A stretch of 64,000 nt of DNA from Vicinamibacterales bacterium (GTDB lineage: Bacteria; Acidobacteriota; Vicinamibacteria; Vicinamibacterales; SCN-69-37). The stretch is taken from NCBI GenBank assembly GCA_030827135.1, contig JAURFE010000001.1:1331946-1395945 (forward strand), written 5' to 3'. Each line of letters starts with the position of its first letter. Position 1 is the stretch's first letter. The translations under genes were made by a program, and so were the position numbers. Below, one piece after another: positions 1-64,000 of the stretch. Under the pieces are notes generated by a model. It was not told where the DNA came from. It saw only the letters and a list, made by a program, of their open reading frames with translations, and did no database searches.

Positions 1-95
1 CGTTCTTCCTGCGCAGCCGCGACGATGCGGCCGTCGACGAGGAGCGCGGCCGCCGAGTCGTGGTAATAGGCCGAGATGCCGAGCACGGTCGTCAC
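1..95 (-). CDS. Carbamoyltransferase, N-terminal fragment (cut by window edge)
   Basis: The 31 visible codons start at a GTG and read MTTVLGISAYYHDSAAALLV and onward to AAQEER. This is the N-terminus of the NodU/CmcH/TobZ carbamoyltransferase family, which transfers the carbamoyl group of carbamoyl phosphate to hydroxyls of sugars or other secondary products. The GTG overlaps the TGA of the upstream SGNH gene in a four-base GTGA junction at 92-95, so the two are translationally coupled. In many genomes carbamoyltransferases of this type sit beside SGNH/acyltransferase proteins in envelope polysaccharide loci. The family call rests only on the N-terminus; the remainder lies outside the window. 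Confidence 0.85.
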   Translation of the reverse strand, partial: MTTVLGISAYYHDSAAALLVDGRIVAAAQEE

Positions 96-1204
96 GGCGC
101 GACGCCCCCGGTCGAGGCGGACGCGACCAACGGACGCAGGGCGGCGGCGACTTTGGCGTGGCCCTGCGGCGTCCAGTGTCCGTCCCCCTGGATGTAATCC
201 GTGCGCACAGTCAGATGGGGTGCGAGGTCATGACAACTCAGCCGGTCCTGGGCACAGCGCCGGAGCACAGCGTCAGTCAGCCCACGCGCGTACACCACAC
301 CCGTGGCATCAGCCGCGGCCGGCAGTTCCTGTGGAATGAGCCCGACGTGGAGGGCTCCACCGTACGACTCGACATGCGCCTTGATCCGGGCCAGCGCGAC
401 AAACGTACGCTGACTCAGGTCCGTCAGTCCGCCTTCGGCCAGGGCTGTTGGATTCGGGGTATTCACAAGCACCGTCTGCGGCGCCGTAAACCGCTCCCGC
501 AGGTCAGGCGATTGATTGATGGACGCTCCAAGGATCTTCCCGATGTTCGTGTATTCGACCAGCACGCCGAGGGGCCACGGCCGATAGTCGGCGCTCCCGC
601 GCATCGCGCCGAAGTACAACCCTCGATGCGGCAAACGCAGATCGGTAATGTGTCCATCAGCCGCCCGGTCGATCTCGGTCTCTCGCACATCACTGTCAAG
701 ATCGTTTCCGAGACACACCAGCACGATGACCGCCCGAGGGCGGAGCTCAGGGTGCCGTGCGAGGAAGTACTCGTAGTGTTCCGGCTGGAACCCGTTGTTG
801 TACGACAACGAGATCACCCGATCGTCCGGCCTCGACGCCGCGATCACGTTTGAGAAGCGATCCTCGACGTTGACGCCCCAGCCGAATGCGAAGCTGTCGC
901 CCATGAACGCGACGTCCACGTCCGCATCGGCGAAGTCCACATCCTCGCGGAATCCTCGCGCGTTGGTCCGCACGTCGACCTTGAATCCGGGGCTTGAGTC
1001 CCACACCTGGCGGACGCCGGCCCGGGGAGTCAGAACGTTTCGGCCGTCGCACAGAATGCAGTCGAAGATCGACAGCAGCGTGGCCACACGTCGTCGCACC
1101 ACGATGCCCGCGGCCACGTCCAGCACCCCGACGATGATGACCGTGACGGCTGTGAGGTACATCGTCCAGAACCTCCACGAGCGGCGCTGGGGCACAGTCG
1201 GCAT
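92..1204 (-). CDS. SGNH/GDSL-type hydrolase, membrane-anchored
   Basis: This 370-residue protein has one hydrophobic segment near residues 12-36, which would anchor it with the catalytic domain outside the cytoplasm. Block I (FMGDSFAFGWG, near residue 100) carries the GDS nucleophile serine. The C-terminal GDGHWTPQGH supplies the Asp-x-x-His pair. SGNH proteins of this layout add or remove acetyl groups on cell-surface glycans (AlgJ/AlgX-like). The substrate is not known. It begins one base after the hyuA-like stop codon and overlaps the downstream carbamoyltransferase by four bases, so the three genes form one transcript. Confidence 0.75.
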   Translation of the reverse strand: MPTVPQRRSWRFWTMYLTAVTVIIVGVLDVAAGIVVRRRVATLLSIFDCILCDGRNVLTPRAGVRQVWDSSPGFKVDVRTNARGFREDVDFADADVDVAFMGDSFAFGWGVNVEDRFSNVIAASRPDDRVISLSYNNGFQPEHYEYFLARHPELRPRAVIVLVCLGNDLDSDVRETEIDRAADGHITDLRLPHRGLYFGAMRGSADYRPWPLGVLVEYTNIGKILGASINQSPDLRERFTAPQTVLVNTPNPTALAEGGLTDLSQRTFVALARIKAHVESYGGALHVGLIPQELPAAADATGVVYARGLTDAVLRRCAQDRLSCHDLAPHLTVRTDYIQGDGHWTPQGHAKVAAALRPLVASASTGGVAP

Positions 1205-1205
1205 C

Positions 1206-3221
1206 CTACCGCCCGGGTAGCGACGCGAGGATGTTGCTGAAGCCGTCCACGGCGAAGGTCCAGCGCGGAGGAATCACGACGGTCGCCTCTCCACCGGCAA
1301 CCACTGCGGGGCCGCTCGCCCGTGCTCCGGGACGCAGATCGTCCCATCGATGGAAGGCCACCTTGAACGCGCGACCGCCGAACCGGCCGGGGCGGAATAC
1401 TGATGGTGCTGGGCGATAGGCCGCTCGTGCCCGCGTGTGCGGCAGTGTCGGCTTCGCGGTCACGCCCGTGGCCGTGACACGCACGTTGACCACTTCGGTG
1501 GGTCGGTCGGGGTTCGAATATCCGTACGTGCGACCGTGCTCGCGATCGAAGGCGTCGCGATACTTCCCGGAGAGCGGCAGCGTGATTTCGAACGACTGCC
1601 CGATGTAGCGCACGTCCACGCTGACCGCAATCACCTGGCGCGAGGGACCGAACCCTTCGGCCTGAAGGGCGGCCCGTGCAGCCGCGACCAATGGCGCGCT
1701 CATCCGCTCGAGTTCTTTGACCGTCAGGTCCGCACTCGCGCGGAGCACGCTTGCTGAGTAGTCCTTAGTGACGTCGGCCACCAGCATGCCCAGCGCCGAC
1801 AACACACCGGCATGGCGCGGAGCCATGACCGTCACCATCTGCAACTGCTCGGCGATCTCGCACGCGTGCATGCCGCCGGCTCCCCCAAACGCAACCAGCG
1901 CAAACTGCCGGGGGTCGTGACCGCGTTCGACGGAGACGACCCGGATGGCGCGCTCCATGTTCGCGTTGGCCACGCGCACGATCCCTTCGGCGAGATCGGC
2001 GACAGAAAGACCTGCGCGCTTCGCCAGATCAGCCGCCACACGTTCGGTGCGCGTGCGATCGATCGCCATGCGACCGCCGAGGAAGTAGTCGGGATCGAGC
2101 CTGCCCAGCAACAGGTTGGCGTCGGTCACGGTCAATTCTTCACCGATGCCGTAACAGACCGGGCCCGGCGCCGCGCCGGCGCTGCGCGGCCCCACCCGCA
2201 ACGCGCCGCCGGTGTCGAGGTACGCGATGGACCCGCCACCGGCGCCGACGGTGTGAATATCGATCACCGGCAGACGCACGGGAAAGTCACCCACACGCGA
2301 ATCCGTCGTGCGCCCGATCACCCCATCGATCAGGCTGACGTCGGTGGACGTCCCGCCCATATCGAACCCGATGACGCGCCGCAGCTTCGCAGCCTCGGCC
2401 ACGGCCTTCGCCCCGACCACACCCGCGGCAGGCCCGGATAACACCGTCCGCACCGCCTGCGCGCGCGCCGCGGCAGCGGAAATGCATCCGCCGTTCGACT
2501 GCATGATGGACAAGCGGTCCGCAGTCCGCAGTCCCTCCTCAAGGCGCAGGAGGTAGCGGCTCATGATGGGAGTGACGTACGCATTCACGACCGTGGTGCT
2601 CCAGCGCTCGTATTCGCGATATTCAGGAAGCACCTCGTGGGATGCGCACACCGTCAGCCCGGACTGCCGCAGCCAATGCGCCACCTGCTGCTCGTGCACC
2701 GGATTGGCGTAGGCGTGCAGGAGACAGACCGCCACGATGTCCACGTGCTGGTCGTGAAGCACCCGCGCCAACTGATCCACGTCTTCTTCAACCACCGGTT
2801 CGAGCACAGCCCCTGAAGCATCCAGACGTTCGGCAATCCCGAACGTCAGGTGCGGCTCCACCAGGGGCGGCCTCGGTGCGACGAAGATGTTGTACAGCTC
2901 AGGCCGCGTCTGACGGCCGATCTTCAGGACATCTTCGAATCCTCTTGTCGCCACGAGCGCGACCCTGGCGCCCTTCCGTTCCAGCACGGCGTTCGTAGCC
3001 ACCGTCGAACCGTGCACGATCTCGAAGTCCAGAGGTCCCGAGGTCCAGGAGTCCAGGAGTCCGTTCTGGGTTCCGGGGTTCAGGGTTCGCAGACCTTCCA
3101 GGATCGACCGCGAAGGATCGTCCGGGGTCGAGCGCTGTTTGTGGACCACCAGCCCTTTGGGGGTCAGTTGGACGAAGTCGGTGAAAGTGCCGCCAGTGTC
3201 GATGCCGATGCGGGGACGCAC
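1206..3221 (-). CDS. Hydantoinase/oxoprolinase family protein (HyuA-type)
   Basis: The 671-residue protein matches the HyuA subunit fold: an N-terminal IGIDTGGTFTDF phosphate-binding segment (residues 5-16), the hallmark VHGSTVATNAVLERKG (69-84), and a second GFDMGGTSTDVSLI segment near 285. The family hydrolyses cyclic amides (N-methylhydantoin, 5-oxoproline) with ATP, or carboxylates ketones. The partner HyuB subunit is not adjacent, so the substrate is open. Residues about 46-66 differ from the family and are encoded by the genome's GTCCAGG and GGTTC-type repeats inserted in frame. The GTG start at 3219-3221 is favoured because TAGAAT lies six bases upstream, a leaderless arrangement. It heads the operon with the SGNH and carbamoyltransferase genes. 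Confidence 0.85.
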   Translation of the reverse strand: MRPRIGIDTGGTFTDFVQLTPKGLVVHKQRSTPDDPSRSILEGLRTLNPGTQNGLLDSWTSGPLDFEIVHGSTVATNAVLERKGARVALVATRGFEDVLKIGRQTRPELYNIFVAPRPPLVEPHLTFGIAERLDASGAVLEPVVEEDVDQLARVLHDQHVDIVAVCLLHAYANPVHEQQVAHWLRQSGLTVCASHEVLPEYREYERWSTTVVNAYVTPIMSRYLLRLEEGLRTADRLSIMQSNGGCISAAAARAQAVRTVLSGPAAGVVGAKAVAEAAKLRRVIGFDMGGTSTDVSLIDGVIGRTTDSRVGDFPVRLPVIDIHTVGAGGGSIAYLDTGGALRVGPRSAGAAPGPVCYGIGEELTVTDANLLLGRLDPDYFLGGRMAIDRTRTERVAADLAKRAGLSVADLAEGIVRVANANMERAIRVVSVERGHDPRQFALVAFGGAGGMHACEIAEQLQMVTVMAPRHAGVLSALGMLVADVTKDYSASVLRASADLTVKELERMSAPLVAAARAALQAEGFGPSRQVIAVSVDVRYIGQSFEITLPLSGKYRDAFDREHGRTYGYSNPDRPTEVVNVRVTATGVTAKPTLPHTRARAAYRPAPSVFRPGRFGGRAFKVAFHRWDDLRPGARASGPAVVAGGEATVVIPPRWTFAVDGFSNILASLPGR
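3027..3090. repeat. Short tandem repeats inside the hyuA-like coding sequence
   Basis: Five GTCCAGG-like units (3027-3062) are followed by GTTCTGG/GTTCCGG/GTTCAGG units (3063-3090). The same two unit types form intergenic arrays elsewhere in the window (19017-19078, 33094-33134, 47160-47396). Here they stay in frame and encode about 21 residues (TLNPGTQNGLLDSWTSGPLD) between a helix and the conserved VHGSTVATN motif of the HyuA fold. Confidence 0.7.
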
Positions 3222-3233
3222 ACGGCAATTCTA
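3222..3233 (-). promoter_or_regulatory. Leaderless-type -10 element of the hyuA-like operon
   Basis: On the minus strand TAGAAT (3228-3233) is followed by six bases and the GTG start at 3221. A -10 at this distance puts the transcription start on the first base of the start codon. No Shine-Dalgarno is present. Confidence 0.5.
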
Positions 3234-3290
3234 GTCGGGGTCACGGGGTCCAAGAGTCCAAAGGTCCAGGAGACCAGAAGTCCACCTCCA
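3234..3290. repeat. GTCCAAGA/GTCCAGGA tandem repeats upstream of hyuA-like gene
   Basis: Six imperfect copies of an 8-base unit of the form GGGTCCAA/GGTCCAGG lie directly upstream of the -10 element of the hyuA-like gene. They belong to the GGACTCCT/GTCCAGGA family seen at several gene ends in the window. Bases 3291-3450 hold no recognisable gene. Confidence 0.6.
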
Positions 3291-3453
3291 CGGCCTAAGA
3301 CGCCAGCGCTCGCGGTGAGGGCCGGACTCGAGCGCCCCGTTACCGGCGTTGCCACAACAAATCTGTAAGGCGCGGAATAGTTGCGAAAAACCCGGTGCAC
3401 GTCCGACGACTAGAGCCGGCGTTTCACTGGGGCAAAACCGCGCGACACAAACC

Positions 3454-3469
3454 GGGCACGGCCCTTGCG
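3454..3469 (+). promoter_or_regulatory. Candidate sigma-54 (-24/-12) promoter
   Basis: The sequence GGGCACGGCCCTTGCG fits the sigma-54 consensus TGGCACG-N4-TTGCW, with GG at 3455-3456 and GC at 3467-3468 in the required spacing. Transcription would begin near 3480 and run towards the intrinsic terminator at 3543. No protein gene follows. The motif is seen; its use is inferred. Confidence 0.55.
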
Positions 3470-3479
3470 ATACAGCAGA

Positions 3480-3567
3480 TTGAGTCGCCTGAATTTGCGG
3501 CATGCGCCGTGAAGAGCTGGGGAGCCGGGTGATTCGTCTAAAGGCCCGCGAAAGCGGGCCTTTTTTT
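3480..3567 (+). ncRNA. Candidate small RNA between a sigma-54 promoter and a terminator
   Basis: The stretch of about 88 bases between the predicted sigma-54 start and the end of the terminator U-tract contains no convincing protein gene. A possible ATG at 3502 would read 23 codons through the terminator hairpin and has no ribosome binding site. A promoter and a strong intrinsic terminator framing a short non-coding segment are the usual signs of a small regulatory RNA. No known RNA family was recognised. Confidence 0.4.
3543..3567 (+). terminator. Intrinsic terminator
   Basis: A perfect seven-base-pair GC stem (GGCCCGC/GCGGGCC) closes a GAAA tetraloop and is followed directly by seven T residues. 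It ends plus-strand transcription with no annotated gene before it other than the candidate small RNA. Confidence 0.85.
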
Positions 3568-3579
3568 GTCTAAGAGCCG

Positions 3580-3758
3580 GAGTTATTGAGGATTGAGGAG
3601 GGAGGATTGAGGATTGGCAATTGCTGGATTGAGGATTGTGGGATTGATTGAGGGATTGAGGGATTGAGGGATTGGGGGATTGAGGGATTCAATCCCACAA
3701 TCCCTCAATCCACCAATTGCCAATCCTCAATCCTCCATTCTCAATCCTCAATAACTCG
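3580..3758. repeat. Large palindromic GATTGAG heptamer element, copy 1
   Basis: Both ends carry GAGTTATTGAGGATTGAG in inverted orientation. The arms go on as GGAGGATTGAGGATTGGC then CAATTG and differ at only a few positions, so the 179 bases can fold into one long hairpin. The centre consists of further GGGATTGA units. It carries no gene. It lies between the plus-strand terminator at 3567 and the stop codon of the minus-strand DGQHR gene at 3766. A second member is at 16922-17076. Confidence 0.8.
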
Positions 3759-3765
3759 ATCTCTA

Positions 3766-4899
3766 TTACCCAATCGCTCCTTCTGGGTACTGCAGCGCGA
3801 GGCGTAGTTCCTTGGCGAGCTGATCCACCGTCGAGCCCGAGCGCTTCCAGGCGCCGTCGGTTTCGAATCGCAGGTCGCCGATGCGGCGGCCCCACGGCGC
3901 GATGATGCGGCCGATGGCGCGGAAGTCGGCACGGTCAGCGCGCTGCTGGTCGAGGTGCTTGACGATGTCTGGTGCCACGCGGATAAAGGCGCGCAGCGCC
4001 GGTGCCGTGCGGATGGAGTACTTGCGGCCATTCCAGGCGGCATTAAACACAACCGCGACCTGCTTGAAGTAATTCACAAAAAAGCGGGTGGCTTCCTCGT
4101 GGAAGTCCTCCGCCTTGCGACCGGTGCCGAAGGCGTCGGCCGAGAACAACTTCTTCAATTCCTGCGCGAGCGGGGCCTGGGCCACACGGCCGTGGCCGAC
4201 ACCGAGGAGTTTGATGTCGCCAAACAGGGGCGAATCTTCACGCTCGCTGAGCGCGCGCACCACGTCGTGTGCCACCGCCAGGTTCTCGTCGCGATAGAGC
4301 TGTCGGCCGGAGAGCGAGACCAGGTGGGACGCATTCAGGCGCGTGTGCTTCGCGTTGATTGTGACGAACATCTGCACGACGTGATCTTCGGGCAGACGGT
4401 CGAAAATGACGGCCGGAACCGAGAATGGCTCTCCACCGAACTGGTCGATCCCTGCGTGGAGGGCGAGAAGGCGGTGCTGGCCGTCGATGGCGCGCAGAAT
4501 GCCTTCACGTTCCGGCACCTTGAGAATGCCCAGCGTGGGTTCGCCCGGAATCGGGTCAAACTTCAGCGGTTCGTCGCACGAAATGATGACGGCGCCGGCA
4601 ATGGACGGCAGGTCCCGCGCCTGACGGCACTGTTCGTAATACCCGACCAGTTCGTCGATTTTCTTGCGGATAATCTGTCGCTGGTAAGCCTTGTCGGTCG
4701 CCGCGATGCGGCGTTCGAGCAGGTCCCAACGCACTTTGCTCTGCCGGGCGGCCCCGCGGACGCCGGTCTTCTGCTGCCCCCGGTCCCCGTAGTCGAGGAC
4801 CTCAAAGCGCACGAGCTTGTCGATGTCTTTGGCGGTCAGGGAGGCCTGGTAGAACGTCACGCCAAACTGCTGCATTCGAAGAGCGGCGACGCTGATCAT
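3766..4899 (-). CDS. DGQHR domain-containing protein
   Basis: The signature AIDGQHRLLALHAGID (about residues 129-144) defines the DGQHR domain, related to DndB, the regulator of DNA phosphorothioation, and found in stand-alone proteins near defence or mobile genes. The 377-residue length is typical. No dnd modification or restriction genes are near, so a DNA-modification role is not supported here. The ATG at 4899 is chosen because the longer reading frame would run antisense into the M14 peptidase. TACAAT lies 11 bases upstream of the ATG, suggesting a very short leader. The 3' end is followed within eight bases by the palindromic GATTGAG element. Confidence 0.75.
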   Translation of the reverse strand: MISVAALRMQQFGVTFYQASLTAKDIDKLVRFEVLDYGDRGQQKTGVRGAARQSKVRWDLLERRIAATDKAYQRQIIRKKIDELVGYYEQCRQARDLPSIAGAVIISCDEPLKFDPIPGEPTLGILKVPEREGILRAIDGQHRLLALHAGIDQFGGEPFSVPAVIFDRLPEDHVVQMFVTINAKHTRLNASHLVSLSGRQLYRDENLAVAHDVVRALSEREDSPLFGDIKLLGVGHGRVAQAPLAQELKKLFSADAFGTGRKAEDFHEEATRFFVNYFKQVAVVFNAAWNGRKYSIRTAPALRAFIRVAPDIVKHLDQQRADRADFRAIGRIIAPWGRRIGDLRFETDGAWKRSGSTVDQLAKELRLALQYPEGAIG

Positions 4900-4962
4900 A
4901 TGGAATCGGGATTGTACGGCACCGTGGTAGGCTTTCGACGGATTTTCTGATCGGAGCCCGCT

Positions 4963-7962
4963 ATGACAGCCGCCGGAGTACCCCGAAAGTCGCGCACCAT
5001 TCTTGGGGCCTGCGCCCTTGGTGTCGCCGTCTTTGCCCTGACCGTCGCCAGCCTGCCGGCCCAGCAGTGGGTCAACGAGACCCGCGACCCGAAACAGGCC
5101 CAGGACGAAGAATTCGCGAAACTCTACAAGGAATGGACCGGGGACCCCATGTACGGCAGTCCCCTGGTGGACCACCTCCCCATCGTTCCGGGAATTCCGA
5201 CGCCAAAAGACGTGCTCGGGTACCACATCGGAGCCCCGGAAAAGCTGACCTACTACGCCGATATCCTCAAGTATTACAAGGCGTTAGCGGCGGCGACCCC
5301 CCGTGTGCGCGTCGAGACCATCGGCAAGTCGGATGAGGGCCGCGAACTCGTGGTGGTGTGGGTGTCTTCCGATGCCAACATGAAGGGCCTGCAGCAAAAC
5401 CGCGACAACCTGAAGCGCCTGGCCGACCCCCGCGGGTTGTCAGACGCCCAGGTCCGCCAGCTGATCGGCAGCACCAAACCGCATTACCACCTGATGGGTG
5501 GCCTGCACTCGGGCGAACTGGGCCCGCCCGAGATGCTGATGGAACTCGTGTACCGCCTGGCGGTCGAGACGTCCCCCCTCATCAACCAGATCCGCGACAA
5601 CGTGATCGTGTCGGTCACACCAGTCGCCGACGCAGACGGCCGTGACCGGAACCTCGACTGGAACTTCCAGACCCGCGACATGCAGGCGGCTGCGGGACCG
5701 GCGGGCGGCGGTGCCGGAGCGGGCGCTGGACGCGGCGGCGGAGCGGCGATTCCCTATTGGGGCAAGTACGTCTACCACGACAACAACCGCGACATTAACC
5801 TCTCGCAGGTGCAGATGCGGGCGCTCGGTGACTGGTACTTCACCGCGTTCCCGCCGATCATGCACGACCTGCACGAATCGCTCACGCTGCTCTACACCTA
5901 CAGCGGCGGACCACCCCAGAACCCGAACCTCGATCCGCTGCTGTTTGCGGACCTCCGCCTCTGGGCGGACTTCGAACTCTCGCAGATGACCAAGTACGGC
6001 ATGCCGGGTGTGTATACACACGCGTTCATGGACGGCTGGTCGCCGGGGTACCTCGGCTCCATCGCCTACAACCACAACGGCATGATGAAGATGTACGAAA
6101 CCCAGTCCGGCAACGACTCGCGGGCGACGCCAGCGGCGGGTGGTGCGGGCGGTGAAGGTGCCGCGGCTGCCGGCGCTGCTGGCGCTGCGGGGGCCGGTGC
6201 AGCGGGCGCCGGAGCCGGCCGCGGTGGACGTGGTGCTGGCGCGGGTGCCGGCGGAGGACGCGCGGGCGGTCGTGGTGAAGGCGCGGCAGCGGCGCCGCAG
6301 GCGGGCCGTGGAGGTCCACCGGCCGGAGCGCCGGCTGTCGGTCGGCAGGGCGGTGGCGGCATCCCGACTGGTCGCGGTGGCGGTCAGCCCCGCGAGTGGT
6401 ATCGCGGACTGCCGGTGCCGCCCGATGCGGTCGCGAACTTCTCGCGCCGCAACAACACGAACTACATGCAGACGGGTGTGCTCTCCGCCCTGCAGTTCAC
6501 GTCGATGGTGCCGAACCTCGTCATCGAAAACTTCTATGTGAAGACGCGCAACTCCATCCAGCGCGGTCTCAACGAAGCGCCGCACGCCTACGTGATTCCC
6601 GTGCAGCGTGACATGACGCGCGTCGCCGAGATGCTCCGCATCTTCGCGATTCAGGGCATCGAAGTCAGCCAGGCCACGAGTGCATTCAAACTCGGTGAAG
6701 AGACCTTCCCCGCCGGGTCCTACCTCGTCAAAGCCGGCCAGCCCTACTGGAGCCTCGCCAAGAACCTGCTCGAAAAGCAGGACTACCCCGACGAACGCCT
6801 CAGCACCTACGACGACAGCGGGTGGACGATGGGCCCGGCGATGGGCGTGGATGTGCGCGAGATCGCCGACAAGGATGTGCTCGAAGTGCCGACGACCATC
6901 GTGAAGGTGTCCACGCACAAAGCGAGCATTGGCGGCACCGGCAACACCGCGCTCGCCATTGCGCACTTCGGATCGAACAACATGATTTCGTTCCGCTTTG
7001 CGATGGGCCGTGCGCCGGTCAAGGTTGCGCGCGCGAGTTTCACCGCCGGCGGCATCGAATTCCCGGCCGGGTCGTTCATTGTGACCGGCAACGACATTCC
7101 TGCGGCACGAGCCGCTGTCGAGAAGTTCGGCCTTACGGCGGCGGCGCTGGCAACTGTCCCGACCGTCGCCACACACGACGCAGACCTTCCGCGCGTCGCG
7201 ATCTACTCGCAGTGGAGCCAGACGCAGGAACTCGGCTGGTACCGTCACGCGTTTGATCAGTTCGGGATCCCGTTCGACCTCATCTACAAGGAGCGGGTCG
7301 TCAAGGGCAATCTCAAGGCCGACTACGACGTCATTGTGATGGCGTACCAGCAGATCAACCGCCAGACGGTGATGCAGACTCCGGCGGCGCGCCCGGTGCC
7401 GTACCTCAAGACGCCGAAATTCCAGTTCCTCGGGATGTACGGTGAGTCGCCGGACGTGACGGGTGGTTTCGGACAGCCGGGTGTAGACGCGTTCGCCGCG
7501 TTCCTCGAAGCCGGCGGCACCCTCATCGCCGCGCACAACGCGGTGCGCTTCCCGATCGAGTTCGGCTTCACGCGCACGGTGGATACCGATCAGGTCTCCG
7601 GCATCACGGCACAGCGACCACTCGTGAAGGCGGAGATTTCGAAAACGGATCATCCCGTGTTCTACGGCTACTCGAAGACCGACTTCGCCGTGAAATATGT
7701 CGGCGGTCCGTTCCTGCGCATGGGCATGGCGGAACAGGGCAACGTGCTCGCACGCTACAGCGGCGGCGGCGATTCGGTCATCTCAGGTCTGATGACCGGC
7801 GCCGACGTTCTGGCCCAGCGCCCGATCGCGATTGACGTCCCAAACGCCTACAGCGGCAAGGGCCGCGTGATTCTGTTCTCCAACAACCCCATCTACCGGT
7901 GGCAGAACCACAGCGAGTTCAACATGATCTTCAACTCGATCGTCAACTGGAACGACCGGTAA
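4963..7962 (+). CDS. Secreted M14-family zinc carboxypeptidase with C-terminal glutamine amidotransferase-like domain
   Basis: A signal peptide (residues 1-34, cleaved near LPAQQ) is followed by an M14 peptidase domain. Zinc ligands are visible as HSGE (His182, Glu185) and the third histidine in MHDLHES (His304). A long Gly/Ala/Arg-rich linker (about residues 385-475) interrupts the protein. The C-terminal third (VAIYSQWSQTQELGWYRHAF onward, about residue 745) resembles the class I glutamine amidotransferase-like domain found in related secreted M14 proteins. The role is probably extracellular peptide degradation. The start has the upstream ribosome site CGGAGC. At 999 residues it is long for M14, mostly because of the linker and C-terminal domain. 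Confidence 0.85.
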   Translation: MTAAGVPRKSRTILGACALGVAVFALTVASLPAQQWVNETRDPKQAQDEEFAKLYKEWTGDPMYGSPLVDHLPIVPGIPTPKDVLGYHIGAPEKLTYYADILKYYKALAAATPRVRVETIGKSDEGRELVVVWVSSDANMKGLQQNRDNLKRLADPRGLSDAQVRQLIGSTKPHYHLMGGLHSGELGPPEMLMELVYRLAVETSPLINQIRDNVIVSVTPVADADGRDRNLDWNFQTRDMQAAAGPAGGGAGAGAGRGGGAAIPYWGKYVYHDNNRDINLSQVQMRALGDWYFTAFPPIMHDLHESLTLLYTYSGGPPQNPNLDPLLFADLRLWADFELSQMTKYGMPGVYTHAFMDGWSPGYLGSIAYNHNGMMKMYETQSGNDSRATPAAGGAGGEGAAAAGAAGAAGAGAAGAGAGRGGRGAGAGAGGGRAGGRGEGAAAAPQAGRGGPPAGAPAVGRQGGGGIPTGRGGGQPREWYRGLPVPPDAVANFSRRNNTNYMQTGVLSALQFTSMVPNLVIENFYVKTRNSIQRGLNEAPHAYVIPVQRDMTRVAEMLRIFAIQGIEVSQATSAFKLGEETFPAGSYLVKAGQPYWSLAKNLLEKQDYPDERLSTYDDSGWTMGPAMGVDVREIADKDVLEVPTTIVKVSTHKASIGGTGNTALAIAHFGSNNMISFRFAMGRAPVKVARASFTAGGIEFPAGSFIVTGNDIPAARAAVEKFGLTAAALATVPTVATHDADLPRVAIYSQWSQTQELGWYRHAFDQFGIPFDLIYKERVVKGNLKADYDVIVMAYQQINRQTVMQTPAARPVPYLKTPKFQFLGMYGESPDVTGGFGQPGVDAFAAFLEAGGTLIAAHNAVRFPIEFGFTRTVDTDQVSGITAQRPLVKAEISKTDHPVFYGYSKTDFAVKYVGGPFLRMGMAEQGNVLARYSGGGDSVISGLMTGADVLAQRPIAIDVPNAYSGKGRVILFSNNPIYRWQNHSEFNMIFNSIVNWNDR

Positions 7963-7968
7963 GCTGTC

Positions 7969-7996
7969 CGTAGGGCCCGCTGAACGTCAGCGGACC
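7969..7996. repeat. CGTAGGGCCCGCTGAAC palindromic repeat
   Basis: CGTAGGGCCCGCTGAACGTC continues to AGCGGACC, pairing GGnCCGCTGA with its inverted copy. It lies between convergent genes and provides the TGA stop (7987-7989 on the minus strand) of the next gene. Relatives are at 23059-23120, 33029-33093 and 56434-56461. Confidence 0.65.
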
Positions 7997-8835
7997 AATT
8001 CCACCCGGCCGGGCGCTCGCACCGCGAGCGTCCGGCCATCCCGCAACGTAATCGTGTAATCGCCCTGCGGCAGCAGCATCGTATGGGCGGTCATGGTGCC
8101 GGCCCGCGAGAGGGTCACTGGAAAGTGCTCGTAGGGAATCGCACAATCCGCCCCAGGCAGCCCGGACACCGTCGCACCCATAAGGAACGCTGACGGCACA
8201 AGTCCGCGGCGCTGCGGCAGGTGCGACGTCGGCATCGTCGGCGTCACAATCACCAATTCATCGGTCGCGTCCGACACGACAACGGTCTGCCGGGTGCTGG
8301 CGGTGACGCGATGACAGGTCATTCCCCACTGAATCGTACGCACCGTCAGTGCGGTTCCCACCGCCAACGTCGCCAGCGAAATCATTCCCCCCTCATCGGC
8401 TGTGCTGTTTACGGCTGAGGGACGTGAGTAGTAGTGCGCGCCTCCGACCGGAAGGCCGGCGGCATTGCGGACATGAATGGCTCCCGATCGCCGCACCAGA
8501 TCTACGCGAGCATCCGATACCGCTCCCGCCGTGACCGTCACCTCGTGCACCTCCGACGACACGAGTGCCGAAGTCATGGTCTGCGCGACGATGGTGAGGC
8601 GGTGGGTGCCGACCGGCATCGCCTCCATCAGAAGCGGCTCCCTGAACGTCGTGACGCGGCGCTCGCGATGCCCGCCGCCAGGCAGTTCGAAATACACCGT
8701 GCCGACGACCGCGGTCATGTCGAACCGTCCGTGCTCGGTGAACATGAGCCGCACCGTGCCAGTGGTCGGCTGCGCGTGGACAGAGCCGAACATGGCCGCC
8801 ACCATCATCGCGCCGACGGACAACACCCACTGCAT
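7987..8835 (-). CDS. Secreted protein of unknown function
   Basis: The 282-residue protein has a clear signal peptide (MQWVLSVGAMMVAAMFGSVHA). The mature part is beta-rich, with repeated short segments such as VGTHRLTIVAQ and LPQGDYTITLRDGRTLAVRAPG. These resemble carboxypeptidase-regulatory or Ig-like modules, and the same style is seen in the C-terminal half of the neighbouring acyltransferase, whose last residues (APGESVIVR) echo its end (APGRVELVR). It may be an extracellular partner of that protein or a diverged paralogue of its C-terminal domain. A ribosome site AGGAGT lies nine bases before the ATG. No family was recognised. Confidence 0.6.
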   Translation of the reverse strand: MQWVLSVGAMMVAAMFGSVHAQPTTGTVRLMFTEHGRFDMTAVVGTVYFELPGGGHRERRVTTFREPLLMEAMPVGTHRLTIVAQTMTSALVSSEVHEVTVTAGAVSDARVDLVRRSGAIHVRNAAGLPVGGAHYYSRPSAVNSTADEGGMISLATLAVGTALTVRTIQWGMTCHRVTASTRQTVVVSDATDELVIVTPTMPTSHLPQRRGLVPSAFLMGATVSGLPGADCAIPYEHFPVTLSRAGTMTAHTMLLPQGDYTITLRDGRTLAVRAPGRVELVR

Positions 8836-8870
8836 CGATGACTCCTGCGTTCACACCGGACCCCTGGACC

Positions 8871-11219
8871 TTACCGGACGATCACTGACTCCCCCGGTGC
8901 CTGCAGTGTAAACGTCTGCGTGCCGTATTCAAGCGTCGCTGCGGAACCGCTCGGAAGGTTGGTGATTTCGAACCCGCCGACCACCCTGCGCCACTCGAAC
9001 TCCTCGAGCGGTACGGTGCAGGTGTCAGCCTCGTTGAGACGGACGCGGCCCGGCGGCACGCGCAGACCGGTCGTTGGAAACAGGACCGTCTGGGAGGCGA
9101 CATCCGACCGCATCCGCACGAGGTTTTCGCTGTCAGGTGCGAGGACCAGGCATGCCGGCACCCGCCCGGGCGCACGCACAATAATGGGCGTCCCCGGTGA
9201 GATCCGACGCACATCGAACTGGTCGCCGGTGCCTGACGGTCGCAGGATCTGTGCGCCGGCACGCGCGCGCACGTTCGGCACCATCCCGCCGCCGGCCTCC
9301 TGCACGCGCAAGGTGGCCCGTTGGTCCCGGAGGTCCAGCGTGACGGTGCGCATGCCGGGCGTGCTGTCGATCACCATCGGTACGGCGTCGGACACAAACT
9401 GCGGGTCCATGCTCGCGCGGACGATGTACGACCCAAATGGCACGGCCAGCAGGTCGATCGGTCGTTGAAAATCGGCGACGGTTTCACTGAATCGCTGGGC
9501 GCCTTCGATCACGAACGTGATGGGATTCACCGGCGTGGCGCCATTGACCAGGAACACCAGGCGCACGTTCGCGCCGGTGAGGTCGAGGTCGAGGACCGTT
9601 TCGCCGAGCATCACCTGGTGCTGCGCCTCCAGATGCCCGAAGTCGTGTGTGGCGATGACACGTACCCGATACACGCCGGCCGCCGGTACCACGATCGAGT
9701 AGCGGCCGCGATCATCGGTGGTCACCGTCATCGTGTCGTCGCTTGTGGTGTGTGTGACCTCAAGCGGTTGACGCGGCAGGGGGTCACCATTCAGTGTCAC
9801 AAGACCGCTGAGACGGAATTCGGTCATCGTCACCGGCAGGCGCGGCATCACTTCGGTCGTCGCGCCGGCACGAATGGCGAGATCGAGAGGCCGGCCTTCC
9901 GGCATGTCGGGTGTCCCGAATCGCAGGGTGTAGGCGCCGGCCGCGAGTCCGGAGAGCGACAGGAACGGTGCGCCATTGATGCCGATGAGTCGAGTCTCGG
10001 GGCCGCGCAGCGTGAGGGTCTGCGACTGGCGCTCGCGTTCGTCAAATGCCAGGAACAACTCGCCGCCAGGCTCGGCTGCAGGAATCGTTACAAAAGACAC
10101 CGGTGTCTCCGACGGCAGCCGGACCACCACTGGTCGCCATTGCTCCTGGCCCTGTGCGGCCAGCGTGAGCGGCATCGACGCGATGAGAAGGAGCGCCACC
10201 GCAGGCGCCGCCAGATGCGCCGGAATCCAGGGGCCCTTCCAGTTCTTCCACGCATTCGCCGCCCAGAGGAGCAGCGCGATGAAGATGGCGTAGGCCAGCA
10301 ACGCCTCGGGTACGGTCAACCCGCGCTTGATCGCGCGCGTGAACTGGCCGTACGCGAGCTCGACATGCACCCAGTAGACGAACAGCGACGTCTGTCCGAA
10401 CACGACAATTGGACTCCACCGGGCGGCACCCGGTCGTTGCAGCCACAGCCATGCCGCGGCAAGGGCGACGATCATCCCGCCGGTGCGGGTCACAACGGCG
10501 GACCACGGTGCCCCCAGCAGCGATCCCGCGGCGACCATCAGCAGACCGATACCCGCCAGGTACCCATGGAACCGCCGGTCGGATTCATGGGTGCGCTGCG
10601 TCACGACCCAGAGACCGAGCGCGGCACCGAGAAACACGTACGTCGTCCATGGGAACAACGCGAACTGGCCGAACCCGCCGTTGGGACGGAGGTACGCTTC
10701 AAATCGTGGATGCAGCAGCGTCGGCCACCACCACCCCTTCACGATCGTCGTCAACGCCAGTGCGAGCATCGCGGGCGTCAGCAACCAGACAAACCGGCCT
10801 CCGATCGTGTTCGCGCGTCCCCAGCAGAACGCGGCCGCGACCATGCCAAGCCCGAGGATGTTGAGGATGTCGGGCTTGAGGATTCCGTGCCAGGAAGCGT
10901 ACGGATTGAGCAGGTATGACTGCAGCTTGAAGAGATGCGCCAGGAGCAGGATTTGCCAGCCGCGTTTTTGCAGGGCCCACGCCGCCTCGCGCACAGACAT
11001 GCCTTTTCGGATGTTGGACTCGGCCGCGAGCGGCATTGCGAGACCGGCGAGAAACAAAAACAGTGGCGCCGCCCAACCGCCGAGGTACGCAAGCACCTTG
11101 AACGCGGTGCCGGACCGCTCGCTGTTGAGCGTCCACGCGTCCACCGCGTGCCACTCGACCATGCACAACACGGCGAGGCCGCGGAGCCAGTCGATGTAGG
11201 TGCGGCGCGAGGTGGACAT
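8871..11219 (-). CDS. HGSNAT-like membrane acyltransferase fused to a beta-rich C-terminal region
   Basis: The N-terminal half (residues 1-390) begins SRRTYIDWLRGLAVLCMVEW and has about ten membrane segments, as in the heparan-alpha-glucosaminide N-acetyltransferase (DUF1624) family, which moves acetyl groups across membranes onto sugars. The C-terminal half (about 400-782) contains no membrane segments. It carries several carboxypeptidase-regulatory-like modules, for example RLSGLVTLNGDPLPRQPLEV and GRYSIVVPAAGVYRVRVIAT. The fusion is unusual. Two starts are possible: 11249, which falls in the loop of a 20-base-pair inverted repeat, or 11219, directly at its foot. The second gives the more typical N-terminus. 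The stop codon at 8871 touches a GGACCCCTGG repeat. Confidence 0.7.
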   Translation of the reverse strand: MSTSRRTYIDWLRGLAVLCMVEWHAVDAWTLNSERSGTAFKVLAYLGGWAAPLFLFLAGLAMPLAAESNIRKGMSVREAAWALQKRGWQILLLAHLFKLQSYLLNPYASWHGILKPDILNILGLGMVAAAFCWGRANTIGGRFVWLLTPAMLALALTTIVKGWWWPTLLHPRFEAYLRPNGGFGQFALFPWTTYVFLGAALGLWVVTQRTHESDRRFHGYLAGIGLLMVAAGSLLGAPWSAVVTRTGGMIVALAAAWLWLQRPGAARWSPIVVFGQTSLFVYWVHVELAYGQFTRAIKRGLTVPEALLAYAIFIALLLWAANAWKNWKGPWIPAHLAAPAVALLLIASMPLTLAAQGQEQWRPVVVRLPSETPVSFVTIPAAEPGGELFLAFDERERQSQTLTLRGPETRLIGINGAPFLSLSGLAAGAYTLRFGTPDMPEGRPLDLAIRAGATTEVMPRLPVTMTEFRLSGLVTLNGDPLPRQPLEVTHTTSDDTMTVTTDDRGRYSIVVPAAGVYRVRVIATHDFGHLEAQHQVMLGETVLDLDLTGANVRLVFLVNGATPVNPITFVIEGAQRFSETVADFQRPIDLLAVPFGSYIVRASMDPQFVSDAVPMVIDSTPGMRTVTLDLRDQRATLRVQEAGGGMVPNVRARAGAQILRPSGTGDQFDVRRISPGTPIIVRAPGRVPACLVLAPDSENLVRMRSDVASQTVLFPTTGLRVPPGRVRLNEADTCTVPLEEFEWRRVVGGFEITNLPSGSAATLEYGTQTFTLQAPGESVIVR

Positions 11220-11271
11220 GACGTCGGGGGTCTTTTTCGTCGGGGTCATGTCGAAAAAGACACCCGACGTC
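11220..11271. repeat. 20-base-pair inverted repeat between osmC-like and acyltransferase genes
   Basis: GACGTCGGGGGTCTTTTTCG (11220-11239) and its inverted copy (11252-11271) match at 19 of 20 positions and enclose a 12-base loop. The hairpin fills the space between the OsmC stop (11275) and the acyltransferase ATG (11219). It could terminate transcription through the T-run in its arm or block ribosome access to the ATG. A related AAAGACGTCGGG core occurs in the terminator loop at 52881-52916. Confidence 0.75.
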
Positions 11272-11274
11272 TTT

Positions 11275-11673
11275 TCACCGGATGGTGTAACTCGTGGTGA
11301 AGTCGATGTCCTGGCGAAGTGAATTGGACACGGAACAGTACGTCTCGTGCGACAACTTGATCGCGCGAGCCACGGCCTCTTCCGGTACCGCACCGGTCAC
11401 GTCAAACCGCACATGGAGACGCGTGTACCGCTTCGGCTGCGTCTCAGCGCGGTCGCCCTCAAAATGAACGGAGAGTGCTTTCAGATCGTGACGGCCCTTC
11501 TGGAGGATCATGGCGACGTCGATCGCCATACACCCCATCAGACCGTAGGCGAGCGCCTGCATCGGGGACGGCACATTCGGGTCGCCACTGTCGAGCTGAA
11601 TCGATGGAAAACCGGCGGGGCTTGAGAACTTGAAGTCGCCATGCCATTCGAGCGAGAGAGGGGGGACGGACAT
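11275..11673 (-). CDS. OsmC family protein (peroxiredoxin-like)
   Basis: This 132-residue protein has the OsmC/YhfA fold layout. The two cysteines lie in GLMGCMAIDVAMIL (about residue 48) and ETYCSVSNSLRQDI (about 115), the positions used for thiol-dependent reduction of organic hydroperoxides in Ohr/OsmC. It is a cytoplasmic antioxidant candidate. The ATG at 11673 has TAGAAT exactly six bases upstream and no ribosome site, suggesting a leaderless message. The downstream acyltransferase is separated by a strong hairpin. Confidence 0.85.
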   Translation of the reverse strand: MSVPPLSLEWHGDFKFSSPAGFPSIQLDSGDPNVPSPMQALAYGLMGCMAIDVAMILQKGRHDLKALSVHFEGDRAETQPKRYTRLHVRFDVTGAVPEEAVARAIKLSHETYCSVSNSLRQDIDFTTSYTIR

Positions 11674-11685
11674 ATCGGTATTCTA
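11674..11685 (-). promoter_or_regulatory. Leaderless-type -10 element of osmC-like gene
   Basis: TAGAAT (11680-11685, minus strand) is followed by ACCGAT and then the ATG at 11673, so transcription should start at the start codon. Confidence 0.5.
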
Positions 11686-11691
11686 CTCTCC

Positions 11692-11753
11692 GGGTTCATG
11701 GTTCATCGGTTCATGGTTCAGCGGTTCTGGCCGCCCAGCCGCCCACCCGCCCA
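11692..11753. repeat. GGTTCAT and CAGCCGCC tandem repeats abutting padR stop
   Basis: GGTTCATGGTTCATCGG-type units run into CCGCCCAGCCGCCCACCCGC units. The array ends at 11753, the base next to the TGA stop codon of the PadR gene (11754-11756). It separates PadR from the osmC-like promoter. Confidence 0.7.
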
Positions 11754-12032
11754 TCATTTGAATGCGCCGAGCGGCAGATCGCCGTCCATGATGCGGGCGG
11801 CGACGAGCGCGCGCATGCCGAGTGCGGTGGGTTCGTAGAGGCGGCGGGGTGGACCTTCACCGGGGCGCTCATCGAGCATTGAGGCGACAAATCCCTTTTG
11901 CTCCATGCGCCCGAGCGTCACATACACACTCCCGCGTTTCAGGCGGCCGCCGGACGCATGGACGAGGTCCAGGCCGTAGGTGGGGGCTTTGGCGACAAGC
12001 AGGTCGAGGACAAGGGCTTCCAGGTCGGACAT
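11754..12032 (-). CDS. PadR family transcriptional regulator
   Basis: The 92-residue protein has the PadR winged-helix core: MSDLEALVLDLLVAKAPTYG, then a recognition region RGSVYVTLGRMEQKGFVAS and a wing with RRLYEPTALG. Short PadR-s2 type repressors control efflux, stress or membrane genes. It is divergent from the M19 dipeptidase and shares 135 bases with it, so mutual or auto-regulation is plausible. The second of two ATGs is preferred because TAAGAC lies seven bases before it. Confidence 0.85.
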   Translation of the reverse strand: MSDLEALVLDLLVAKAPTYGLDLVHASGGRLKRGSVYVTLGRMEQKGFVASMLDERPGEGPPRRLYEPTALGMRALVAARIMDGDLPLGAFK

Positions 12033-12079
12033 CATGGCAGTCTTACACTACGTCTGGCTCACTCAACGGAGCAAGGCTG

Positions 12080-12161
12080 ACGTGGTGCACGGTGCACAGC
12101 GCTGAGTGATCGGTATCGGTCGCCGGGATATGACCCGGCCATATTCCGGGACCCGTATAAT
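12080..12161 (+). promoter_or_regulatory. Divergent padR/dipeptidase control region with a leaderless-type -10
   Basis: TATAAT at 12156-12161 is a consensus -10 and lies six bases before the dipeptidase ATG, so the message would start at the ATG; no Shine-Dalgarno is visible. Upstream, two GTGCAC palindromes lie close together (GTGCACGGTGCAC, about 12084-12096) and could be an operator for the PadR repressor. A similar double GTGCAC occurs upstream of the superoxide dismutase gene (about 16845-16860). Confidence 0.5.
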
Positions 12162-12167
12162 CCCAGA

Positions 12168-13295
12168 ATGCGATTCCTGCTGCTCCTCTGTGCTCTTGTT
12201 GGTGTGGCGACGGTCGCCGCCCAGCAGACCGATCCCATGGTTGAACGCGCCCGACGCCTGCTCCGCGACACTCCGGTGTTCGACGGCCACAACGACTACC
12301 CGTGGCAGGTGCGGGAACTCGCCAAAGGCGATCTCGCTCAGTTCCCGCTCACCGCCGATCAGCCGAAATTGCACACCGACTTCGCCCGCCTCGCCCGAGG
12401 AGGCGTCGGTGCGCAGTTCTGGTCCGTGTACGTGCCGTCAACAATGCAGGGACAGACCGCCGTGACGGCCACCCTCGAACAGATCGATGTGGTGCATCGC
12501 ATGATCGCCGCATGGCCGACGCGGCTCGAACTCGCGTTGTCTGCCGCCGACGTCGAGCGGATTCAGAAGGCCGGCAGGATCGCGTCGCTCATCGGTATGG
12601 AGGGCGGCCACTCGATTGATTCGTCGCTCGGCACACTCCGGATGATGTACCGCCTCGGGGCGCGTTACATGACGCTGACGCACAACCACAACACGCCCTG
12701 GGCCGACTCGGCCGCGGAACCCCCTGCGCATGGCGGCCTGACCGCGTTCGGCGAGGAGGTCATCCGCGAGATGAACCGCCTCGGCATGCTCGTTGACCTC
12801 AGCCACGTCTCGCCGGACACCATGGCCGACGTCTTGCGAGTCTCAACGGCGCCGGTGATTTTCTCCCATTCGAACGCCAGAGCCGTCACCAACGTGCCTC
12901 GCAACGTACCCGACGACATCCTGACGCAGCTCAAGGCCAACGGCGGCGTGATCATGGTCACGTTTGTTCCCGGATTCCTGTCACAGGAGGTGGCCGCGTT
13001 TAATGCCATCCCTGCCGACCAGCGCAGCGGCAAGGAAGCGCCGCGCGCCACCTTGATCGACGTGGCCGATCACATCGACCACATCCGCAAGGTGGCCGGC
13101 ATCGACCACATCGGTCTTGGCGGCGACTTTGATGGCATCACACAGGTCGTACTCGGCCTCGAGGATGTCTCGACCTATCCGGAACTGATCGTCGAATTGC
13201 TCAGGCGCGGGTACTCGGATGACGACATCCGCAAGATCACAGGGAGGAATATCCTCCGCGCCCTGAAGAGCGCGGAGGCTGTCGCTCGAAAGTAG
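12168..13295 (+). CDS. Secreted M19 membrane dipeptidase
   Basis: A signal peptide (residues 1-18) precedes a complete M19 dipeptidase domain of 375 residues in total. Zinc ligands fit FDGHND (His41, Asp43), the glutamate in [10 protein letters not shown], and histidines in [10 protein letters not shown] and [19 protein letters not shown] carries the conserved late aspartate. The enzyme cleaves dipeptides, including D-amino-acid dipeptides, probably in the periplasm, and may act with the M14 peptidase in peptide use. It is convergent with the TonB receptor gene, three bases apart. Confidence 0.9.
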
Positions 13296-13298
13296 GTC

Positions 13299-15602
13299 TC
13301 AGAAGAACTTCACGGAATACGTGATCTTCACGCCACGCCCCATCTCGGCCGCCAGGTCCTTGATGAAGGATGTGTGCAGGCGGTAGGTCTCGTTCGTGAG
13401 GTTGTAGGCCTTGACGGCCACGACGTGTGTGGCGTGGCCGCGGGCGAGGAGGTACGACGCCCCAAGGTTGACCACGGTCGATCCGGGTGTTGACGTCTCG
13501 GCCCCGTAGACGTTGTTCTGTCGCGCGGTGAAGACAAACTCCGGCCCGAACTTGACGCCACCAATCGGGATATCCACCTCAAGCCGTGCCGTGAATGCCG
13601 GAATGCGCGGCAGGAACTGGCTCGTCTCGGTCAGTTGAGCCCGCACGTAACTCGCGCCGCCGTGCAGGTGCAGCCGCGGATGCAGATCGAGGCTGCCCGA
13701 CGCGTCGAACCCCATAAAGCGCGCATCGGCCTGCACGAACTCGGCCTCGCGCAAACCGTCAATTTCCTCATCGTGCAGTTCGAGGAAGACGAAGTTGCTG
13801 ATGTTGTACGCAAACAGGTTCAACTCGCCCTGGGCCTTCTGGTGCCGGCTGCGGAAGCTGACATCCACCCCGAGCGTGCGTTCCGTCTTGAGATCAGGGT
13901 TGCCGATCTCGAATGCCAGATTGCCGACGTGTGGACCGAAGTTGTAAAGCTCTTCGAGCGCAGGTGCCCGTGACGCGCCGCTCAGGTTCACGACAAATGC
14001 GCTGGTGCTGCTCAGGTCATGATGTACGCCGACAGACCCTGACAGCGAGGTGAACGCGCGATCGCGGACCGGCGGCGCCTCATCATGGCCGTGGTCATCG
14101 TGGTCGTCACTCTCGGGACGCGCACTCACGTCGTAGGACGTTCGCTCGACGCGGCCACCAAACTGCAGGCGGAAGCGGTCGAAGTCCAGTTCCTCGTAGA
14201 CGAATCCCGCGAGCACGTTCTGGACCGTTGCCGGCGCCAGCGCCTCGCCACCCGTCGCCTCAAAGTCCCGGCGGAACCACTCGGCTCCCATCCGGCCCGT
14301 CAGACGTCCGCGACGTTTTTGCTCAACTTCCGCCCGCAGGGTGGCGGTGTTGTTCGAAAACTCGGTGCCCGGCGACTCGATGCCGTCTTCAAGCTCCAGT
14401 TCGTCGTGGCCGTAACTCGTGTACGCAAACGTCAGCTTGGCGGTATCAAACAGGCTGCTCGACAAGTTTCTTGCGCCGACATCAAACCGGATGTCACGCC
14501 GCAGCGACGCAATGTCAACCTCCGCCTCGTGCGCCTCCTCCTCGGCGCCGGACGCGTCGTTGTCATCGTGGCGGCCGTGAAACAACCCTGCGAAAGGAAT
14601 ACCGAATCGGCTGTCTTCGACCGTCGCGCCCGCGCTGAAGAAGGCCTTTGTCCCGACGTACCCAAATCCCACACGCCCACTCTGCAATCGGCTTGCCGAA
14701 TTCTCAATCGTCTCGTCCGGCGTCTTGTAGTCGCCGCCGCGGCGCGAGCCACCGCCTGCCCAGATCGTCCACCCGCCCTTGCCGTATTGAATGCTGCCGT
14801 TCGCACCAAACGCGGCGTCCGCGCTGCTTGCATCAAACGTGAGACCGCCGAGCGAGCCGACAAACGGCGAAACACGAAACGCATCCTGCGGACTGACGGC
14901 ATTGACCACACCACCGATCGCGTTTGAGCCAAACAGCAGCGTCGCCGGTCCCTTGACGACTTCAAGCCGATCCAGGCCGGCGGCGTCGATCGAAATGCCG
15001 TGATCGCCCGACTGGCTCGACAGATCACCGGTGCGAATACCGTCCTGCATGATGAGTACCCGGTCGCCATCAAACCCGCGAATGATCGGCCGCCCGCTCC
15101 CTGGACCAAACGACCGCTTCGACACACCGGGCGCCGTCGCCAGCGCATCAGACAGCGACGACCCGATGTTCTTCGCCAGTTCCACACTGTCGAGACTGGT
15201 GATGGCATTAAACGATTCAAACGTCGTGGATGTGCCGGACGCACTGGCCGTGACGGTCACGTTTTCGTGCACGGTCTCAATCGACAGGGAGAACTCAAGC
15301 GACACGGTCTGCCCCGCTGCAACGGTCACGCTCTTGCGCGCCGCAGAAAAGTGCTCGCGCTGGGCGATCACTTCGAACGTGCCGACCGGCACATTGGGAA
15401 TTTCAAACGTCCCCGCATCCGAGGTCGTTGTCGTCCGACGCGCTCCGATGATGATGACGGTGGCGCCATGGACGGGCTGGCCCGACGCCTCAAACACCAC
15501 TTTGCCCGTGACCGTGCCACCAGCGACCTGGGCAAACGCGGTCGAGGCCCCCGCCAGGACCAACAACGCGGCGAACGCCGCAACTCGAATACGCGTACGC
15601 AT
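13299..15602 (-). CDS. TonB-dependent receptor with histidine/acid-rich loops (ZnuD-like)
   Basis: The 767-residue protein has a signal peptide, an N-terminal carboxypeptidase-regulatory module (GTVTGKVVFEASGQPVHGATV), a plug domain (DRVLIMQDGIRTGDLSSQSG) and a 22-stranded-barrel-sized C-terminus ending in KFF. Two loops are rich in His, Asp and Glu (HGRHDDNDASGAEEEAHEAE; SDDHDDHGHDEAPP). Such loops are characteristic of ZnuD-type zinc receptors, so metal uptake is likely. The ATG at 15602 follows the ribosome site TTGAGGAGA. The small Cys/His protein upstream is on the same strand. Confidence 0.85.
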   Translation of the reverse strand: MRTRIRVAAFAALLVLAGASTAFAQVAGGTVTGKVVFEASGQPVHGATVIIIGARRTTTTSDAGTFEIPNVPVGTFEVIAQREHFSAARKSVTVAAGQTVSLEFSLSIETVHENVTVTASASGTSTTFESFNAITSLDSVELAKNIGSSLSDALATAPGVSKRSFGPGSGRPIIRGFDGDRVLIMQDGIRTGDLSSQSGDHGISIDAAGLDRLEVVKGPATLLFGSNAIGGVVNAVSPQDAFRVSPFVGSLGGLTFDASSADAAFGANGSIQYGKGGWTIWAGGGSRRGGDYKTPDETIENSASRLQSGRVGFGYVGTKAFFSAGATVEDSRFGIPFAGLFHGRHDDNDASGAEEEAHEAEVDIASLRRDIRFDVGARNLSSSLFDTAKLTFAYTSYGHDELELEDGIESPGTEFSNNTATLRAEVEQKRRGRLTGRMGAEWFRRDFEATGGEALAPATVQNVLAGFVYEELDFDRFRLQFGGRVERTSYDVSARPESDDHDDHGHDEAPPVRDRAFTSLSGSVGVHHDLSSTSAFVVNLSGASRAPALEELYNFGPHVGNLAFEIGNPDLKTERTLGVDVSFRSRHQKAQGELNLFAYNISNFVFLELHDEEIDGLREAEFVQADARFMGFDASGSLDLHPRLHLHGGASYVRAQLTETSQFLPRIPAFTARLEVDIPIGGVKFGPEFVFTARQNNVYGAETSTPGSTVVNLGASYLLARGHATHVVAVKAYNLTNETYRLHTSFIKDLAAEMGRGVKITYSVKFF

Positions 15603-15719
15603 GAAACATCTCCTCAAGAACAGTAACCGGGGGCACGAGGGCCCCATGGAGGCCGGGTCTTCAGACCGGGCTGGAGCGCCGGCCCCGAAGGTACGGCCTC
15701 CGTGAAAAATGGTCGGGTC

Positions 15720-16067
15720 TTACAGGCGAGCGGGAGGCGCGCGGGCGGAGAGCACACGCAGGCTGGCTGCGCGGGCGCCTGGAGTAAACGCCGCCGGCGG
15801 CACCACACACCGGACATCGCGGAACAATGTGACCTGCGCCGGCCGGGCGGCCGTACGCATCGTGCGCAACCAGTGACAGACCTCACAGTGCGCGTCATCG
15901 CCGGGCTGACCGGTGCCAAGCACCGGGTCACCACCATGGTCGGCACCATACGCGACGGCCCAATGCGGGTCGTCGTTGAACTGGTGGGTTGCTCCGATCC
16001 ACGGCAAGCCCAGCACGCCCAGAAGGGCGGTCAGCACGATAGTCGCGATCGCGCGTTGGGCTTGCAT
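15720..16067 (-). CDS. Small exported Cys/His protein (DUF2946-like)
   Basis: This 115-residue protein has a hydrophobic N-terminal signal (QRAIATIVLTALLGVLGLP) and a central cluster of His and Asp ending in DAHCEVCHWLRTM, a Cys-x-x-Cys-His motif. The size and motif recall DUF2946 proteins that accompany copper or zinc TonB receptors. It lies 117 bases upstream of the ZnuD-like receptor on the same strand, supporting a role in metal handling. TAGAAT is seven bases before the chosen ATG. Family membership is not certain. Confidence 0.55.
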   Translation of the reverse strand: MQAQRAIATIVLTALLGVLGLPWIGATHQFNDDPHWAVAYGADHGGDPVLGTGQPGDDAHCEVCHWLRTMRTAARPAQVTLFRDVRCVVPPAAFTPGARAASLRVLSARAPPARL

Positions 16068-16083
16068 ACCCGCCATTCTAGCT

Positions 16084-16121
16084 GGGCGCATGGGCGGATG
16101 GGTAGCTGGGCCGACCGCCAG
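16084..16121. repeat. GGGCGGATGGG tandem-repeat remnant at SOD 3' end
   Basis: Degenerate GGGCGCATGGGCGGATGGG units of the CAGCCGCC family lie just downstream of the superoxide dismutase stop codon (16126). Confidence 0.45.
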
Positions 16122-16125
16122 CGCG

Positions 16126-16824
16126 CTACCTCAACCGGCGATTGACCTCGGCCCAGTCGACGACATTCCAGAAGGCGGATACGTAGTCCCCGCGACGGTT
16201 CTGGTACTTCAGGTAATAGGCGTGTTCCCATACGTCGAGGCCGAAGATGGGCCTGCGGCCTTCGGCAAACGGCGTGTCCTGGTTGGCGGTGCTGTGAACG
16301 ATGAGTTTTCCATTGTCGTCGCTGAGCCAGGCCCAGCCGCTGCCGAAGCGGCTGGCCGCGGCCTGATTGAACAATTCCTTGAACTTGTCAAAGCTGCCGA
16401 ACCCGCCAGTGATGGCGGCGGCGATGGCGCCAGTTGGCGCCCCACCGGCGTTAGGCGCCATCAGCGTCCAGAACTGCACGTGATTGTAGTGGCCGCCACC
16501 GTGATTGCGGATGGCGGTGCGGATATCCTCCGGCACGGCGTTGAGGTCGCGCAGCATTTCTTCCAGCGGTCGCTTCGCAACGTCCGGGTGTTTGGCCAGC
16601 GCGGTATTAGCACCCGTCACGTACGCCTGATGATGCCGCTGATGATGAATCGTCATCGTCTGCGCATCGATATGCGGCTCAAGGGCGGCGACCGGGTACG
16701 GCAGCGCGGGCAGGCTGAAGGGACCTGACGCTGTCTGCGGCGTGGCGGCGCTGATCCGGGGGTTGAGGGCCACGGCCAGCGCGGTGCCGCCGGCCAGCGT
16801 GAAGAGTTCCCGTCGTGTGAGCAT
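16126..16824 (-). CDS. Exported Fe/Mn superoxide dismutase
   Basis: The first residues [20 protein letters not shown] form a twin-arginine type signal, so the enzyme is probably exported folded. The mature domain has the SOD metal ligands: a histidine in [13 protein letters not shown], one in [11 protein letters not shown], and Asp and His in [20 protein letters not shown]. It converts superoxide to hydrogen peroxide. The 232-residue length is normal with a signal. TACAGT is six bases before the ATG, with no ribosome site. Confidence 0.92.
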
Positions 16825-16836
16825 GGGACTACTGTA
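16825..16836 (-). promoter_or_regulatory. Leaderless-type -10 element of SOD gene
   Basis: TACAGT (16831-16836, minus strand) lies six bases upstream of the ATG at 16824. A double GTGCAC motif is found just upstream (about 16845-16860) and could be an operator. Confidence 0.4.
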
Positions 16837-16921
16837 GTGCTCCGTGCACAGGTGCACAAGGGCGCGAACATCACCGTGGAGACTTGAGTGTGGAGATCTG
16901 ACAGGACGTGAGCTTGGAGGG

Positions 16922-17076
16922 CGTTATTGAGGATTGAGGAGGGAGGATTGGCAATTGTTGGATTGTGGATTGTGGATTGATTGACGAATTGCGGCAATCC
17001 CCCCAATCAATCCCACAATCCGGCAATCGAGCAATTGCCAATCCTCCCTCCTCAATCCTCAATCCTCAATAACTCG
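16922..17076. repeat. Large palindromic GATTGAG heptamer element, copy 2
   Basis: The ends read CGTTATTGAGGATTGAGG and the inverse TCCTCAATAACTCG, with inner arms GGAGGATTGGCAATTG and CAATTGCCAATCCTCC. It shares termini and inner TTGGCAATTG with copy 1 at 3580-3758 but has a different centre. It contains no gene. Its right end provides the TGA stop for the VWFA remnant at 17066. Confidence 0.8.
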
Positions 17077-17206
17077 CTTCTCTCTCATACCCCTTCCTCG
17101 CCCGGATACTAAACGTCCCTGGCCTGGTCACCGATACCTTGACGTCATGCCACCCTGGCGTGTCCACGCCCTTCGGGATATCGCGGAGCACGTAGGCTGA
17201 GCGTGC
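17066..17206 (-). pseudogene. C-terminal remnant of a VWFA-related secreted protein
   Basis: The minus strand encodes SAYVLRDIPKGVDTPGWHDV then KVSVTRPGTFSIRARKGYE, closely resembling the C-terminal ends of the VWFA-related proteins in this window (for example TVRSRQGYR, LTTRARKSYV). No signal peptide or VWFA core precedes it; upstream bases are interrupted by stops and by repeats at 17283. The stop codon comes from the palindromic element. It is most simply a truncated gene. Confidence 0.5.
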
Positions 17207-17282
17207 AGCGCGGTGATGCTGGCGGCCTCCCGGTATTAGACACCGAGACCTGCATGGCGGCCTCAACCCCAGGCCGCCCTAC

Positions 17283-17364
17283 ATGTCCCCAGCCGCCCAT
17301 CCATGTGCCCAACCACCCAGCCGCCCATCCGCCCAGCCGCCCAGCCGCCCAGCCGCCCATCCGC
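17283..17364. repeat. CAGCCGCC/CATCCGCC octamer tandem repeat
   Basis: About ten 8-base units alternate CAGCCGCC and CATCCGCC, with diverged units at the left. The array occupies the promoter region of the AI-2E family transporter up to its -10 box. Shorter arrays of the family are at 11728-11753 and 16084-16121. Confidence 0.75.
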
Positions 17365-17376
17365 TAGACTGGGCGC

Positions 17377-18471
17377 ATGGCCGAAACCCATTTCCGGAAA
17401 GTGTTCCTCCTGCTCATGGTGGGAGCGCTGACGATTGGCTTGATGTATGTCCTGCGCGGCTTCCTGCTGACCATTCTTGTGTCGGCGCTGATGGCCGGGC
17501 TGCTGTATCCAGTTCACACGAATTTGACCCAACGGCTGGGCAATCGGCCCCATCTGGCCGCAGGCATCACGCTGCTGCTCATGTTCGTGCTCATCGTCGG
17601 TCCTCTGCTCGGCATCGTCAGTCTGGTCGTGAGTCAGGCGGCGTCCATCACCGACAACATCCGGCCGGTGGTTGAACGCACGATTAATGAACCCACGTAC
17701 CTCGACCGCGTCCTGCGGGATCTTCCCGGCTATGAATACGTCGCACCCTACCGGCAACAGATTCTGACGACGGCCGGCAATGTGGTGAACTCGATTGGCA
17801 GCTTCCTGATGACGTCGCTGTCGAACACCACGCGCAGCACGGTGTCGTTCCTGTTTCACTTTGTCATCACGCTCTACACAATGTTCTTTCTGCTGCTGGA
17901 TGGCCCACACATGCTGCGCGCCGTGCTTGACCATCTGCCTTTGCACACAAACGAGAAGGATCTCCTGACGGATCGCTTTGTGTCCGTCACGCGCGCCACG
18001 CTCAAGGGCACGATCATCATCGGCATCCTCCAGGGAGCCATGGCGGGGACCGGATTCTGGATCGTCGGCATTCCCAACGCCGCCTTCTGGACCGTGGTCA
18101 TGACCGTGTTATCGATCCTTCCGCTGATCGGATCCGCGCTCATCTGGGTGCCGGCGTCCATCATCCTGTTTGCGTCCGGCGCGGTCACCAAGGCGATCCT
18201 GCTCGCCGGCTTCTGTGCACTCATCGTCGGGTCGGTCGACAACGTGCTCAGGCCCCGGTTGGTCGGACATGACACCAAGATGCACGACATCGTGATTCTC
18301 TTCTCCACTCTCGGAGGCCTCGCGGTCATCGGTCCCCTCGGCTTCATCCTTGGACCTGTGCTCGCCGGACTCTTCGTCACCGGTTGGCAGATCTTCGGCA
18401 TGGCGTTTCGAGACGAACTCGTCGACGGGATGCCGCACATCCTCACGGCAGAGGGCAAGGACGCGGACTAA
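17377..18471 (+). CDS. AI-2E family transporter (PerM-like membrane protein)
   Basis: The 364-residue protein has about eight hydrophobic segments and the family's conserved C-terminal region, including a DNVLRPRLVG segment (near residue 288) and FSTLGGLAVIGPLGFILGP. Members include TqsA (autoinducer-2 export) and sodium/proton antiporter-like proteins; the substrate cannot be told from sequence. TAGACT sits exactly six bases before the ATG, with no Shine-Dalgarno. The stop TAA is followed directly by the left arm of a repeat-bounded element. Confidence 0.85.
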   Translation: MAETHFRKVFLLLMVGALTIGLMYVLRGFLLTILVSALMAGLLYPVHTNLTQRLGNRPHLAAGITLLLMFVLIVGPLLGIVSLVVSQAASITDNIRPVVERTINEPTYLDRVLRDLPGYEYVAPYRQQILTTAGNVVNSIGSFLMTSLSNTTRSTVSFLFHFVITLYTMFFLLLDGPHMLRAVLDHLPLHTNEKDLLTDRFVSVTRATLKGTIIIGILQGAMAGTGFWIVGIPNAAFWTVVMTVLSILPLIGSALIWVPASIILFASGAVTKAILLAGFCALIVGSVDNVLRPRLVGHDTKMHDIVILFSTLGGLAVIGPLGFILGPVLAGLFVTGWQIFGMAFRDELVDGMPHILTAEGKDAD

Positions 18472-18602
18472 AGGGGTCCAGGGGTCCACAGGCATTTGAT
18501 GCGTACGTGGGCGGTGCGCGGTACGCAAGTTTTTCAACACGTCCGCAGGAGTCGAAGGAATTCGGCTGCTATTCGTGGCATGGCGGTTGAATGTGCCACT
18601 GC

Positions 18603-19016
18603 ATGGGTGTGAAGCGACTCGAGGACCTTGCAGCATTCCAGTTGGCAGTCTCATTCAAGCTCGATGTGTATCGGCTTGTGCGGGAGCATCCGAAGGCTGA
18701 ACACAACTGGGCGTTCCGTGATCAGCTCTTTGGCTCTGCATCGAGCGTGGAATCAGCGATTACTGAAGGCTGGAAACGGTACAACGCTGCGGAGATGGCG
18801 ACGTTTCTCCGCTATGCGCGTGCATCGCTGGCTGAGGCTGAACGCTGGTTGCACGACGGCGTCGCGAGGGGCTACTACCCTTCCGCTGAATTGGAGTCGG
18901 CCCTTGAGCACGCCGGCCGGTGCGGCGCCGCGGTCACGAACTTGTGGAAAAGCCTTCAGCCCTTCATCAACGAAAAGAAAAAACGGGGTCGAAGGCGACA
19001 GCCTCCGACCCCGTAG
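18603..19016 (+). CDS. Four-helix-bundle protein (23S rRNA intervening-sequence/S23 type)
   Basis: The 137-residue protein matches the TIGR02436/PF05635 family: MGVKRLEDLAAFQLAVSFKL at the start and SVESAITEGWKRYNAAEM in the middle, followed by FLRYARASLAEAERW. Homologues are encoded in 23S rRNA intervening sequences and include Avd of diversity-generating retroelements; the biochemical role is unknown. No rRNA or reverse transcriptase gene is near. The last dozen residues (KKRGRRRQPPTP) are read through a strong hairpin that is a terminator on the opposite strand. A second family member is at 38877. Confidence 0.8.
   Translation: MGVKRLEDLAAFQLAVSFKLDVYRLVREHPKAEHNWAFRDQLFGSASSVESAITEGWKRYNAAEMATFLRYARASLAEAERWLHDGVARGYYPSAELESALEHAGRCGAAVTNLWKSLQPFINEKKKRGRRRQPPTP
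18978..19013 (-). terminator. Intrinsic terminator for the minus-strand gene, inside element A
   Basis: On the minus strand a 13-position stem (CGGGGTCGGAGGC and its inverse, one mismatch, loop of four bases) is followed by TTTTTTCTTTT. It should end transcripts from the secreted-protein gene at 19082. The same bases encode the end of the four-helix-bundle protein on the plus strand. Confidence 0.75.
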
Positions 19017-19078
19017 GACTCCTGGACCACTGGACCCCTGGACTCCTGTCCTCCTGGACCCTGGACTCCTGGACCCGA
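19017..19078. repeat. GGACTCCT/GGACCCCT octamer array
   Basis: Eight units of the GGACTCCT family fill the gap between the four-helix-bundle stop codon and the convergent gene's stop at 19082. Confidence 0.7.
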
Positions 19079-19081
19079 GAG

Positions 19082-19804
19082 TTACTTGGTGATGGTCAGT
19101 CCCGTGACGACGACGTCCATGTTGTGACCGATGCGAAGCCCGACGATGCCGTCGGTTGAGGGAAGTTTGCCGGCGCCGACCACGTCGGTAACCGGGTAGG
19201 TGGCGACATCGGTGCCATTGATGTTGCAGGTGATGTTGCCGCCACGCACGCTGAGGGATATGTCCTGCGTGACGGTGCCGTCAGGACCGGCCTTGCGGAT
19301 CGCTTCGTTGGCGGTGCCGCGGTTGCCGCCGAGACGGAAGATGCCGTTGGTCGCGTCAGGCGCGAAGCCGCGCATGATGAACGTCCCGTTGCCGTACGCC
19401 GAGCAATAGAGCAATGTCGCCTTCGGCGTATCGAGGTCCTTGCCGCCGATGAACAGCCCGTACGGATGCGGATGGTTGCTGTGCTTCAGGTGATTGGATT
19501 CGGCGAACGTGGCCTTCGCGGTGAAGTCGCCGTTGCCGACATGTGCGGTGTTCCAGTAGATGTTGTTCGGTCCGGCATTGATCGTGATGGTCGAGCCACT
19601 GGCAACGAACTTGGAGTCGTTGATCGACCGGCCCTGCTTAAGCGAACCGGCGTCGATGACATTGCCCTTCCATCCGGCACCGGTGATACCCCCACCCGGC
19701 ACGACGCGGTCGGGATCCCCCTGACGCGCGTCGACACTGGACGCGAGCACTCCCACGGCGAGTGCAATTGTTGCGACGGACACAAAGCGTTTGACCTGAC
19801 CCAT
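19082..19804 (-). CDS. Secreted protein of unknown function, probable concanavalin/LamG-like fold
   Basis: This 240-residue protein has a signal peptide (residues 1-26, ending VDARQ) after a very strong ribosome site (AGGAGGAG, nine bases before the ATG). The mature part is beta-rich, with GSTITINAGPNNIYWN, then a possible sugar- or ligand-binding region SNHLKHSNHPHPYGLFIGGKD and CNINGTDVATYPVT. This pattern resembles DUF1080/3-keto-disaccharide-hydrolase-like jelly-roll folds, but no catalytic motif is clear. It lies directly downstream of the glutaminyl cyclase gene, on the same strand. Confidence 0.6.
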   Translation of the reverse strand: MGQVKRFVSVATIALAVGVLASSVDARQGDPDRVVPGGGITGAGWKGNVIDAGSLKQGRSINDSKFVASGSTITINAGPNNIYWNTAHVGNGDFTAKATFAESNHLKHSNHPHPYGLFIGGKDLDTPKATLLYCSAYGNGTFIMRGFAPDATNGIFRLGGNRGTANEAIRKAGPDGTVTQDISLSVRGGNITCNINGTDVATYPVTDVVGAGKLPSTDGIVGLRIGHNMDVVVTGLTITK

Positions 19805-19832
19805 GGGCTCTACTCCTCCTGATACCTTCGCA

Positions 19833-20603
19833 CTATTTGATTGCGATCTGATAGACCTTCGGCCACTTCTTCCCGGTGACAAAAATCCGCTTGCCGGCCG
19901 CGTCGTACGCGATCCCGTTGAGCACGTCGGCGTCCGGCGTGCGCTGATAAAGCGGCCACACATTCGACAAATCGAGCCAGCCGGTAACAACGCCGGTGGA
20001 GGGGTTGATGCGGGCGATGCGATCGGTGGTCCAGACGTTGGCCCAGATTTCGCCTTCCACCCATTCCAACTCGTTCAACTGCGACACGGGACGTCCCGCG
20101 TCGGTCACGGTCAGGCCGCGCAGCACCTTCTGTGTCTTCGGATCCAGCCAGAACAGTTTCTCGCTGCCGTCACTCATCACAAGGCCGCCCTTCACGTCGT
20201 AGGCGATCCCCCAGCCTTCGGTGGCGTACGTAAACGTCCGTTTCGGGGCGAAGGTCTTGCGGTCGTAGACGAAGCCGATGTTGTGCTGCCAGGTCAGCTG
20301 CAGCAGTTCGTCACCCACAAGCGCCAGGCCTTCGGCGAAGTACTTCGCCTCCACGGCCCGGCGCTGCAGCACCTTGCCTGTGGCAATCTCGACGCGGCGT
20401 AGAGAAGACTGCCCCTCCAGTCCTGTGCTCTCGTAGAACTCGCCATCGACGTAGACCAGCCCCTGCGTGAACGCACTCGGGTCGTGGGGGAACGTCTGCA
20501 CCACCGTCACCCCGCGAACCGGCGCCGCTTGCCGCTGGGCCTGCACCGTCGGCATCACACACAGCCCCGCCACCAGGCCATACATCAGCACTCGCATTCT
20601 CAT
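19833..20603 (-). CDS. Glutaminyl-peptide cyclotransferase (plant/bacterial QC type)
   Basis: The 256-residue protein has a signal peptide and the beta-propeller glutamine cyclotransferase fold: FPHDPSAFTQGLVYVDGEFY, ESTGLEGQSSLRRVE, YATEGWGIAYDVKGGLVMSD and QLNELEWVEGEIWANVW. The enzyme turns N-terminal glutamine into pyroglutamate, protecting secreted proteins. The ATG overlaps the TGA of the SDR gene upstream (ATGA, 20600-20603), indicating translational coupling. Confidence 0.92.
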   Translation of the reverse strand: MRMRVLMYGLVAGLCVMPTVQAQRQAAPVRGVTVVQTFPHDPSAFTQGLVYVDGEFYESTGLEGQSSLRRVEIATGKVLQRRAVEAKYFAEGLALVGDELLQLTWQHNIGFVYDRKTFAPKRTFTYATEGWGIAYDVKGGLVMSDGSEKLFWLDPKTQKVLRGLTVTDAGRPVSQLNELEWVEGEIWANVWTTDRIARINPSTGVVTGWLDLSNVWPLYQRTPDADVLNGIAYDAAGKRIFVTGKKWPKVYQIAIK

Positions 20604-21514
20604 GAGATGTTCAGCCTACCGGAACTTGGGCCGCCGTGCACGGGCAGGGCCGCTTGTATCAACCGTTCACTTTCGCGCCACAAATGTGCGGCCGCCTCGG
20701 GGTCCCGGGCCGCCGGTGCGGCCTCACTCTGGTCCAATCGATCGAAGTACTGCCCCGTGAGGCCGGCCAGATCGGACCGCGTCGCCAGTGCCACGATCGG
20801 CGCCGCTCCTTCGGGGACCGTGATGAACGTCCGGCTCAGCCAGTACCTGATGATGGGCTTCGCCCATCCCGGCGCTCCGGACCAGATGTTGGTCGCCACA
20901 CGTCCGGGGTGAACACTGTTCGACGTCACTAGGGTGTCCGGAAGCCGGCGCGCCTGCTCGGACGCAAACAGCACGTTCGCCAGCTTCGATCGCGCATATG
21001 CACGCAGGATCTGATAACCCCGTTCGAACCCCAGATCGGTGAAGTCCATCGTGCCCTTGCAATGCCGGGCGGACGCGACCGTGATGATGCGCGCCGGCGC
21101 ACTCGCGCGCAGAAGCGGCAGCAGCCGTTGCGTGAGCAGGAACGGCGCGAGGTGGTTGACCGCAAACGTGGCTTCATAACCATCTGCCGTGAGTGTGCGT
21201 CTCGCAAACACGCTGCCCGCGTTGTTGACCAGCACATGCAACGCAGGAACATCCCGAAGGATGGCGTCCGCAAGCTGGTCCACCGCACGCAGAGACGAGA
21301 AGTCGCACACGTAGGAAACCGGACGATGGCGCTCGCCATACGGCAGCCCACCCGCCCGGGCTTCGATCACGCCCAGGGCCATCGACACCTTGCCGGCATT
21401 CCGGCCGACGATGATGACCCGGGCGCCCTGGGATGCAAGGACGGCGGCAGCCTCAAGCCCGATGCCGGACGTGCCCCCCGTGATGAGGACGGTTTTTTCG
21501 TGAGTCAACCACAT
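20600..21514 (-). CDS. Short-chain dehydrogenase/reductase, retinol-dehydrogenase-like
   Basis: A classical SDR of about 304 residues: TGGTSGIG cofactor motif near residue 11, NNAG (LVNNAGSVF), an active-site region with YARSK (AYARSKLANV) where Tyr and Lys are catalytic, and a serine in IITVASARH. The SDR subgroup with SVHPGRVATNIW and a long C-terminus resembles retinol dehydrogenases and WW-domain oxidoreductases; the substrate is unknown. The start at 21514 is preferred because the alternative at 21538 lies within the divergent-promoter palindrome. Confidence 0.85.
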   Translation of the reverse strand: MWLTHEKTVLITGGTSGIGLEAAAVLASQGARVIIVGRNAGKVSMALGVIEARAGGLPYGERHRPVSYVCDFSSLRAVDQLADAILRDVPALHVLVNNAGSVFARRTLTADGYEATFAVNHLAPFLLTQRLLPLLRASAPARIITVASARHCKGTMDFTDLGFERGYQILRAYARSKLANVLFASEQARRLPDTLVTSNSVHPGRVATNIWSGAPGWAKPIIRYWLSRTFITVPEGAAPIVALATRSDLAGLTGQYFDRLDQSEAAPAARDPEAAAHLWRESERLIQAALPVHGGPSSGRLNIS

Positions 21515-21524
21515 GGGAACCCTG

Positions 21525-21543
21525 GGATTATGAGTCATAATCC
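21525..21543. promoter_or_regulatory. Symmetric divergent promoter palindrome
   Basis: GGATTATGAGTCATAATCC is a perfect palindrome apart from its central base. Each arm contains CATAAT on one strand. The plus-strand CATAAT lies seven bases before the DUF1028 ATG at 21549. The minus-strand CATAAT lies 12 bases before the SDR ATG at 21514. One symmetric site could therefore be the -10 element in both directions and an operator at once. Confidence 0.6.
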
Positions 21544-21548
21544 GCCGC

Positions 21549-22394
21549 ATGCGTCGAACCCTGACTGCTCTCACCGTGCTTCTGGCGTGTTTACTGCCGG
21601 CCACGGCATCCGCCACCTGGTCAATCATTGCCGTGGACCTCTCCACCCGGCGCGTCGTCATCGCCTCGGCCACCTGTGTGAATCAGCACGACATGTTCCT
21701 GATGGGGGTGCAGGCGGTGGTGGTGCCGGGCATCGGCGTAGCCGCATGCCAGGCCAGTGTGGATGGCACCAAACAGAATCAGATGCTGGTGTTCCGTGAG
21801 TTGCAGAAGGGCACGGACCCGAAACAGATCATCGAACTGCTGAGCGCTGACCCCGCGTTTCAGTCACGGCAGTTCGGCATTCTTGATTTGAAGGGGCGGT
21901 CGGCGGGTCATACGGGCCTGACCAACGGCTACGTCGGGCAGGACATTCAGGGCCGCGTGCCTGGCACCGACATCTACTACTCGATTCAAGGCAACATCCT
22001 GCGTCCGGGCCAGGTTGTGCCCAACGCGGAAGTCGCCTTCCTCAAGACCTCCGGCGCCATCACCGATCGGGTGATGGCGGCGATGGAAGCCGCCGACAAC
22101 TCGGGTGGTGACGGCCGGTGCTCGTGTCCACCGCCACCTGCGGACGGATCGAAGCCGGCGATTGCGTGTGACGGCAAGACCTCCCATGTGGCCTACATCC
22201 TGATGGCCGAGGCCACGGACACCAACGGCGAATCGCACAATGACGGCAAGTACGCGATGTATCTCACCGTCTCTCAGCCCGGCGACAACCGCGGCCCGGG
22301 CGCGATCCGCGAGGGCGAAAATCTGAATCCCGTGAAGACGCTGCGCATGCGCTACGACGTCTGGCGCAAGACGCAGCCGGCCACATTTCGATAG
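21549..22394 (+). CDS. Secreted DUF1028 domain-containing protein
   Basis: After a signal peptide (residues 1-22) the mature protein begins TWSIIAVDLSTRRVVIASATC, typical of DUF1028, an Ntn-hydrolase-like family in which the residue exposed by processing may act as nucleophile. The family signature continues with GIGVAACQASVD and SAGHTGLTNGYVGQDIQGRV. A C-terminal insertion has a Cys-rich segment (CSCPPPPADG). Function is not established. It is 15 bases before the PEBP-like gene. Confidence 0.85.
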   Translation: MRRTLTALTVLLACLLPATASATWSIIAVDLSTRRVVIASATCVNQHDMFLMGVQAVVVPGIGVAACQASVDGTKQNQMLVFRELQKGTDPKQIIELLSADPAFQSRQFGILDLKGRSAGHTGLTNGYVGQDIQGRVPGTDIYYSIQGNILRPGQVVPNAEVAFLKTSGAITDRVMAAMEAADNSGGDGRCSCPPPPADGSKPAIACDGKTSHVAYILMAEATDTNGESHNDGKYAMYLTVSQPGDNRGPGAIREGENLNPVKTLRMRYDVWRKTQPATFR

Positions 22395-22409
22395 GGACGG
22401 GTGCCACGC

Positions 22410-23063
22410 ATGTTCACACGACGATTCGCCATAGCCGCCGCCCTCGTCTTCACCGCGGTCGCGCTGATCCCCGCGCAGGCGCCTCCTCCTTCTGGTGCGC
22501 AAACCACCACACAACCGGCCGGCCAGCGCGGCGGTGCCGGCGGCCGCGGGAGGGGCGCGATGCAGATCATGACGCTCACCGCGCCGTGGGCGCCTGGTGC
22601 GGAGATTCCGCTCAAACACACTCAAGTGGGCGATGAGATTTCACCAGCGTTGAGCTGGACCAACGTGCCGGAGGCCGCCGGCAGCTTCGTCTTACTGGTG
22701 CACGACGTGTCGGCCCCGGTGACCCCCGGCACAGACGACCTCCTCCATTGGCTTGTGTGGAACATCCCTGGGACCTCGCGGTCGTTGCCGGAGGGCATGC
22801 CGCAGGGTCCCGAGTTGCCTGACGGCACGCGTCAGATCAGCGTGACGGGGCCGAACTATCGCGGCCCCGGCGCGGCGGCGGCAGGCCCGCCGCACGTCTA
22901 CGTGTTCGAACTGTACGCGCTCGACGGCATGCTCGACATTCCGGCGCTCGGCCCCGAGGGAGCCACTGTCGCCCAGACACGCGCCGCGGTGATGGCCGCG
23001 ATGGCCGGCCGTGTGCGCGGCAAAGCCGTGACTGCGGGCACGTTCAAACGGAAGGGTACGTAG
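22410..23063 (+). CDS. YbhB/YbcL-type PEBP (Raf kinase inhibitor-like) protein, secreted
   Basis: The 217-residue protein has a signal peptide (residues 1-22), a Gly/Arg-rich linker and the bacterial PEBP domain: ISPALSWTNVPEAAGSFVLL, VHDVSAPV, LLHWLVWNIPG, and GPPHVYVFELYALDG. Members bind small ligands or inhibit proteases; here the target is unknown. A GTG at 22401 is an alternative start. The TAG stop lies inside a CGTAGGGC palindromic repeat. Confidence 0.88.
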   Translation: MFTRRFAIAAALVFTAVALIPAQAPPPSGAQTTTQPAGQRGGAGGRGRGAMQIMTLTAPWAPGAEIPLKHTQVGDEISPALSWTNVPEAAGSFVLLVHDVSAPVTPGTDDLLHWLVWNIPGTSRSLPEGMPQGPELPDGTRQISVTGPNYRGPGAAAAGPPHVYVFELYALDGMLDIPALGPEGATVAQTRAAVMAAMAGRVRGKAVTAGTFKRKGT

Positions 23064-23120
23064 GGCCCGCTGAACTGCAGCGGGCCACCCATGGCGCGCT
23101 CAAGTTCAGCGCGCCCTACG
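23059..23120. repeat. Pair of CGTAGGGC palindromic repeats in inverted orientation
   Basis: CGTAGGGCCCGCTGAACTGC (23059 onward) and the inverse copy GGCGCGCTCAAGTTCAGCGC with GCCCTACG (ending 23120) face each other between two convergent genes. The first copy supplies the TAG stop of the PEBP gene. Confidence 0.7.
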
Positions 23121-23166
23121 TACCCAGCGCACCCTACGCAGACCCGTCTCTACGTCTCTCTCTGGA

Positions 23167-23799
23167 TTACTGATAACCCCACGGTGCCGGGGGGGGATCG
23201 ATCGGGCGCGAGAGGTCAAACGCCAATCGCACCGAGTGGCCCATCGTCGGCCAATGCACGCCGTAGTGGAAGGTCTTGTCGTCCACGAAGTGCATGAACC
23301 AGAAATTGTCTGACCGGAGCGGGAGGATCGACGCGGTGTGCGCGTCAGCCTTGAAGATCTGTCGATTCGGCAGGCCGGGCAGCGGCGCGTCACCGCCGTA
23401 CTGCGAAATCCTGTCTTCGGTGCCGTCCTCGTGACGATGGTCGTGCTTCAGGCGTAGCGTGTTGTCAGTCCAGGTGAGGATCCAGTTGCGCGAACGGTCG
23501 TCATTTTCGTGCAGGGCGATGTGGATCCTGTCGTCTGAACACTCCCGGAAGTGCGCCACCAGCACCCGGCCCTCAAGCCCGGCGCGATAGTACTCCGTCG
23601 TGTCGTCCACACTGCCGGGGAATGCCTTGCCGCAGTGTGACTGCAGCGTGGCCCAGAACGCCTTCTGCTCGACAGAGGGGCCCACGATTGGGGGTGGTCC
23701 ATCCGGAGCCTCGCTGCACGCAGCACCCACGATGAGCGCGGCACCCACAAACACGATGGACATCAAGTGCGAGCGGCCGTATGCGGATGCGCTGAACAT
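23167..23799 (-). CDS. Conserved lipoprotein of unknown function
   Basis: The N-terminus has a lipobox (ALIVGAACSEA), so this is a lipoprotein of about 180 mature residues. The body has the recurring pattern FWATLQSHCGKAFPGSV, VLVAHFRECSDDRIHIALHE, WILTWTDNTLRLKHDHRHED, GTEDRISQYGG. I recognise this as a conserved uncharacterised family of secreted bacterial proteins but know no function for it. Two conserved cysteines may form a disulfide. TACACT lies six bases before the ATG at 23799 and decides this start. Confidence 0.65.
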   Translation of the reverse strand: MFSASAYGRSHLMSIVFVGAALIVGAACSEAPDGPPPIVGPSVEQKAFWATLQSHCGKAFPGSVDDTTEYYRAGLEGRVLVAHFRECSDDRIHIALHENDDRSRNWILTWTDNTLRLKHDHRHEDGTEDRISQYGGDAPLPGLPNRQIFKADAHTASILPLRSDNFWFMHFVDDKTFHYGVHWPTMGHSVRLAFDLSRPIDPPPAPWGYQ

Positions 23800-23811
23800 G
23801 CTCCAAGTGTA
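23800..23811 (-). promoter_or_regulatory. Leaderless-type -10 element of lipoprotein gene
   Basis: TACACT (23806-23811, minus strand), then TGGAGC, then the ATG at 23799. The GGAG in the spacer is one base from the ATG, too close to serve as a ribosome site. Confidence 0.4.
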
Positions 23812-23854
23812 CACGCCGGCATGTTCCACGCCGCGCGCGGCGAGGCGTGCACCC

Positions 23855-26287
23855 TCAGCGGCCCAAGTCCACGTTGAGTCCGAGCATTACGAGTCGCGGC
23901 GCGCCGGGACGAACGCCTGCGGGATGCCGCGACACCACGGACACTCGGTTCGTCAGGTTCTGCACGCTGGCAAACAGCCGGGCGTTCGGTGTGAGGGTGT
24001 ACTCGGCCGAGGCCCCGACGGCGAACGTCGCATCCGTTGAACGCAGGTCCACGAACGGGCCGGCCCCCGCCACGGTGCGCATCCGGCTGATGGCAGTCGC
24101 GTCGACGCGGGCGCGCCAGAGCCGGCCTTCGACGTCCACGGCCGCATACAGTTGATGGGTCGGCGCGTACGGCAGCTTGTCGCCGCTTGCCACACGGCCC
24201 CAGGGGCCGTACTGGCTCTGGAAGCTGTTGCGGAACTCCGCGTCGGTAAAGGTATAGGCCACGCGGAACGGACGCCACCGTGCCGACGCTTCAACGCCGA
24301 GGACGCGCGCGGCCCCCCCGTTGTAGATTTCACCGGTGCCCGTGCCTCCCGTCGACTGCATGTCGCGGCCGAGCAGATTGGCGTAGTCGCTGAAGAACGT
24401 GACGATCTCCGCCTGCAGCGCGCTCCGCTGGAGGCGCACACCGGCTTCATAGTTCACACTCTCCTCAGCTTTGGTCTCGCCGGCGGCGCCGGGACCCGGC
24501 GGGGCAAACCCCGTGTAGACCCCGCTGAACAGCGTCACCGACGGGCGCAGACGATAGGCAACCCCCACGCCTGGAATCAGGACATTCACCGACGTCTCGA
24601 TCACGCCCGTGGGCGACGTGCGGGCAGGATCCGTTCGGGAGAAATCGGTCCGCCGCAGATCAATCAACTCGGCGCGCAGTCCGGGCGTGAACGTCCAGCG
24701 TCCGACGGCCAGTGTGTGCATCACGAATCCCGCGATCGCCTTCGCGCCCACCACCTGATTCGTCTGGCTTCCCGGGGCCCCGGCGCGGGTCCGCAGCATC
24801 CGACCGGCCACCATCTGATACGCGTCATCCTGCTGGAAGCGATCTTCTTCGTCTTCGTGGTAGCGCAGACCCATCTCGACGGAGTGGCGCGCACGACCCG
24901 TCTCGAACCGAGCGCCGACCGTCGACTGCACGCCGGTGCCGAAGTAGGCGCGGTTGTTGTTGCGGACCACGAGCGCGTTCGGCGCACTCCCCACACCGGT
25001 CAGGGCATCCATCTGCTGGGGGAATGCCTCCGGGGTCGCCAGCACACGGGACAGGCTTGTGCCCATCACGTTCTCGAGCTTGTACCAGGCCCGCGAGAAA
25101 TTGTTTCGGTACGCCACCGTCGTCACGTCCCAGGTGGGGCGCGCCAGGAAATGTCGAACCTGGTACTGCGCATGCGTGGATGTGAACTCGTCAACCTGCG
25201 ACCCGGCATACCGTCGCCATGGTGACGCGGCGAAGTCCGCATCCGTGAGACCGAGGTAGGTCTCCTGCCCCGTCTGTGTGGTCCGGCCGAGCTTGACCTC
25301 CAGTTCCTGAAACAGCGTCGCCGAGGGTGTCGTGTTGACTTTGAATTTCGCCAGATAGTCAGCCACATCAACGCCGGTGGAGCCGCCGCCATCGAGGCGC
25401 TTGAAGCCATCCGTTCTGAACTGGAAGGTCTCCACCAGCCACCCGGCGTTGCCGTACGTGTCGCCGAGACTTGCGACGATCTTCCGTGTGTTGTCCGCCC
25501 CCCCTGCCACATTCGCGCGCAACCGGAAGTCGGTCGGGATCGATGTTGAAACGTAGTTGAGCACGCCGCCGGTGGTGATCGGACCGGACTTGATCTGGCT
25601 TGATCCCTTGCGCACCTCGATCGCTTCCATACGTCCTGGCGTTGGGGCGTAGTACGCCGCCGGCGCCGAATACGGCGCGGGCGCAATAAGGATGCCGTCC
25701 TCCATCATCGTGATCTTTGCGCTCCGATCGGTACCGGTTCCGCGCATGCCGATGTTCGGACGCAGACCGTAGCCGTCCTCCTCCTGAATATTGAGGCCCG
25801 GCACCTGGCGCAGGATGCGATGAATATCCTCCGTCGTCGTCTGCAACCGCTGCAATTCCGCACGGTCGATCAGGTGCGTCGACCCAGGCGCGCGCGTCAA
25901 CGCGGCGACATCGCCGACGACGTTCACGCGTTCGCGCACAATCTCCGCCATCACAATGCCGAGCGGTTCGGCCGCCCCGGTGGGCGGCACGGTCACATCC
26001 AGTAGGGCCGGTGACAATCCAAGGGCGGTCACGGTCACCGCATGGCGCCCCGGCGGCACACCGGCAAGGAAGAACCGTCCGTCCTCATCAGTCCGCGCTG
26101 TCGCCGACACCACTCCGGCCAGGCGAATCGTGACGACGGCGCCCGCCACCGGTCTGTCGGCCGCATCGCGAACAGTGCCGGCAAGACCGTCAGCGGACGT
26201 CTGTGCGGGGCTCGGTGACGGAACCACCAGGCTCAGGCCGCACATCACGACAACGGAAGAGGCGAAACGGACGATCGACACAGGCAC
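23855..26287 (-). CDS. FecA-like TonB-dependent receptor
   Basis: An 810-residue outer-membrane receptor with signal peptide, a carboxypeptidase-regulatory module (GLAGTVRDAADRPVAGAVVT), a plug (EEDGYGLRPNIGMRGTGTDR; KITMMEDGILIAPAPYSAPA; GRMEAIEVRKGSSQIKSGPI) and a barrel. The plug is of the FecA/iron-dicitrate type, so ferric chelate uptake is the likely role. The C-terminus ends LGLNVDLGR, without the usual terminal aromatic residue. No FecR/FecI pair is adjacent. An imperfect palindrome upstream (26328-26341) could be the operator. The proposed GTG start has no clear ribosome site. Confidence 0.85.
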   Translation of the reverse strand: MPVSIVRFASSVVVMCGLSLVVPSPSPAQTSADGLAGTVRDAADRPVAGAVVTIRLAGVVSATARTDEDGRFFLAGVPPGRHAVTVTALGLSPALLDVTVPPTGAAEPLGIVMAEIVRERVNVVGDVAALTRAPGSTHLIDRAELQRLQTTTEDIHRILRQVPGLNIQEEDGYGLRPNIGMRGTGTDRSAKITMMEDGILIAPAPYSAPAAYYAPTPGRMEAIEVRKGSSQIKSGPITTGGVLNYVSTSIPTDFRLRANVAGGADNTRKIVASLGDTYGNAGWLVETFQFRTDGFKRLDGGGSTGVDVADYLAKFKVNTTPSATLFQELEVKLGRTTQTGQETYLGLTDADFAASPWRRYAGSQVDEFTSTHAQYQVRHFLARPTWDVTTVAYRNNFSRAWYKLENVMGTSLSRVLATPEAFPQQMDALTGVGSAPNALVVRNNNRAYFGTGVQSTVGARFETGRARHSVEMGLRYHEDEEDRFQQDDAYQMVAGRMLRTRAGAPGSQTNQVVGAKAIAGFVMHTLAVGRWTFTPGLRAELIDLRRTDFSRTDPARTSPTGVIETSVNVLIPGVGVAYRLRPSVTLFSGVYTGFAPPGPGAAGETKAEESVNYEAGVRLQRSALQAEIVTFFSDYANLLGRDMQSTGGTGTGEIYNGGAARVLGVEASARWRPFRVAYTFTDAEFRNSFQSQYGPWGRVASGDKLPYAPTHQLYAAVDVEGRLWRARVDATAISRMRTVAGAGPFVDLRSTDATFAVGASAEYTLTPNARLFASVQNLTNRVSVVSRHPAGVRPGAPRLVMLGLNVDLGR

Positions 26288-26327
26288 GGGACCCCCGACG
26301 GCAGCTCATGCGACGACACGCCGCAGA

Positions 26328-26341
26328 TGAGACAAGTCTCA
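26328..26341. promoter_or_regulatory. TGAGAC-AA-GTCTCA inverted repeat upstream of FecA-like gene
   Basis: Six-base arms flank AA, 41 bases upstream of the receptor's start, followed by a second AAGTCT copy at about 26345. The position suits an operator of an iron- or stress-responsive regulator. Confidence 0.35.
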
Positions 26342-26408
26342 AGAAGTCTAATCCGGACCTATTTAGTCGGTCAAATGATGGACAACCAGTGCCAGTCCAA
26401 CAGCCTGG

Positions 26409-28685
26409 TTACCAGCGAAACAGGCGTGTGACCTTCACGACCAGCGCCCGTGTGTCGAGCGTCCGCGGAACCCGCGACGTGGTGTCGCCGGATCGGCCAT
26501 CCGAATAGACCACAAAGATCTCGGAGCCGGGTTGATACTCCCACCGGAATCGTGCGTTGGTGGTCATCGACCGGCTCGAGGTGCGGTACTGGACGAGTGA
26601 CGAGATGAACATGCGCGGTGACAGCGTGAACGTCATGCGAGACCCGAGCACGTGGGAGTCCTCGTCGCCAAATGGCGTACGCACACGATTAAACGACAGG
26701 GACGGCTCGGCATAGAGTCTCGAAGAAAACGCGACCCGCCCGCGCCACGACGCCTCGGTGATCGTGCCCCCAAAAAAACCGCCGTGTGTCACTGAGAGGA
26801 ACCCCGAAAGGCGCCGCGATGGCGAGAGCTCGTAATTCAGCTGCGTCTGCCGAAAGCGGTACCGGCCTGCCGGAATGTCGGCACCAAGGTTCGTCGTCTC
26901 GACCAGATGCTCAGTGGCCTCGCTGACCTCGACCGACAGCCGTTCGGTGTTGTTGAACTCAAGACGGAAGGTCCCGGTGATCGCTCGCGACTCGAGGCTG
27001 CCCGTGGTGGTGGCGTACTGGTCGAACTCGCTCTCAAAAAACACCTTGCGGACACCCGGAAGGCTGGCCGGCCGCGGGCTGAACCGGCCTTCGGCGTTGG
27101 TCCGTTTGTACGCGCGTCGACGAAGAAATCCGACGGCCGGGTCGAAGTCGTCGCCCACGTACAGGTAGTCGCCTTCCAGCGCGTAGCGATCCGAGCTGTA
27201 CCCGGCGCGAGCCTGGTAGCTGGACGCGTCACGCGGCGTGACACTGCGCTCCTGGGTTCGGGCCCAGTATCCGCTGGCGCTGAACTCGGTCGTGAGGTTC
27301 AGGGCGAGGTCCGCCCCGTAGGCATAACTGGTCACGTCTTCGCCCAGTGCGGGCACGCCGCGCCTGGTGGCGATCACGCCGATGCGACTCCGGCTGAGCA
27401 GGTCGCGGCTGACGCGCAGGACAGAGTAATCCGTTGGATGCGTCTCGACGACATCGGACGTCCCGGTGCGGACATGCAGGGCCCCGACCTGGAATCCCGC
27501 ACTGCGTCCCTGGAACCGGCTGCCGACCACAATCGGGACCTGTTGCCCCTCGGCAATCCCGATTCGACGACTGTAGAACAGCACCGGCGCGTTTCCGCCG
27601 AACCCACCACCACCGCCCCCACCACCGCCGCCAAAGCCGCCACCGCCGCCGGAGTTGCCGAAACTGAAGTAGTCCTGCCCCTCGAGAAAGAACTCGCGCT
27701 TCTCGGGAAAAAACACGCTGAAGCGGGTCAGGTTCACCTGCGCCTCGTCATCTTCGACTTGTGCAAAGTCGGTATTCATCGTCAGATCGACGACCACGTT
27801 CGGCGACAGCCCCCACTTGATATCGCCGCCAATGTCCCCAACCCCTCTGCCGGCAATCGGTGGATCAGCCAGCCGGTTCGTCAGGCGCGACGCCGTCGCG
27901 TAGGGTTTGACGTCCAGATTACGGAGACCCCGTGGCGGTGTCAGGCCGACGAGGGTGCCGGCCCGCGATACGCTGGTGAGGCCGCGGCGACCCAGCGACT
28001 GCGGAATCGGGGTGAGGAACGAGAACTCGTTCTTCCAGCGCACGACCCGTCTGAAGTTGATGCCCCACGTCGTGCCGTCTTCGTCGAACCGCATTGAGCG
28101 GAACGGAAAGCGGAACTCCGCAATCCAGCCACCCTCGAAGTCGGCCGTGCGTGCCTCCCAAATGCCATTCCAGTTGTTGTTGGGGGACTCGTTGCCGAGT
28201 TGCCCGTCACTCAGGCCACCCTGCGCATTGGTGTAAAAGTAGTAGCCGTTGCGCCGGTCAAAAAAGGTGTCGAACAACACCGCGAAGTGGTCGTTGTTGT
28301 AGAGATTGCGCGAGTCGCGCTGCATGTCGGTCATCACGCGACGCCCGGGCTCCGACTCCCAGTTGCGGGCCGTGATGTAGACGTGCTGATCGTCAAAAAA
28401 GACCCAGACGTCGGTGCGTTCGCTGGCTGGACGGCCTTCGAGCGGTTCCTGCTGAATGAAGTCCGAAATGTGTCGGGTGGTGTTGTAGACCTCCTCGTCG
28501 AGCCTGCCATCCAGCACGATCGGGGTGGTCAGTCGCGTCGCGCGAATCGCGGCGTCCCCGGACGCGTTGCGAGTGACCACCTCAGGCGCAGCCGGCGGCG
28601 GGGGGGGCTCAGGGCGTGACACGTCCTGCGCAGCAACCGACCCGGAGGCCAGCACGAAACCAATCAGAGCCAGGAACACTCGCAT
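26409..28685 (-). CDS. DUF5916 outer-membrane protein with CBM9-like N-terminal domain
   Basis: The 758-residue protein has a signal peptide, a Pro-rich linker and a CBM9-like domain (TTPIVLDGRLDEEVYNTTRH; DDQHVYITARNWESEPG). A DUF5916 region follows (FFPEKREFFLEGQDYFSFGN). A poly-glycine stretch near residue 370 precedes VLFYSRRIGI. The C-terminus has barrel-like alternation and ends FRW. DUF5916 proteins are widespread outer-membrane proteins of Bacteroidetes and Acidobacteria; the substrate is unknown. It lies upstream of the FecA-like gene on the same strand. Confidence 0.85.
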   Translation of the reverse strand: MRVFLALIGFVLASGSVAAQDVSRPEPPPPPAAPEVVTRNASGDAAIRATRLTTPIVLDGRLDEEVYNTTRHISDFIQQEPLEGRPASERTDVWVFFDDQHVYITARNWESEPGRRVMTDMQRDSRNLYNNDHFAVLFDTFFDRRNGYYFYTNAQGGLSDGQLGNESPNNNWNGIWEARTADFEGGWIAEFRFPFRSMRFDEDGTTWGINFRRVVRWKNEFSFLTPIPQSLGRRGLTSVSRAGTLVGLTPPRGLRNLDVKPYATASRLTNRLADPPIAGRGVGDIGGDIKWGLSPNVVVDLTMNTDFAQVEDDEAQVNLTRFSVFFPEKREFFLEGQDYFSFGNSGGGGGFGGGGGGGGGGFGGNAPVLFYSRRIGIAEGQQVPIVVGSRFQGRSAGFQVGALHVRTGTSDVVETHPTDYSVLRVSRDLLSRSRIGVIATRRGVPALGEDVTSYAYGADLALNLTTEFSASGYWARTQERSVTPRDASSYQARAGYSSDRYALEGDYLYVGDDFDPAVGFLRRRAYKRTNAEGRFSPRPASLPGVRKVFFESEFDQYATTTGSLESRAITGTFRLEFNNTERLSVEVSEATEHLVETTNLGADIPAGRYRFRQTQLNYELSPSRRLSGFLSVTHGGFFGGTITEASWRGRVAFSSRLYAEPSLSFNRVRTPFGDEDSHVLGSRMTFTLSPRMFISSLVQYRTSSRSMTTNARFRWEYQPGSEIFVVYSDGRSGDTTSRVPRTLDTRALVVKVTRLFRW

Positions 28686-29135
28686 GATGACCGCCGAATT
28701 GTATCGCGGCCGGGGTGAGCGACACACCAATGTGGGTGTGCTTCGGCGTACGCGGCCTGTCACCTACCGCACGATCGGACTCAGCGTCAGCTTCCACTCC
28801 ACGGGGATCGTCTCGGGCAGGTAGCAGACGGGGTCGTCGCAGGCCTGATACTCGATCGTCCCGCTGCCCGACCTGTGCGGCGGCACTTAAGTCACCTGAG
28901 GAGGGACCCGTGGGAATCGGACTGACGAGGCGCGCGGCGGGCCTGCGCGGGCTGACCCCGGAGACGCTGGCGGCCGCCGGCACCATCTTCACGCCACGAC
29001 CCGCGTTCCAACTGACGCGGTTCGATCGCGGCCCAACCCTCCCGTCGCACCGGGGACCTCTGAAGCGCGACTGACCATCGACGACATCACCACTCGCGTC
29101 CCCGTGGTGATTCGTCCGGATCCAGGCCACCAGCG
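28686..29135. other. Mostly non-coding, degraded intergenic stretch
   Basis: Apart from the DsbD-like remnant, 450 bases here lack a convincing gene. One plus-strand frame (GTG at 28910 to TGA at 29074, 54 codons) has a good ribosome site (GAGGAGGG, 28898-28905) but unrecognisable sequence (MGIGLTRRAAGLRGLTPETL and onward). Another plus frame ends TIDDITTRVPVVIRPDPG. The region looks like decayed coding DNA. Confidence 0.4.
28764..28886 (-). pseudogene. C-terminal remnant of a DsbD-alpha-like domain
   Basis: Minus-strand codons read GSGTIEYQACDDPVCYLPET then IPVEWKLTLSPIVR and a stop. The YQACDD-x-VCY-x-P pattern is the characteristic end of the N-terminal domain of thiol:disulfide interchange protein DsbD and related redoxin-associated domains. 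A TAA lies just upstream in frame, and no further domain sequence is found, so only about 35 residues survive. Confidence 0.55.
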
Positions 29136-30092
29136 CTAGAGGGGCCGTGTGGCGCGACGCAGGCGATCGTGGATAGCGGTCCAGGCCGGTTCGTCAGGAG
29201 GCAGCGTCACAAGCAAGACCTCGCACCGACTGGCGTCGGCCTCGTGCAACACCGCGTACAACGCGCGCGCGTACGCGTCGGGCTCCGAGGGCATCGGCCA
29301 GAACTGTGTCACCGGCCAACCGGGCAGGCGCGGCGCCAGCAACCCCGTACGCAGGCCCGGAAACGGCGACTCCACCAGGCCGGCCCCGATTCTGTAACAC
29401 GGCGTGCGCGGCGCGTAGTGTGAGGCCAGCGCACCAGGCACCCGTGGCGCCGGGCTCGTCACTGCGTCCGTGCACGACACGTGCTCCGCAATCATCTCGA
29501 GGGTAATGGCGCCCGGCCGCAGGATGCGCGCATGGTGGGTCGTGAGATCGACGATGGTTGACTCGATGCCGACCACGCAGGGCCCATCGTCGACCACCGC
29601 CGCGATTCGTCCGGCCAGATGGGTCTGCACGTGCGCGGCAGTGGTCGCGCTGATCTGACCGAATGGATTGGCTGACGGCGCTGCGAGGCCCCGGCCGAAC
29701 TCCCGGAGCACACGCTGCATCACCGGGTGCCCCGGCACACGCAGCGCCACGGTGGTCTGGCCGCCGGTCACCAGCGGCGACACCGTACTGGCCGCAGGCA
29801 GCACGAGCGTGAGCGGTCCTGGCCAGAAGGCAGATGCCAGTCGCCAGGCCGTGTCCGGCACACGGGTCACCCACTCCGGCAGGTGCTCGGCACCACCGAG
29901 ATGCACGATCAGCGGATGATCGGAGGGGCGACCTTTGGCGCGAAAGATGGCGCGGAGGGCATCCGGGTTTGTCGCATCACCGGCCAACCCGTATACGGTC
30001 TCTGTCGGGAGCGCCACCAACTCACCTGCCTGCAACAGGCGCACAGCCGTCGCCACATCGCCTGGACTCGAAGTGAGGTGCAACATAATCAT
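29136..30092 (-). CDS. tsaC: L-threonylcarbamoyladenylate synthase (Sua5/YwlC type)
   Basis: The 318-residue protein contains the YrdC domain, seen in ALPTETVYGLAGDATN, FRAKGRPSDHPLIVHL, FWPGPLTLVLPA and LAAPSANPFGQISATTAAHV. A C-terminal Sua5 domain follows (VPGALASHYAPRTPCYRIGA). It forms threonylcarbamoyl-AMP from threonine, bicarbonate and ATP, the first step of t6A37 modification of ANN-decoding tRNAs. The ATG overlaps the TGA of the decayed regulator upstream, so the two once formed an operon. Confidence 0.95.
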   Translation of the reverse strand: MIMLHLTSSPGDVATAVRLLQAGELVALPTETVYGLAGDATNPDALRAIFRAKGRPSDHPLIVHLGGAEHLPEWVTRVPDTAWRLASAFWPGPLTLVLPAASTVSPLVTGGQTTVALRVPGHPVMQRVLREFGRGLAAPSANPFGQISATTAAHVQTHLAGRIAAVVDDGPCVVGIESTIVDLTTHHARILRPGAITLEMIAEHVSCTDAVTSPAPRVPGALASHYAPRTPCYRIGAGLVESPFPGLRTGLLAPRLPGWPVTQFWPMPSEPDAYARALYAVLHEADASRCEVLLVTLPPDEPAWTAIHDRLRRATRPL

Positions 30093-30445
30093 CCCTGCGG
30101 CACGAAGACGGCGTCACGGGCGGCATCCAGGACAGCGCGCACTTCGGGGTGCTGGATCAGCGACGCCGTACCTCGCGCAGACTTCCTGCGCGATGATCGC
30201 GGGCGACGGGAAATAGCCCTCGCTCGCCTCGCCGAAGACTTTCATCAGGGCGCTGTCATCACATTCTCCCACGATACGCGGGGACAGGCGGGTCTCCCCG
30301 AGCCATCGGATCGATTTCGACGCGCACGGCGGTGTTCGGCCCTGGCAGGAGCAGCGGTGCGCCGTTCAGACAGGCCAGCGCAAAAGATCTCGTCCGCGTA
30401 CGACAGCGCCACCCGCCCGGCATCGGTGAGATCGAGCCCGCGGCT
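30089..30445 (-). pseudogene. Decayed NhaR-like LysR regulator
   Basis: Three minus-strand pieces in different frames are recognisable. RGLDLTDAGRVALSYADEIF is the end of a LysR helix-turn-helix domain. ACLNGAPLLLPGPNTAVRVE, then RWLGETRLSPRIVGECDDSA and LMKVFGEASEGYFPSPAI come from the effector domain of NhaR-type regulators. ASLIQHPEVRAVLDAARDAV is the end. About 110 codons are missing between the first two, at least two frameshifts follow, and the N-terminus is lost. It adjoins an sbtA remnant in divergent orientation. Confidence 0.75.
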
Positions 30446-30601
30446 GCCGTGCCCGCGGCGATGCGCATCTCGGTCCCGCAGGCAAATCCGACGCTGTCGC
30501 TGGCGGCCTCCCTGGGGGTCACGTTTCCGTTTAACGTCCTCGTGGGTATTCCGCTATATCACGCCATGGCGACCAGCCTGTTTGGTAGGATCGGAGGGTA
30601 G
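30436..30601 (+). pseudogene. C-terminal remnant of SbtA-type sodium/bicarbonate symporter
   Basis: Codons up to the TAG at 30599-30601 read PAAMRISVPQANPTLSLAAS then LGVTFPFNVLVGIPLYHAMA, which is the conserved last membrane region of SbtA (DUF897/PF05982) permeases. Nearly all of the transporter is missing. Upstream bases belong on the other strand to the decayed LysR gene, so one deletion between two divergent genes likely removed both 5' ends. The sbtB-like partner four bases downstream is intact. Confidence 0.75.
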
Positions 30602-30605
30602 TCTC

Positions 30606-30908
30606 ATGCAGAGCGCGATTCGGAAACTGCTCACGGTCATCACCGAGGCTGCGCTCGAGAATGTGCTGGTCAAGGACCTTCAGCGTCTGGGCGTGCAGGG
30701 GTACACCATCACTGACGCGCGCGGACGAGGCAGCCGCGGTGCGCGCACGGCCGCCTGGAGCGAAAGCAGCAACATCCGCGTCGAGATCGTGTGTGATGCC
30801 GCCACTGCCGAGGCCGTCGCCGCACATCTGCGGACGCGGTATTACGAGGACTACGCGATGATCCTGTTCGTGGCCGATGTGGCCGTCTTGCGATCGGAGA
30901 AATTCTGA
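30606..30908 (+). CDS. SbtB-like PII-family signalling protein
   Basis: The 100-residue protein has the PII-like ferredoxin fold of Sbt[21 protein letters not shown], the [17 protein letters not shown]-loop base, and [13 protein letters not shown] at the end. SbtB binds adenine nucleotides and gates the bicarbonate transporter SbtA. Here sbtA is a remnant, so this is an orphan that may have another partner. A ribosome site GGAGGG precedes it. It overlaps purE by one base (TGATG), placing it at the head of the purE-purK transcript. Confidence 0.75.
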
Positions 30909-31414
30909 TGGACACACCGTCGCCGCTGGTCGGCATCATCATGGGATCGGCATCGGACTGGGACACCATGCGCCATGCGGTGGAGATCCTCGAGGCGCTG
31001 CAGGTGCCGCACGAGGTTGAGGTCGTGTCGGCCCACCGTACGCCGGACAAACTGTTCCGGTATGCCGAGCAGGCCGAGGCGCGGGGCCTGGAAGTGATCA
31101 TCGCCGGCGCCGGGGGAGCGGCCCATCTGCCCGGCATGACCGCGGCCAAGACGGCCCTGCCTGTGCTCGGAGTGCCGGTGCGATCGGCGGCGCTCAACGG
31201 GATGGATTCCCTGCTGTCGATCGCGCAGATGCCGGCGGGGATCCCGGTGGGCACCCTGGCGATTGGCCAGGCCGGGGCGGCCAACGCCGCCCTGCTCGCC
31301 GCGAGTATTCTCGCCAACAAATATCCGCAGATTAAGGCCGCGTTGCGCGCATACCGCCAGCAGCAGACCGAGCGCGTGCTGGCCGTCGGCGACCCGCGGG
31401 ATAGGCGCTCGTGA
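30908..31414 (+). CDS. purE: N5-carboxyaminoimidazole ribonucleotide mutase
   Basis: The 168-residue class I PurE has the motifs [29 protein letters not shown] (catalytic histidine) and [14 protein letters not shown]. It converts N5-CAIR to CAIR in purine synthesis, following PurK. It overlaps the sbtB-like gene by one base and purK by four bases (GTGA), forming a tight operon. Confidence 0.96.
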
Positions 31415-32532
31415 AGGTCGGGATACTTGGAGGGGGGCAACTCGCGCGCATGCTGGCGCAGGCGGGTGGGCCGATGGGGGTGTCCTGCATGTTCCTGAGC
31501 CCCGATCCACAGGCCTGCGCTAAGCCGTTCGGCGAACACCTGTGCGTCGCCTACGACGACCCCGACGGCCAGCACCGGCTGGCGGAGTGGGCGGACGTCA
31601 TCACGTACGAATTCGAGAACGTCCCGGAAGCGGCGGTGGCTGTGCTGGAACGGCGACGCCCTGTGTATCCATCATCGCTCGCGCTGGCGGCGTCACGGGA
31701 CCGCCTGGTCGAGAAGGACCGCTTCCGGGCGCTGGGTCTGGCGACGGCCGAGTTCCGCGCGGTGGACAGTCTTGCCGACCTGATCGACGGCGCCGCGGAG
31801 ATTGGCCTCCCGGCGATCCTCAAGACCCGGGTCCAGGGATATGACGGCAAAGGCCAGAGAGTGCTGCGTCACTCGACAGACCTGCAGGCGGCATGGGAGC
31901 GGCTCGGCCACGTGCCCTGCATTCTGGAGTCCATGGTGCCGTTCGATCGCGAACTTTCGATCATCGCGGCGCGCTCGCGGACGGGCGACACGGTCCACTA
32001 TCCGGTGAGTGAAAACTACCATCGGGAAGGCGTGCTCCGCCTGTCGCTGAGCCGGGCGGGCGATGCGATGCAGCCGGAGGCCGAGGCCCTGATCAGCCGC
32101 CTGCTGCGCGACCTCGACTACGTGGGCGTCCTGGCGCTGGAGTTGTTTCAGGTCGGTGACCGATTGCTGGCCAATGAGATGGCCCCACGCGTGCATAACA
32201 GTGGCCATTGGACGATTGAGGCCGCCCCCACGTCACAATTCGAAAACCACCTGCGCGCCATCTGCGGTCTCTCGCTCGGTCCGACAACACCGATTCAGCA
32301 GGCCGCGACCGTCAATTTCATCGGCCGTCTGCCGGCCGAAGCCGCGATCACGGCTGTGGCCGGGGCCATCCCCCACGTCTACGGCAAGGCCGAACGGCCG
32401 GGCCGCAAAGTGGGTCACGTCACGCTGCTCGACACCCCGGGCGCACCGGAGCCGTTCGAACGGCGTCTGACCCGCCTGCTCGACGTGACCGGCGTCCCCG
32501 ACCTGCACTACAGCGTGACGGCAATCCCGTGA
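31411..32532 (+). CDS. purK: 5-(carboxyamino)imidazole ribonucleotide synthase
   Basis: The 373-residue ATP-grasp enzyme begins [17 protein letters not shown] and has the PurK motifs [23 protein letters not shown] and [20 protein letters not shown]. It makes N5-CAIR from AIR, ATP and bicarbonate, supplying PurE. GTG start overlaps the purE stop. Its 3' end overlaps the convergent lipoprotein gene by 25 bases. Confidence 0.96.
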
Positions 32533-33014
32533 AACGTCTGCCCCTTGACGCGCAGCTCGACCACTCGAGCGGCGAGTGATGTCTGCCCTTGAAGGGCCGG
32601 GTGGGTCAGTTCGAACTGGGACGTGTCGCCGACGGTCTCACCGGTCAGCACGTTGGCCTTGCCGCCCATCGCCAACGTTTGCCCGGCAAGCGCGGTCGGA
32701 GTCTCGAACACCACACTCACCGTCGGCTGCACAATTCGCACGGCCTGCTCTGCGCCGCCATCAAGCACGTACGCCGTCAGCGTTCCCGCCTTGGCGTCGA
32801 GCACCATCTCCAGGAAACCAAGGTGGTCCCCCAGTTCGATCAGCACGCCTCCGTGCGGCGCAACATGGCCGTGGGTGTCGGCGACGGCGGGCGAGGGCGA
32901 CGACGACGCAGGTGGTGCGGGTGGCGTCGGTGGCGTCGGTTCGCTGCTGCAGGCCGCGAGGACAAGCACCGCGATGAGAAGGACAGTTGCGAGCGTGTTG
33001 CTGAACTTCGGCAC
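32508..33014 (-). CDS. Histidine-containing lipoprotein of unknown function
   Basis: A lipobox (LIAVLVLAACSSE) ends the signal, followed by a Pro/Ser-rich linker and a 120-residue domain that starts HGHVAPHGGVLIELGDHLGF. The His-rich APHGG(T/V)LxELGDH start occurs in proteins next to metal transport systems. It lies downstream of the ABC permease gene on the same strand, after a 120-base gap holding repeats. Start GTG at 33014 is well set by AGGAGG seven bases upstream. A periplasmic metal-binding role is an inference. Confidence 0.6.
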   Translation of the reverse strand: MPKFSNTLATVLLIAVLVLAACSSEPTPPTPPAPPASSSPSPAVADTHGHVAPHGGVLIELGDHLGFLEMVLDAKAGTLTAYVLDGGAEQAVRIVQPTVSVVFETPTALAGQTLAMGGKANVLTGETVGDTSQFELTHPALQGQTSLAARVVELRVKGQTFHGIAVTL

Positions 33015-33028
33015 TTCGGAACCTCCTT

Positions 33029-33134
33029 GGCGCGCTCAAGTTCAGCGCGCCCTGCGTCTCGCTGGCGCGCTACAACCCAGCGCGCCCTACGTACTTCTGG
33101 ACTCCTGGACCCTGGACCCTGGACCCTGGACCCT
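33029..33134. repeat. GCGCGC palindromes plus CTGGACC heptamer array at permease 3' end
   Basis: Two inverted-repeat units (GGCGCGCTCAAGTTCAGCGC with GCCCTGCG; GGCGCGCTACAACCCAGCGC with GCCCTACG) are followed by CTGGACTCCTGGACC and four CTGGACC units. The array ends at 33134, next to the permease stop codon at 33135. Confidence 0.7.
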
Positions 33135-34388
33135 TCAGGACAGCGGCGTGAGATTCGACGCAACGTCGGTGCGGTACGCCTTGAACGCAGGTACGAGGCC
33201 AGCGAGCGCACCGAGAATGATCATGCCGACAGGCGTCATCCACAGCGACGGGTCAAACCTGAACGCATCGAGCACGACACCGGTCTGCGCGCGCACAATC
33301 ACCATCGCGGCGGACAGGATGCCGCCATAGACGAGATACCCCAGCAGAACACCCAATGCGGTAATGGTCGTGGACTCGAGCACGATCGCCGAGAACACCG
33401 TGCCGCGCCGGGCACCGAGCGCGCGCAGGATGGCGAACTCGCGGCGGCGTTCGTTCATCGTGTTGTAGATGCTCGCGAGAATCGATCCGGCCGCGACCAC
33501 CACGATGAGATACGCGACCATCGTCAGAATCCGGCTGACCCAGCCGATACGCTCAAACAACTCCGCCATCACGCGGCCGATCGGCCACGCCAACGTCGCC
33601 ACCTTGCCCTGATTGTTGATGGTGTTGCCGAGCAGAAAGCCGGCCTGCGGATTGCGCAACTTCAACATTACTGCGCTGACTTCGCGGTGTTCTTCCGGCA
33701 CCGGGGTATCGTCGGTCGGCCGATACACGGCGCCCGTGCCGCGCAGGATGTGGCCGGACATGCGGTAGATGCCTTCGATGGGAATCCACAACACCCGATC
33801 CGACGGACCATTGGTCGGTTCCATTACGGCGACCACCGTGTACTCGTCACGATGCCGCTGCTTCTCGTCGAACTGGAGGCCGTGATACGGCATGAACGTC
33901 GAGCCCACGCTCAGGCCAAGCTTTTCGGCCACGTAGTACCCGACAATCGCTTCCTTCTTCGTCTCGTCGAAGATCCGTCCACCCGGCTTCAGCACAAACC
34001 CTTCACCTTCGCGGTAGGTGAAGTCGGTGAACATCTGGGTCGTCGTGCCGACAATCCGGTAGCCCTGATAGTTGTCGCCGACCGCGTACGGGATCGCGAG
34101 CGTCACGCGGGAGTCTTCCGCGACTTCCCTGTACAGCGTCCAAGGAATGTTTCCCGGAGAGGTCTCGAGGTGAAACACCGTGTTCAGGACGAGCTGCAGC
34201 TGGCTGCCGCGTGCGCCGAGCACCGCGTCGAACCCGACCTTGCCACCCGTGAACGCGTCGTAGGTCTGCGCGTTGATGGCAAACACGGACATCGTGAGAC
34301 CGGCGGCCAGGCCGACGGAGACGATGGTCACAAACGACGAAAGCGCGTGCTGCCGCAGACTGCGACGCACGAGGGACATCAGATTCAT
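33135..34388 (-). CDS. FtsX/MacB-like ABC transporter permease
   Basis: The 417-residue protein has one N-terminal membrane segment, a large periplasmic domain (about residues 45-270) and three C-terminal membrane segments with the FtsX motif NTMNERRREFAILRALGARR. This is the MacB/LolC architecture, used for mechanotransmission or lipoprotein release rather than classical import. It overlaps the ATPase gene by four bases (ATGA). The stop codon is followed directly by a CTGGACC-type repeat. Confidence 0.88.
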   Translation of the reverse strand: MNLMSLVRRSLRQHALSSFVTIVSVGLAAGLTMSVFAINAQTYDAFTGGKVGFDAVLGARGSQLQLVLNTVFHLETSPGNIPWTLYREVAEDSRVTLAIPYAVGDNYQGYRIVGTTTQMFTDFTYREGEGFVLKPGGRIFDETKKEAIVGYYVAEKLGLSVGSTFMPYHGLQFDEKQRHRDEYTVVAVMEPTNGPSDRVLWIPIEGIYRMSGHILRGTGAVYRPTDDTPVPEEHREVSAVMLKLRNPQAGFLLGNTINNQGKVATLAWPIGRVMAELFERIGWVSRILTMVAYLIVVVAAGSILASIYNTMNERRREFAILRALGARRGTVFSAIVLESTTITALGVLLGYLVYGGILSAAMVIVRAQTGVVLDAFRFDPSLWMTPVGMIILGALAGLVPAFKAYRTDVASNLTPLS

Positions 34389-35083
34389 CGCGGGCCTCCC
34401 GCCACGGGCGCCGCGTGCGCGGCCGCCGCGCGGTTCAGGTCGCCGAGATCTTCGCTGCGATCAAACGCCGAAAGAATCGCCGGATCGTGACTCACCAGCA
34501 ACAGGGCCGCGCCGTTCTCCCTGCAGACCTCTCGAATCAGCGCGAGGGCCTCGCCGGCGTGTCGCTGGTCGAGGTTGCCGGTCGGCTCATCGGCCAACAC
34601 GAGTTTGGGACGATTCGCCAGCGCGCGGGCCACGGCCACGCGCTGCTGCTGCCCAATGGAGAGCTGGCCGGGCCGATAGTCCATGCGATGGGACAAACCC
34701 ACGCGCTCGAGCAACGCGCGCGCGTGTGTGGCGTCCACGCCGGTGCCGAACAACATGCCGAGCATGACGTTCTCGAGCGCGGTATACCCCTGAAGCAAAT
34801 TGAAATTCTGGAACACGTAGCCCAGGGTCTTCGAGCGCACCCGATCGCGGCCGCTCTCGGACATCGTGGTCATGGTGTTGCCGTCGAGCACGATCGTCCC
34901 GCTGTCAGCCTGCAGAATGCCGGCAATGAGATTCAGGAACGTCGTCTTGCCGGATCCGCTGGCGCCGCGCACCGCGACCTGCTCTCCCGCCTCAAGCGAG
35001 AAGCCCGGGACGTCCACAATGAGCGTACGCTCGCCATCGGGCGCCGCGAAGCTTTTTTTGAGGTCGGTTACGTCGAGCAGCAT
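34385..35083 (-). CDS. LolD/MacB-like ABC transporter ATP-binding protein
   Basis: The 232-residue ATPase has Walker A (GASGSGKTT), a Q-loop ([17 protein letters not shown]), signature LSIGQQQR (with I for the usual G at the second position after S), Walker B ([12 protein letters not shown]) and the switch histidine (LLVSHD). It pairs with the FtsX-like permease. The ATG at 35083 is eight bases after the DUF3299 stop at 35091, so DUF3299, ATPase and permease form one operon. Confidence 0.9.
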
Positions 35084-35090
35084 GGCCCGG

Positions 35091-35603
35091 TCACTGCACA
35101 CTGTCGGCGACGATCGAGTAGAGACCGACGATGCGGCCCTTTTCGACTTCTTCCGCAACGCTGAACGTGCCGCGCACCAGGATCTCGTAGCCGGCCCCGT
35201 ACGTCCGCGCCTTCTGCCCCGGCTTCATCGTCACGTAAATCCACTCGTTGATGCGGGGCACGCCGCCGAAGCCGCACGCGTCCACACTGGCGTTCAGGAT
35301 GAACGATGAGGTGCCGGAACTGTCGTAGTCGAGAGGCAGGATGTTGCCGTAGATCTCGACCTTCTTGCCCTCCAGCGCGAGGATGTTGGCGGGTATGGTG
35401 CCCTTCACCTGCTTCGGCGATGGATCAAATGGATCGTTCGGGTTGTAGTCGTAACCCGCGAGGAACCAGAAGTCCAGGAACATGTAGCCGGACTTACTGA
35501 CCGTCGGCTTGGCGCCCGGTTGCGGCGCCTGCGCCAGCAGCGGAGCGGCCAGCACAGCGAGGGCAAGGACGGACGTCACTGCCAGGAGTCTCAGTCGCAC
35601 CAT
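35091..35603 (-). CDS. Exported DUF3299 domain-containing protein
   Basis: A signal peptide is followed by the DUF3299 domain: LEGKKVEIYGNILPLDYDSS, SFILNASVDACGFGGVPRIN, EWIYVTM and IVGLYSIVADSV. DUF3299 proteins occur with ABC ATPase/FtsX permease pairs, including zinc-regulated clusters of Vibrio and Shewanella. A role in periplasmic metal handling is therefore plausible but not shown. The gene heads the operon; TAAGAT lies ten bases before the ATG. Confidence 0.82.
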   Translation of the reverse strand: MVRLRLLAVTSVLALAVLAAPLLAQAPQPGAKPTVSKSGYMFLDFWFLAGYDYNPNDPFDPSPKQVKGTIPANILALEGKKVEIYGNILPLDYDSSGTSSFILNASVDACGFGGVPRINEWIYVTMKPGQKARTYGAGYEILVRGTFSVAEEVEKGRIVGLYSIVADSVQ

Positions 35604-35746
35604 GATTGGCGCTATCTTACCATCCCCTCCCGGGGCCTCACACGGCTACGATACTCCCCGTAGTTGGCGCGCGTGCGACGGCCGCACATCCCCCGACCCG
35701 TCCGCAGCCGTCAGAAGCGAGATGCCGAATGAACCGATACGCTTGC

Positions 35747-36415
35747 TCATGCGGTGAACCCCTGGACCCTGGACCATAGGACCGCGATCTCCGCCGGAGC
35801 GTGCGCAACGAGCTCGTCCCCCCGCAATTCGAGATCCCCGCGCGCCGCCCCAAATCCATAACCCGCCACACAGACAGCGACGCCCGCGTTGCGAGCCACG
35901 TCAACATCCACCATCGAATCCCCCACCATCAGGGTGGCGTCAGGCGGCGCACCGGCCCAGGCCATCAGATCGCGCAGTCCCGCGGGGTCAGGCTTGCGTG
36001 GGAACGGACCGTCACCGCCGATGATTCGTCCGAAGATCCCGGTCCATCCGAAGTGGTCGATGAGCCGTAACGTTGGTGTGAGGGGCTTGTTGGTCAGTAC
36101 CGCGAGCTGCGCATCCGTGCGAAATGAGGCCAGCACGTTGTCTATCCCCTGATACGGGCGAGTCGTCTCCATCAATCGCACGGCGTAGCGGCGGTGGAAC
36201 TCGGCCAGCGCCTGATCCAGGTCCGCGTCACAGCCGGCGGCAACAAGGGCGCGCTGCACTAATGTCCGTGCGCCGTCGCCCACCATCCGGCACACCTGGT
36301 CGATCGCCAGTGGGTGCGCGCCGAGGCCCACCAGCACGTCGTTGGTGCTCGCGGCCAGGTCCTCCCGGGAGTCCACCAACGTGCCATCAAGATCGAACAC
36401 CACCAGCGCTGACAT
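35747..36415 (-). CDS. HAD-family phosphatase, phosphoglycolate phosphatase-like
   Basis: The 222-residue protein has the HAD motifs: VVFDLDGTLVDSREDLA (nucleophile Asp), VLTNKP (motif II), the lysine in FPRKPDPAGL and VGDSMVDVDVA (motif III). The Gph subgroup hydrolyses 2-phosphoglycolate, a product of DNA repair or photorespiration. The final residues (WSRVQGFTA) are encoded by a GGACCCTGGACC repeat array (35756-35779), another case of repeat-derived C-terminus. TAAGAT is seven bases before the ATG. Confidence 0.85.
   Translation of the reverse strand: MSALVVFDLDGTLVDSREDLAASTNDVLVGLGAHPLAIDQVCRMVGDGARTLVQRALVAAGCDADLDQALAEFHRRYAVRLMETTRPYQGIDNVLASFRTDAQLAVLTNKPLTPTLRLIDHFGWTGIFGRIIGGDGPFPRKPDPAGLRDLMAWAGAPPDATLMVGDSMVDVDVARNAGVAVCVAGYGFGAARGDLELRGDELVAHAPAEIAVLWSRVQGFTA
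35756..35779. repeat. CTGGACC repeats inside the 3' end of the HAD phosphatase gene
   Basis: AACCCCTGGACCCTGGACC, a member of the GGACC(C/T)CT family, encodes the last residues of the phosphatase on the minus strand. Confidence 0.5.
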
Positions 36416-36477
36416 TCCGGCAATCTTACGTCCCGTGTCTGCGTATGGGCGGCCCCTTTTTTGCTTACGATAGCCCC
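36416..36477. promoter_or_regulatory. Compact divergent promoter region, both genes leaderless-type
   Basis: Within about 60 bases, minus-strand TAAGAT lies seven bases before the phosphatase ATG, and plus-strand TACGAT lies six bases before the VWFA ATG at 36478. Neither start has a Shine-Dalgarno. Confidence 0.45.
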
Positions 36478-37371
36478 ATGCCCCCTGTGCGTCCGCTCCT
36501 TGCGGCAACCGTGCTCGCCGGACTTGCCTTCTCCACCCCCGGCGCGGCGCAACAGGCCACGTTCCGCTCGGCCACCAGGACGGTGCCGATCTACGCCACG
36601 GTGACCGACGCGAGCGGGCGTCTGGTCCCTGACCTGGAACGGGGCGACTTTGAGGTCTACGATAATGGCAGGAAGCAGGACCTCACGCTCTTCGAGAACT
36701 CCACCCAGCCGATTTCCGTGGTGGTCATGCTCGACACGTCCGGGAGCATGACGATGAACCTCGACCTGTTGAAACAGGCGGCCACACAGTTCGTCATCCG
36801 GCTGTTGCCGGAAGACCGCGCGCGCGTCGGCAGCTTCAGCGACAGGAACAAGATCCGGATTGCGCCCGAGGCGTTCACCGGCGACCGCGACCAACTGATG
36901 CGTGCGGTCCGCGAGGACCTGCAGGTCGGCAACCCGACGGCGCTGTGGGATGCGATTGACCGGAGCATGGACGCACTCGCTCCCCTCGGCGGGCGCCGCG
37001 TGGTGCTCGCCTTCACGGATGGGGCTGACAACCACAGCGACCGCAGCCAGAAGGACGTGTTGAAGCGGGCTCAGGCGGACGAGTTCATGATTTACGCGAT
37101 TGGACTCCGGTCGCGGATGCGGGGCCAGGGCGTGACGCAACCGGACCGCGGATTGCGCCGCGTGGCTGACGAAACCGGCGGCGGCTACTTCGAACTTCAG
37201 CGGACGGATGAGCTGAACACCACATTCACCCGTGTTGCGCAGGAGCTGCACAGCCAGTACGTGCTGGGCTTTTCCCCGCAGACGATCGACGGCAAAGTGC
37301 ATACACTTGAGGTGCGCGCCGCTCGCTCCGGACTGACCACGCGCGCCAGAAAGAGTTACGTGGCCAAATGA
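36478..37371 (+). CDS. Secreted VWFA-domain protein
   Basis: The 297-residue protein has a signal peptide (to GAAQQA), an N-terminal beta domain (TRTVPIYATVTDASGRLVPD; DFEVYDNGRKQDLTLFEN) and a VWFA domain with an intact MIDAS motif (VVMLDTSGSMTMNL). It ends in LTTRARKSYVAK. This architecture is typical of Acidobacteria VWFA-related proteins of unknown function. Its end overlaps the next VWFA gene by four bases, so the two paralogues (about half identical) are coupled. Confidence 0.85.
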   Translation: MPPVRPLLAATVLAGLAFSTPGAAQQATFRSATRTVPIYATVTDASGRLVPDLERGDFEVYDNGRKQDLTLFENSTQPISVVVMLDTSGSMTMNLDLLKQAATQFVIRLLPEDRARVGSFSDRNKIRIAPEAFTGDRDQLMRAVREDLQVGNPTALWDAIDRSMDALAPLGGRRVVLAFTDGADNHSDRSQKDVLKRAQADEFMIYAIGLRSRMRGQGVTQPDRGLRRVADETGGGYFELQRTDELNTTFTRVAQELHSQYVLGFSPQTIDGKVHTLEVRAARSGLTTRARKSYVAK

Positions 37372-38255
37372 CACGACTGACCACCACGGCGTTCCTGCTC
37401 GCAGCGGCGGTGACGGCCACCGCACTTGCGCAGCAACAGCCCATGTTCCGGTCGGGCACCCGGACGGTGCCTGTCTACGCCACCGTCACCGACCGTGACG
37501 GTCGACTGGTGCCCGAACTTCGCGAGGACGATTTCGAGATCTACGACAACGGCAAGAAGCAGGCGGTCACCATCTTCAACGATGAGATCGTGCCTTTCTC
37601 GGCAGTGCTCGCCCTTGACACCAGCGCGAGCATGACGATGAACATCGAGTTCGTGCAGGATGCGGCGGCGCAATTCGTGATCCGGATGCTGCCCGCCGAC
37701 TCCGCTGCCGTCGGATTCTTCAATTCGAAGGTGCGGTTCAGCCCCGGCCTCTCGTCCGATCGGGACGGTCTCGTCCGCTACATCCGCACCGAAATGCAGT
37801 ACGGCAACGAAACGCGGCTCTGGGATGCCGTGGATGCCGCCCTGGACCATCTCACTGAAGCCACCGGCCGCCGTGTGGTGGTGGCCCTGACGGACGGCGA
37901 GGACTGGGGCTCCTCCAAGGGCAACGGCGAAGTCCTCGATCGCGCCCAGCGCGAAGACGTGATGGTCTACGCCATCGGCATCGAATCCACCTTTCACAAC
38001 GGCGAGCGGTGGACGACAACGCGCCCCGGCGGATCGTTCCGCAAGATTGCGACAGAGACCGGCGGCGGCTTTTTTGAACTGAAGAAGACTGCAGACCTCA
38101 ACACCACCTTCTCGCGCGTCGTGCAGGAGCTGCACAGCCAGTACCTGCTCGGCTTCGCACCGGCGACACTCGACGGCAAGGAACACAAACTCGAGGTCAG
38201 GATGACCAAGCCCGGTCTCAAGGTTCGAGCACGGAAGACATATGTTGCGAAGTAG
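37368..38255 (+). CDS. Secreted VWFA-domain protein, tandem paralogue
   Basis: The 295-residue paralogue of the preceding gene shares the same order: signal peptide, RTVPVYATVTDRDGRLVPEL, MIDAS motif ALDTSASMTMNI and the C-terminal KPGLKVRARKTYVAK. The ATG overlaps the TGA of the upstream gene (ATGA). The following lipoprotein gene begins 14 bases inside it, so three genes are probably one transcript. The tandem pair suggests a recent duplication. Confidence 0.85.
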   Translation: MTRLTTTAFLLAAAVTATALAQQQPMFRSGTRTVPVYATVTDRDGRLVPELREDDFEIYDNGKKQAVTIFNDEIVPFSAVLALDTSASMTMNIEFVQDAAAQFVIRMLPADSAAVGFFNSKVRFSPGLSSDRDGLVRYIRTEMQYGNETRLWDAVDAALDHLTEATGRRVVVALTDGEDWGSSKGNGEVLDRAQREDVMVYAIGIESTFHNGERWTTTRPGGSFRKIATETGGGFFELKKTADLNTTFSRVVQELHSQYLLGFAPATLDGKEHKLEVRMTKPGLKVRARKTYVAK

Positions 38256-38766
38256 CGGCACGTTCACCCGAGGCCTGGGCCTCGCGGCCATCTGCATCCT
38301 CGGCACACTCGCCTGCGGGAAGACCGAGGACCCGAACGCGCTGATGCCCCCGGACGTCCTGCAGGTCCTGGTACCGGCGATGGACGGCTGGACGCGCGGA
38401 GCCGTCAGCGCCCAGACGATCGATGTGCCTGACGTGGCGAGTGTGGTGACCGTCACGTACACCCACGCCGACGGCGGCCAGCTCGACCTTGAAATCAGCG
38501 ATACCGCCGGCACGTCGTCGATGATTGAATCGCTCGCGGCCGAAGCCGAGTCACAGTTCAACCGGGTGATGGGGAACGGTTACCTGAAGGGGACCATGGT
38601 CGCAGGCTCTCCGGCCGTCGAGGCGTGGAACACCGAGAACCGCATCGGCGAACTCACGGTGCTCGTGAAAAAGCGCTACATCATCCACGTGGGCGGCACC
38701 CGCCTCTCGGACGCTGCGCCCATGCGCGCACTCGTGGAGCGCATCGACTTGGCGAAGCTCAGGTAG
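38242..38766 (+). CDS. Lipoprotein of unknown function
   Basis: A lipobox (ICILGTLACGK) gives a lipoprotein with a 150-residue mature domain that contains VTVTYTHADGGQLDLEISDT and IGELTVLVKKRYIIHVGGTR. The pattern suggests a small alpha-beta domain. It overlaps the second VWFA gene by 14 bases and is likely co-expressed. No family was recognised. Confidence 0.6.
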   Translation: MLRSSGTFTRGLGLAAICILGTLACGKTEDPNALMPPDVLQVLVPAMDGWTRGAVSAQTIDVPDVASVVTVTYTHADGGQLDLEISDTAGTSSMIESLAAEAESQFNRVMGNGYLKGTMVAGSPAVEAWNTENRIGELTVLVKKRYIIHVGGTRLSDAAPMRALVERIDLAKLR

Positions 38767-39343
38767 GACGCGCCGGGGTTGAGCGCGCCGGGGAACCTTG
38801 AACCAATGTTCATGGTTCATCGGTTCATGGTTCATGGTGCCGTTCTGGGTTCACGGTTCTGGGTGATGGGTTCGGGGTGCGCGGTGCATTGCCCGCGGTT
38901 GGCACAAGGTGTGCTATTGCTGGCGCCGTTGGAGCGAGACGGTACGAGGAACTTGATGCCTGGCAACTGAGTCGTCAGCTGGCTGACGAAGTCGCGAAAG
39001 TGCTCGCTACTCGGAGACCAGCGGAGGACTTCGATCTTTTCAATCAGCTCAGGTCCGCATCGAGGTCGAGTTGCCGGAACATCGCTGAAGGGTTTGGGCG
39101 CTTCTACCCGAGAGAATTCCGCCAGTTCTTGCTCATTGCTCGAGGCTCTCTCCTCGAGACTGGGGAACATTTGCGAGATGCCAGAGCCGCCGGCTGGATC
39201 GACGCGTCGCGCGAGGCAGAGTTGGTGCGCCTGCGTGACCGCGTACCGCGCACCCAGAACCCGGCACCCAGAACCCGGCACGCAGAACCACGCACCACGA
39301 ACCCAGAACAGCACCATGAACCATGAACCGATGAACCATGAAC
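38767..39343. mobile_element. Inverted-repeat-bounded element carrying a four-helix-bundle gene (element B)
   Basis: Arms of 45 bases at 38808-38852 and 39299-39343 are inverted copies matching at 44 of 45 positions. The match continues imperfectly inwards with TTCTGGGTGC-type units to about 38887 and 39245. The arms consist of GGTTCAT heptamers followed by GTTCTGG units. Between them is one gene for a four-helix-bundle protein. The right arm ends exactly at the base before the stop codon (39344) of the convergent epimerase gene. Bases 38767-38800 hold a diverged GCGCGCC palindrome. Mobility is inferred. Confidence 0.55.
38877..39326 (+). CDS. Four-helix-bundle protein (S23/IVP type), second copy
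   Basis: The core runs RRYEELDAWQLSRQLADEVA, FNQLRSASRSSCRNIAEGFG and RFYPREFRQFLLIARGSLLE, matching the same TIGR02436/PF05635 family as the 18603 protein, but with only distant similarity to it. The true start is uncertain: the GTG at 38877 lies in the left repeat arm and about 20 residues precede the conserved region. The last 30 residues (PRTQNPAPRTRHAEPRTTNP and on) are simply a translation of the right repeat arm. This indicates that gene and arms are parts of one unit. Confidence 0.75.
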   Translation: MRGALPAVGTRCAIAGAVGARRYEELDAWQLSRQLADEVAKVLATRRPAEDFDLFNQLRSASRSSCRNIAEGFGRFYPREFRQFLLIARGSLLETGEHLRDARAAGWIDASREAELVRLRDRVPRTQNPAPRTRHAEPRTTNPEQHHEP

Positions 39344-40342
39344 CTAGAGCCTGAACCCCTCCGCGAGCGGATCGTCCGGGCTCACGATGAACGTATGCTC
39401 CCCGGTGATGGACGCAGACCCCGTCAGCTCGGGAACGATCGCCTGATGGTCCCCGACCGCCGTGCGTGCTAACACGCGCGCGCGGAAGGAAGTGCCGATG
39501 ATGCTCTCGTGCACAAACGGCACGGCGTCGTCGACCAACCCCATCGCATCGAGCACCGCCAGCACGGCGCAGGTGCCGGTGCCGCATGGCGAGCGGTCGA
39601 CCTCGTGGTCCGCGAAGACTGTTACATTGCGCAGGTGTGCGTCCGGTGCGGACGGCGGTCCCGTGAAGATCGTGCCGTAAATTCCGGTCAGCCCAGCCTC
39701 AAGGGGATGCACCACCGGAATGAGCCGTTCAACCTCGCGCGCGATCAACATGCCCACGCGCTTCAGGTCGCCAAGGCGTTCCGGCACCACCGCCAGACCG
39801 GCCGACTCGGCATCCACCACCGCATAAAACGCGCCGCCAAACGCCACATCCACAAGCAGATCGCGACCGGCGACAGAGACCGGCAGCGCCGCGGCGTACA
39901 CAAACGACGGCACATTCCGGAACGACACCTCCTGCACACGCCCGTCGCTCATCGTCGCGCGCGCATGGATCTGGCCCGCCGGCGCGTCGAACACGAGGGT
40001 CCTCCGGCCGTCGGCGTGCGTCACCAGGCCGCGTTCGAACGCGATGGTCGTCACCGCGATGATGCCGTGGCCACACATCGTGCTGTAACCCTCGTTGTGC
40101 ATGAACAGGACGCCCACATCCGAGTCCAGCCGTTCCGGCACCGTCAGAAGGGCGCCGTACATGTCCGCGTGGCCCCGGGGTTCGAACATGAGAATCCGGC
40201 GCAGATGGTCCTGCGCCTCTCGCGCAAACGCCCTGCGCTCCAGCATCGTCGCCCCCTCAGGGGCTGGCCAGCCGTCCACGATGAGCCGGAGCGGTTCTCC
40301 TGCCGTATGGGCGTCAATCGTGCGTAAGATGTGGGGCGTCAT
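39344..40342 (-). CDS. Proline racemase family protein, probable 4-hydroxyproline 2-epimerase
   Basis: The 332-residue enzyme has the family start HILRTIDAHTAGEPLRL and both catalytic cysteines: NEGYSTMCGHGIIAV and DRSPCGTGTCAVLAV. Trans-3-hydroxyproline dehydratases replace the second cysteine by threonine, so an epimerase/racemase is favoured. It would interconvert trans-4-hydroxy-L-proline and cis-4-hydroxy-D-proline. The ATG overlaps the ATG of the divergent ornithine-cyclodeaminase-like gene by two bases (CATG at 40340-40343). AACAAT is six bases upstream of the ATG. Confidence 0.88.
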   Translation of the reverse strand: MTPHILRTIDAHTAGEPLRLIVDGWPAPEGATMLERRAFAREAQDHLRRILMFEPRGHADMYGALLTVPERLDSDVGVLFMHNEGYSTMCGHGIIAVTTIAFERGLVTHADGRRTLVFDAPAGQIHARATMSDGRVQEVSFRNVPSFVYAAALPVSVAGRDLLVDVAFGGAFYAVVDAESAGLAVVPERLGDLKRVGMLIAREVERLIPVVHPLEAGLTGIYGTIFTGPPSAPDAHLRNVTVFADHEVDRSPCGTGTCAVLAVLDAMGLVDDAVPFVHESIIGTSFRARVLARTAVGDHQAIVPELTGSASITGEHTFIVSPDDPLAEGFRL

Positions 40343-40354
40343 GCCCCTATTGTT
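40325..40354. promoter_or_regulatory. Overlapping divergent start codons with a -10-like box on each side
   Basis: CATG at 40340-40343 contains the ATG of both divergent genes. Plus-strand TAAGAT (40325-40330) lies ten bases before the plus ATG, and minus-strand AACAAT (40349-40354) lies six bases before the minus ATG. Each promoter thus lies inside the coding region of the other gene. Confidence 0.5.
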
Positions 40355-41336
40355 AACGGAAGCCGACATCCGGCGCGTGCTCCCGATGTCGGACCTTATT
40401 CTGGCGATGGTGGACGCGCTCGGCGACTTCTCGGCCGGGCGGGTCGTCCAGCCCGTCCGCACCGTGCTTGAGGTCGGACCCACGCGTGCCTATTTCGGCG
40501 TCATGCCGGCCGCGACGGTGGACGAAGCAGGGCGCGGCACGATGGGCGCCAAACTCGTCACGGTCTACTCGGGGAACCACGCCCGGGGCCTGACGTCCCA
40601 TCTCGCGACGATCATCCTGATGGACGCCGAAACCGGCGCGCTGACGGCCCTGCTCGATGGCCGGTACATCACGGAAGCCAGGACGGCTGCGGTCTCGGCT
40701 GTCTCGGTGGACCGGATGGCGCGCACCGACGCGCGTGTGCTGGCCATTCTCGGCAGCGGCGTGCAGGCGCGCAGCCATCTGGAGGCCATCCGTCACGTGC
40801 GACCCATCGACGCCGTCCGCGTGTGGAGCCCGAACGCCGATCACCGCGCCAGATTCGCAAAGGAGATGACCGCCGAATGCGGCATCCCGGTGTGGAGCGC
40901 AGACGATGCCGCCTCCGCAGTGAGGGATGCGGACATTGTGGTGCTGGCGACGGCGTCGCCAACACCTGTGGTCGCCCGCGAGGACATTGCCAACGGCACG
41001 CACATCTGCGCCGTTGGTGCCTGCCGTCCGACGCAGCGCGAGATGCCCGGCGAACTCGTGGCGGCGGCCCGACTGGTCGTGGACTCGCGCGCGGCAGCCG
41101 TGGTCGAAGCCGGCGACATCGTGCTGCCCCTGGCGGACGGCCTCATCACCGAACGGCACATTCTCGGTGAACTTGGCGAGGTGTTGCTGGGCCGATGCCA
41201 TGCCCGGCTGCATGCGGATGACATCACGATCTTCAAGTCGCTGGGACTGGCGGTTGAGGATGTGGTCGCGGCGCGGCTCGCGGTGGAACGCGCGGAGGCG
41301 GCGGGCCTGGGCCAGCGCATTACACTGCAGGCATGA
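40341..41336 (+). CDS. Ornithine cyclodeaminase/mu-crystallin family protein, probable pyrroline-2-carboxylate reductase
   Basis: The 331-residue protein starts MPLLLTEADIRRVLPMSDLI and has the Rossmann motif LAILGSGVQARSHLEAIRHV with a following RVWSPNADHRARFA. Members deaminate ornithine or reduce cyclic imines such as pyrroline-2-carboxylate. Being paired with a 4-hydroxyproline epimerase supports a role in imino-acid or hydroxyproline degradation. Its 3' end overlaps the TPR gene by four bases. Confidence 0.85.
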   Translation: MPLLLTEADIRRVLPMSDLILAMVDALGDFSAGRVVQPVRTVLEVGPTRAYFGVMPAATVDEAGRGTMGAKLVTVYSGNHARGLTSHLATIILMDAETGALTALLDGRYITEARTAAVSAVSVDRMARTDARVLAILGSGVQARSHLEAIRHVRPIDAVRVWSPNADHRARFAKEMTAECGIPVWSADDAASAVRDADIVVLATASPTPVVAREDIANGTHICAVGACRPTQREMPGELVAAARLVVDSRAAAVVEAGDIVLPLADGLITERHILGELGEVLLGRCHARLHADDITIFKSLGLAVEDVVAARLAVERAEAAGLGQRITLQA

Positions 41337-42562
41337 CGCCTCGCCGCGCCGGGTTCGCGGTCGTCGTCGTGGCCGCAGCCCTGGTGGCCTTCCCCTCGGT
41401 CCGTGCGCACGAACAGGCACAGATCCGGGCGGACGTGCGCACCGGTGCGGACGCGGCGTTCACCGCCGCCTACAACCTCAACTACGACCAGGCGATGGCC
41501 CTCGCGCGCCGGCTTGTCGCGGCATATCCGGACGAGTCAGCTGCGCATCGCGCCCTCGCCACGATCGTCTGGATGCATCTGCTGTTCGATCGGGGTGCGC
41601 TCACGCTGGACCACTATCTCGGCAGCGTCAGCCAGTCGAACATCCAGATGCCGCCGGCGCCCAGCGACCGCGCGACGGTGTTCACGACGCACGTGGAGCG
41701 GGCGATCGCGTTGGCCGAGGCGCATGTGCGGCGTGCACCGAGGGATATCGATGCGCGGTACGACCTCGGCGTGGCGCACGGTCTGCGCGCTTCGTGGATG
41801 GCGACTGTCGAAGGGAAGGTCACCTCGGCCTTCACGTCGGCCAAGAGGGCCTTTGATTCCCATGAGTGGGTGTTGTCCCGAGCGCCGGCGCGTCATGAAG
41901 CGGGCCTGATCGTCGGCACGTATCGCTACGCGATTGCGGCGTTGTCCCTTCCCAAACGGTGGCTGGCCTACATCGCGGGATTTGGCGGCGGCAAGGCGCA
42001 CGGTCTCGCCTTGCTTGAGCAGGCGGCCACAGCCCCGCTGACGGCCACCGACGCCAGGTTTGCGCTTGCGCTCGTCCACAGTCGTGAGGGGCGGCAGGAC
42101 GAGGCGTTCGACATCATGACCGGATTGATGCGGGACTATCCGGAGAACCGGTTGCTGCAACTGGAGGCGGCGTCGGCGGCGTGGCGCGCCGGACATGCGG
42201 CGCGTGCGGACGCCATGCTCACGAGCGGACTCGCGTGGCATGACCGCGATACGAGGCCCAAGGGGCCGGGCGAACGCGCGCTCTGGATCTACAAACGCGG
42301 CCTGGCGCGCGTCTCGATGAACCGGTTGCCCGACGCCGAATCAGACCTGCGGTTGGCCCTGACGCAGAACCCGGTTGGGTGGGTCCGCGGGCGCGTGCAC
42401 CTGGAGCTGGGAAAGGTCGCGGATTTGCGGGGCCAGCGTGGGCCGGCCCTGGAGGAGTACACCCGCGCGCGCACCCTGTGCACCACGCATCGAGACCCGT
42501 GGTGTCAGGAGGCGGCGCAAGCGCTCCAGCGGCGCCCCTTCGCCTTCGAGAAACGGCAGTAG
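41333..42562 (+). CDS. Secreted TPR-like repeat protein
   Basis: The 409-residue protein has a signal peptide (residues 1-26, ending VRAHEQ) and helical repeats throughout, for example AMALARRLVAAYPDESAAHR, ARFALALVHSREGRQDEAFD and VHLELGKVADLRGQRGPALE. It is a periplasmic scaffold-type protein of unknown role. The ATG overlaps the stop codon of the cyclodeaminase-like gene (ATGA). Confidence 0.7.
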   Translation: MTPRRAGFAVVVVAAALVAFPSVRAHEQAQIRADVRTGADAAFTAAYNLNYDQAMALARRLVAAYPDESAAHRALATIVWMHLLFDRGALTLDHYLGSVSQSNIQMPPAPSDRATVFTTHVERAIALAEAHVRRAPRDIDARYDLGVAHGLRASWMATVEGKVTSAFTSAKRAFDSHEWVLSRAPARHEAGLIVGTYRYAIAALSLPKRWLAYIAGFGGGKAHGLALLEQAATAPLTATDARFALALVHSREGRQDEAFDIMTGLMRDYPENRLLQLEAASAAWRAGHAARADAMLTSGLAWHDRDTRPKGPGERALWIYKRGLARVSMNRLPDAESDLRLALTQNPVGWVRGRVHLELGKVADLRGQRGPALEEYTRARTLCTTHRDPWCQEAAQALQRRPFAFEKRQ

Positions 42563-42574
42563 ACTGAAGGCGCG

Positions 42575-43072
42575 ATGGCCGTTCCCACGTGGCTGAAGAT
42601 CACTCTGGTCGTGGTTGGGCTTGGCATGCTGGGCATGTGCGCGATTGCCGGAGCCGGGGTGTACTTCGTCGCCCAGCACGTGAACACCTCGACGGTCTCG
42701 GCACCGGATGCGCTGCGGCAGTTTGAAGACGCGCGGGCACGACTGAAAGACCAGCGGCCGCTCATCGACATCGACAGCAACGAGAAGGTGACGCAACTGC
42801 GCGCGGTGGCCGACATGCCGACCGCGCCGACGCCGGCCACCACACTGGTGGTGATGGCGTGGGATCCCACAGACGAGCGCATCGTGAACTTCCGCATCCC
42901 GCTGTGGGTGCTGGCGATGGGCGAACGCAAGGTGGACCTCGGCGTCGGCGCCGAGAGTTTCGACATGCGGCGGCTGAATCTGGACGTGAAGGACCTGCAG
43001 CGGATCGGCCCGGCGCTGGTGCTGGATTTGAAGTCGCCGTCAGGCGATCGGGCACTGGTCTGGACGGAGTAG
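42575..43072 (+). CDS. Membrane-anchored protein of unknown function
   Basis: A single N-terminal membrane helix (WLKITLVVVGLGMLGMCAIA) is followed by a 130-residue domain (VTQLRAVADMPTAPTPATTL; WDPTDERIVNFRIPLWVLAM). The fold and role are not recognised. It lies 12 bases after the TPR gene and may be co-transcribed; TAGACT lies nine bases before the ATG. Confidence 0.6.
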   Translation: MAVPTWLKITLVVVGLGMLGMCAIAGAGVYFVAQHVNTSTVSAPDALRQFEDARARLKDQRPLIDIDSNEKVTQLRAVADMPTAPTPATTLVVMAWDPTDERIVNFRIPLWVLAMGERKVDLGVGAESFDMRRLNLDVKDLQRIGPALVLDLKSPSGDRALVWTE

Positions 43073-43087
43073 GACTCGGGCGACTGT

Positions 43088-43162
43088 TGGTAGCGGTACG
43101 GGGATTCGAACCCCGGTTCCATGGTTGAGAACCATGTGTCCTAACCCCTAGACGATACCGCC
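43088..43162 (-). tRNA. tRNA-Glu (anticodon CTC)
   Basis: The minus strand folds as a tRNA: acceptor GGCGGTA pairing TACCGCT (with a G-U at the first position), a seven-base anticodon loop TTCTCAA giving anticodon CTC, T-loop GGTTCGAATCC, and encoded CCA at 43088-43090. This decodes GAG glutamate codons. It stands alone between two protein genes. Confidence 0.93.
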
Positions 43163-43222
43163 ATGCCCGATCAGGAACTCTGAAAGTAGCATCGCGGCCG
43201 GAAGCCGGTCAAGTAAGCCATA

Positions 43223-44107
43223 ATGAAGTGCTTGACGACACGCGCCCATTCCCCCTCGCGGGTCGCCGACTGGATCACCCTCGCCAAAGTCCGTGTCAAC
43301 ACCCTGGTCGTGGCCACCACGGCCGGCGGGTTCTACATGGGCTCCCCGGGGCCCGTGGATGTCACGGCGCTCGCCCTGACATGCCTGGGCACCGCCCTAG
43401 TCGCCGGCGGCGCGGCCGCGCTCAATCAGGTCGCAGAACGCGACACCGACGCCCTCATGGTGCGCACGCGGACGCGGCCCGTGGCGGCCGATCGGATGTC
43501 GGTGCTGGAAGGGCGGGCGGTCGGCGTCGTGCTGGCGGTCGCGGGGCTGATGGTGTTGTGGTGGACGATCAGCGGACTCGCCGCGCTGGTCTCGGTCGCC
43601 ACGCTGGTCAGTTACGTGTTCTTCTACACGCCGCTGAAGCGGCGCACGTCGTTTGCCGCCGTCGTGGGGGCCATCCCGGGCGCGTTGCCGCCGATGATTG
43701 GCTGGGCGGCCAGTCGTGGAAACATCGGCGAACTCGGCGGCTGGTCGTTGTTCCTGATCATGTTTGTGTGGCAACTGCCGCACGTGCTCGCGATCTCCTG
43801 GATGTATCGCGACGAATACGCGCGGGCCGGCATTCCGGTCCTGCCCGTGGTGGATACGACGGGCGCGATGACCGGTCGTCAGGCTGTGGTGTGGGCTGTC
43901 ACGCTGGTCCCCATCTCGGTGGTGCCGGCCGTCGCGGGTCTCGCCTCGCCTTCCTATGGGATCGGCGCACTGGTCCTCGGGCTGGCCCAGTTGGCCGTCA
44001 CCGTTCGATTTGCGTTCCAGCGGACACATGAACACGCGCGGCTCGTGTTCTACGCGTCAATCATCTACCTGCCGCTGCTGTGGATTCTCATGACGGTGAC
44101 CCGATGA
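43223..44107 (+). CDS. ctaB: Protoheme IX farnesyltransferase
   Basis: The 294-residue UbiA-type membrane enzyme has nine hydrophobic segments and the prenyl-binding motif NQVAERDTDALMVRTRTRP. A second conserved region is YTPLKRRTSFAAVVGAIPGA then LPPMIGW. It adds a farnesyl group to heme B to give heme O for cytochrome oxidases. The oxidase subunits are not in the window. A TTG at 43232, seven bases after CATAAT, is an alternative start. It overlaps the DUF420 gene by four bases. Confidence 0.92.
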   Translation: MKCLTTRAHSPSRVADWITLAKVRVNTLVVATTAGGFYMGSPGPVDVTALALTCLGTALVAGGAAALNQVAERDTDALMVRTRTRPVAADRMSVLEGRAVGVVLAVAGLMVLWWTISGLAALVSVATLVSYVFFYTPLKRRTSFAAVVGAIPGALPPMIGWAASRGNIGELGGWSLFLIMFVWQLPHVLAISWMYRDEYARAGIPVLPVVDTTGAMTGRQAVVWAVTLVPISVVPAVAGLASPSYGIGALVLGLAQLAVTVRFAFQRTHEHARLVFYASIIYLPLLWILMTVTR

Positions 44108-44517
44108 TCCTTGTACACGAACTGCCGACGCTCAACGCCGCGCTCAACAGCCTCTGCACGCTGCTGCTGCTCTTCGCCTACGCCCACATCCGCGCCGGCC
44201 GGATCGCGCACCACCGCCGCACGATGCTGGCGGCCTTCGGCACGAGCGTGCTGTTCCTGATCTCGTACGTGATTTACCACCTGCAGGTGGGTTCGGTGCC
44301 GTACACGGGCACCGGCCTTCTCCGGGTGATCTATTTTTCGATTCTGATCCCGCACATCGTCCTGGCGGCGGCGGTGGTCCCGTTGGCGATTCTCACGCTC
44401 CGTCGAGGATTGATCCGCGATGACGCCCGTCACAAGCGGATCGCGAAGATCACGTTCCCGATCTGGCTCTTCGTGTCGGTGACAGGGGTCGTGATCTACG
44501 CGATGCTCTACTTCTGA
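44104..44517 (+). CDS. DUF420 membrane protein
   Basis: The 137-residue protein has four membrane helices and the DUF420 pattern: LPTLNAALNSLCTLLLLFAY, HHRRTMLAAFGTSVLFLISY and HIVLAAAVVPLAILTLRRGL, with conserved histidines. DUF420 (CtaM-like) proteins accompany heme A/O synthesis and cytochrome oxidase genes and are needed for oxidase assembly in some bacteria. The ATG overlaps the ctaB stop codon. Confidence 0.88.
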   Translation: MILVHELPTLNAALNSLCTLLLLFAYAHIRAGRIAHHRRTMLAAFGTSVLFLISYVIYHLQVGSVPYTGTGLLRVIYFSILIPHIVLAAAVVPLAILTLRRGLIRDDARHKRIAKITFPIWLFVSVTGVVIYAMLYF

Positions 44518-44528
44518 GGCATCGCGGG

Positions 44529-45971
44529 TTACCGCACCGACTGCCGGAAGTTCGCGACAGTGAGCGCGGTGTTGTTCAGCGCGAGGCTGTCGGCGGCGTC
44601 ACACTCCGTGGAGTTGAGCTGGCCGGTCTGACAGTTGGACCGTGTGCCTGGCTGGACCCCCATTCTGACGCCCGGCAGGAACCACAGGGACTGGTTGCAG
44701 GTAAATCCGCTCCCAAGTTCACAAAACGGATTCACCGTCTGGTCCGGGTTCGCCCATGACAGCAGGCGTCGACACGAAAAACCCTGCACCGTACACCGGT
44801 CGTTGTAGGCCATGATCGTGCGCCAGCGGTGGCCGGTAGTGGGATTCACGTACCCGTGGGAGTAGGGGTACGGGAACTGGCTCGAGGACACATACCAATC
44901 GTGGTGCGCCCCCATGTTGTGTCCCAGTTCGTGGGCAAACGTGAAACCGGGACTCATGCACGCGGTGTCCGTGACGCTGTACCCGGATGGTGCGAACGCG
45001 TTCGACACGGTGTTCATGACGTACGCGATGCCGCACGCACTCGGGGACGTCGGGTGGATCAACATCATTACGAGATCCGCACCGAACTGATCGCGCAGCG
45101 CGGCCACACCTTCCAGTCCCTCGGCGCTGCCGGCACGCAGCGCGCTCAGGCTCGTCCCGAAATTGCTGACTTCGGCGTAGTCCACTCGCGCGGTGTGCAC
45201 CAGGCGGATGCGCTGCCGGATGGCGCTGTTCGCGTACGACGTGTTGGTTTCACTGACGGCCGTGGCGATCAGCTGGGTGATCGCCGTCTGGCCACCCGCA
45301 TGCGCCTGCGCCAGCGGCGTATACACCACCATCACGTCGATGATGTCTGCCGTATCCCGCATCACGACATCGGCCGCCGCCTCGAGCTCACCGGGCGAAT
45401 AGACCACGGGAATCGGCTCGGCCTCGCGCGGCAACGCCGCCTGATCCACCTCCGCGATGACATGCGCCTCACCCGCCGTCGAAGGCAAGGAACGGCGAAC
45501 CGATTCACTTGCGGGGCGGATGGTGAACGTGCCGGCCGCGGTGATCAGGCTGCCGGTCAGCAGACCACCGCCATACACCAGCGTCACGCTGCTGCGATCG
45601 TCACCCACCACGCGCCCCACCCAGGTGACGCCGTCCGGATTCGGATCAAAGCGCACAAACGTCGCCGCGATGAAGACGTCAGGAAACAGTTCCAGTGTGA
45701 GCACGGGCTGTCGCGGCGCCGACGATGGCCGCGCGGCAAACGCGTCGGACGGCGGCACCGGCAACGACGCCACGTTCACGCCCACCATCCTCGACCGGAG
45801 CACGCCGGACTCGGTGACGCGCCGGCCCCGAGGCACCTCCTGCACGCCTTCAAGATCGACCAACGGACTGACCGAGGCATAGACCGGAGCCTCGGGCCAC
45901 AGTGCGTCGATTACAGGAAGCGCACAAACCACAAACAGGCTGACCCTGAGGGCGGCGGGAATTCGTGTCAT
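44529..45971 (-). CDS. Secreted metzincin protease (M12B/reprolysin-like)
   Basis: The 480-residue protein has a signal peptide, a propeptide-like region of about 210 residues and a metzincin domain. The zinc site is FTFAHELGHNMGAHHD, followed by the Met-turn RTIMAYNDRC. Preceding sequence (ADIIDVMVVYTPLAQAHAGG) is typical of this domain. It should degrade proteins outside the cell. Six or more cysteines in the C-terminal part suggest disulfides. Confidence 0.88.
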   Translation of the reverse strand: MTRIPAALRVSLFVVCALPVIDALWPEAPVYASVSPLVDLEGVQEVPRGRRVTESGVLRSRMVGVNVASLPVPPSDAFAARPSSAPRQPVLTLELFPDVFIAATFVRFDPNPDGVTWVGRVVGDDRSSVTLVYGGGLLTGSLITAAGTFTIRPASESVRRSLPSTAGEAHVIAEVDQAALPREAEPIPVVYSPGELEAAADVVMRDTADIIDVMVVYTPLAQAHAGGQTAITQLIATAVSETNTSYANSAIRQRIRLVHTARVDYAEVSNFGTSLSALRAGSAEGLEGVAALRDQFGADLVMMLIHPTSPSACGIAYVMNTVSNAFAPSGYSVTDTACMSPGFTFAHELGHNMGAHHDWYVSSSQFPYPYSHGYVNPTTGHRWRTIMAYNDRCTVQGFSCRRLLSWANPDQTVNPFCELGSGFTCNQSLWFLPGVRMGVQPGTRSNCQTGQLNSTECDAADSLALNNTALTVANFRQSVR

Positions 45972-46014
45972 AGTTTCGTCCGGCCACTATAACTCCGGGA
46001 CTGCGAGAATCCAC

Positions 46015-47142
46015 ATGCTGACATGTCGTTTTGCCTCCGTGTGCCTGTCCGCCGTCGCCGTGCTGATTCCGGCCGCGGCCGTCGCCCAGTCTGCACCGCC
46101 GGCTCAATCACCCCGGGCGCCTGGGGCGCCACGGTGGACGGCGGAGTTCTACGGCGGCGGGGTCAGTGAATCGCGGGCTTCCGGCGGCAACCCCATCGCC
46201 CAGTTTGCCCCGGGCGAAACATTTCTGACGACGGCCGGCACCACAAGCCGCGCCCACGCCTCGTGGCGATTCGGCGACGGCGCCGTACTGCTGAACGAAG
46301 TCGCCGCGCGTTTCAGCCAGATCGCCGGCCGACCGTTTGCGAGGATCACGCCGCTGGACAGCGTGCTGCGCGGCAGCGCGTCGACGGGCGGCGTGCGGCC
46401 GACATTCGGCGTCCGCGTCGGCCGCGAAATTTCGCCAGGACTCTCGATCGAGATCGCCGTGGAGCAAAGCGACGGTGGCCTTGAGCCGTCGGAAGAGATG
46501 ACGGCGGCCATTACGGCAGCCAGCGACAGCTTCAGCGCCGCGTTTCTCGAACTCCTCGGCACGGCACCAGCGACCGGACTGCAGGCCGAGTCGACTGTGA
46601 CGTTGCCGTCGAGTGCCCATAGTCAAACCCGCATCATGGGCACGGTCAGCAAGGTGATCGGCCGTGGGGCCCGCTGGAGCGCCACCGGCGCTGTCGGCGC
46701 AGGCCTGCAACGGAGGGGCGGCACGGCCGCGGAAGTCAGCGTGAACGGCACCTACGCGTTCAGTCTGTTTGGCATCGCCACCTTCTTCGAACGCGACGAA
46801 ATCGTGATTCGGTTCGAAGAGCCGCCCTCGGCCGCTCTCGGTCTGCTCGGCCTGAGTGCGACCTATGACCTGACGCCCGGCACCGGACTGCGCCTTGGCG
46901 TCCGCGCCCAGTTCGTTGCCAACAAGGCGACCACCACGGTCCAGACCAAGCCGTTCGTCACCACCACGGCGACGACGCCCGGTGTGCTGCCGACGGTCAC
47001 CACACCAGGCCTGCAGTTCAGCAATCAAACCTCGCCGCAATCCTCGCTGCGGCCGTCACTTGCGTCCACCCTCACAACCTTCACCGGCAGCGGCATGAAC
47101 CGGCAGGTGGTCGTCACGCTTGGGCTGGTTCGGCGGTTCTGA
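46015..47142 (+). CDS. Putative outer-membrane beta-barrel protein
   Basis: The 375-residue protein has a signal peptide (ending AAAVAQS) and a beta-rich mature part with alternating hydrophobic residues. It ends VVVTLGLVRRF with a terminal phenylalanine, as in outer-membrane barrels recognised by BamA. Segments such as RPTFGVRVGREISPGLSIEI support a porin-like barrel of about 10-14 strands. No family was recognised. Confidence 0.55.
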   Translation: MLTCRFASVCLSAVAVLIPAAAVAQSAPPAQSPRAPGAPRWTAEFYGGGVSESRASGGNPIAQFAPGETFLTTAGTTSRAHASWRFGDGAVLLNEVAARFSQIAGRPFARITPLDSVLRGSASTGGVRPTFGVRVGREISPGLSIEIAVEQSDGGLEPSEEMTAAITAASDSFSAAFLELLGTAPATGLQAESTVTLPSSAHSQTRIMGTVSKVIGRGARWSATGAVGAGLQRRGGTAAEVSVNGTYAFSLFGIATFFERDEIVIRFEEPPSAALGLLGLSATYDLTPGTGLRLGVRAQFVANKATTTVQTKPFVTTTATTPGVLPTVTTPGLQFSNQTSPQSSLRPSLASTLTTFTGSGMNRQVVVTLGLVRRF

Positions 47143-47159
47143 GCTCCGACACCGACGCT

Positions 47160-47396
47160 GGAACCTTGAACCAGAACCTTGAACCCTCGCATCCGGTTCA
47201 TGGTTCATCGGTTCATGGTTCAGCGGTGCCGTTCTGGGTTCTGGGCTTCTCGGGTTCTTGGTTCAGAGTTCGGGGTTCGCCGCAGGTCGCTTTGGGCCCT
47301 GCGGCGGATCTGCCAACTCCGGGTGCCGCACCCAGAACCAGGAACCCTGAACGCCAGAACCCGGGCCCCAGGAACAGCACCGATGAACCATGAACC
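47160..47396. repeat. Gene-less inverted-repeat element of the GGTTCAT family (element C)
   Basis: The left arm has AACCTTGAACC units, then GGTTCATGGTTCATCGG, GTGCCGTTCTGGGTTC and further GGTTC units to about 47277. The right arm (about 47328-47396) is the inverse, ending CACCGATGAACCATGAACC. The structure matches element B (38767-39343), but the 50-base centre holds no gene. The right end touches the stop codon (47397) of the convergent gene. The left side starts 17 bases after the stop at 47142. Confidence 0.75.
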
Positions 47397-49781
47397 TCAA
47401 TAGAGCAGGTATTTCGCGCGGAGCAGCCGCCACCGCGCCTCGCCGCCACTCCATGACGCCGCGATGGCGGCCGGGTCGTCACCAGCCTTGATGCGCGTGA
47501 GGCCGGCGACGGATCCGTAGAGCCGCTGGGCCAGATCGATCTCGAACGCGCCGGGGAACAACTGATGGAGCGCTGACGCGAGCTCCACGCCGACACGCAT
47601 CGGGCGTACGGCGTTGCGGTCGGTGATCACCACAAACACCCCCTGGCACAACTCGTTCGCAAACTTCGATGATGTCGGCGTGAACTGCACGGGATAAAAC
47701 CGCACGCCGGGGATGTTTCGCGCATTGAGCGCATCCGACAACCGCATGCCGTCAATCCAGGGCGCGCCAACGTGCTCAAAGGGCGTATCCGTACCGCGTC
47801 CCACCGACATGTTCGTGCTCTCAAATGACGCGAGCCCGGTGTACAGTGTCGCCGCGTAGAGATTCCGCATGTTCGGCGAGGGGCCAATCCACGTGAGCCC
47901 GGTTTCATCGAACCACGCATCACGCCGCCAACCACGCATCGCGACCACCGTCAGATCCGCCCCGATCTTCTTCTCGGCATTAAACAGACGCGCAATCTCG
48001 CCAAGCGTCATTCCGTGCCGCGTCGGCATCGCGGGCAGGTAGCCGACAAAACTCGCCAGCGCCTCATCCAGCACCGGCCCCTCAATGGACACGCCGCCAA
48101 TCGGATTCGGGCGGTCGAGCACGAACACCTTGATCTTCCGAGCCGCCGCCTCCTCCATCACATACGCCATCGTCGTCATGTAGGTGTAGAAGCGGGCGCC
48201 GACGTCCTGCAGGTCAATGACGACCGCATCAAGCCCCGCCAGCATCGCCTCGGTGGGACGCCTGGTCTCGCCATAGAGGGAGTGAATCGGCAGGCCGGTT
48301 TTGTCGTCGCGCGTGGAGGGCACGTTGGCATCGAGCAAGCCGCGAATGCCGTGCTCCGGGCTGAACAACGCGGCGAGCGTCACGCCGGGCGCATTGGCCA
48401 GCACATCGATGGTCGCCGCACCGTCGCGCGTGCGGCCGGTGTGATTGGTCAATAATCCGACCTTCATGCCCTTGAGCGCGGCGAACCCATTCGCACGCAT
48501 CACGTCGATGCCGTTCAGCACCGGCGTGTAGGGCGGCGGCGGCACAGCCGGGGTCTGCGCATCAAACGATCGCCGGGTGCCGGCCAGCCCGGCAGTGTCG
48601 AGCGCCGTGAACGCCGACGCGGCGATCGTGGCAACCCGCGCGCGCAGCGGGGTGACGTCCCCTCGTCCCTCTGGATGGAGACGATTGGAAAGGAAGATCA
48701 CAAACGCCTTCGTCGCAGGATCGATCCACAGGGACGTTCCCGTGAACCCGGTGTGTCCGAATGAACCCACCGGCAACAGTTCGCCGCGATTGGCAGAGTA
48801 GGACGAATCCATGTCCCAGCCAAGACCGCGCACGTTCGCCTCGCCTTCAGGCGTCGCCGCTGTGGTCATCCGCGCCACGGTGAGCGGAGACATCACGCGC
48901 ACGCCATCCAGCTCACCCCCGCGCAACAACATGCGGGCAAACCGGGCGAGATCGTTCGCCGTGCCGAACAAACCGGCATGACCCGCCACGCCGCCCATGC
49001 GCCGCGCCGTTGGGTCGTGCACGGTGCCGCGCAACATCGCCGCGCCAGGGCCGGCACACGGCCAGCCGTACGGCGTGCACACCTCCGTGGGCGCAATGCG
49101 GTCACGCAGGGACGCCGGCGGCAGGAACATCGTGTCCGTCATCCCGAGAGGCCTGAACAGGCGGTCGGCCACAAAGGTCTCGAACGGCTGGCCGCTTACC
49201 CGGGCCACGATGTCCGCGAGCAGGAAGAACCCGATGTCGCTGTAGATAAAACGCCGGCCGGGCGGCGCCATCAGCACTTCTTCATTGGCAAGCCGAATCG
49301 CTTCATCGTGGCCCACCCAGGGGTCCGCCAGGTCCACGTCAGGGCGCAGGCCCGACATGTGGATGAGCAGGTGCCTGATGGTCACGCGGTCCTTGCCGTA
49401 TCGCGCGAAGTCGGGGATGTACTGCGCGACGGGGTCACTCAGGCGAATCCGGCCATCCTCCACCAGCATCATCACGGCCGAGGTTGTCGCCACGACCTTG
49501 GTGAGCGAGGCCAGGTCAAACACGGTGTCCATCGTCATCGGCTCGGCGGCCGGCATCAGCGCCCGGTGGCCGTAGACCTTCCGGAAGTGCACGGCGTCGC
49601 CCTGCCCCACCACAACCACGGCACCGGGGAGCTTCTTCTCGGCAATATCGATCGCAATGACTTCGTCGATGCGGGCAAACCGGGCCGGGTCCACACCAGC
49701 CGGGGCCTGGCCGTTCAGGCTTGCGGCCGCGACCATCACGCTCGCACCAGCTACCAGACGCATCCGCGCTCTCTGTCTCAT
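47397..49781 (-). CDS. Fused serine hydrolase (YbbE-like) and exo-beta-N-acetylmuramidase (NamZ/DUF1343)
   Basis: The 794-residue exported protein joins two domains. Residues 30-395 are a class C beta-lactamase-like hydrolase (catalytic DLASLTKVVAT; YSDIGFFLLAD in place of Tyr-x-Asn; HTGFTGTSLW as the third motif). Residues 415-794 are DUF1343/NamZ: FAALKGMKVGLLTNHTGRTR, LFSPEHGIRG, DLQDVGARFYTYMTTMAYVM and DRPNPIGG. In Bacillus these are separate neighbours, ybbE and ybbC (namZ), which remove MurNAc from peptidoglycan ends. The fusion suggests peptidoglycan turnover. TATAAT is six bases before the ATG. Confidence 0.88.
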   Translation of the reverse strand: MRQRARMRLVAGASVMVAAASLNGQAPAGVDPARFARIDEVIAIDIAEKKLPGAVVVVGQGDAVHFRKVYGHRALMPAAEPMTMDTVFDLASLTKVVATTSAVMMLVEDGRIRLSDPVAQYIPDFARYGKDRVTIRHLLIHMSGLRPDVDLADPWVGHDEAIRLANEEVLMAPPGRRFIYSDIGFFLLADIVARVSGQPFETFVADRLFRPLGMTDTMFLPPASLRDRIAPTEVCTPYGWPCAGPGAAMLRGTVHDPTARRMGGVAGHAGLFGTANDLARFARMLLRGGELDGVRVMSPLTVARMTTAATPEGEANVRGLGWDMDSSYSANRGELLPVGSFGHTGFTGTSLWIDPATKAFVIFLSNRLHPEGRGDVTPLRARVATIAASAFTALDTAGLAGTRRSFDAQTPAVPPPPYTPVLNGIDVMRANGFAALKGMKVGLLTNHTGRTRDGAATIDVLANAPGVTLAALFSPEHGIRGLLDANVPSTRDDKTGLPIHSLYGETRRPTEAMLAGLDAVVIDLQDVGARFYTYMTTMAYVMEEAAARKIKVFVLDRPNPIGGVSIEGPVLDEALASFVGYLPAMPTRHGMTLGEIARLFNAEKKIGADLTVVAMRGWRRDAWFDETGLTWIGPSPNMRNLYAATLYTGLASFESTNMSVGRGTDTPFEHVGAPWIDGMRLSDALNARNIPGVRFYPVQFTPTSSKFANELCQGVFVVITDRNAVRPMRVGVELASALHQLFPGAFEIDLAQRLYGSVAGLTRIKAGDDPAAIAASWSGGEARWRLLRAKYLLY

Positions 49782-49793
49782 GGCGCGATTATA
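49782..49793 (-). promoter_or_regulatory. Consensus -10 at leaderless spacing for the YbbE-NamZ fusion
   Basis: TATAAT (49788-49793, minus strand), CGCGCC, then the ATG at 49781. The consensus hexamer and six-base gap make this and 12156-12161 the clearest leaderless cases in the window. Confidence 0.55.
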
Positions 49794-49849
49794 GATTCCC
49801 GGTTCCCCGATTCCCCGTTTAGCTGGTAGTCTTCACGCCGGAGGTTTTC

Positions 49850-50794
49850 ATGTTCCAGTCTCGTCTCAGCCGTGTTTTGCCGACGCTGGCAGTGCTCGCC
49901 GCCCTCGCCGTACTCGCCGCGCCGATGGTCGCCGCCCCTGCTCAGGACACAAAGACGTTTTATCTGACGGTCGTCGATGCGTCCGGCAAGCCGGTGACGG
50001 ACCTGCGGCCCGAAGAAATCGCCGTCGGCGAGATCGCCGAAGGCGCGGCCGCGCCGGTCCAGCGGACGGTCGTCAGCTTCAGGAAGGCGCCGACGCCGGC
50101 CAGCATCGTCCTGCTGGCTGACACGTCGAAAGCAACCGGCGGGGGTTCGATCGGACAGCGTGGCCAGGTGCAGGGCTCGGGGCTCATCCAGGACGTCCGG
50201 AAGGCGTTCGGCACGTTTGTCAGGGCCATGTCCGCCGCCAATCCCGACACGGAAATGGAATTGATGGAGTTCGGTCAGGCCGCTATCCCCATGACGCGGA
50301 TGACCTCGTCGGCGACGGATCTTGAGAAGGGCATCAACCGGCTCTTCCCGAAAGACAACCAGCCCGCCGTCCTGCTTGAGGCCATTACCGAAGCCGCCAA
50401 GACCCTCCAGAAGGCCAGGAATCCACGCAGGGCCATTGTGGCGTTCCAGGTACTGCCCACTGACGAACGCAGCGTGATGCAGCCGCAGCAGATGCTGACG
50501 CAGGTCATCAACGCCAAGGCGTCGTTCTGGATCGTCGCCTACAGCTCCGGCACGGTGACTGCCGACCCCCGCGGGGTGCTGACCAACGCGTTGGCGCGGC
50601 AGACCGGCGGCCGAAGTGAAACCATCGCCGCGGAGAGTGCACTGGAACTGCATCTGACCAACATGGCCATGGCCATCGCCAACCAGTACGAGATCCAGTA
50701 CACCCGCCCGGCCGGGGAAACGCCAAAACAACTTGTGATGAGTGTCGGCCGACAGGGATTGACCCTGCTCCACTCGATCTATCCGCCGAAGTAG
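49850..50794 (+). CDS. VWFA-related secreted protein
   Basis: The 314-residue protein has a signal peptide (cut near APAQD) and the common N-terminal KTFYLTVVDASGKPVTDLRP module. The VWFA-like domain has a degenerate metal site (LLADTSKATGGG instead of Asp-x-Ser-x-Ser). The C-terminus (YEIQYTRPAGETPKQLVMSV) is shared with the other VWFA proteins here. The ribosome site CGGAGG precedes the ATG. Its TAG stop is the first part of the -10-like TAGACT for the next gene. Confidence 0.75.
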   Translation: MFQSRLSRVLPTLAVLAALAVLAAPMVAAPAQDTKTFYLTVVDASGKPVTDLRPEEIAVGEIAEGAAAPVQRTVVSFRKAPTPASIVLLADTSKATGGGSIGQRGQVQGSGLIQDVRKAFGTFVRAMSAANPDTEMELMEFGQAAIPMTRMTSSATDLEKGINRLFPKDNQPAVLLEAITEAAKTLQKARNPRRAIVAFQVLPTDERSVMQPQQMLTQVINAKASFWIVAYSSGTVTADPRGVLTNALARQTGGRSETIAAESALELHLTNMAMAIANQYEIQYTRPAGETPKQLVMSVGRQGLTLLHSIYPPK

Positions 50795-50803
50795 ACTTCT
50801 CGA

Positions 50804-52888
50804 ATGAAGCGTCTCGCCGTTGCCGCCGTCGCGGGCCTGCTGGCTGCGGCGGCGGTTGTCTGGTGGTTGCAGCGGGCAGGGCACACCATTGCCCCGACGC
50901 CAGACCAGAACGTGCTCCTTGTCACGATCGACACCCTGCGCGCCGACGCGCTGGGGTCGTACGGCGGAGCCGCAGCCACTCCCAATCTGGATGCCCTGGC
51001 CGCGCAGGGCGCGCGCTTCTCGTTCGCACACGCGCACGCGGTGGTCACGCTGCCCTCACACACGTCGATTCTGACCGGCCGCCTGCCATACGAACACGGC
51101 ATTCGCGACAACAGCGGCTACCGGGTCGCGGATGGCACCGCCACATTGGCGACCAGACTCAAAGCCGCCGGGTTCTCGACCGGCGCGTTCATCGGCGGCT
51201 TTCCTCTGACACGCCGATTCGGCCTCGCGCCTGGCTTCGACGAGTACGATGACCAGATCTCCGAATTGCAGGGCGACCGCGCAATGAGTGTGCCGGAGCG
51301 CCCGGCTGATGCCGTGGTGTCGCGCGCCATGGGCTGGGTCGATCAGGCGCCCGGCAAGTTCTTCGCCTGGGTGCATGTCTTTGATCCGCACTCGCCGTAC
51401 GCCGCCCCGGAGCCGTTTCAGGGGCAGTACGCCAGCGCCCCGTACAACGGCGAAGTCGCATTCGTGGACAAGGCCCTGGGGCCGCTGTTCGAACGGCTGC
51501 GCGCGCTGCCAAGGCCCACGCTGGTCATTGTGACGTCGGACCACGGGGAGAGCCTTGGGGAGCACAACGAACTGACGCACGGCATGTTCGCGTATGAAGC
51601 CACCCTGCGCGTACCGCTGATCGTCGCCACGATTACACCCGGCCAGGATGCGCCGCGGGGACGGGTGATCGATACACCGGCCCGGCACGTCGACATTGCG
51701 CCCACGGTTCTCGACGCGCTCGGATTGCCCGGAGACGAATCATGGCCCGGGGCGTCCCTGCGCCAGGTCATCGCCTCCGGCTCAGGCGCCGACCGCCCCA
51801 CCTACTTCGAATCGATGACCTACAACCTCGTGCGCGGCTGGGCCCCCCTGCGGGGCGTCATCGTCGAGCGCGAAAAGTTCATCGATCAGCCCATCGTCGA
51901 GTTGTATGACTTGATCGCCGACTCCGGCGAGCTGAGAAACATCGCCCAGCCCAGGCAGGATCGGGCGCAGCTCCTCGCGGGTGTGCTGAAAACTTTCAAC
52001 GTGGCCCCACCATCGAGGCCTGGGCGCGAAGCCGCCGACGTGGCAGCAACGTTGCGATCGTTGGGCTATGTGTCGGGAAGCGCCGCCCCGCGAACGGTCT
52101 ACACCGAGGCGGATGACCTCAAGAACCTCGCCGGCGTCAATCGTGACATGCATCACGCCGACGAGGCGCTGCTGGCCGGTGACTACCAGAAAGCCATCGC
52201 CCTGCTCTCTGCCGTGCTGACGGTGCGGCCCGACACCGCAGACGCCGTCGACTCACTGGCGAGAGCCTACTGGGCGGCCGGTGATGCGCGGTCGGCCGTC
52301 GGTGTGCTCGACCGGGCCCTGACCCTGGGCATCGCGGCTGACGAGATCCGGCTTCGCCTTGGCCTCTACCTTGCGGAGAGCGGACTGGACGTGCCGCGCG
52401 CCCTCACCGTGCTGCGAACGCTGCCGGATGACGATGTGGAGGCGCTGAATGCGCTGGGCGTGGCCTATGGTGCCGGCGGCCGGTTTGCTGAGGCGATTGC
52501 GGCGTTCGAGCGTGTGTTACTCGTCGACTCCGGCAATGCCCTGGCACTGCAGAACATCGCCGCGATGCATCTCCGCCTGAACAACCTGGCGTCGGCCGAG
52601 GGGCTTGCGCGGCGGGCCATCGATCGGGATCCGGTGCTCGCGAAGGCGCACACCACGCTCGGCGTGGTCTTCGCCAGATCCGGGCGGCGCGATCAGGCGA
52701 TCGATCAGTGGAAACGCGCCGTTGAACTCGATCGCACGGAGTTTGATGCGATGTACAACCTCGTCGTACTGTTGGCCGAGTCAGGCCGCATCGGCGAGGC
52801 GCGCACGTTCGCGAAGCAGTTTGTGGATACCGCGCCGCGCACAACCTACGGCCGCGAAGTCGAGCAATTGGCCGCGTTACTGCGCTGA
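50804..52888 (+). CDS. Sulfatase-fold hydrolase with TPR repeats, lacking the formylglycine cysteine
   Basis: An N-terminal membrane helix is followed by an alkaline-phosphatase/sulfatase fold: LLVTIDTLRADALGSYGGAA, HAVVTLPSHTSILTG, FFAWVHVFDPHSPY, VIVTSDHGESLGEHNELTHG. The usual Cys-x-Pro-Ser-Arg is Thr-Leu-Pro-Ser-His, so a sulfatase made active by formylglycine is excluded; threonine could be the nucleophile as in phosphoryl/phosphoethanolamine transferases. TPR repeats fill residues 440-690 (SLARAYWAAGDARSAVGVLD; IAAMHLRLNNLASAEGLARR). TAGACT is six bases before the ATG. Confidence 0.8.
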   Translation: MKRLAVAAVAGLLAAAAVVWWLQRAGHTIAPTPDQNVLLVTIDTLRADALGSYGGAAATPNLDALAAQGARFSFAHAHAVVTLPSHTSILTGRLPYEHGIRDNSGYRVADGTATLATRLKAAGFSTGAFIGGFPLTRRFGLAPGFDEYDDQISELQGDRAMSVPERPADAVVSRAMGWVDQAPGKFFAWVHVFDPHSPYAAPEPFQGQYASAPYNGEVAFVDKALGPLFERLRALPRPTLVIVTSDHGESLGEHNELTHGMFAYEATLRVPLIVATITPGQDAPRGRVIDTPARHVDIAPTVLDALGLPGDESWPGASLRQVIASGSGADRPTYFESMTYNLVRGWAPLRGVIVEREKFIDQPIVELYDLIADSGELRNIAQPRQDRAQLLAGVLKTFNVAPPSRPGREAADVAATLRSLGYVSGSAAPRTVYTEADDLKNLAGVNRDMHHADEALLAGDYQKAIALLSAVLTVRPDTADAVDSLARAYWAAGDARSAVGVLDRALTLGIAADEIRLRLGLYLAESGLDVPRALTVLRTLPDDDVEALNALGVAYGAGGRFAEAIAAFERVLLVDSGNALALQNIAAMHLRLNNLASAEGLARRAIDRDPVLAKAHTTLGVVFARSGRRDQAIDQWKRAVELDRTEFDAMYNLVVLLAESGRIGEARTFAKQFVDTAPRTTYGREVEQLAALLR

Positions 52889-52916
52889 AAAAGACGTCGG
52901 GAGGCTTTTCAGCGCA
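52881..52916. terminator. Bidirectional terminator-like hairpin between convergent genes
   Basis: TGCGCTGAAAA and TTTTCAGCGCA form an 11-base-pair stem with a 14-base loop containing GACGTCGGGAGG. The stem includes the TGA stop of the plus-strand gene. TTTTCAGCGCA is repeated at 52917-52927, inside the end of the minus-strand gene. Confidence 0.65.
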
Positions 52917-52919
52917 TTT

Positions 52920-55061
52920 TCAGCGCACGAAGGTCGCGAGCGCGGACCCCACGACCGTGTCGCCGACGGTTACGCGCGCGCGAAGGGTGTAGCGGCCTTC
53001 CCCGAGCATGTCGGAAGAAAACTCCGTCGCGGCCCGCCATACCCCGTTGGTGTTGCGTGGTGTCACCAACCGTTCGTCGAGCGCCTCGGCATCCCCCGCC
53101 TTCGTCACGCTGATTTCCACCTGCACGTCGTCGATCCGCACACCATCGGCCGGTGGATACAGTTCAAGCTCCGCGCGCACGCCCGTCGCCGCGGCGGGAA
53201 TCGGATCGAGCGCGATCAACCGGGGCTGCCCGTTGGCATCCACCCAGGCCACGAGGAGGTCGCTGCCCTGAAACGGCCCGAGTGTCGGCAGATTCGCGTC
53301 CAGGTCGGTCGCAATCGCGCCCAGCGCACCCTCGGCGTCGGCGACCGCCACTCGCAGGTGATACACCCCAGGCGCAACCGGAATCGCGAAGCTCGACTGG
53401 AACGCGCCAGAGGGTCCGGCGGCGGCGATGACTTGACGACCACTCGTCATGGCCGCTCCAGAGGCGGGTCGACCATCCCGCATCGGCACCACACCGAACA
53501 TCACGGCGAGGGGCCCGCGCACGGGCGTGCCCGACGCGGGCACCTCGACCTGGAGGGTAACCTCCACATGCCCGGAGCCGCCGGGCGCACGTCGCAACAA
53601 TGTGGCCGTGTGCAACGGCACCGCGCCATGTTCCTCGCCGGCGGACACCGCCGCCTTCAACATGTCATCGGTCGTGACGATCTTTGGCGGCACCGCAGGG
53701 GCCGGGGCCGGGACAAACGCGTGGCGATTGACGAAAACCGACACACCAGGCCGCTTGACCTGTGCGTCCACGGTCATCGACTGTCCGGCCGTCAACCCCG
53801 CAGGCAATTCGATTCCCAGTCGGTACACCGCCGCGCTTGCCGTGCGTACCCGTTCGAAAAATGGTGCCGGATCTCCGACCACGCGGTAGAACTGGCCGCC
53901 CACCACACCCGTCACCGCCTGCAGCCCTTCCCTCAACATGCGCTGGTCCTCGAGACGGCGGCTTGGCGCGCCGTTGTCGAGGCGCTGAATCGCCGGATCG
54001 GTGCCTGCGACGACGTTGGGTGATCGGCTCTCATCGCCCAGACTCATGTCGTGGTCCTCCATGAGCACACTCACCTGCACGCCCGCGCGAGCCGCGGCCT
54101 CGGCCACCGGATTCAGCGACTCGGTGGCACGCCCGACGGCGATGCCATCCGACAGAATGACCAGATGTCGAATCCCGTCGGCAGCACCCATCGCCGCAAT
54201 GACACCGGCGATCGCACTGACCTGGTTGGTGCGGATTTGCTTGGTCTGCGCCGCCACAATGCGTGCATCCCGGGTCACACGACCGGCGCACTGATTCTGG
54301 GCGATCAAGACGTCGAGCACCTGGGCGTCGACCTCGCGCGTGTCGCCGGCAAAACACGCCTGGGCGATCGCATTTTTGAGCGCCTGTGCCACGCCATGGT
54401 CGATCTCCAGAGCCTGATGAATGCCAACAGGCCCCGCTGGGCCGTCGGCATCGGCCTGGCCCTGCACCTGCACCGAGGACAGGTCGACGGCGCTGCCACG
54501 AATCTCCGAGAGCGCCTTGATGATGACGTCACGATTCAGCGTCGGTCCTACGGGTCTGGACGGATCGCTGGTATGGACCACGGCGATCGGATCGCCCGGC
54601 GGCAGCCCTGACACAAATTTCTGCGCCGCCAGGAACAACCGATGGCCACGACTCGACGGGATTGAGAGATTGTCGATCAGGATCACAAACACGCGATCCT
54701 CTCCAACAGCCGCCCTGGGATCGACGATGCCTGCGTTGGTGACGGTTTGGCGTCCGGGGCGTCCATCCCAGGCGGGACGCGCCGGTGCCTTCGGAGCAGG
54801 TGTGGCGGTCGTCAGTTCCCCCCGGGCCTCGAGGTAGCTCACGACCTTGATCGGTTGGGGCCGCCCGTTCAGGCGGACCTCAAACGCACCGGCGTCCAGA
54901 CCGGGAACCGCACGTCCGTCGCCGTCAAAGACGGCGACATCCACGGTGACCAACACGACACCAGATCGGAACGTCGGCGCCTGGGACTGTGCGGCAACGG
55001 TCACACCCGTTGTCAGGGCCAACAGGCACGCGACGAGCCGGACCGGTCTGAAGTTCATCAT
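52920..55061 (-). CDS. VWFA-related secreted protein, large
   Basis: The 713-residue protein has a signal peptide, the module RSGVVLVTVDVAVFDGDGRA with AFEVRLNGRPQPIKVVSYLE, and a VWFA-like domain whose metal site is degenerate (FVILIDNLSIPSSRG). A C-terminal region of about 250 residues follows (GHVEVTLQVEVPASGTPVRG; VYHLRVAVADAEGALGAIAT) and ends in a beta module GRYTLRARVTVGDTVVGS. Its role is unknown. It is convergent with the sulfatase-fold gene, and its 3' end overlaps a terminator repeat. Confidence 0.78.
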   Translation of the reverse strand: MMNFRPVRLVACLLALTTGVTVAAQSQAPTFRSGVVLVTVDVAVFDGDGRAVPGLDAGAFEVRLNGRPQPIKVVSYLEARGELTTATPAPKAPARPAWDGRPGRQTVTNAGIVDPRAAVGEDRVFVILIDNLSIPSSRGHRLFLAAQKFVSGLPPGDPIAVVHTSDPSRPVGPTLNRDVIIKALSEIRGSAVDLSSVQVQGQADADGPAGPVGIHQALEIDHGVAQALKNAIAQACFAGDTREVDAQVLDVLIAQNQCAGRVTRDARIVAAQTKQIRTNQVSAIAGVIAAMGAADGIRHLVILSDGIAVGRATESLNPVAEAAARAGVQVSVLMEDHDMSLGDESRSPNVVAGTDPAIQRLDNGAPSRRLEDQRMLREGLQAVTGVVGGQFYRVVGDPAPFFERVRTASAAVYRLGIELPAGLTAGQSMTVDAQVKRPGVSVFVNRHAFVPAPAPAVPPKIVTTDDMLKAAVSAGEEHGAVPLHTATLLRRAPGGSGHVEVTLQVEVPASGTPVRGPLAVMFGVVPMRDGRPASGAAMTSGRQVIAAAGPSGAFQSSFAIPVAPGVYHLRVAVADAEGALGAIATDLDANLPTLGPFQGSDLLVAWVDANGQPRLIALDPIPAAATGVRAELELYPPADGVRIDDVQVEISVTKAGDAEALDERLVTPRNTNGVWRAATEFSSDMLGEGRYTLRARVTVGDTVVGSALATFVR

Positions 55062-55157
55062 GGTGAAAACATGCCGATGTTACCCTGACCCGCGCCGACG
55101 CGGTACCCGGGCCGGGAGTAAGATAGCGGCCTCGGTCCTCAAGAGGAGCCCCTCACT

Positions 55158-56438
55158 ATGCCCCTGTCGCGACTCGGGTTTTGCGTCGGCGTCGGCCTGC
55201 TGATCTGTCTGCCCTCCCGCGTGGCCAGTCAACAGTCGCCGCCCCAACAGCCTCCCAGCCAACCGATGTTCCGCAGCACGACGGCTCTCGTCGAGGTGGA
55301 CCTGATCGTCCACGACCGCCGGGGAGAGTTTGTGCCCGGACTCAAGGCTGAGGATCTGCAGCTCTTCGAAGACGGGCGGTCGCAGAAGATCGAACAGTTC
55401 TACATGGTGACCCACGAGCGTGGGGGCCAGTTGTTTCCTCAGACAGGAGACTCTCTGGTCGCGCCGGAGGATCGTGCCAGGCGGATCTTTGTTGTGCTCT
55501 TTGATGAAGCGCACATGGACCACGAGGGGCTGCAGCGGGCCAAAGTCGGCGCGGAACAATTCGTTCGCGACAACATCGGCCCTGGCGACTTTGGCGGCGT
55601 CTTTCACAACAATCAGATGCACAACAGCCGGTTGACGACCAGCAGGGCGGAACTCATCGGCGCCATTCAGGCTGTGGAACATGGCTTCGAGAACAGGCAG
55701 GCCTTGCTGTCGACGTTCCGCGAGTTCCCTCGTGTTCCGGGCGAAATCGACGCGCTTCGCATCGCCGACGGGAGCCTGGAGGTCGTCAGTCGCATCACCG
55801 CCGAGGTCTGCAAGGACGATCCGTTCAATTGCCAGCTCAACGGCGGCGCGAATCAGGTGGAGAACCTGATTCAGCAGAAGGCCAAACTCTACGTGCGGCA
55901 GGCCCGCATTCTCACGTTCAACACGCTGCAGAATCTGCGGTACGTCGTGAATCGGCTGAGCCGCATTCCCGGTCGCAAGACCGTGGTGTTTCTCTCCGAA
56001 GGTTTTTTTGTCGAGGAATCACGGCAGGATCTGATCACCATCGCCGCGGAGGCCGCCCGGGCCGGTACCGTGATTTACAACATCGACTCACGCGGTCTCG
56101 TCGGGTCGCCCAGTGCCACTCCGGACGTCATCCGTCCCGAAGCGGGCCGCTCCACCGCGTGGGACACGGGCGAGGACGGTCCGCTTATCCTGGCTTCCGC
56201 GACCGGCGGCCTTCGCTTCCGCAACATCGACGACATGTCGCGCGCGTTTAATCTCGTCGTGCGCGATACCAGCACCTACTACGTGATTGGCTACCAGCCG
56301 GACAATCCGGCGATGGATGGCACGTTCCGCAAGATCGAAGTGAAGCCGGTGCCATCCGGCCTCCGCGTGCGGTCCCGACAGGGCTACCGCGCCGTGGCAC
56401 TCCCGCCGATGGAACCCATCCGCGGCGGGGGCACGTAG
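55158..56438 (+). CDS. VWFA-related secreted protein
   Basis: The 426-residue protein has a signal peptide, the N-terminal module RSTTALVEVDLIVHDRRGEF with LQLFEDGRSQKIEQFYM, and a VWFA-like domain with a degenerate metal site (FVVLFDEAHMDHEG). It ends with SGLRVRSRQGYRAVALPPME, the end typical of this Acidobacteria family. The ribosome site is GAGGAGC. Its TAG stop lies in a CGTAGGGCGCGC palindromic repeat. Confidence 0.82.
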   Translation: MPLSRLGFCVGVGLLICLPSRVASQQSPPQQPPSQPMFRSTTALVEVDLIVHDRRGEFVPGLKAEDLQLFEDGRSQKIEQFYMVTHERGGQLFPQTGDSLVAPEDRARRIFVVLFDEAHMDHEGLQRAKVGAEQFVRDNIGPGDFGGVFHNNQMHNSRLTTSRAELIGAIQAVEHGFENRQALLSTFREFPRVPGEIDALRIADGSLEVVSRITAEVCKDDPFNCQLNGGANQVENLIQQKAKLYVRQARILTFNTLQNLRYVVNRLSRIPGRKTVVFLSEGFFVEESRQDLITIAAEAARAGTVIYNIDSRGLVGSPSATPDVIRPEAGRSTAWDTGEDGPLILASATGGLRFRNIDDMSRAFNLVVRDTSTYYVIGYQPDNPAMDGTFRKIEVKPVPSGLRVRSRQGYRAVALPPMEPIRGGGT

Positions 56439-56506
56439 GGCGCGCTGAACTTGAGCGCGCCAACAGACCGCCGCCGCGGGTTCATGGTTCATCGGTTCAT
56501 GGTTCA
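56434..56506. repeat. CGTAGGGCGCGC palindrome followed by GGTTCAT heptamers
   Basis: CGTAGGGCGCGCTGAACTTG with AGCGCGCC (56434-56461) supplies the stop codon of the VWFA gene. GGGTTCATGGTTCATCGG and further units follow (56478-56506). Two repeat families thus lie side by side between convergent genes, ahead of the receptor's terminator. Confidence 0.7.
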
Positions 56507-56545
56507 AAAAGAAAACGGCCCGGGAGCGTGAGCTCCCGGGCCGTT
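56507..56545 (-). terminator. Intrinsic terminator of Oar-like receptor gene 1
   Basis: A perfect 14-base-pair stem (AACGGCCCGGGAGC and its inverse, four-base loop, 56514-56545) is followed on the minus strand by TTTTCTTTTTG. A near-identical hairpin ends the paralogous receptor gene at 62038-62067. Confidence 0.85.
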
Positions 56546-56566
56546 CGTGTGTAGAGGTCCCGTCCG

Positions 56567-59500
56567 TTAGAACGAGAACGTCGCGCCGACGCGGAAGATG
56601 CGCGGCGGCAGGATCGAGTTGATGCGGTCGGCCGGAATGATTGGGTTGGTCGTCGACCCGAGCAGACTGATGTTGTTGCTCGAGTAACCCAGGATCAGGT
56701 CGCTGTTGAGGATGTTGAAGCCATCGAACATCACCTTGAGCCGGTTCTGGCCACCCCGGAACGTGAACGTCTTGTGCACGCCCATGTCCCAGATCGCCTG
56801 CCGCTCGAACTGCGTCGTGCCCTGCTTTTCGAAGTTCAGCGTGGAGTAGTTGATAGTCGATGCGGCTGTCGCACCCGTCACCACGTTGACCGCGGTGCCC
56901 AACGGCTGCACACCAGGACCGTTAATCGAGAGGTTCCGAATGGCGCCATCGTTGATGTTCAGGTTGGTCGACGCCATGATGCCCCACGGGAGGTCATAGC
57001 TGCCGTTGAACTTGATCAGGTAACGCGCGATGGAGTTGACGCCCTCGAAGTACTCGTTCCCCGTCGGGTTCCTGAGTGCGTGCATCGGTCCGCCAAAGTC
57101 ATTGCGCGTCTGAATCGTCACCGCCAGATTCGCCTGCCACTTGTCGCTGTAGCGCTTGTTCAGCGTCAGGTCCACACCCTTGTAGTCCTCGTAGCTCAGC
57201 CGGGTCATCGTGATGCCGGTGGTGCCAGTCGGGCGCCGCGTGGTTGAGGGGATGACGTAATAGGTGGCGGTCTTCCCGGTCGTTGCGTCCGTGTGCGTCA
57301 ACGGACCGCTGTAGAGCTGCAGCGAGAAGCCAGCCGAACCCGGCTGGTAGCCGATCTGGAAGCCCGCCGTGCCGTTATCGTAGCGGCGGTAGATGAAGTC
57401 CGCCCCGACCGCCAGGTTGCCCACCAACTCGCGCTGGAGGCCGAGGGTCATCTCACGCGTCCGGCCAATCTTCGAGCTCTTGTCGACCGCGTTCTGTCCT
57501 GGAGCCAGGACGCCGGTGGTCAGGTCGAAACGGCTCGTGCTGGAATTCGGCGTGCCAATCAGCTCGTTGACCTGCATGAAGCCGTCCCGGTTCGCATCAG
57601 TCCAGCAGGGCGCGTTGGCCGCGGTGCTGCAGGCCCCACTGTTCTGGTTGTTCCCCCACGTCAGCGTAACGCCCCCCAGGCTGCTGAACGCGTTGGCCAG
57701 GGTGATCTTGGTCGCGTAATAGTACGACCCACTCGCCTTGAGCACGGTCTTGCCGTTGCCCGACAGGTCATAGGTCAACGACACACGCGGTGAGAGGTTG
57801 CCAAACGGCTGGAGCGGTTCCACCTTGCCGGTGATGGCGCTCACGCCTTCCGTGATTTCGCCTTCACACTGCGCCGGCAGCATGGTCGGAATGACCGGGT
57901 TGGCCGGCACGCAGCCACCGAGCCACTTCGACTGCTGCCAGTCGTAGCGCAGCCCCGCGTTCACCCGCAGGCGACCGCGCGAGAACGAATCCTGCAGGTA
58001 GCCGCTCCACATCCACCAGTCGTTGTTGGTCAGGCTGTTTCGCGACAACGCCGCCGAATAGGGCACCAGGCCCGCTGCCGACCCCACGGGCACATACGTC
58101 TTGCCGTCGAGGCAGTTGTTCAGGGAGTTGCCGACACACTGCACCGTGGCGCGACCGCCGCCGCTGGTGTGGCTGTAGGTGGTGATCGGGTTGTTGCGGT
58201 AGCCCACGCCGAACTTCAGCGAGTGGTCGCCACCCAGGAAATTCGTCACGAAATACGTCCCATCCGTCTTGATTTCGAGCGACGGGCGAATTGTCTGGTA
58301 CGATCCCCCGAGCGATCGGCTCTGATTCCCGGTCGTCCGGATCGTCTGCGGCTGGATGTTGAACATGCACTGCGCCTTGGACGCCTGCGGATACGACGAC
58401 AGTTCCTTGCCACCGGTGTACTTGGTCAAACCGCAGACCTCAGGCGAAATGGAGTCCTGATAGTCCAGATAGAACCCGCCGGCCACATTGGTCAGCATGC
58501 TGTTGAACACGAGCCGGTCGCTCGCAATCCACGTGTGCGTGAGTTGATGCGTCGGCAGCGGGAAATACTTCAGCCAGATGTCCGACGTCTGCTTGGTGAC
58601 GGCTTCCAGTTCCGTCACGTCCGACGCGCCGCGCGCGTTGCGGTACTTGTTGTCCGAGATGAACAGGTACTGCAACTTGTTCGACGCGTTCAACTGGAAG
58701 TTGATCTTGCCCTGCTTGTTCTTGATGACGGTCTTGTCGTTCTTCAGACAGTCCTTGATCTTCTGCAGGTCGCCGTAGGCAATCGTCCCCAGCAACTGGC
58801 CCGCGCGCTGGGCATCCGCATAGCCGTTGCACTGCGCGCTGGCGGCACGGTCGAAGAAGTTGACGACACCGGCGTTGATGTCCTGCTTGTCGAGCGCCAC
58901 CCACCACCACAGACGGTTCTTGACCAGCGGGCCACCGTATTCGCCGGAGATGTTGTAGATCTTGAACACGGGCGCGCCCGACAGGAACCCCGTCGTGCCC
59001 CGCTTGAAATACTCCTCCGACACGTTGTTGGCCTGGAACTTGTCGTTCTGGAATGTGCCAACCAGTGACCCCTTGAACACATTCGACCCGCTCTTCGTGA
59101 CCAGGTTGATCGACAGCCCCGACGACTGGACGGAAACGTCGCCGCCGCCGTTGGTCACCGAAATCTGCTCGAACGAGTCGAAGTTGTAATACATCGCCGA
59201 CGAGTTCGACGACAGGTCCGTCATCGAGCCGCCTTCGAGGTTCCACTGCACCGACGCGCTCGTGCCGCGCGAGGCCAGACCGACCTGCTGACCGGACGAG
59301 GAGCCGCCGACGTTCAGGCCGGCCTGCACACCCGGCGTCATGTTGATGATCTGCCACGGGTCACGCGCCGTCGGAATCTTCTCAAGGATGTCCGCCGTGA
59401 ACGTCGCACCCGTCGTGGTCTTCTTGGTGTCGACGACCGGGGCCGCCGCCGAGACAGTGACCTCTTCGGTCATCGCGCCGACGTCCATCGTCGCGTTGAT

Positions 59501-59812
59501 TTCGGCGTTGAAGCCCGATGTGACGCGAACGTCCTGCCGGGCCACGCGTTTGAAGCCACTCAGCTCGAACGTCACGGTGTACGCACCGATCGGCACGACC
59601 GGGAACTGGTAGGCACCTGAGCTCGCGGTCACCTGGGACAACGGCTGCTGCAGCGTTGGCCCCGTCACCGTCACCGTCACGCCCGGCAGCACGCCGCCGG
59701 ACGAGTCTGTGGCCTTTCCGAAAATCTGACCAATCGCCTGCGCGTTGGCCGATCCCGCCGTCACTGCCAGTAGTCCGGCAACGAGCAGCACTCCTCCTAG
59801 GACTCTCTTCAT
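56567..59812 (-). CDS. Oar-like TonB-dependent outer-membrane receptor 1
   Basis: The 1081-residue protein has a signal peptide (ending GSANAQA), a carboxypeptidase-regulatory module (GKATDSSGGVLPGVTVTVTG; YTVTFELSGFKRVARQDVRV), a plug (IPTARDPWQIINMTPGVQAG; SMTDLSSNSSAMYYNFDSFE) and a large barrel ending FRVGATFSF with a terminal phenylalanine. Oar-like receptors in Acidobacteria and Myxobacteria probably import large or carbohydrate ligands. GGAGGAGG, nine bases before the ATG, is a strong ribosome site. A sigma-70 promoter and terminator are both visible. Confidence 0.9.
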   Translation of the reverse strand: MKRVLGGVLLVAGLLAVTAGSANAQAIGQIFGKATDSSGGVLPGVTVTVTGPTLQQPLSQVTASSGAYQFPVVPIGAYTVTFELSGFKRVARQDVRVTSGFNAEINATMDVGAMTEEVTVSAAAPVVDTKKTTTGATFTADILEKIPTARDPWQIINMTPGVQAGLNVGGSSSGQQVGLASRGTSASVQWNLEGGSMTDLSSNSSAMYYNFDSFEQISVTNGGGDVSVQSSGLSINLVTKSGSNVFKGSLVGTFQNDKFQANNVSEEYFKRGTTGFLSGAPVFKIYNISGEYGGPLVKNRLWWWVALDKQDINAGVVNFFDRAASAQCNGYADAQRAGQLLGTIAYGDLQKIKDCLKNDKTVIKNKQGKINFQLNASNKLQYLFISDNKYRNARGASDVTELEAVTKQTSDIWLKYFPLPTHQLTHTWIASDRLVFNSMLTNVAGGFYLDYQDSISPEVCGLTKYTGGKELSSYPQASKAQCMFNIQPQTIRTTGNQSRSLGGSYQTIRPSLEIKTDGTYFVTNFLGGDHSLKFGVGYRNNPITTYSHTSGGGRATVQCVGNSLNNCLDGKTYVPVGSAAGLVPYSAALSRNSLTNNDWWMWSGYLQDSFSRGRLRVNAGLRYDWQQSKWLGGCVPANPVIPTMLPAQCEGEITEGVSAITGKVEPLQPFGNLSPRVSLTYDLSGNGKTVLKASGSYYYATKITLANAFSSLGGVTLTWGNNQNSGACSTAANAPCWTDANRDGFMQVNELIGTPNSSTSRFDLTTGVLAPGQNAVDKSSKIGRTREMTLGLQRELVGNLAVGADFIYRRYDNGTAGFQIGYQPGSAGFSLQLYSGPLTHTDATTGKTATYYVIPSTTRRPTGTTGITMTRLSYEDYKGVDLTLNKRYSDKWQANLAVTIQTRNDFGGPMHALRNPTGNEYFEGVNSIARYLIKFNGSYDLPWGIMASTNLNINDGAIRNLSINGPGVQPLGTAVNVVTGATAASTINYSTLNFEKQGTTQFERQAIWDMGVHKTFTFRGGQNRLKVMFDGFNILNSDLILGYSSNNISLLGSTTNPIIPADRINSILPPRIFRVGATFSF

Positions 59813-59911
59813 TCCAACTCCTCCTCCAAACTCGCGTCTGCATAAAGTTCCCCTCAGATGCGCTACGCGCACCATTCGGACAACTTCGTCGCAAAGCCAC
59901 GAGGGTGGTGA

Positions 59912-59941
59912 ATCCTACGTCCGCCAATCGTTGTCGGTCAA
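59912..59941 (-). promoter_or_regulatory. Sigma-70 type promoter of Oar-like receptor gene 1
   Basis: On the minus strand TTGACC (59936-59941) and TAGGAT (59912-59917) are 18 bases apart. The transcript would have a 5' leader of about 95 bases with a strong ribosome site, unlike the leaderless genes in the window. ATACTC and GAGTAT arms at about 59968-59985 form a possible operator. Confidence 0.55.
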
Positions 59942-60030
59942 GAAATCTTCACAAAATAGTCACAAATACTCATACTGGAGTATCTGGATAATTGACGAAG
60001 GCAGGTAACCGCGTGAAGGATGACATCGCC

Positions 60031-62013
60031 ATGGCGCACACCGCGAAACGCCCGCTGCTTGTGATCATTGCGGTCGCGCTCGCAATCAAGGTGATCGTCG
60101 TCGCACAGCTCGCCGATCACCCGATGTTGAGTGAAGACAGCGGACTCGACACCAGTGCGTACGCGGAACTGGCCCGACGGATTGTCGCCGGCGATCTGTG
60201 GCTTGGTCCCGGACTGTATTACCTGTCTCCGCTCTACATGTATGTGCTGGCTGCCGGTCTCGCCGTCACGGATTCGTTTACGGGCGTCCGCGTCATTCAG
60301 GTGCTCCTGGGAGCCATCAGCGTCGGCGGACTCTGGGTGATCACCAATGCCTGGGCCAACACCCGCGCCGCATGGTGGGCAGCCGGGTTGGCCATGGCCA
60401 CCGGCGTCATCACGTTCTACGAGGTGTTGATTCTTCAGGCGTCCATTGACACCGCACTCACAACCGGTGCGTTGCTCGCATTGACGTGGGCCGTGCGATC
60501 CGATGGCGGCGATTCATCGCGGTGGTTCACACTGGCCGGCGCGGCATTCGGACTGGCGGCGCTGAACCGCCCGAACATGATGGCCGTGGCCGCCGGGTTG
60601 ATCCTGGTGCTGCTGATCGCTCGCCGGGCACGCCAGGCGGGCGTCTTCCTCGCCGGTCTGCTCATCGCACTCGCCCCGGTCGCCATCCGCAACGGCATCG
60701 TCGCCGACGAATGGTTCACGGTGGCGTCACACGGCGGCCTCAACCTCTACATCGGCAACTCGCCGACCGCCACCGGGTTTTACCAGCCTGTCCCCGGCAT
60801 CCGCCCCAGCATCGCCGGGCAGGCCCACGACGTGCGCGAAGTCGCCGGCCGGGCCCTGGGACGCGCGGTGACCGACGATGAGGCGTCTGCGTACTTCAGG
60901 AATCTGGCCCTGACGTGGATGCGCGAACATCCGGGGGATGCGATCGCGTTGTTCGCAAAGAAGTTCGCGTACGCGTTTCACGCGAAATACGTCGCGCTGC
61001 CGTACTCCTTCCCTTTTTATGTCCATGAGACCAAGTCGCTGCTGCGGTGGTTGCCGTCGGGCCCCTGGTTGTTGATGCCGCTGGGCCTGGTCGGGCTGGG
61101 CCTCCTGGCGAGGCGGTCGGATCGACGCGCGTTGATCTGGCTGTCGTTTGTCCCGCTGTATGCCGGAGCCGTGGCCCTGTTCTTCGTGGCCGACCGCTAT
61201 CGGTTGCCACTGCTTGTGCCCATGTGCGTCGGAGCGGGCATTGCGCTGGACGCGTGCGCGTCGGCGATTCGTCAACGCGCCTGGACAGCCATGGTGGTGC
61301 CGTCACTCGCGGGCGCGGTGCTCTTTGCGCTGGTGAATGCGCCTTCGGCACTGAACGAGGGTCGCTGGGAGGAAGGACTCAAACTCGCGCAGCGTCTGGT
61401 GATCCTCGGCCGCGACGATGACGCGGCGCAGTGGGTGGCCCGCCTCGCACCAGATGCACCGACGCCCGGTGTCGCATACCACCTCGTTGGCCAGCAGTAT
61501 CTGGTCGTGAACAAGCCGGCTGCCGCCGTGCCGTATCTGTCGTCCGCGGTGGCCGCCGGCTACCGCACCCCGCGAGTGCTGGGAGACCTGGCCAAGGCGC
61601 AGGATCGCGCCGGGGATCGGGAGGGTGCCACGCGCACACTCGGCATGATCACGCCGGATGCCAGCGAACCGTCCGGCTACTGGCTGGAGCTCGGCCGGCT
61701 CGGGGCCACCCTGAAGGCGTTGGATCTCGCGGAACGCATGTTCCGGCACGGTGTCTCCCTCGCGCCCGACGATGCGGATGCACGACTGCAGTTCGGCGTC
61801 AATCTCGTCGTGCAGTCGAAGCTGGAGGACGCGACGATCGAACTGCGGACCGCGGTTCGTCTGGACCCGCGTCAGCCGGACGCGCTGGCCTATCTGGCGT
61901 TCTGCGAATTGTCGGCGGGAAACCTGGAGGAAGCCGTGCGACTCGTGGAGACGGCCCTGGCGATCGCGCCCGGCCATCCCGTCGCGCGGTCGGTGCAGGC
62001 GGCGATCAGGTAG
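60031..62013 (+). CDS. GT39-like membrane glycosyltransferase with TPR C-terminus
   Basis: The first 430 residues have about ten membrane segments with the GT-C style first loop (HPMLSEDSGLDTSAYAELAR) and FAAL-type repeats (AAFGLAALNRPNMMAVAAGL), as in PMT/ArnT-like transferases that use polyprenyl-phosphate sugars. A C-terminal soluble part of about 220 residues has TPR repeats (DARLQFGVNLVVQSKLEDAT; LAYLAFCELSAGNLEEAVRL). The target is unknown. The ATG at 60031 is chosen for AAGGA ten bases upstream; GTG 60013 is possible. It sits between two paralogous receptor genes. Confidence 0.75.
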   Translation: MAHTAKRPLLVIIAVALAIKVIVVAQLADHPMLSEDSGLDTSAYAELARRIVAGDLWLGPGLYYLSPLYMYVLAAGLAVTDSFTGVRVIQVLLGAISVGGLWVITNAWANTRAAWWAAGLAMATGVITFYEVLILQASIDTALTTGALLALTWAVRSDGGDSSRWFTLAGAAFGLAALNRPNMMAVAAGLILVLLIARRARQAGVFLAGLLIALAPVAIRNGIVADEWFTVASHGGLNLYIGNSPTATGFYQPVPGIRPSIAGQAHDVREVAGRALGRAVTDDEASAYFRNLALTWMREHPGDAIALFAKKFAYAFHAKYVALPYSFPFYVHETKSLLRWLPSGPWLLMPLGLVGLGLLARRSDRRALIWLSFVPLYAGAVALFFVADRYRLPLLVPMCVGAGIALDACASAIRQRAWTAMVVPSLAGAVLFALVNAPSALNEGRWEEGLKLAQRLVILGRDDDAAQWVARLAPDAPTPGVAYHLVGQQYLVVNKPAAAVPYLSSAVAAGYRTPRVLGDLAKAQDRAGDREGATRTLGMITPDASEPSGYWLELGRLGATLKALDLAERMFRHGVSLAPDDADARLQFGVNLVVQSKLEDATIELRTAVRLDPRQPDALAYLAFCELSAGNLEEAVRLVETALAIAPGHPVARSVQAAIR

Positions 62014-62037
62014 CAGGATCCCCGAGGCCATGAGAAA

Positions 62038-62067
62038 ACGGCCCGGGAGCGTGAGCTCCCGGGCCGT
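62038..62067 (-). terminator. Intrinsic terminator of Oar-like receptor gene 2
   Basis: ACGGCCCGGGAGC and its inverse form a 13-base-pair stem with a four-base loop, followed on the minus strand by TTTTCTC. The stem sequence is the same as at 56514-56545. Bases 62076-62129 contain two more small GC-rich inverted repeats (GGCAGCCCTTCGGGGCCGCC; CAGGGC with GCCCTG). Confidence 0.75.
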
Positions 62068-62129
62068 CCGTGTTGTGGGGCAGCCCTTCGGGGCCGCCGC
62101 GAACAGCAGGGCTGACGCCCTGCCCTGCG

Positions 62130-64000
62130 TCAGAACGAGATCGTCGCGCCGACGCGGAAGATCCGCGGCGGCAGGATCGTGTTGATCCGGTCCGACGGCC
62201 GGACCGGATTGGACGTCGTACCCGCCGTGCTGATGTTGTTGCTCGAGTAGCCCAGCACGGGTGCGGCGTTCAGGATATTGAACCCGTCCAACATCACCTT
62301 GATGCGGTTCTGACCGCCCCGGAACGTGAACGTCTTGTGGACCCCCATGTCCCACAACACCGTCTTCTCAAAGCGCGTCGTGCCGCGCTCCTCGAAGTTC
62401 AGGGTGCTGTAGCTGATCGTGGTCGGGTTGCCCGACGCGTTCACCCCGCCGTACACCTGGCCAGGCCCGTTGATCGACATCGTGCGAATAGCGCCATCGT
62501 TGATGTTCAGGTTCGTCGACGCCATGATCCCCCACGGGAGATCATAACTTCCGTTGAACTTGATCAAATAGCGCGCGATGCCGTTCGTACCGTCCTGGAA
62601 CTCGATGCCTGTTGGGTTGGTGAAGCTCCCTGCAGGCAGGAAGTCGCTGCGGGTCTGAAGCGTCACCGCCAGGTTGGCCTGCCATCGGTCGCTGTAACGC
62701 TTCGACAGGGTCAGGTCCACGCCCTTGTAGTCTTCGTAGCTAAGACGGGTCATCGTAATGGTCCCGATACCCGACGGGCGCATCGCGCCCTGCTGCACGA
62801 CGTAGTACGGCGCCGACTTGCCGGACAACGGGTCAGTGTAGGTCAGTGGCGCGGCGTAGATCGACGACAGCGGGAAGCCGGCAGCGCCCGGCTGGTAGCC
62901 AATCGTGTAGCCGGCTGTGCCGTTGTCGTAGCGACGATAGATAAAGTCCGCGCCCACAGCCATGTTGGCGACAAGCTCGCGCTGGAGGCCAAGCGTCACT
63001 TCGCGCGTCCGGCCAATCTTCGCGCTCTTGTCGACGTTGCTGCCGGCGGGAACCCGGAGGCCCGTCGACAGGTTGAACAGCGAGGTGCTGACCGACGGCG
63101 TGCCAATCAGCTCGTTGCTCTGGATGAAGCCGTCCATATTCGCATCCGTCCAGCACGAGGCGCCCGGCGTGGTACTGCACCGGCCGCTCGTCGGGTTCGC
63201 CCCCCATGTCAGTGTCACGGCACCCAGACTGCTGAGGTTGTTCGCGAGTGTGATCTTGGTGGCGTAGTAGTACGACCCCGACGCCTTGAGCACCGTCTTG
63301 CCGTTTCCGCTCAGGTCGTAGGTCAGGGACAGACGCGGAGACAGGTTGCCGAACGGCTGAAGCTCTTCGACCTGACCCGTGACGGGGCTCACACCCGACG
63401 TGGCCTCGTCTTCACACTGCGACGGCAGCAGGTCGGGCAGAATCTGGTTGGCCGGCACACAGCCGCCCAGCCACTTCGACTGCTGCCAGTCGTACCGGAT
63501 GCCCGCATTCACGCGCAGCCGGCCGCGCGAGTACGAGTCCTGGATGTAGCCAGACCACATCCACCAGTCGTTGTTGACGAGCTGGTCGCGCGTCACCTGA
63601 GCCAGGTAGGGCACCAGGCCCGGTGCGGTCGATCCCTCAACCGGCACGTAGGTCTTGCCGTCGCCGCAGTTGGCGAGCGTGTTGCCGCGGCACTGCACCT
63701 GCGCGCGTCCGCCGCCGCTGATGTGCTGGTAGGTCGTGATCGGATTATTGCGGTAGCCCGCGCCGAACTTCAGCGAGTGGTCGCCGCCCAGCACGCTGGT
63801 CAGGAAGTACGTGCCGTCGGTCTTGATTTCCAGCGACGGACGCTTCGTCTGGTAGCTGTTGCCCAGCGACCGGCTCAGATTGCCCGTCGTCCGGATGGTC
63901 TGCGGCTGGATGTTGAACATGCACTGGGGGTTCGCCGTCTGCGGATAACCCGCCAGCGTGGTCGCGCCCGTGTACTTGGACAGACCGCAGATCTCCGGGG
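62130..64000 (-). CDS. Oar-like TonB-dependent outer-membrane receptor 2 (5' end beyond window)
   Basis: The visible 623 codons are the barrel portion of a close paralogue of the receptor at 56567-59812. Examples are CMFNIQPQTIRTTGNLSRSL, YEDYKGVDLTLSKRYSDRWQ and ANLAVTLQTRSDF, and the end FRVGATISF. The two genes also share their terminator hairpin. Differences cluster in extracellular loops, for example the 63040-63200 region. It runs off the right edge of the window and its signal, regulatory module and plug are not visible. Confidence 0.9.
   Translation of the reverse strand, partial: PEICGLSKYTGATTLAGYPQTANPQCMFNIQPQTIRTTGNLSRSLGNSYQTKRPSLEIKTDGTYFLTSVLGGDHSLKFGAGYRNNPITTYQHISGGGRAQVQCRGNTLANCGDGKTYVPVEGSTAPGLVPYLAQVTRDQLVNNDWWMWSGYIQDSYSRGRLRVNAGIRYDWQQSKWLGGCVPANQILPDLLPSQCEDEATSGVSPVTGQVEELQPFGNLSPRLSLTYDLSGNGKTVLKASGSYYYATKITLANNLSSLGAVTLTWGANPTSGRCSTTPGASCWTDANMDGFIQSNELIGTPSVSTSLFNLSTGLRVPAGSNVDKSAKIGRTREVTLGLQRELVANMAVGADFIYRRYDNGTAGYTIGYQPGAAGFPLSSIYAAPLTYTDPLSGKSAPYYVVQQGAMRPSGIGTITMTRLSYEDYKGVDLTLSKRYSDRWQANLAVTLQTRSDFLPAGSFTNPTGIEFQDGTNGIARYLIKFNGSYDLPWGIMASTNLNINDGAIRTMSINGPGQVYGGVNASGNPTTISYSTLNFEERGTTRFEKTVLWDMGVHKTFTFRGGQNRIKVMLDGFNILNAAPVLGYSSNNISTAGTTSNPVRPSDRINTILPPRIFRVGATISF

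Follow-up and report, generated by a model that had tools for sequence, protein, structure and literature searches.

The intergenic gap at 18472-19079 of the window (64,000 nucleotides, G000:C11:1331946-1395945, from the 3.24-Mb genome G000) holds a compact element in which a PF05635 gene stands between inverted tandem arrays of one short unit. PF05635 genes of many other bacteria and of archaea lie inside palindromes of the same architecture, the unit corresponds to the protein lineage at unlinked sites, and a cognate family of gene-less hairpins and arrays is dispersed through G000. Taken together, these features suggest a class of mobile or self-spreading element that has not been described before. 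In the open-access literature, no paper was found that connects PF05635 with these repeats.

An earlier note on this DNA had reported here a second four-helix-bundle gene, bounded by inverted repeats and inserted between two convergent stop codons, and the closer analysis bore out that description. The product of 18591-19016 matched PF05635 in Pfam (E 2.1e-18, 66.9 bits against a cut-off of 33.8) and TIGR02436, 'four helix bundle protein', in NCBIfam (66.6 bits against a cut-off of 24). The arrays at 18472-18489 and 19016-19076 run in opposite orientation: the 8-mer of the 3′ arm is GGACTCCT/GGACCCCT, whose reverse complement, the reading of the - strand, is AGGAGTCC/AGGGGTCC, and a short GGGGTCC array forms the 5′ arm. 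The first base of the 5′ arm directly follows the TAA of the upstream gene and the 3′ arm ends about 5 nt short of the stop of the downstream gene, so that the two arms and the PF05635 gene occupy the gap between the convergent stops, from 18471 to 19082. With at most two mismatches, GGGGTCCAGGGGTCC has 12 occurrences in the window where 0.29 would be expected, and five of the 12 fall in the two arms, in the predicted opposite orientations. Ordinary tandem slippage was considered as the source of the 3′ arm and set aside, as the copies elsewhere in G000 speak against it. The 5′ arm consists of only two copies and the inverted match is accordingly weak: its score of 30 was reached by about 7% of randomly swapped flanks, and the locus therefore needs its class to convince. 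The match is credible because five relatives (L040, L044, L039, L120 and L121) have like arms and because the class-wide test was decisive.

Table. Position, strand and nature of the element, its neighbours and the repeats discussed in the text (window coordinates unless a contig is named).
Feature	Position	Strand	Remarks
5′ arm	18472..18489	+	two copies of AGGGGTCC(A), sequence AGGGGTCCAGGGGTCCA; repeat search
PF05635 / TIGR02436 four-helix-bundle protein gene, 141 aa	18591..19016	+	HMM and fold searches
GC-rich hairpin ACGGGGTCGAAGGCGACAGCCTCCGACCCCGT, terminator-like	18983..19014	+	overlaps 3′ end of the PF05635 gene
3′ arm, about 7.8 copies of the 8-mer	19016 to about 19076-19079	-	repeat search
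Upstream neighbour, membrane protein, by sequence AI-2E-type transporter	17377..18471	+	convergent with 19082-19990
Downstream neighbour, secreted protein	19082..19990	-	convergent
Second gene-bearing element, GGTTCAT unit	38808..39344	+	PF05635 gene about 38946-39326
Gene-less GGTTCAT hairpin	47161..47396	.	orthologous to gene-bearing L042 of G004
Gene-less hairpin, ATTGAGG unit	3580..3757	.	unit of PF05635 locus L003
Gene-less hairpin, ATTGAGG unit	16926..17070	.	G004 orthologous site is a GTGCTGAG-unit hairpin
Gene-less array, GTCCAGG unit	33097..33134	-	unit of the 18591 element
Gene-less GTCCAGG-type arrays	3023..3284	+	3023-3062 and 3237-3284
Single remaining GGTTCAT arm	56479..56506	+	G004 site two-armed, 0.5 kb interior
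Gene-less array, TGGGCGG unit	17288..17364	-	unit of PF05635 locus L004
Hairpin family GTACGTAGGGCSCGCTGAACT...	23054-23125, 56420-56479; C11 18814, 221867; C33 215634		L213
Hairpin family AAAAAGACGTCGGGTGTCTTTTT	11220-11271; C33 62503, 97272, 107882		L212

To establish whether inverted arms belong to the class, 131 PF05635 loci were gathered from G000, its genus and its order, all were oriented, and the 500 nt upstream of each gene were aligned with the reverse-complemented 500 nt on its downstream side, with a score of at least 34 as the threshold. Own flank pairs reached it at 109 of 125 loci of the order, compared with 3.1% when flanks were swapped between loci (about 15,500 pairs) and 6.8% when the swap was made within the same genome. 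Within G000 itself, where the earlier note had proposed checking every PF05635 gene, all six proved to have inverted arrays of their own unit, the same plan with different units; five of them scored at least 34, the 18591 gene being the sixth, as against 7 of 689 other genes (1%). A seventh element, missed by the Pfam search, lies at G000:C11:205069-205423, where inverted GTTCCGAA arms enclose a decayed PF05635 gene that a home-made profile matched at E 0.005. The gene chosen for comparison in the earlier note does have an open frame starting at 38877, but its PF05635 domain begins only at about 38946. Matching arms were also found at 57 of 74 usable loci (2.2% of swapped pairs) in a cross-phylum sample that takes in ANME-1 and Methanophagales archaea, Planctomycetota, Chloroflexota, Bacteroidota, Brucella and Patescibacteria and overlaps the order sample in a few loci, and at 22 of 29 loci (2.5% swapped) in Xanthomonadales. 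Arm units are mostly 7 nt long, and some measure 8-10 or 13-14 nt.

Elements sit close to genes, at a median distance of 1-3 nt from the neighbouring ORF. The convergent-stop setting, true of the 18591 element, is weaker as a rule: about a third of the elements (39/107) lie between convergent genes, an enrichment over 21% (p 1.8e-4), and 8/107 between divergent genes against 23%, a depletion, these counts being approximate since they come from a simple codon-usage gene caller. Outside the order, elements were seen between guaB and guaA and between accB and accC (names by sequence inspection).

The suggestion that protein lineage and repeat unit may co-vary held at non-orthologous sites as well, with the orientation of the unit to the gene always the same, and it reached beyond the window, the unit drifting gradually along protein relatives. 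When locus pairs with conserved flanks were left out, the share of pairs with matching arms rose with protein similarity from 0.5 through 4, 9 and 23 to 80%, the last bin holding five pairs only, and matches in the opposite orientation stayed near zero in all bins. The Mantel correlation between protein similarity and unit was 0.28, a value that none of 999 permutations attained, and the nearest non-orthologous protein neighbour had the same unit in 33 of 102 cases, where 3.3 were expected. The units of the six proteins closest to the 18591 protein are GGTCCAGG, GTCCAGGG, GGTCCGC, GTCCAGGG, a short CAGTCCGCTGGT match and GTCCAAGG, and all contain GTCC. Near-identical proteins at different sites had the same unit in three instances (L037/L042, L092/L104 and L075/L087). 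Part of the correlation could be linkage by descent within a lineage. A flip in the orientation of L040 and L044 relative to L002 at one site was considered; these two loci lie at a neighbouring site, so no inversion is claimed.

Repeats lacking a gene were looked for by a palindrome scan of 846 kb of G000 and an array survey of 965 kb (contigs C11 and C33), sampled by stretches. The scan revealed gene-less hairpins made of the units of PF05635 loci, and in the survey 70 of 107 intergenic short-period arrays (65%) matched the arms of G000's own PF05635 elements, whereas 0-22 of the same arrays (0-21%) matched arms from each of eight other genomes. Many gene-less arrays consist of one arm only. 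The GGTTCAT unit was searched for in seven genomes of the genus and had 57 hits in G000, 56 in its sister species G004 and none in the five other species; the GGTTCAT protein clade is likewise present in G000 and G004 and absent from those five. Long matches to the GGACTCCT unit were confined to G000 among the genus genomes. The GGGGCAATG unit gave a more mixed picture: genomes in which no cognate gene was detected had 1-24 hits, most of them short. A unit flanking its PF05635 gene in Dokdonella had 87 hits at home and none in four unrelated genomes, and one from Vreelandella had 28 in its own genome, 8 in a Flavobacterium with a similar unit and none in three others.

The history of individual sites was followed along about 130 kb collinear with G004. 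The hairpin at 47161-47396 keeps a 28-nt remnant of the gene end found in its gene-bearing counterpart and has therefore arisen by internal deletion. At the 18591 site, the upstream neighbour is conserved in G004 and is there without a PF05635 gene; what had been a candidate for a clean empty site turned out to hold a GTGCTGAG-unit hairpin between the same stops. Six orthologous sites of the two species have different units and six the same unit: either units are replaced in place or limited permissive intergenic sites are reused. Of 19 orthologous sites that are conserved on either side of the element, 10 have arms that are unlike between species and matched within the element, hence the two arms change together. 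No insertion with a clean empty site and a target duplication was resolved, and orthologous sites of the sister species often carry another unit, not nothing; both points count against a mobile-element reading.

The AF2 model of the 141-aa protein (pLDDT 93.8) had as its top folds 2GSC (Xcc0516; TMt 0.90, E 4e-5) and 2RLD, followed by Avd (TM 0.65/0.84; 4DWL and 8UB7, the latter a ribonucleoprotein of diversity-generating retroelements, DGR). The protein is thus predicted to be a four-helix bundle like Xcc0516. One relative, L008, matched the NCBIfam Avd model at 1e-11, below the cut-off of that model. The ratio dN/dS was about 0.18 between the 18591 gene and L040 and mostly 0.03-0.18 among related PF05635 genes, at orthologous and different sites alike, in a set that includes three pairs with saturated dS. 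Judged by these ratios, PF05635 genes are under purifying selection, and the proteins are therefore working ones. PF05635 is not known to have a catalytic site.

We give an even chance to the explanation that the PF05635 protein maintains and spreads its cognate tandem-repeat hairpin, in a REPIN/RAYT-like layout and with no known nuclease. The compact element, one member of a widespread class, is a PF05635 gene enclosed by a palindrome, each arm of which repeats a 7-10-nt unit in tandem. We infer that each PF05635 protein, dedicated to its own unit, would bind arrays of it, perhaps as a pentamer with one unit per subunit. Relatives form a pentameric ring (PMC4990558, citing Xcc0516); matching a pentamer and a 7-nt period to one unit per subunit is speculation by analogy. 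The bound protein would help such palindromes, gene-bearing or gene-less, to be copied or inserted into intergenic sites near gene ends. The chemistry would be that of host replication or repair, because PF05635 is without a known active site and the genome without a detectable reverse transcriptase. Gene-bearing copies would be autonomous, and gene-less hairpins and single arms of the same unit would be derivatives acted on in trans. In favour of this explanation are the architecture, the correspondence of unit and protein at unlinked sites, the cognate gene-less family in G000, the in-place loss of the gene at 47161-47396, the matched change of both arms and the purifying selection. Against it stand, besides the history of the orthologous sites, the want of a known catalytic site, the GGGGCAATG hits in genomes with no detected cognate gene, the many one-armed arrays and the possible share of linkage by descent in the correlation. 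Since sequence is enough to assign a unit to each protein, the specificity of binding and the switching of units can be tested directly, with hundreds of natural protein-unit pairs to draw on.

The main rival remains a role in RNA, in which transcribed arrays form stems around the PF05635 message and other gene ends, the protein binds them and sets termination, processing or stability, and the arrays spread by slippage and recombination, not through the protein. Such a role would suit the position of the elements right beside stop codons and their preference for convergent gene pairs, and the element RNA did fold better than shuffles (z -4.5 at 18591, -10.9 for the 38.8 kb element). The intervening sequences (IVS) of 23S rRNA, which RNase III excises, encode relatives (PMC4990558), the related Avd belongs to a ribonucleoprotein (8UB7), and Xanthomonas heptamer arrays are mostly transcribed (PMC4692102). 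However, selection on a sense-RNA stem would leave more G-U than A-C mismatches between the arms, and this was not seen on the sense strand (165 vs 188; 51 vs 93), so that such selection is unsupported; moreover, an RNA role alone leaves unexplained the tens of dispersed copies of precisely the cognate unit. We regard it as unlikely on balance.

The 23S rRNA IVS (S23p / 23S_rRNA_IVP) are also a close precedent in layout, being small, sporadic elements that contain a PF05635 gene and are bounded by inverted repeats. As in an IVS, the ends of the 18591 element are inverted repeats that form a predicted stem with the ORF in the loop. In the IVS of Coxiella, tandem heptamers, (GACAGAT)n, immediately precede the ORF (PMC4990558). 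In contrast to an IVS, the 18591 element lies between two protein-coding genes, outside rRNA, and PF05635 elements in general are intergenic, occupy many sites, have tandem lineage-specific arms and are accompanied by gene-less families.

A purely mutational origin, in which replication slippage and template switching extend and correct the palindromes, PF05635 genes fell into them by accident of position and descent accounts for the rest, agrees with the concerted arm change at orthologous sites, as palindrome correction would yield, and with the different units at the same site in sister species. We nevertheless find it improbable: it explains neither why PF05635 is the gene enclosed from archaea to Bacteroidota, nor the purifying selection on PF05635, nor the cognate families across unlinked sites, and the tracking of unit by protein at non-orthologous sites disfavours it too.

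A driver of another kind would be an HUH (RAYT) transposase or other IS enzyme that moves the arrays as REP-like palindromes, with PF05635 as a passenger. REPINs resemble the elements in layout and intergenic bias (PMC3116915), and G000 has two Y1 transposases. The two genes serve as an internal control: each is flanked by different palindromes of its own (AAAAAGACGTCGGG... and GTACGTAGGGC...), no tandem unit borders either gene, and on this ground the proposal is rejected as quite improbable; a passenger, besides, would not track the unit by lineage. The elements do share with REPIN/RAYT systems a single gene, flanking palindromes, gene-less copies of that repeat scattered through the same genome and a correspondence of protein and repeat. 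They differ from them in that the PF05635 four-helix bundle is unrelated to HUH nucleases, the 18591 element has no Y1 transposase, the arms are tandem arrays of 7-10 nt with many unit families per genome, and the RAYTs of G000 carry other palindromes. Unlike a MITE or IS with terminal inverted repeats, the gene-bearing 18591 element is without a known transposase fold.

Retro-mobility, with PF05635 as an Avd-like partner of a reverse transcriptase acting in trans, would accord with the Avd fold match and the sub-cut-off hit of L008 but is very improbable, as no PF00078 reverse transcriptase was found in G000 (rated 100% complete) by a search that was positive in three control genomes and could miss a too-divergent enzyme. 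Avd shares the fold (4DWL, 8UB7) and a remote sequence similarity with the 141-aa protein; the repeats here are inverted tandem arrays, not the template and variable repeats of DGRs.

The explanation by a protein that spreads its own hairpin can be widened to repeats already described. Heptamer repeats (STRR and the GGGAATC type) have been reported as GGGAATC in Xanthomonas and GGGGA(C/T)T in Nostoc (PMC4692102) and as TAACTGA in Beggiatoaceae (PMC4679880). Arrays of PF05635 units are, like these, tandem, about 7 nt in period, intergenic and dispersed, and heptamer repeats, including the cyanobacterial STRR, are found near stop codons and often as inverted pairs (70 in X. campestris). Those papers found no mobile element and tied no protein to the repeats, whereas here a cognate gene is identified: the Xanthomonadales PF05635 loci L303 and L317 have GGGAATC arms, and other loci, L007 and L262, have arms of the TCAGTTA type. 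L303 and L317 would supply a source for the Xanthomonas GGGAATC arrays. More tentatively, and with somewhat less than an even chance, we propose that PF05635 marks a class of mobile elements in bacteria and archaea that spreads lineage-specific tandem palindromes while encoding no transposase, nuclease or reverse transcriptase. Its non-autonomous copies would be the heptamer arrays known from Xanthomonas, Beggiatoaceae and cyanobacteria, and the 23S rRNA IVS would be a branch settled in rRNA. If this is true, the large PF05635 family of unknown function, present in many phyla, would gain a function-bearing context, and the heptameric repeats long reported in several phyla would gain a source. 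It would also revive the idea of 1993 that the IVS ORF serves its own mobility, an early proposal related in PMC4990558.

Some further repeats were recorded along the way. Hairpins with different units occupy the same site at G000:C11:1426382-1426491 and G004:C1:101213-101398, and in both species they apparently reach the signal-peptide region of the downstream gene, with repeat units translated. Longer complex units with inner palindromes, for example CTGGGGAACGCGCGCTTTGCGCG, occur at L309 (Xanthomonadales), L034, L059 and L096, possibly another grade of the same design. The downstream flank of L259 (Vreelandella sedimenti) consists of hundreds of bases of nearly perfect ACTCACA units adjoining the PF05635 gene, in contrast to the usual degenerate arrays. 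A 10-mer tandem family, CACCCAACCT/CACCCAACCC, recurs intergenically in the 965 kb of G000 surveyed, where no PF05635 cognate was found for it. Finally, the hairpin family GTACGTAGGGCSCGCTGAACT... flanks the Y1 (RAYT) gene L213 as an ordinary REP/RAYT pair in G000, and the family AAAAAGACGTCGGGTGTCTTTTT flanks the other Y1 gene, L212.

Follow-up and report, generated by a model that had tools for sequence, protein, structure and literature searches.

Between the two flanking genes listed in Table 1, within the window (the whole 64-kb stretch of DNA analysed here), lies an element in which a single open reading frame (ORF) is enclosed by inverted arms that form its terminal inverted repeats (TIRs). 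Recomputation of the arms at 38808–38852 and 39299–39343 gave the same 44/45 inverted identity as that claimed in an earlier note on this DNA, and both arms continue out to 80 nt at ~82% identity. Their register is irregular (GGTTCATGGTTCATCGGTTCATGG...), is common to both arms and recurs at ~37 genomic places in the window genome (G000). The earlier note placed the end of the right arm one base before the stop codon of the neighbouring gene; the family consensus instead runs to 39344, giving a 1-base overlap with the racemase stop codon (39344–39346). The ORF at 38877–39326 matches the profile PF05635 (23S_rRNA_IVP) with E=1.2e-21 over residues 24–118, which bears out the S23/IVP-type gene proposed between the arms, and its last residues are, as had also been claimed, the right arm in translation. 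PF05635 is the sole domain matched by the protein, with no Y1_Tnp (PF01797). The predicted fold of the transcript is a stem of ~80 bp with the ORF in the loop, at a minimum free energy of −288 kcal/mol vs −213 ± 7 kcal/mol in shuffled sequences (z=−10.8). No rRNA was found in a scan of the 64-kb window and no RVT_1 reverse transcriptase in G000, in line with the earlier note, which saw neither here.

Table 1. Coordinates of the heptamer-array element, its flanking genes and related copies within the window
Feature	Position	Strand	Basis
Gene-free inverted hairpin, word ATTGAGG (L003 family)	3580..3757	+	
One-sided GGTTCAT-family array	11693..11727	+	
Gene-free inverted hairpin, word ATTGAGG (L003 family)	16926..17070	+	
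GCGGATG/GCCCA-word array (L004 family; weak assignment, 0.29)	17307..17364	+	
Second gene-bearing element (L002), GGTCC(AG) arms; PF05635 gene 18591–19016	18472..19076	+	
CTGGACC array (L002 family); syntenic G004 site without array	33097..33134	+	
Flanking putative lipoprotein-type gene, convergent with racemase gene	38242..38766	+	
Left TIR, GGTTCAT/GTTCTGG heptamer array, G-rich, 5' of gene	38807..38887	+	repeat comparison
PF05635 (23S_rRNA_IVP / four-helix bundle) ORF, locus L001	38877..39326	+	profile match, L029/L049 comparison
Right TIR, C-rich; last base is the first base of CTA (complement of racemase stop)	39264..39344	+	
Flanking proline racemase-family gene, PF05544	39344..40336	-	
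Gene-free hairpin, TIR as in 38807–39344; syntenic copy in G004 (L049) with PF05635 gene	47195..47396	+	
One-sided GGTTCAT-family array; syntenic G004 site with 561-bp two-armed element	56479..56506	+	

Within the genus, G001, G003 and G006 have an empty site at this position, with the flanking stop codons ~4 bp apart, and G005 has a short unrelated spacer. Among the congeners compared, the element occupies the locus only in G000 and its sister G004; the earlier note's question of whether all relatives carry it there is answered by its absence from the other four. With ≤1 mismatch allowed, G000 has 37 and G004 has 38 copies of the 24-nt arm end GGTTCATGGTTCATCGGTTCATGG, and neither five other congeners nor a reversed-pattern control yielded a match. 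The two genomes with this TIR are also those with an L001-type gene.

Most copies of the GGTTCAT family carry no gene; among those read, 100–200-nt hairpins and single arrays predominate, ending sharply at GGTTCAT. The L049 element of G004 is a paralogue of the window element, with 74% identity over 434 nt that include arm sequence, which indicates that gene and arms were duplicated together. Gene-free copies probably derive from gene-bearing copies by loss of the middle, and the opposite direction, from a gene-free to a gene-bearing copy, may also occur. Locus-specific concerted evolution of the arms was rejected for the GGTTCAT family, as the two arms of a copy resemble each other no more closely than they resemble arms from other copies; both simply match the family TIR. 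No target-site duplication was obvious by eye at the empty site or at the flanks of paired copies, which have diverged, and no transposase lies inside the TIR-bounded copies read, a subset of all copies. Presence and absence at orthologous sites suggest that the family has been mobile. In one G004 copy (L191, G004:C3:24969-25625), GGTTCAT TIRs surround a GntR-type regulator and no PF05635 gene, a possible case of cargo exchange.

Comparison with the G004 copies also bears on the state of the gene. The orthologue L029 and the paralogue L049 share a possible start, GTG-Gly-(Val/Ala)-Arg-Arg-Tyr-Glu-Glu-Leu, the GTG of which is GTT in the window copy, and L029 has a normal C-terminus, indicating that the array has replaced the C-terminus in the window copy. 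The window PF05635 gene is thus probably a decaying copy. The intact protein is under purifying selection, as indicated by a dN/dS of ~0.04 between L029 and L049; ratios of 0.04–0.16 were obtained for seven of the eight measurable PF05635 pairs and 0.37 for L004/L058, all of them rough values with synonymous sites close to saturation. PF05635 proteins have a median pI of 9.8 in this analysis. Among solved structures, the window protein matched only Xanthomonas XCC0516 (2GSC; E=5e-10), whose four-helix-bundle subunits are described as forming a homopentamer (PMC4990558, citing Lin et al. 2006). A divergent PF05635 branch (L003–L006, L048, L052–L056, L058), with the motif ...RSSxSxxxN...ARS..EF..K...EEADES..WL, is also found mostly within inverted arrays.

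The window element is not isolated: its genome has six such elements, and the class to which they belong occurs in many phyla. In G000, every PF05635 gene (6/6) is enclosed by inverted 7/8-mer arrays, and no two of the genes use the same word, the words being GGTTCAT, GGTCCAG, ATTGAGG, GCGGATG, CAATGGGG and AATCGGGG. A survey of 1.25 of the 3.24 Mb of G000 recovered 117 arrays, the arms of the genes themselves included, of which 93 could be assigned to these words (25 GGTCCAG, 19 ATTGAGG, 18 GGTTCAT, 18 GCGGATG, 9 CAATGGGG and 4 AATCGGGG) and 24 matched none of them. Arms elsewhere in the genome might, as the earlier note allowed, have been unrelated to PF05635 genes; these 93 carry the words of PF05635 loci. 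With arrays near PF05635 genes on the fetched contigs left out, the genome's own PF05635 flanks explained 78 of 100 dispersed arrays, whereas sets of six foreign flanks explained 24 on average and at most 43. The corresponding figures for G020, where 16 PF05635 loci were read, were 11 of 13 arrays for own flanks and 5.7 (maximum 8) for foreign ones; foreign words thus also fit some arrays in this test.

Several PF05635 loci are vertically inherited within the genus. A Mantel test of protein against word (r=0.38, 0/20000 permutations) was discarded as confounded, because several same-genus loci are syntenic orthologues; the link between protein and word is drawn instead from loci that share a word without matching flanks (L001/L049, L002/L032/L034, L005/L056 and L012/L019) and from the genome-wide tests. 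At one orthologous site, the word is AATCGGGG in G000 and G005 and CATCTACC in G004 (L006/L048 vs L055), and at the site of L002, G004 has a gene-free hairpin with another word (G004:C1:20640-20758). Both arms can therefore have another word in a sister species, and the gene at such a site may persist (L055) or be lost (L002 site). This turnover of words at conserved sites has no evident mechanism, and neither an element model nor a regulon model fits it well.

In samples of 67–80 kb per genome, four PF05635-bearing relatives had 7.5–16 arrays per 100 kb, and four of five PF05635-free relatives had no 7/8-mer arrays. The exceptions are G016, with 10 PF05635 genes and no array in the 80 kb sampled, and G017, which is PF05635-free, yet has two arrays. 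Hairpins of a distinct, REP-like family (GTACGTAGGGC[GC]CGCTGAACTGCAGCG[GC]GCC and variants) occur beside or inside heptamer copies, at 23050–23090, 33060–33090 and 56440–56465 of the window and at ~234983 and ~236946 of G000 contig C33; two Y1_Tnp genes of G000 are candidate RAYTs for this family.

Arms of this kind accompany PF05635 genes well beyond the genus. We collected 77 usable PF05635 loci from Chloroflexi, Gemmatimonadota, Planctomycetes, Proteobacteria, Bacteroidota, Acidobacteria, candidate phyla and others, and called arms from an inverted match within 500 nt of the gene (BLAST E≤0.01); phylogenetic non-independence was handled only by discarding or naming syntenic pairs. Inverted arms were detectable at 59/77 genes vs 30/482 control positions (6%) on the same contigs, the controls being mostly coding and all genomes drafts; in the window genome, 23/400 control positions had arms. 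Among seven loci inspected by eye, the five without arms by BLAST (L284, L212, L287, L282 and L279) all show inverted heptamer arrays, so that 59/77 is probably a lower bound. The arrays have a period of 7 (self-match 0.53 at lag 7 vs 0.25–0.32 at other lags) and a median of ~5 units, with arms typically of ~4–5. Polarity is fixed: in 59 of 62 cases the gene is preceded by the G-rich arm and in three it is followed by it (P=2e-14, at a slightly laxer cut-off), and G comes first in 35/39 loci of the window's order, which are partly non-independent, and in 16 of the 17 inverted heptamer pairs of the window genome.

A location inside rRNA was ruled out for the window and for all 38 cross-phylum PF05635 loci scanned with Rfam (0/38). 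As read from their flanks, two elements lie inside apparent operons, that of L284 (X. vasicola) between acc-type genes and that of L253 (Pseudoxanthomonas) between carA- and carB-like genes, which implies that read-through of the hairpin must be tolerated there.

Word specificity was also examined in six genomes by taking the heptamer only from beside a PF05635 gene and counting its doubled form genome-wide. GGGAATC x2 occurs 91 times in Xanthomonas vasicola, GGGGACC x2 81 times in Pseudoxanthomonas and GGCAGTC x2 18 times in Bosea, whereas off-diagonal counts are zero across the six genomes except for 19 occurrences of GGGAATC x2 in Pseudoxanthomonas, a relative of Xanthomonas. This Pseudoxanthomonas genome (G041) has two further PF05635 genes, neither with GGGAATC arms; as none of its three PF05635 genes has this word, no resident gene explains the 19 arrays, which are possibly an orphan family left after gene loss. 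GGGAATC repeats of Xanthomonas were described in 2015, at no fewer than 70 inverted pairs per genome (PMC4692102), and the reported word is the one flanking the X. vasicola PF05635 gene. Our literature search, in which subscription journals and preprints were thinly covered, found no published link between PF05635 genes and dispersed heptamer arrays.

Several known systems share part of this organization. The 23S rRNA intervening sequences (IVSs) of Coxiella and Leptospira have a protein of the same family (S23p/PF05635) and likewise form a long stem that has the ORF in its loop, the Coxiella IVS being 428 nt in length vs 538 for the window element; in Coxiella, tandem GACAGAT heptamers in strain-variable copy number precede the S23p ORF (PMC4990558). 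In contrast to these IVSs, the window element lies outside rRNA and belongs to a set with many intergenic copies, several words per genome and gene-free derivatives genome-wide. RAYT/REPIN systems, as described, resemble it in tying one gene to one dispersed palindromic repeat family and in placing that gene within its own repeats, with many gene-free extragenic copies (PMC2817692, PMC8049555). They differ in their Y1 transposase, in place of which the PF05635 gene encodes a four-helix bundle with no catalytic domain known, and in their repeats, which here are tandem arrays of heptamers whose word is specific to the lineage.

Intergenic heptamer arrays comparable with those found here have been reported as GGGAATC/GGGGATT in Xanthomonas and Nostoc (PMC4692102) and as TAACTGA in Beggiatoaceae (PMC4679880), in Xanthomonas with many inverted pairs. 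The portions of these reports drawn on here state no connection to such a gene, and the Xanthomonas repeats are described there as mostly without mobile-element association (PMC4692102). Avd of diversity-generating retroelements has a homologous four-helix-bundle fold (PMC10053308), but the present locus has no reverse transcriptase. Miniature inverted-repeat elements (MITEs) are similar in being short, non-coding, TIR-bounded intergenic copies with TIRs common to dispersed members, and differ in that here no parental transposase is known from the copies read, no target-site duplication was obvious by eye and the TIRs are tandem arrays.

The anatomy of the element, its word specificity within genomes, its fixed polarity, its presence or absence at orthologous sites, the gene-bearing and gene-free pair at one site and the purifying selection on the protein are established directly. 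With moderate confidence, we interpret it as a transposable-element-like family, in which a PF05635 gene lies in heptamer-built TIRs and is accompanied by gene-free copies, and in which host enzymes would copy or insert the hairpin. The best reading, by analogy, is an autonomous/non-autonomous organization as in RAYT/REPIN systems combined with the anatomy of a 23S IVS. The free-living intergenic relative of the IVS proposed in the earlier note is well supported by its gene family, its gene-in-loop hairpin and the heptamers of the Coxiella IVS, whereas a spread mechanism of its own is not, as no nuclease, transposase or reverse transcriptase is recognisable among the products of the element. 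Each PF05635 lineage is tied to its own heptamer word, and the basic protein, presumably a homopentamer by homology with XCC0516/2GSC, would bind its own G-rich array as an RNA or single-stranded-DNA hairpin and promote copying or insertion of that hairpin at intergenic sites through host enzymes. By analogy with 23S IVSs, the transcribed stem would be expected to be cleaved by RNase III, which could make insertions near or inside operons tolerable.

Some observations count against this interpretation. Vertically inherited loci imply that mobility may be slow or past, and the word changes at conserved sites (L006/L048 vs L055; L002) are unexplained by simple transposition. The lack of a visible target-site duplication and of a recognisable mobility enzyme, the exceptions G016 and G017, the GntR-type cargo of one G004 copy and the fit of foreign words to some arrays point the same way.

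A host regulatory system is an unlikely alternative, albeit the strongest of those considered: the protein would be an RNA-binding regulator or chaperone that binds arrays located in 3' UTRs and between operon genes, and the gene's own arms would serve autoregulation. Purifying selection on the protein speaks for such a system, as do the vertical retention of several loci across the genus, the insertion between apparent operon partners and the fixed polarity of the arrays. A selfish family is nevertheless a better fit to a genome with several independent words and genes, to whole loci that are present in one sister species and absent from another, to gene-free derivatives and to the ~37 TIRs that G000 retains beside a decayed gene.

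Even less probable is spread of the arrays by another mobile system, for example trans-acting reverse transcriptases or the Y1 transposases associated with REP sequences, with PF05635 as a frequent passenger. The hairpins are REPIN-like, Y1_Tnp genes occur in G000, G004, G037 and G041, and Avd, a relative of PF05635 proteins, acts together with a reverse transcriptase (PMC10053308). Against this, Y1_Tnp had no match in the array-bearing X. vasicola or G020, and genome-wide profile searches for RVT_1 had none in G000, G004, G027, G037, X. vasicola or Pseudoxanthomonas; neither enzyme is common to all host genomes examined, and neither is supported as a universal driver. A passenger would, moreover, not be expected to hold the word, its polarity and the lineage of the protein in a fixed combination, and the subset of TIR-bounded copies read contains no transposase. 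Ordinary slippage-prone intergenic tandem repeats, inverted around an orphan gene by coincidence or ascertainment, are very improbable: several bacteria are known to have heptameric repeats (PMC4692102), which are numerous in array-rich genomes, but the excess of arms over controls, the fixed G-first polarity, the irregular yet conserved TIR register with no match for its reversed pattern and the word specificity of each genome speak against them, and plain low-complexity coincidence is ruled out by the control positions, polarity and per-genome word specificity.

Collectively, these results fit a hitherto undescribed family of mobile elements, whether selfish or regulatory. PF05635 genes, previously known mainly inside ribosomal RNA genes, are here flanked by mirror-image heptamer arrays in many phyla. 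We suggest, tentatively, a cross-phylum mobile class whose sole protein is a pentameric four-helix bundle with no known catalytic domain that recognises a heptamer array. If so, the ~4–5 units per arm could match the five subunits, and protein and word would co-diversify. The heptamer repeats of Xanthomonas, and perhaps those of cyanobacteria and Beggiatoaceae, would then be gene-free relics, and 23S rRNA IVSs a special case that landed in rRNA. For any PF05635-bearing genome, the prediction is that the heptamer beside the gene is also dispersed in that genome. Such a class would raise the question of how DNA could spread by means of a protein lacking any recognisable catalytic domain, and would join the origin and spread of 23S IVSs, the function of the widespread, uncharacterised PF05635 proteins and the origin of intergenic heptamer repeats.
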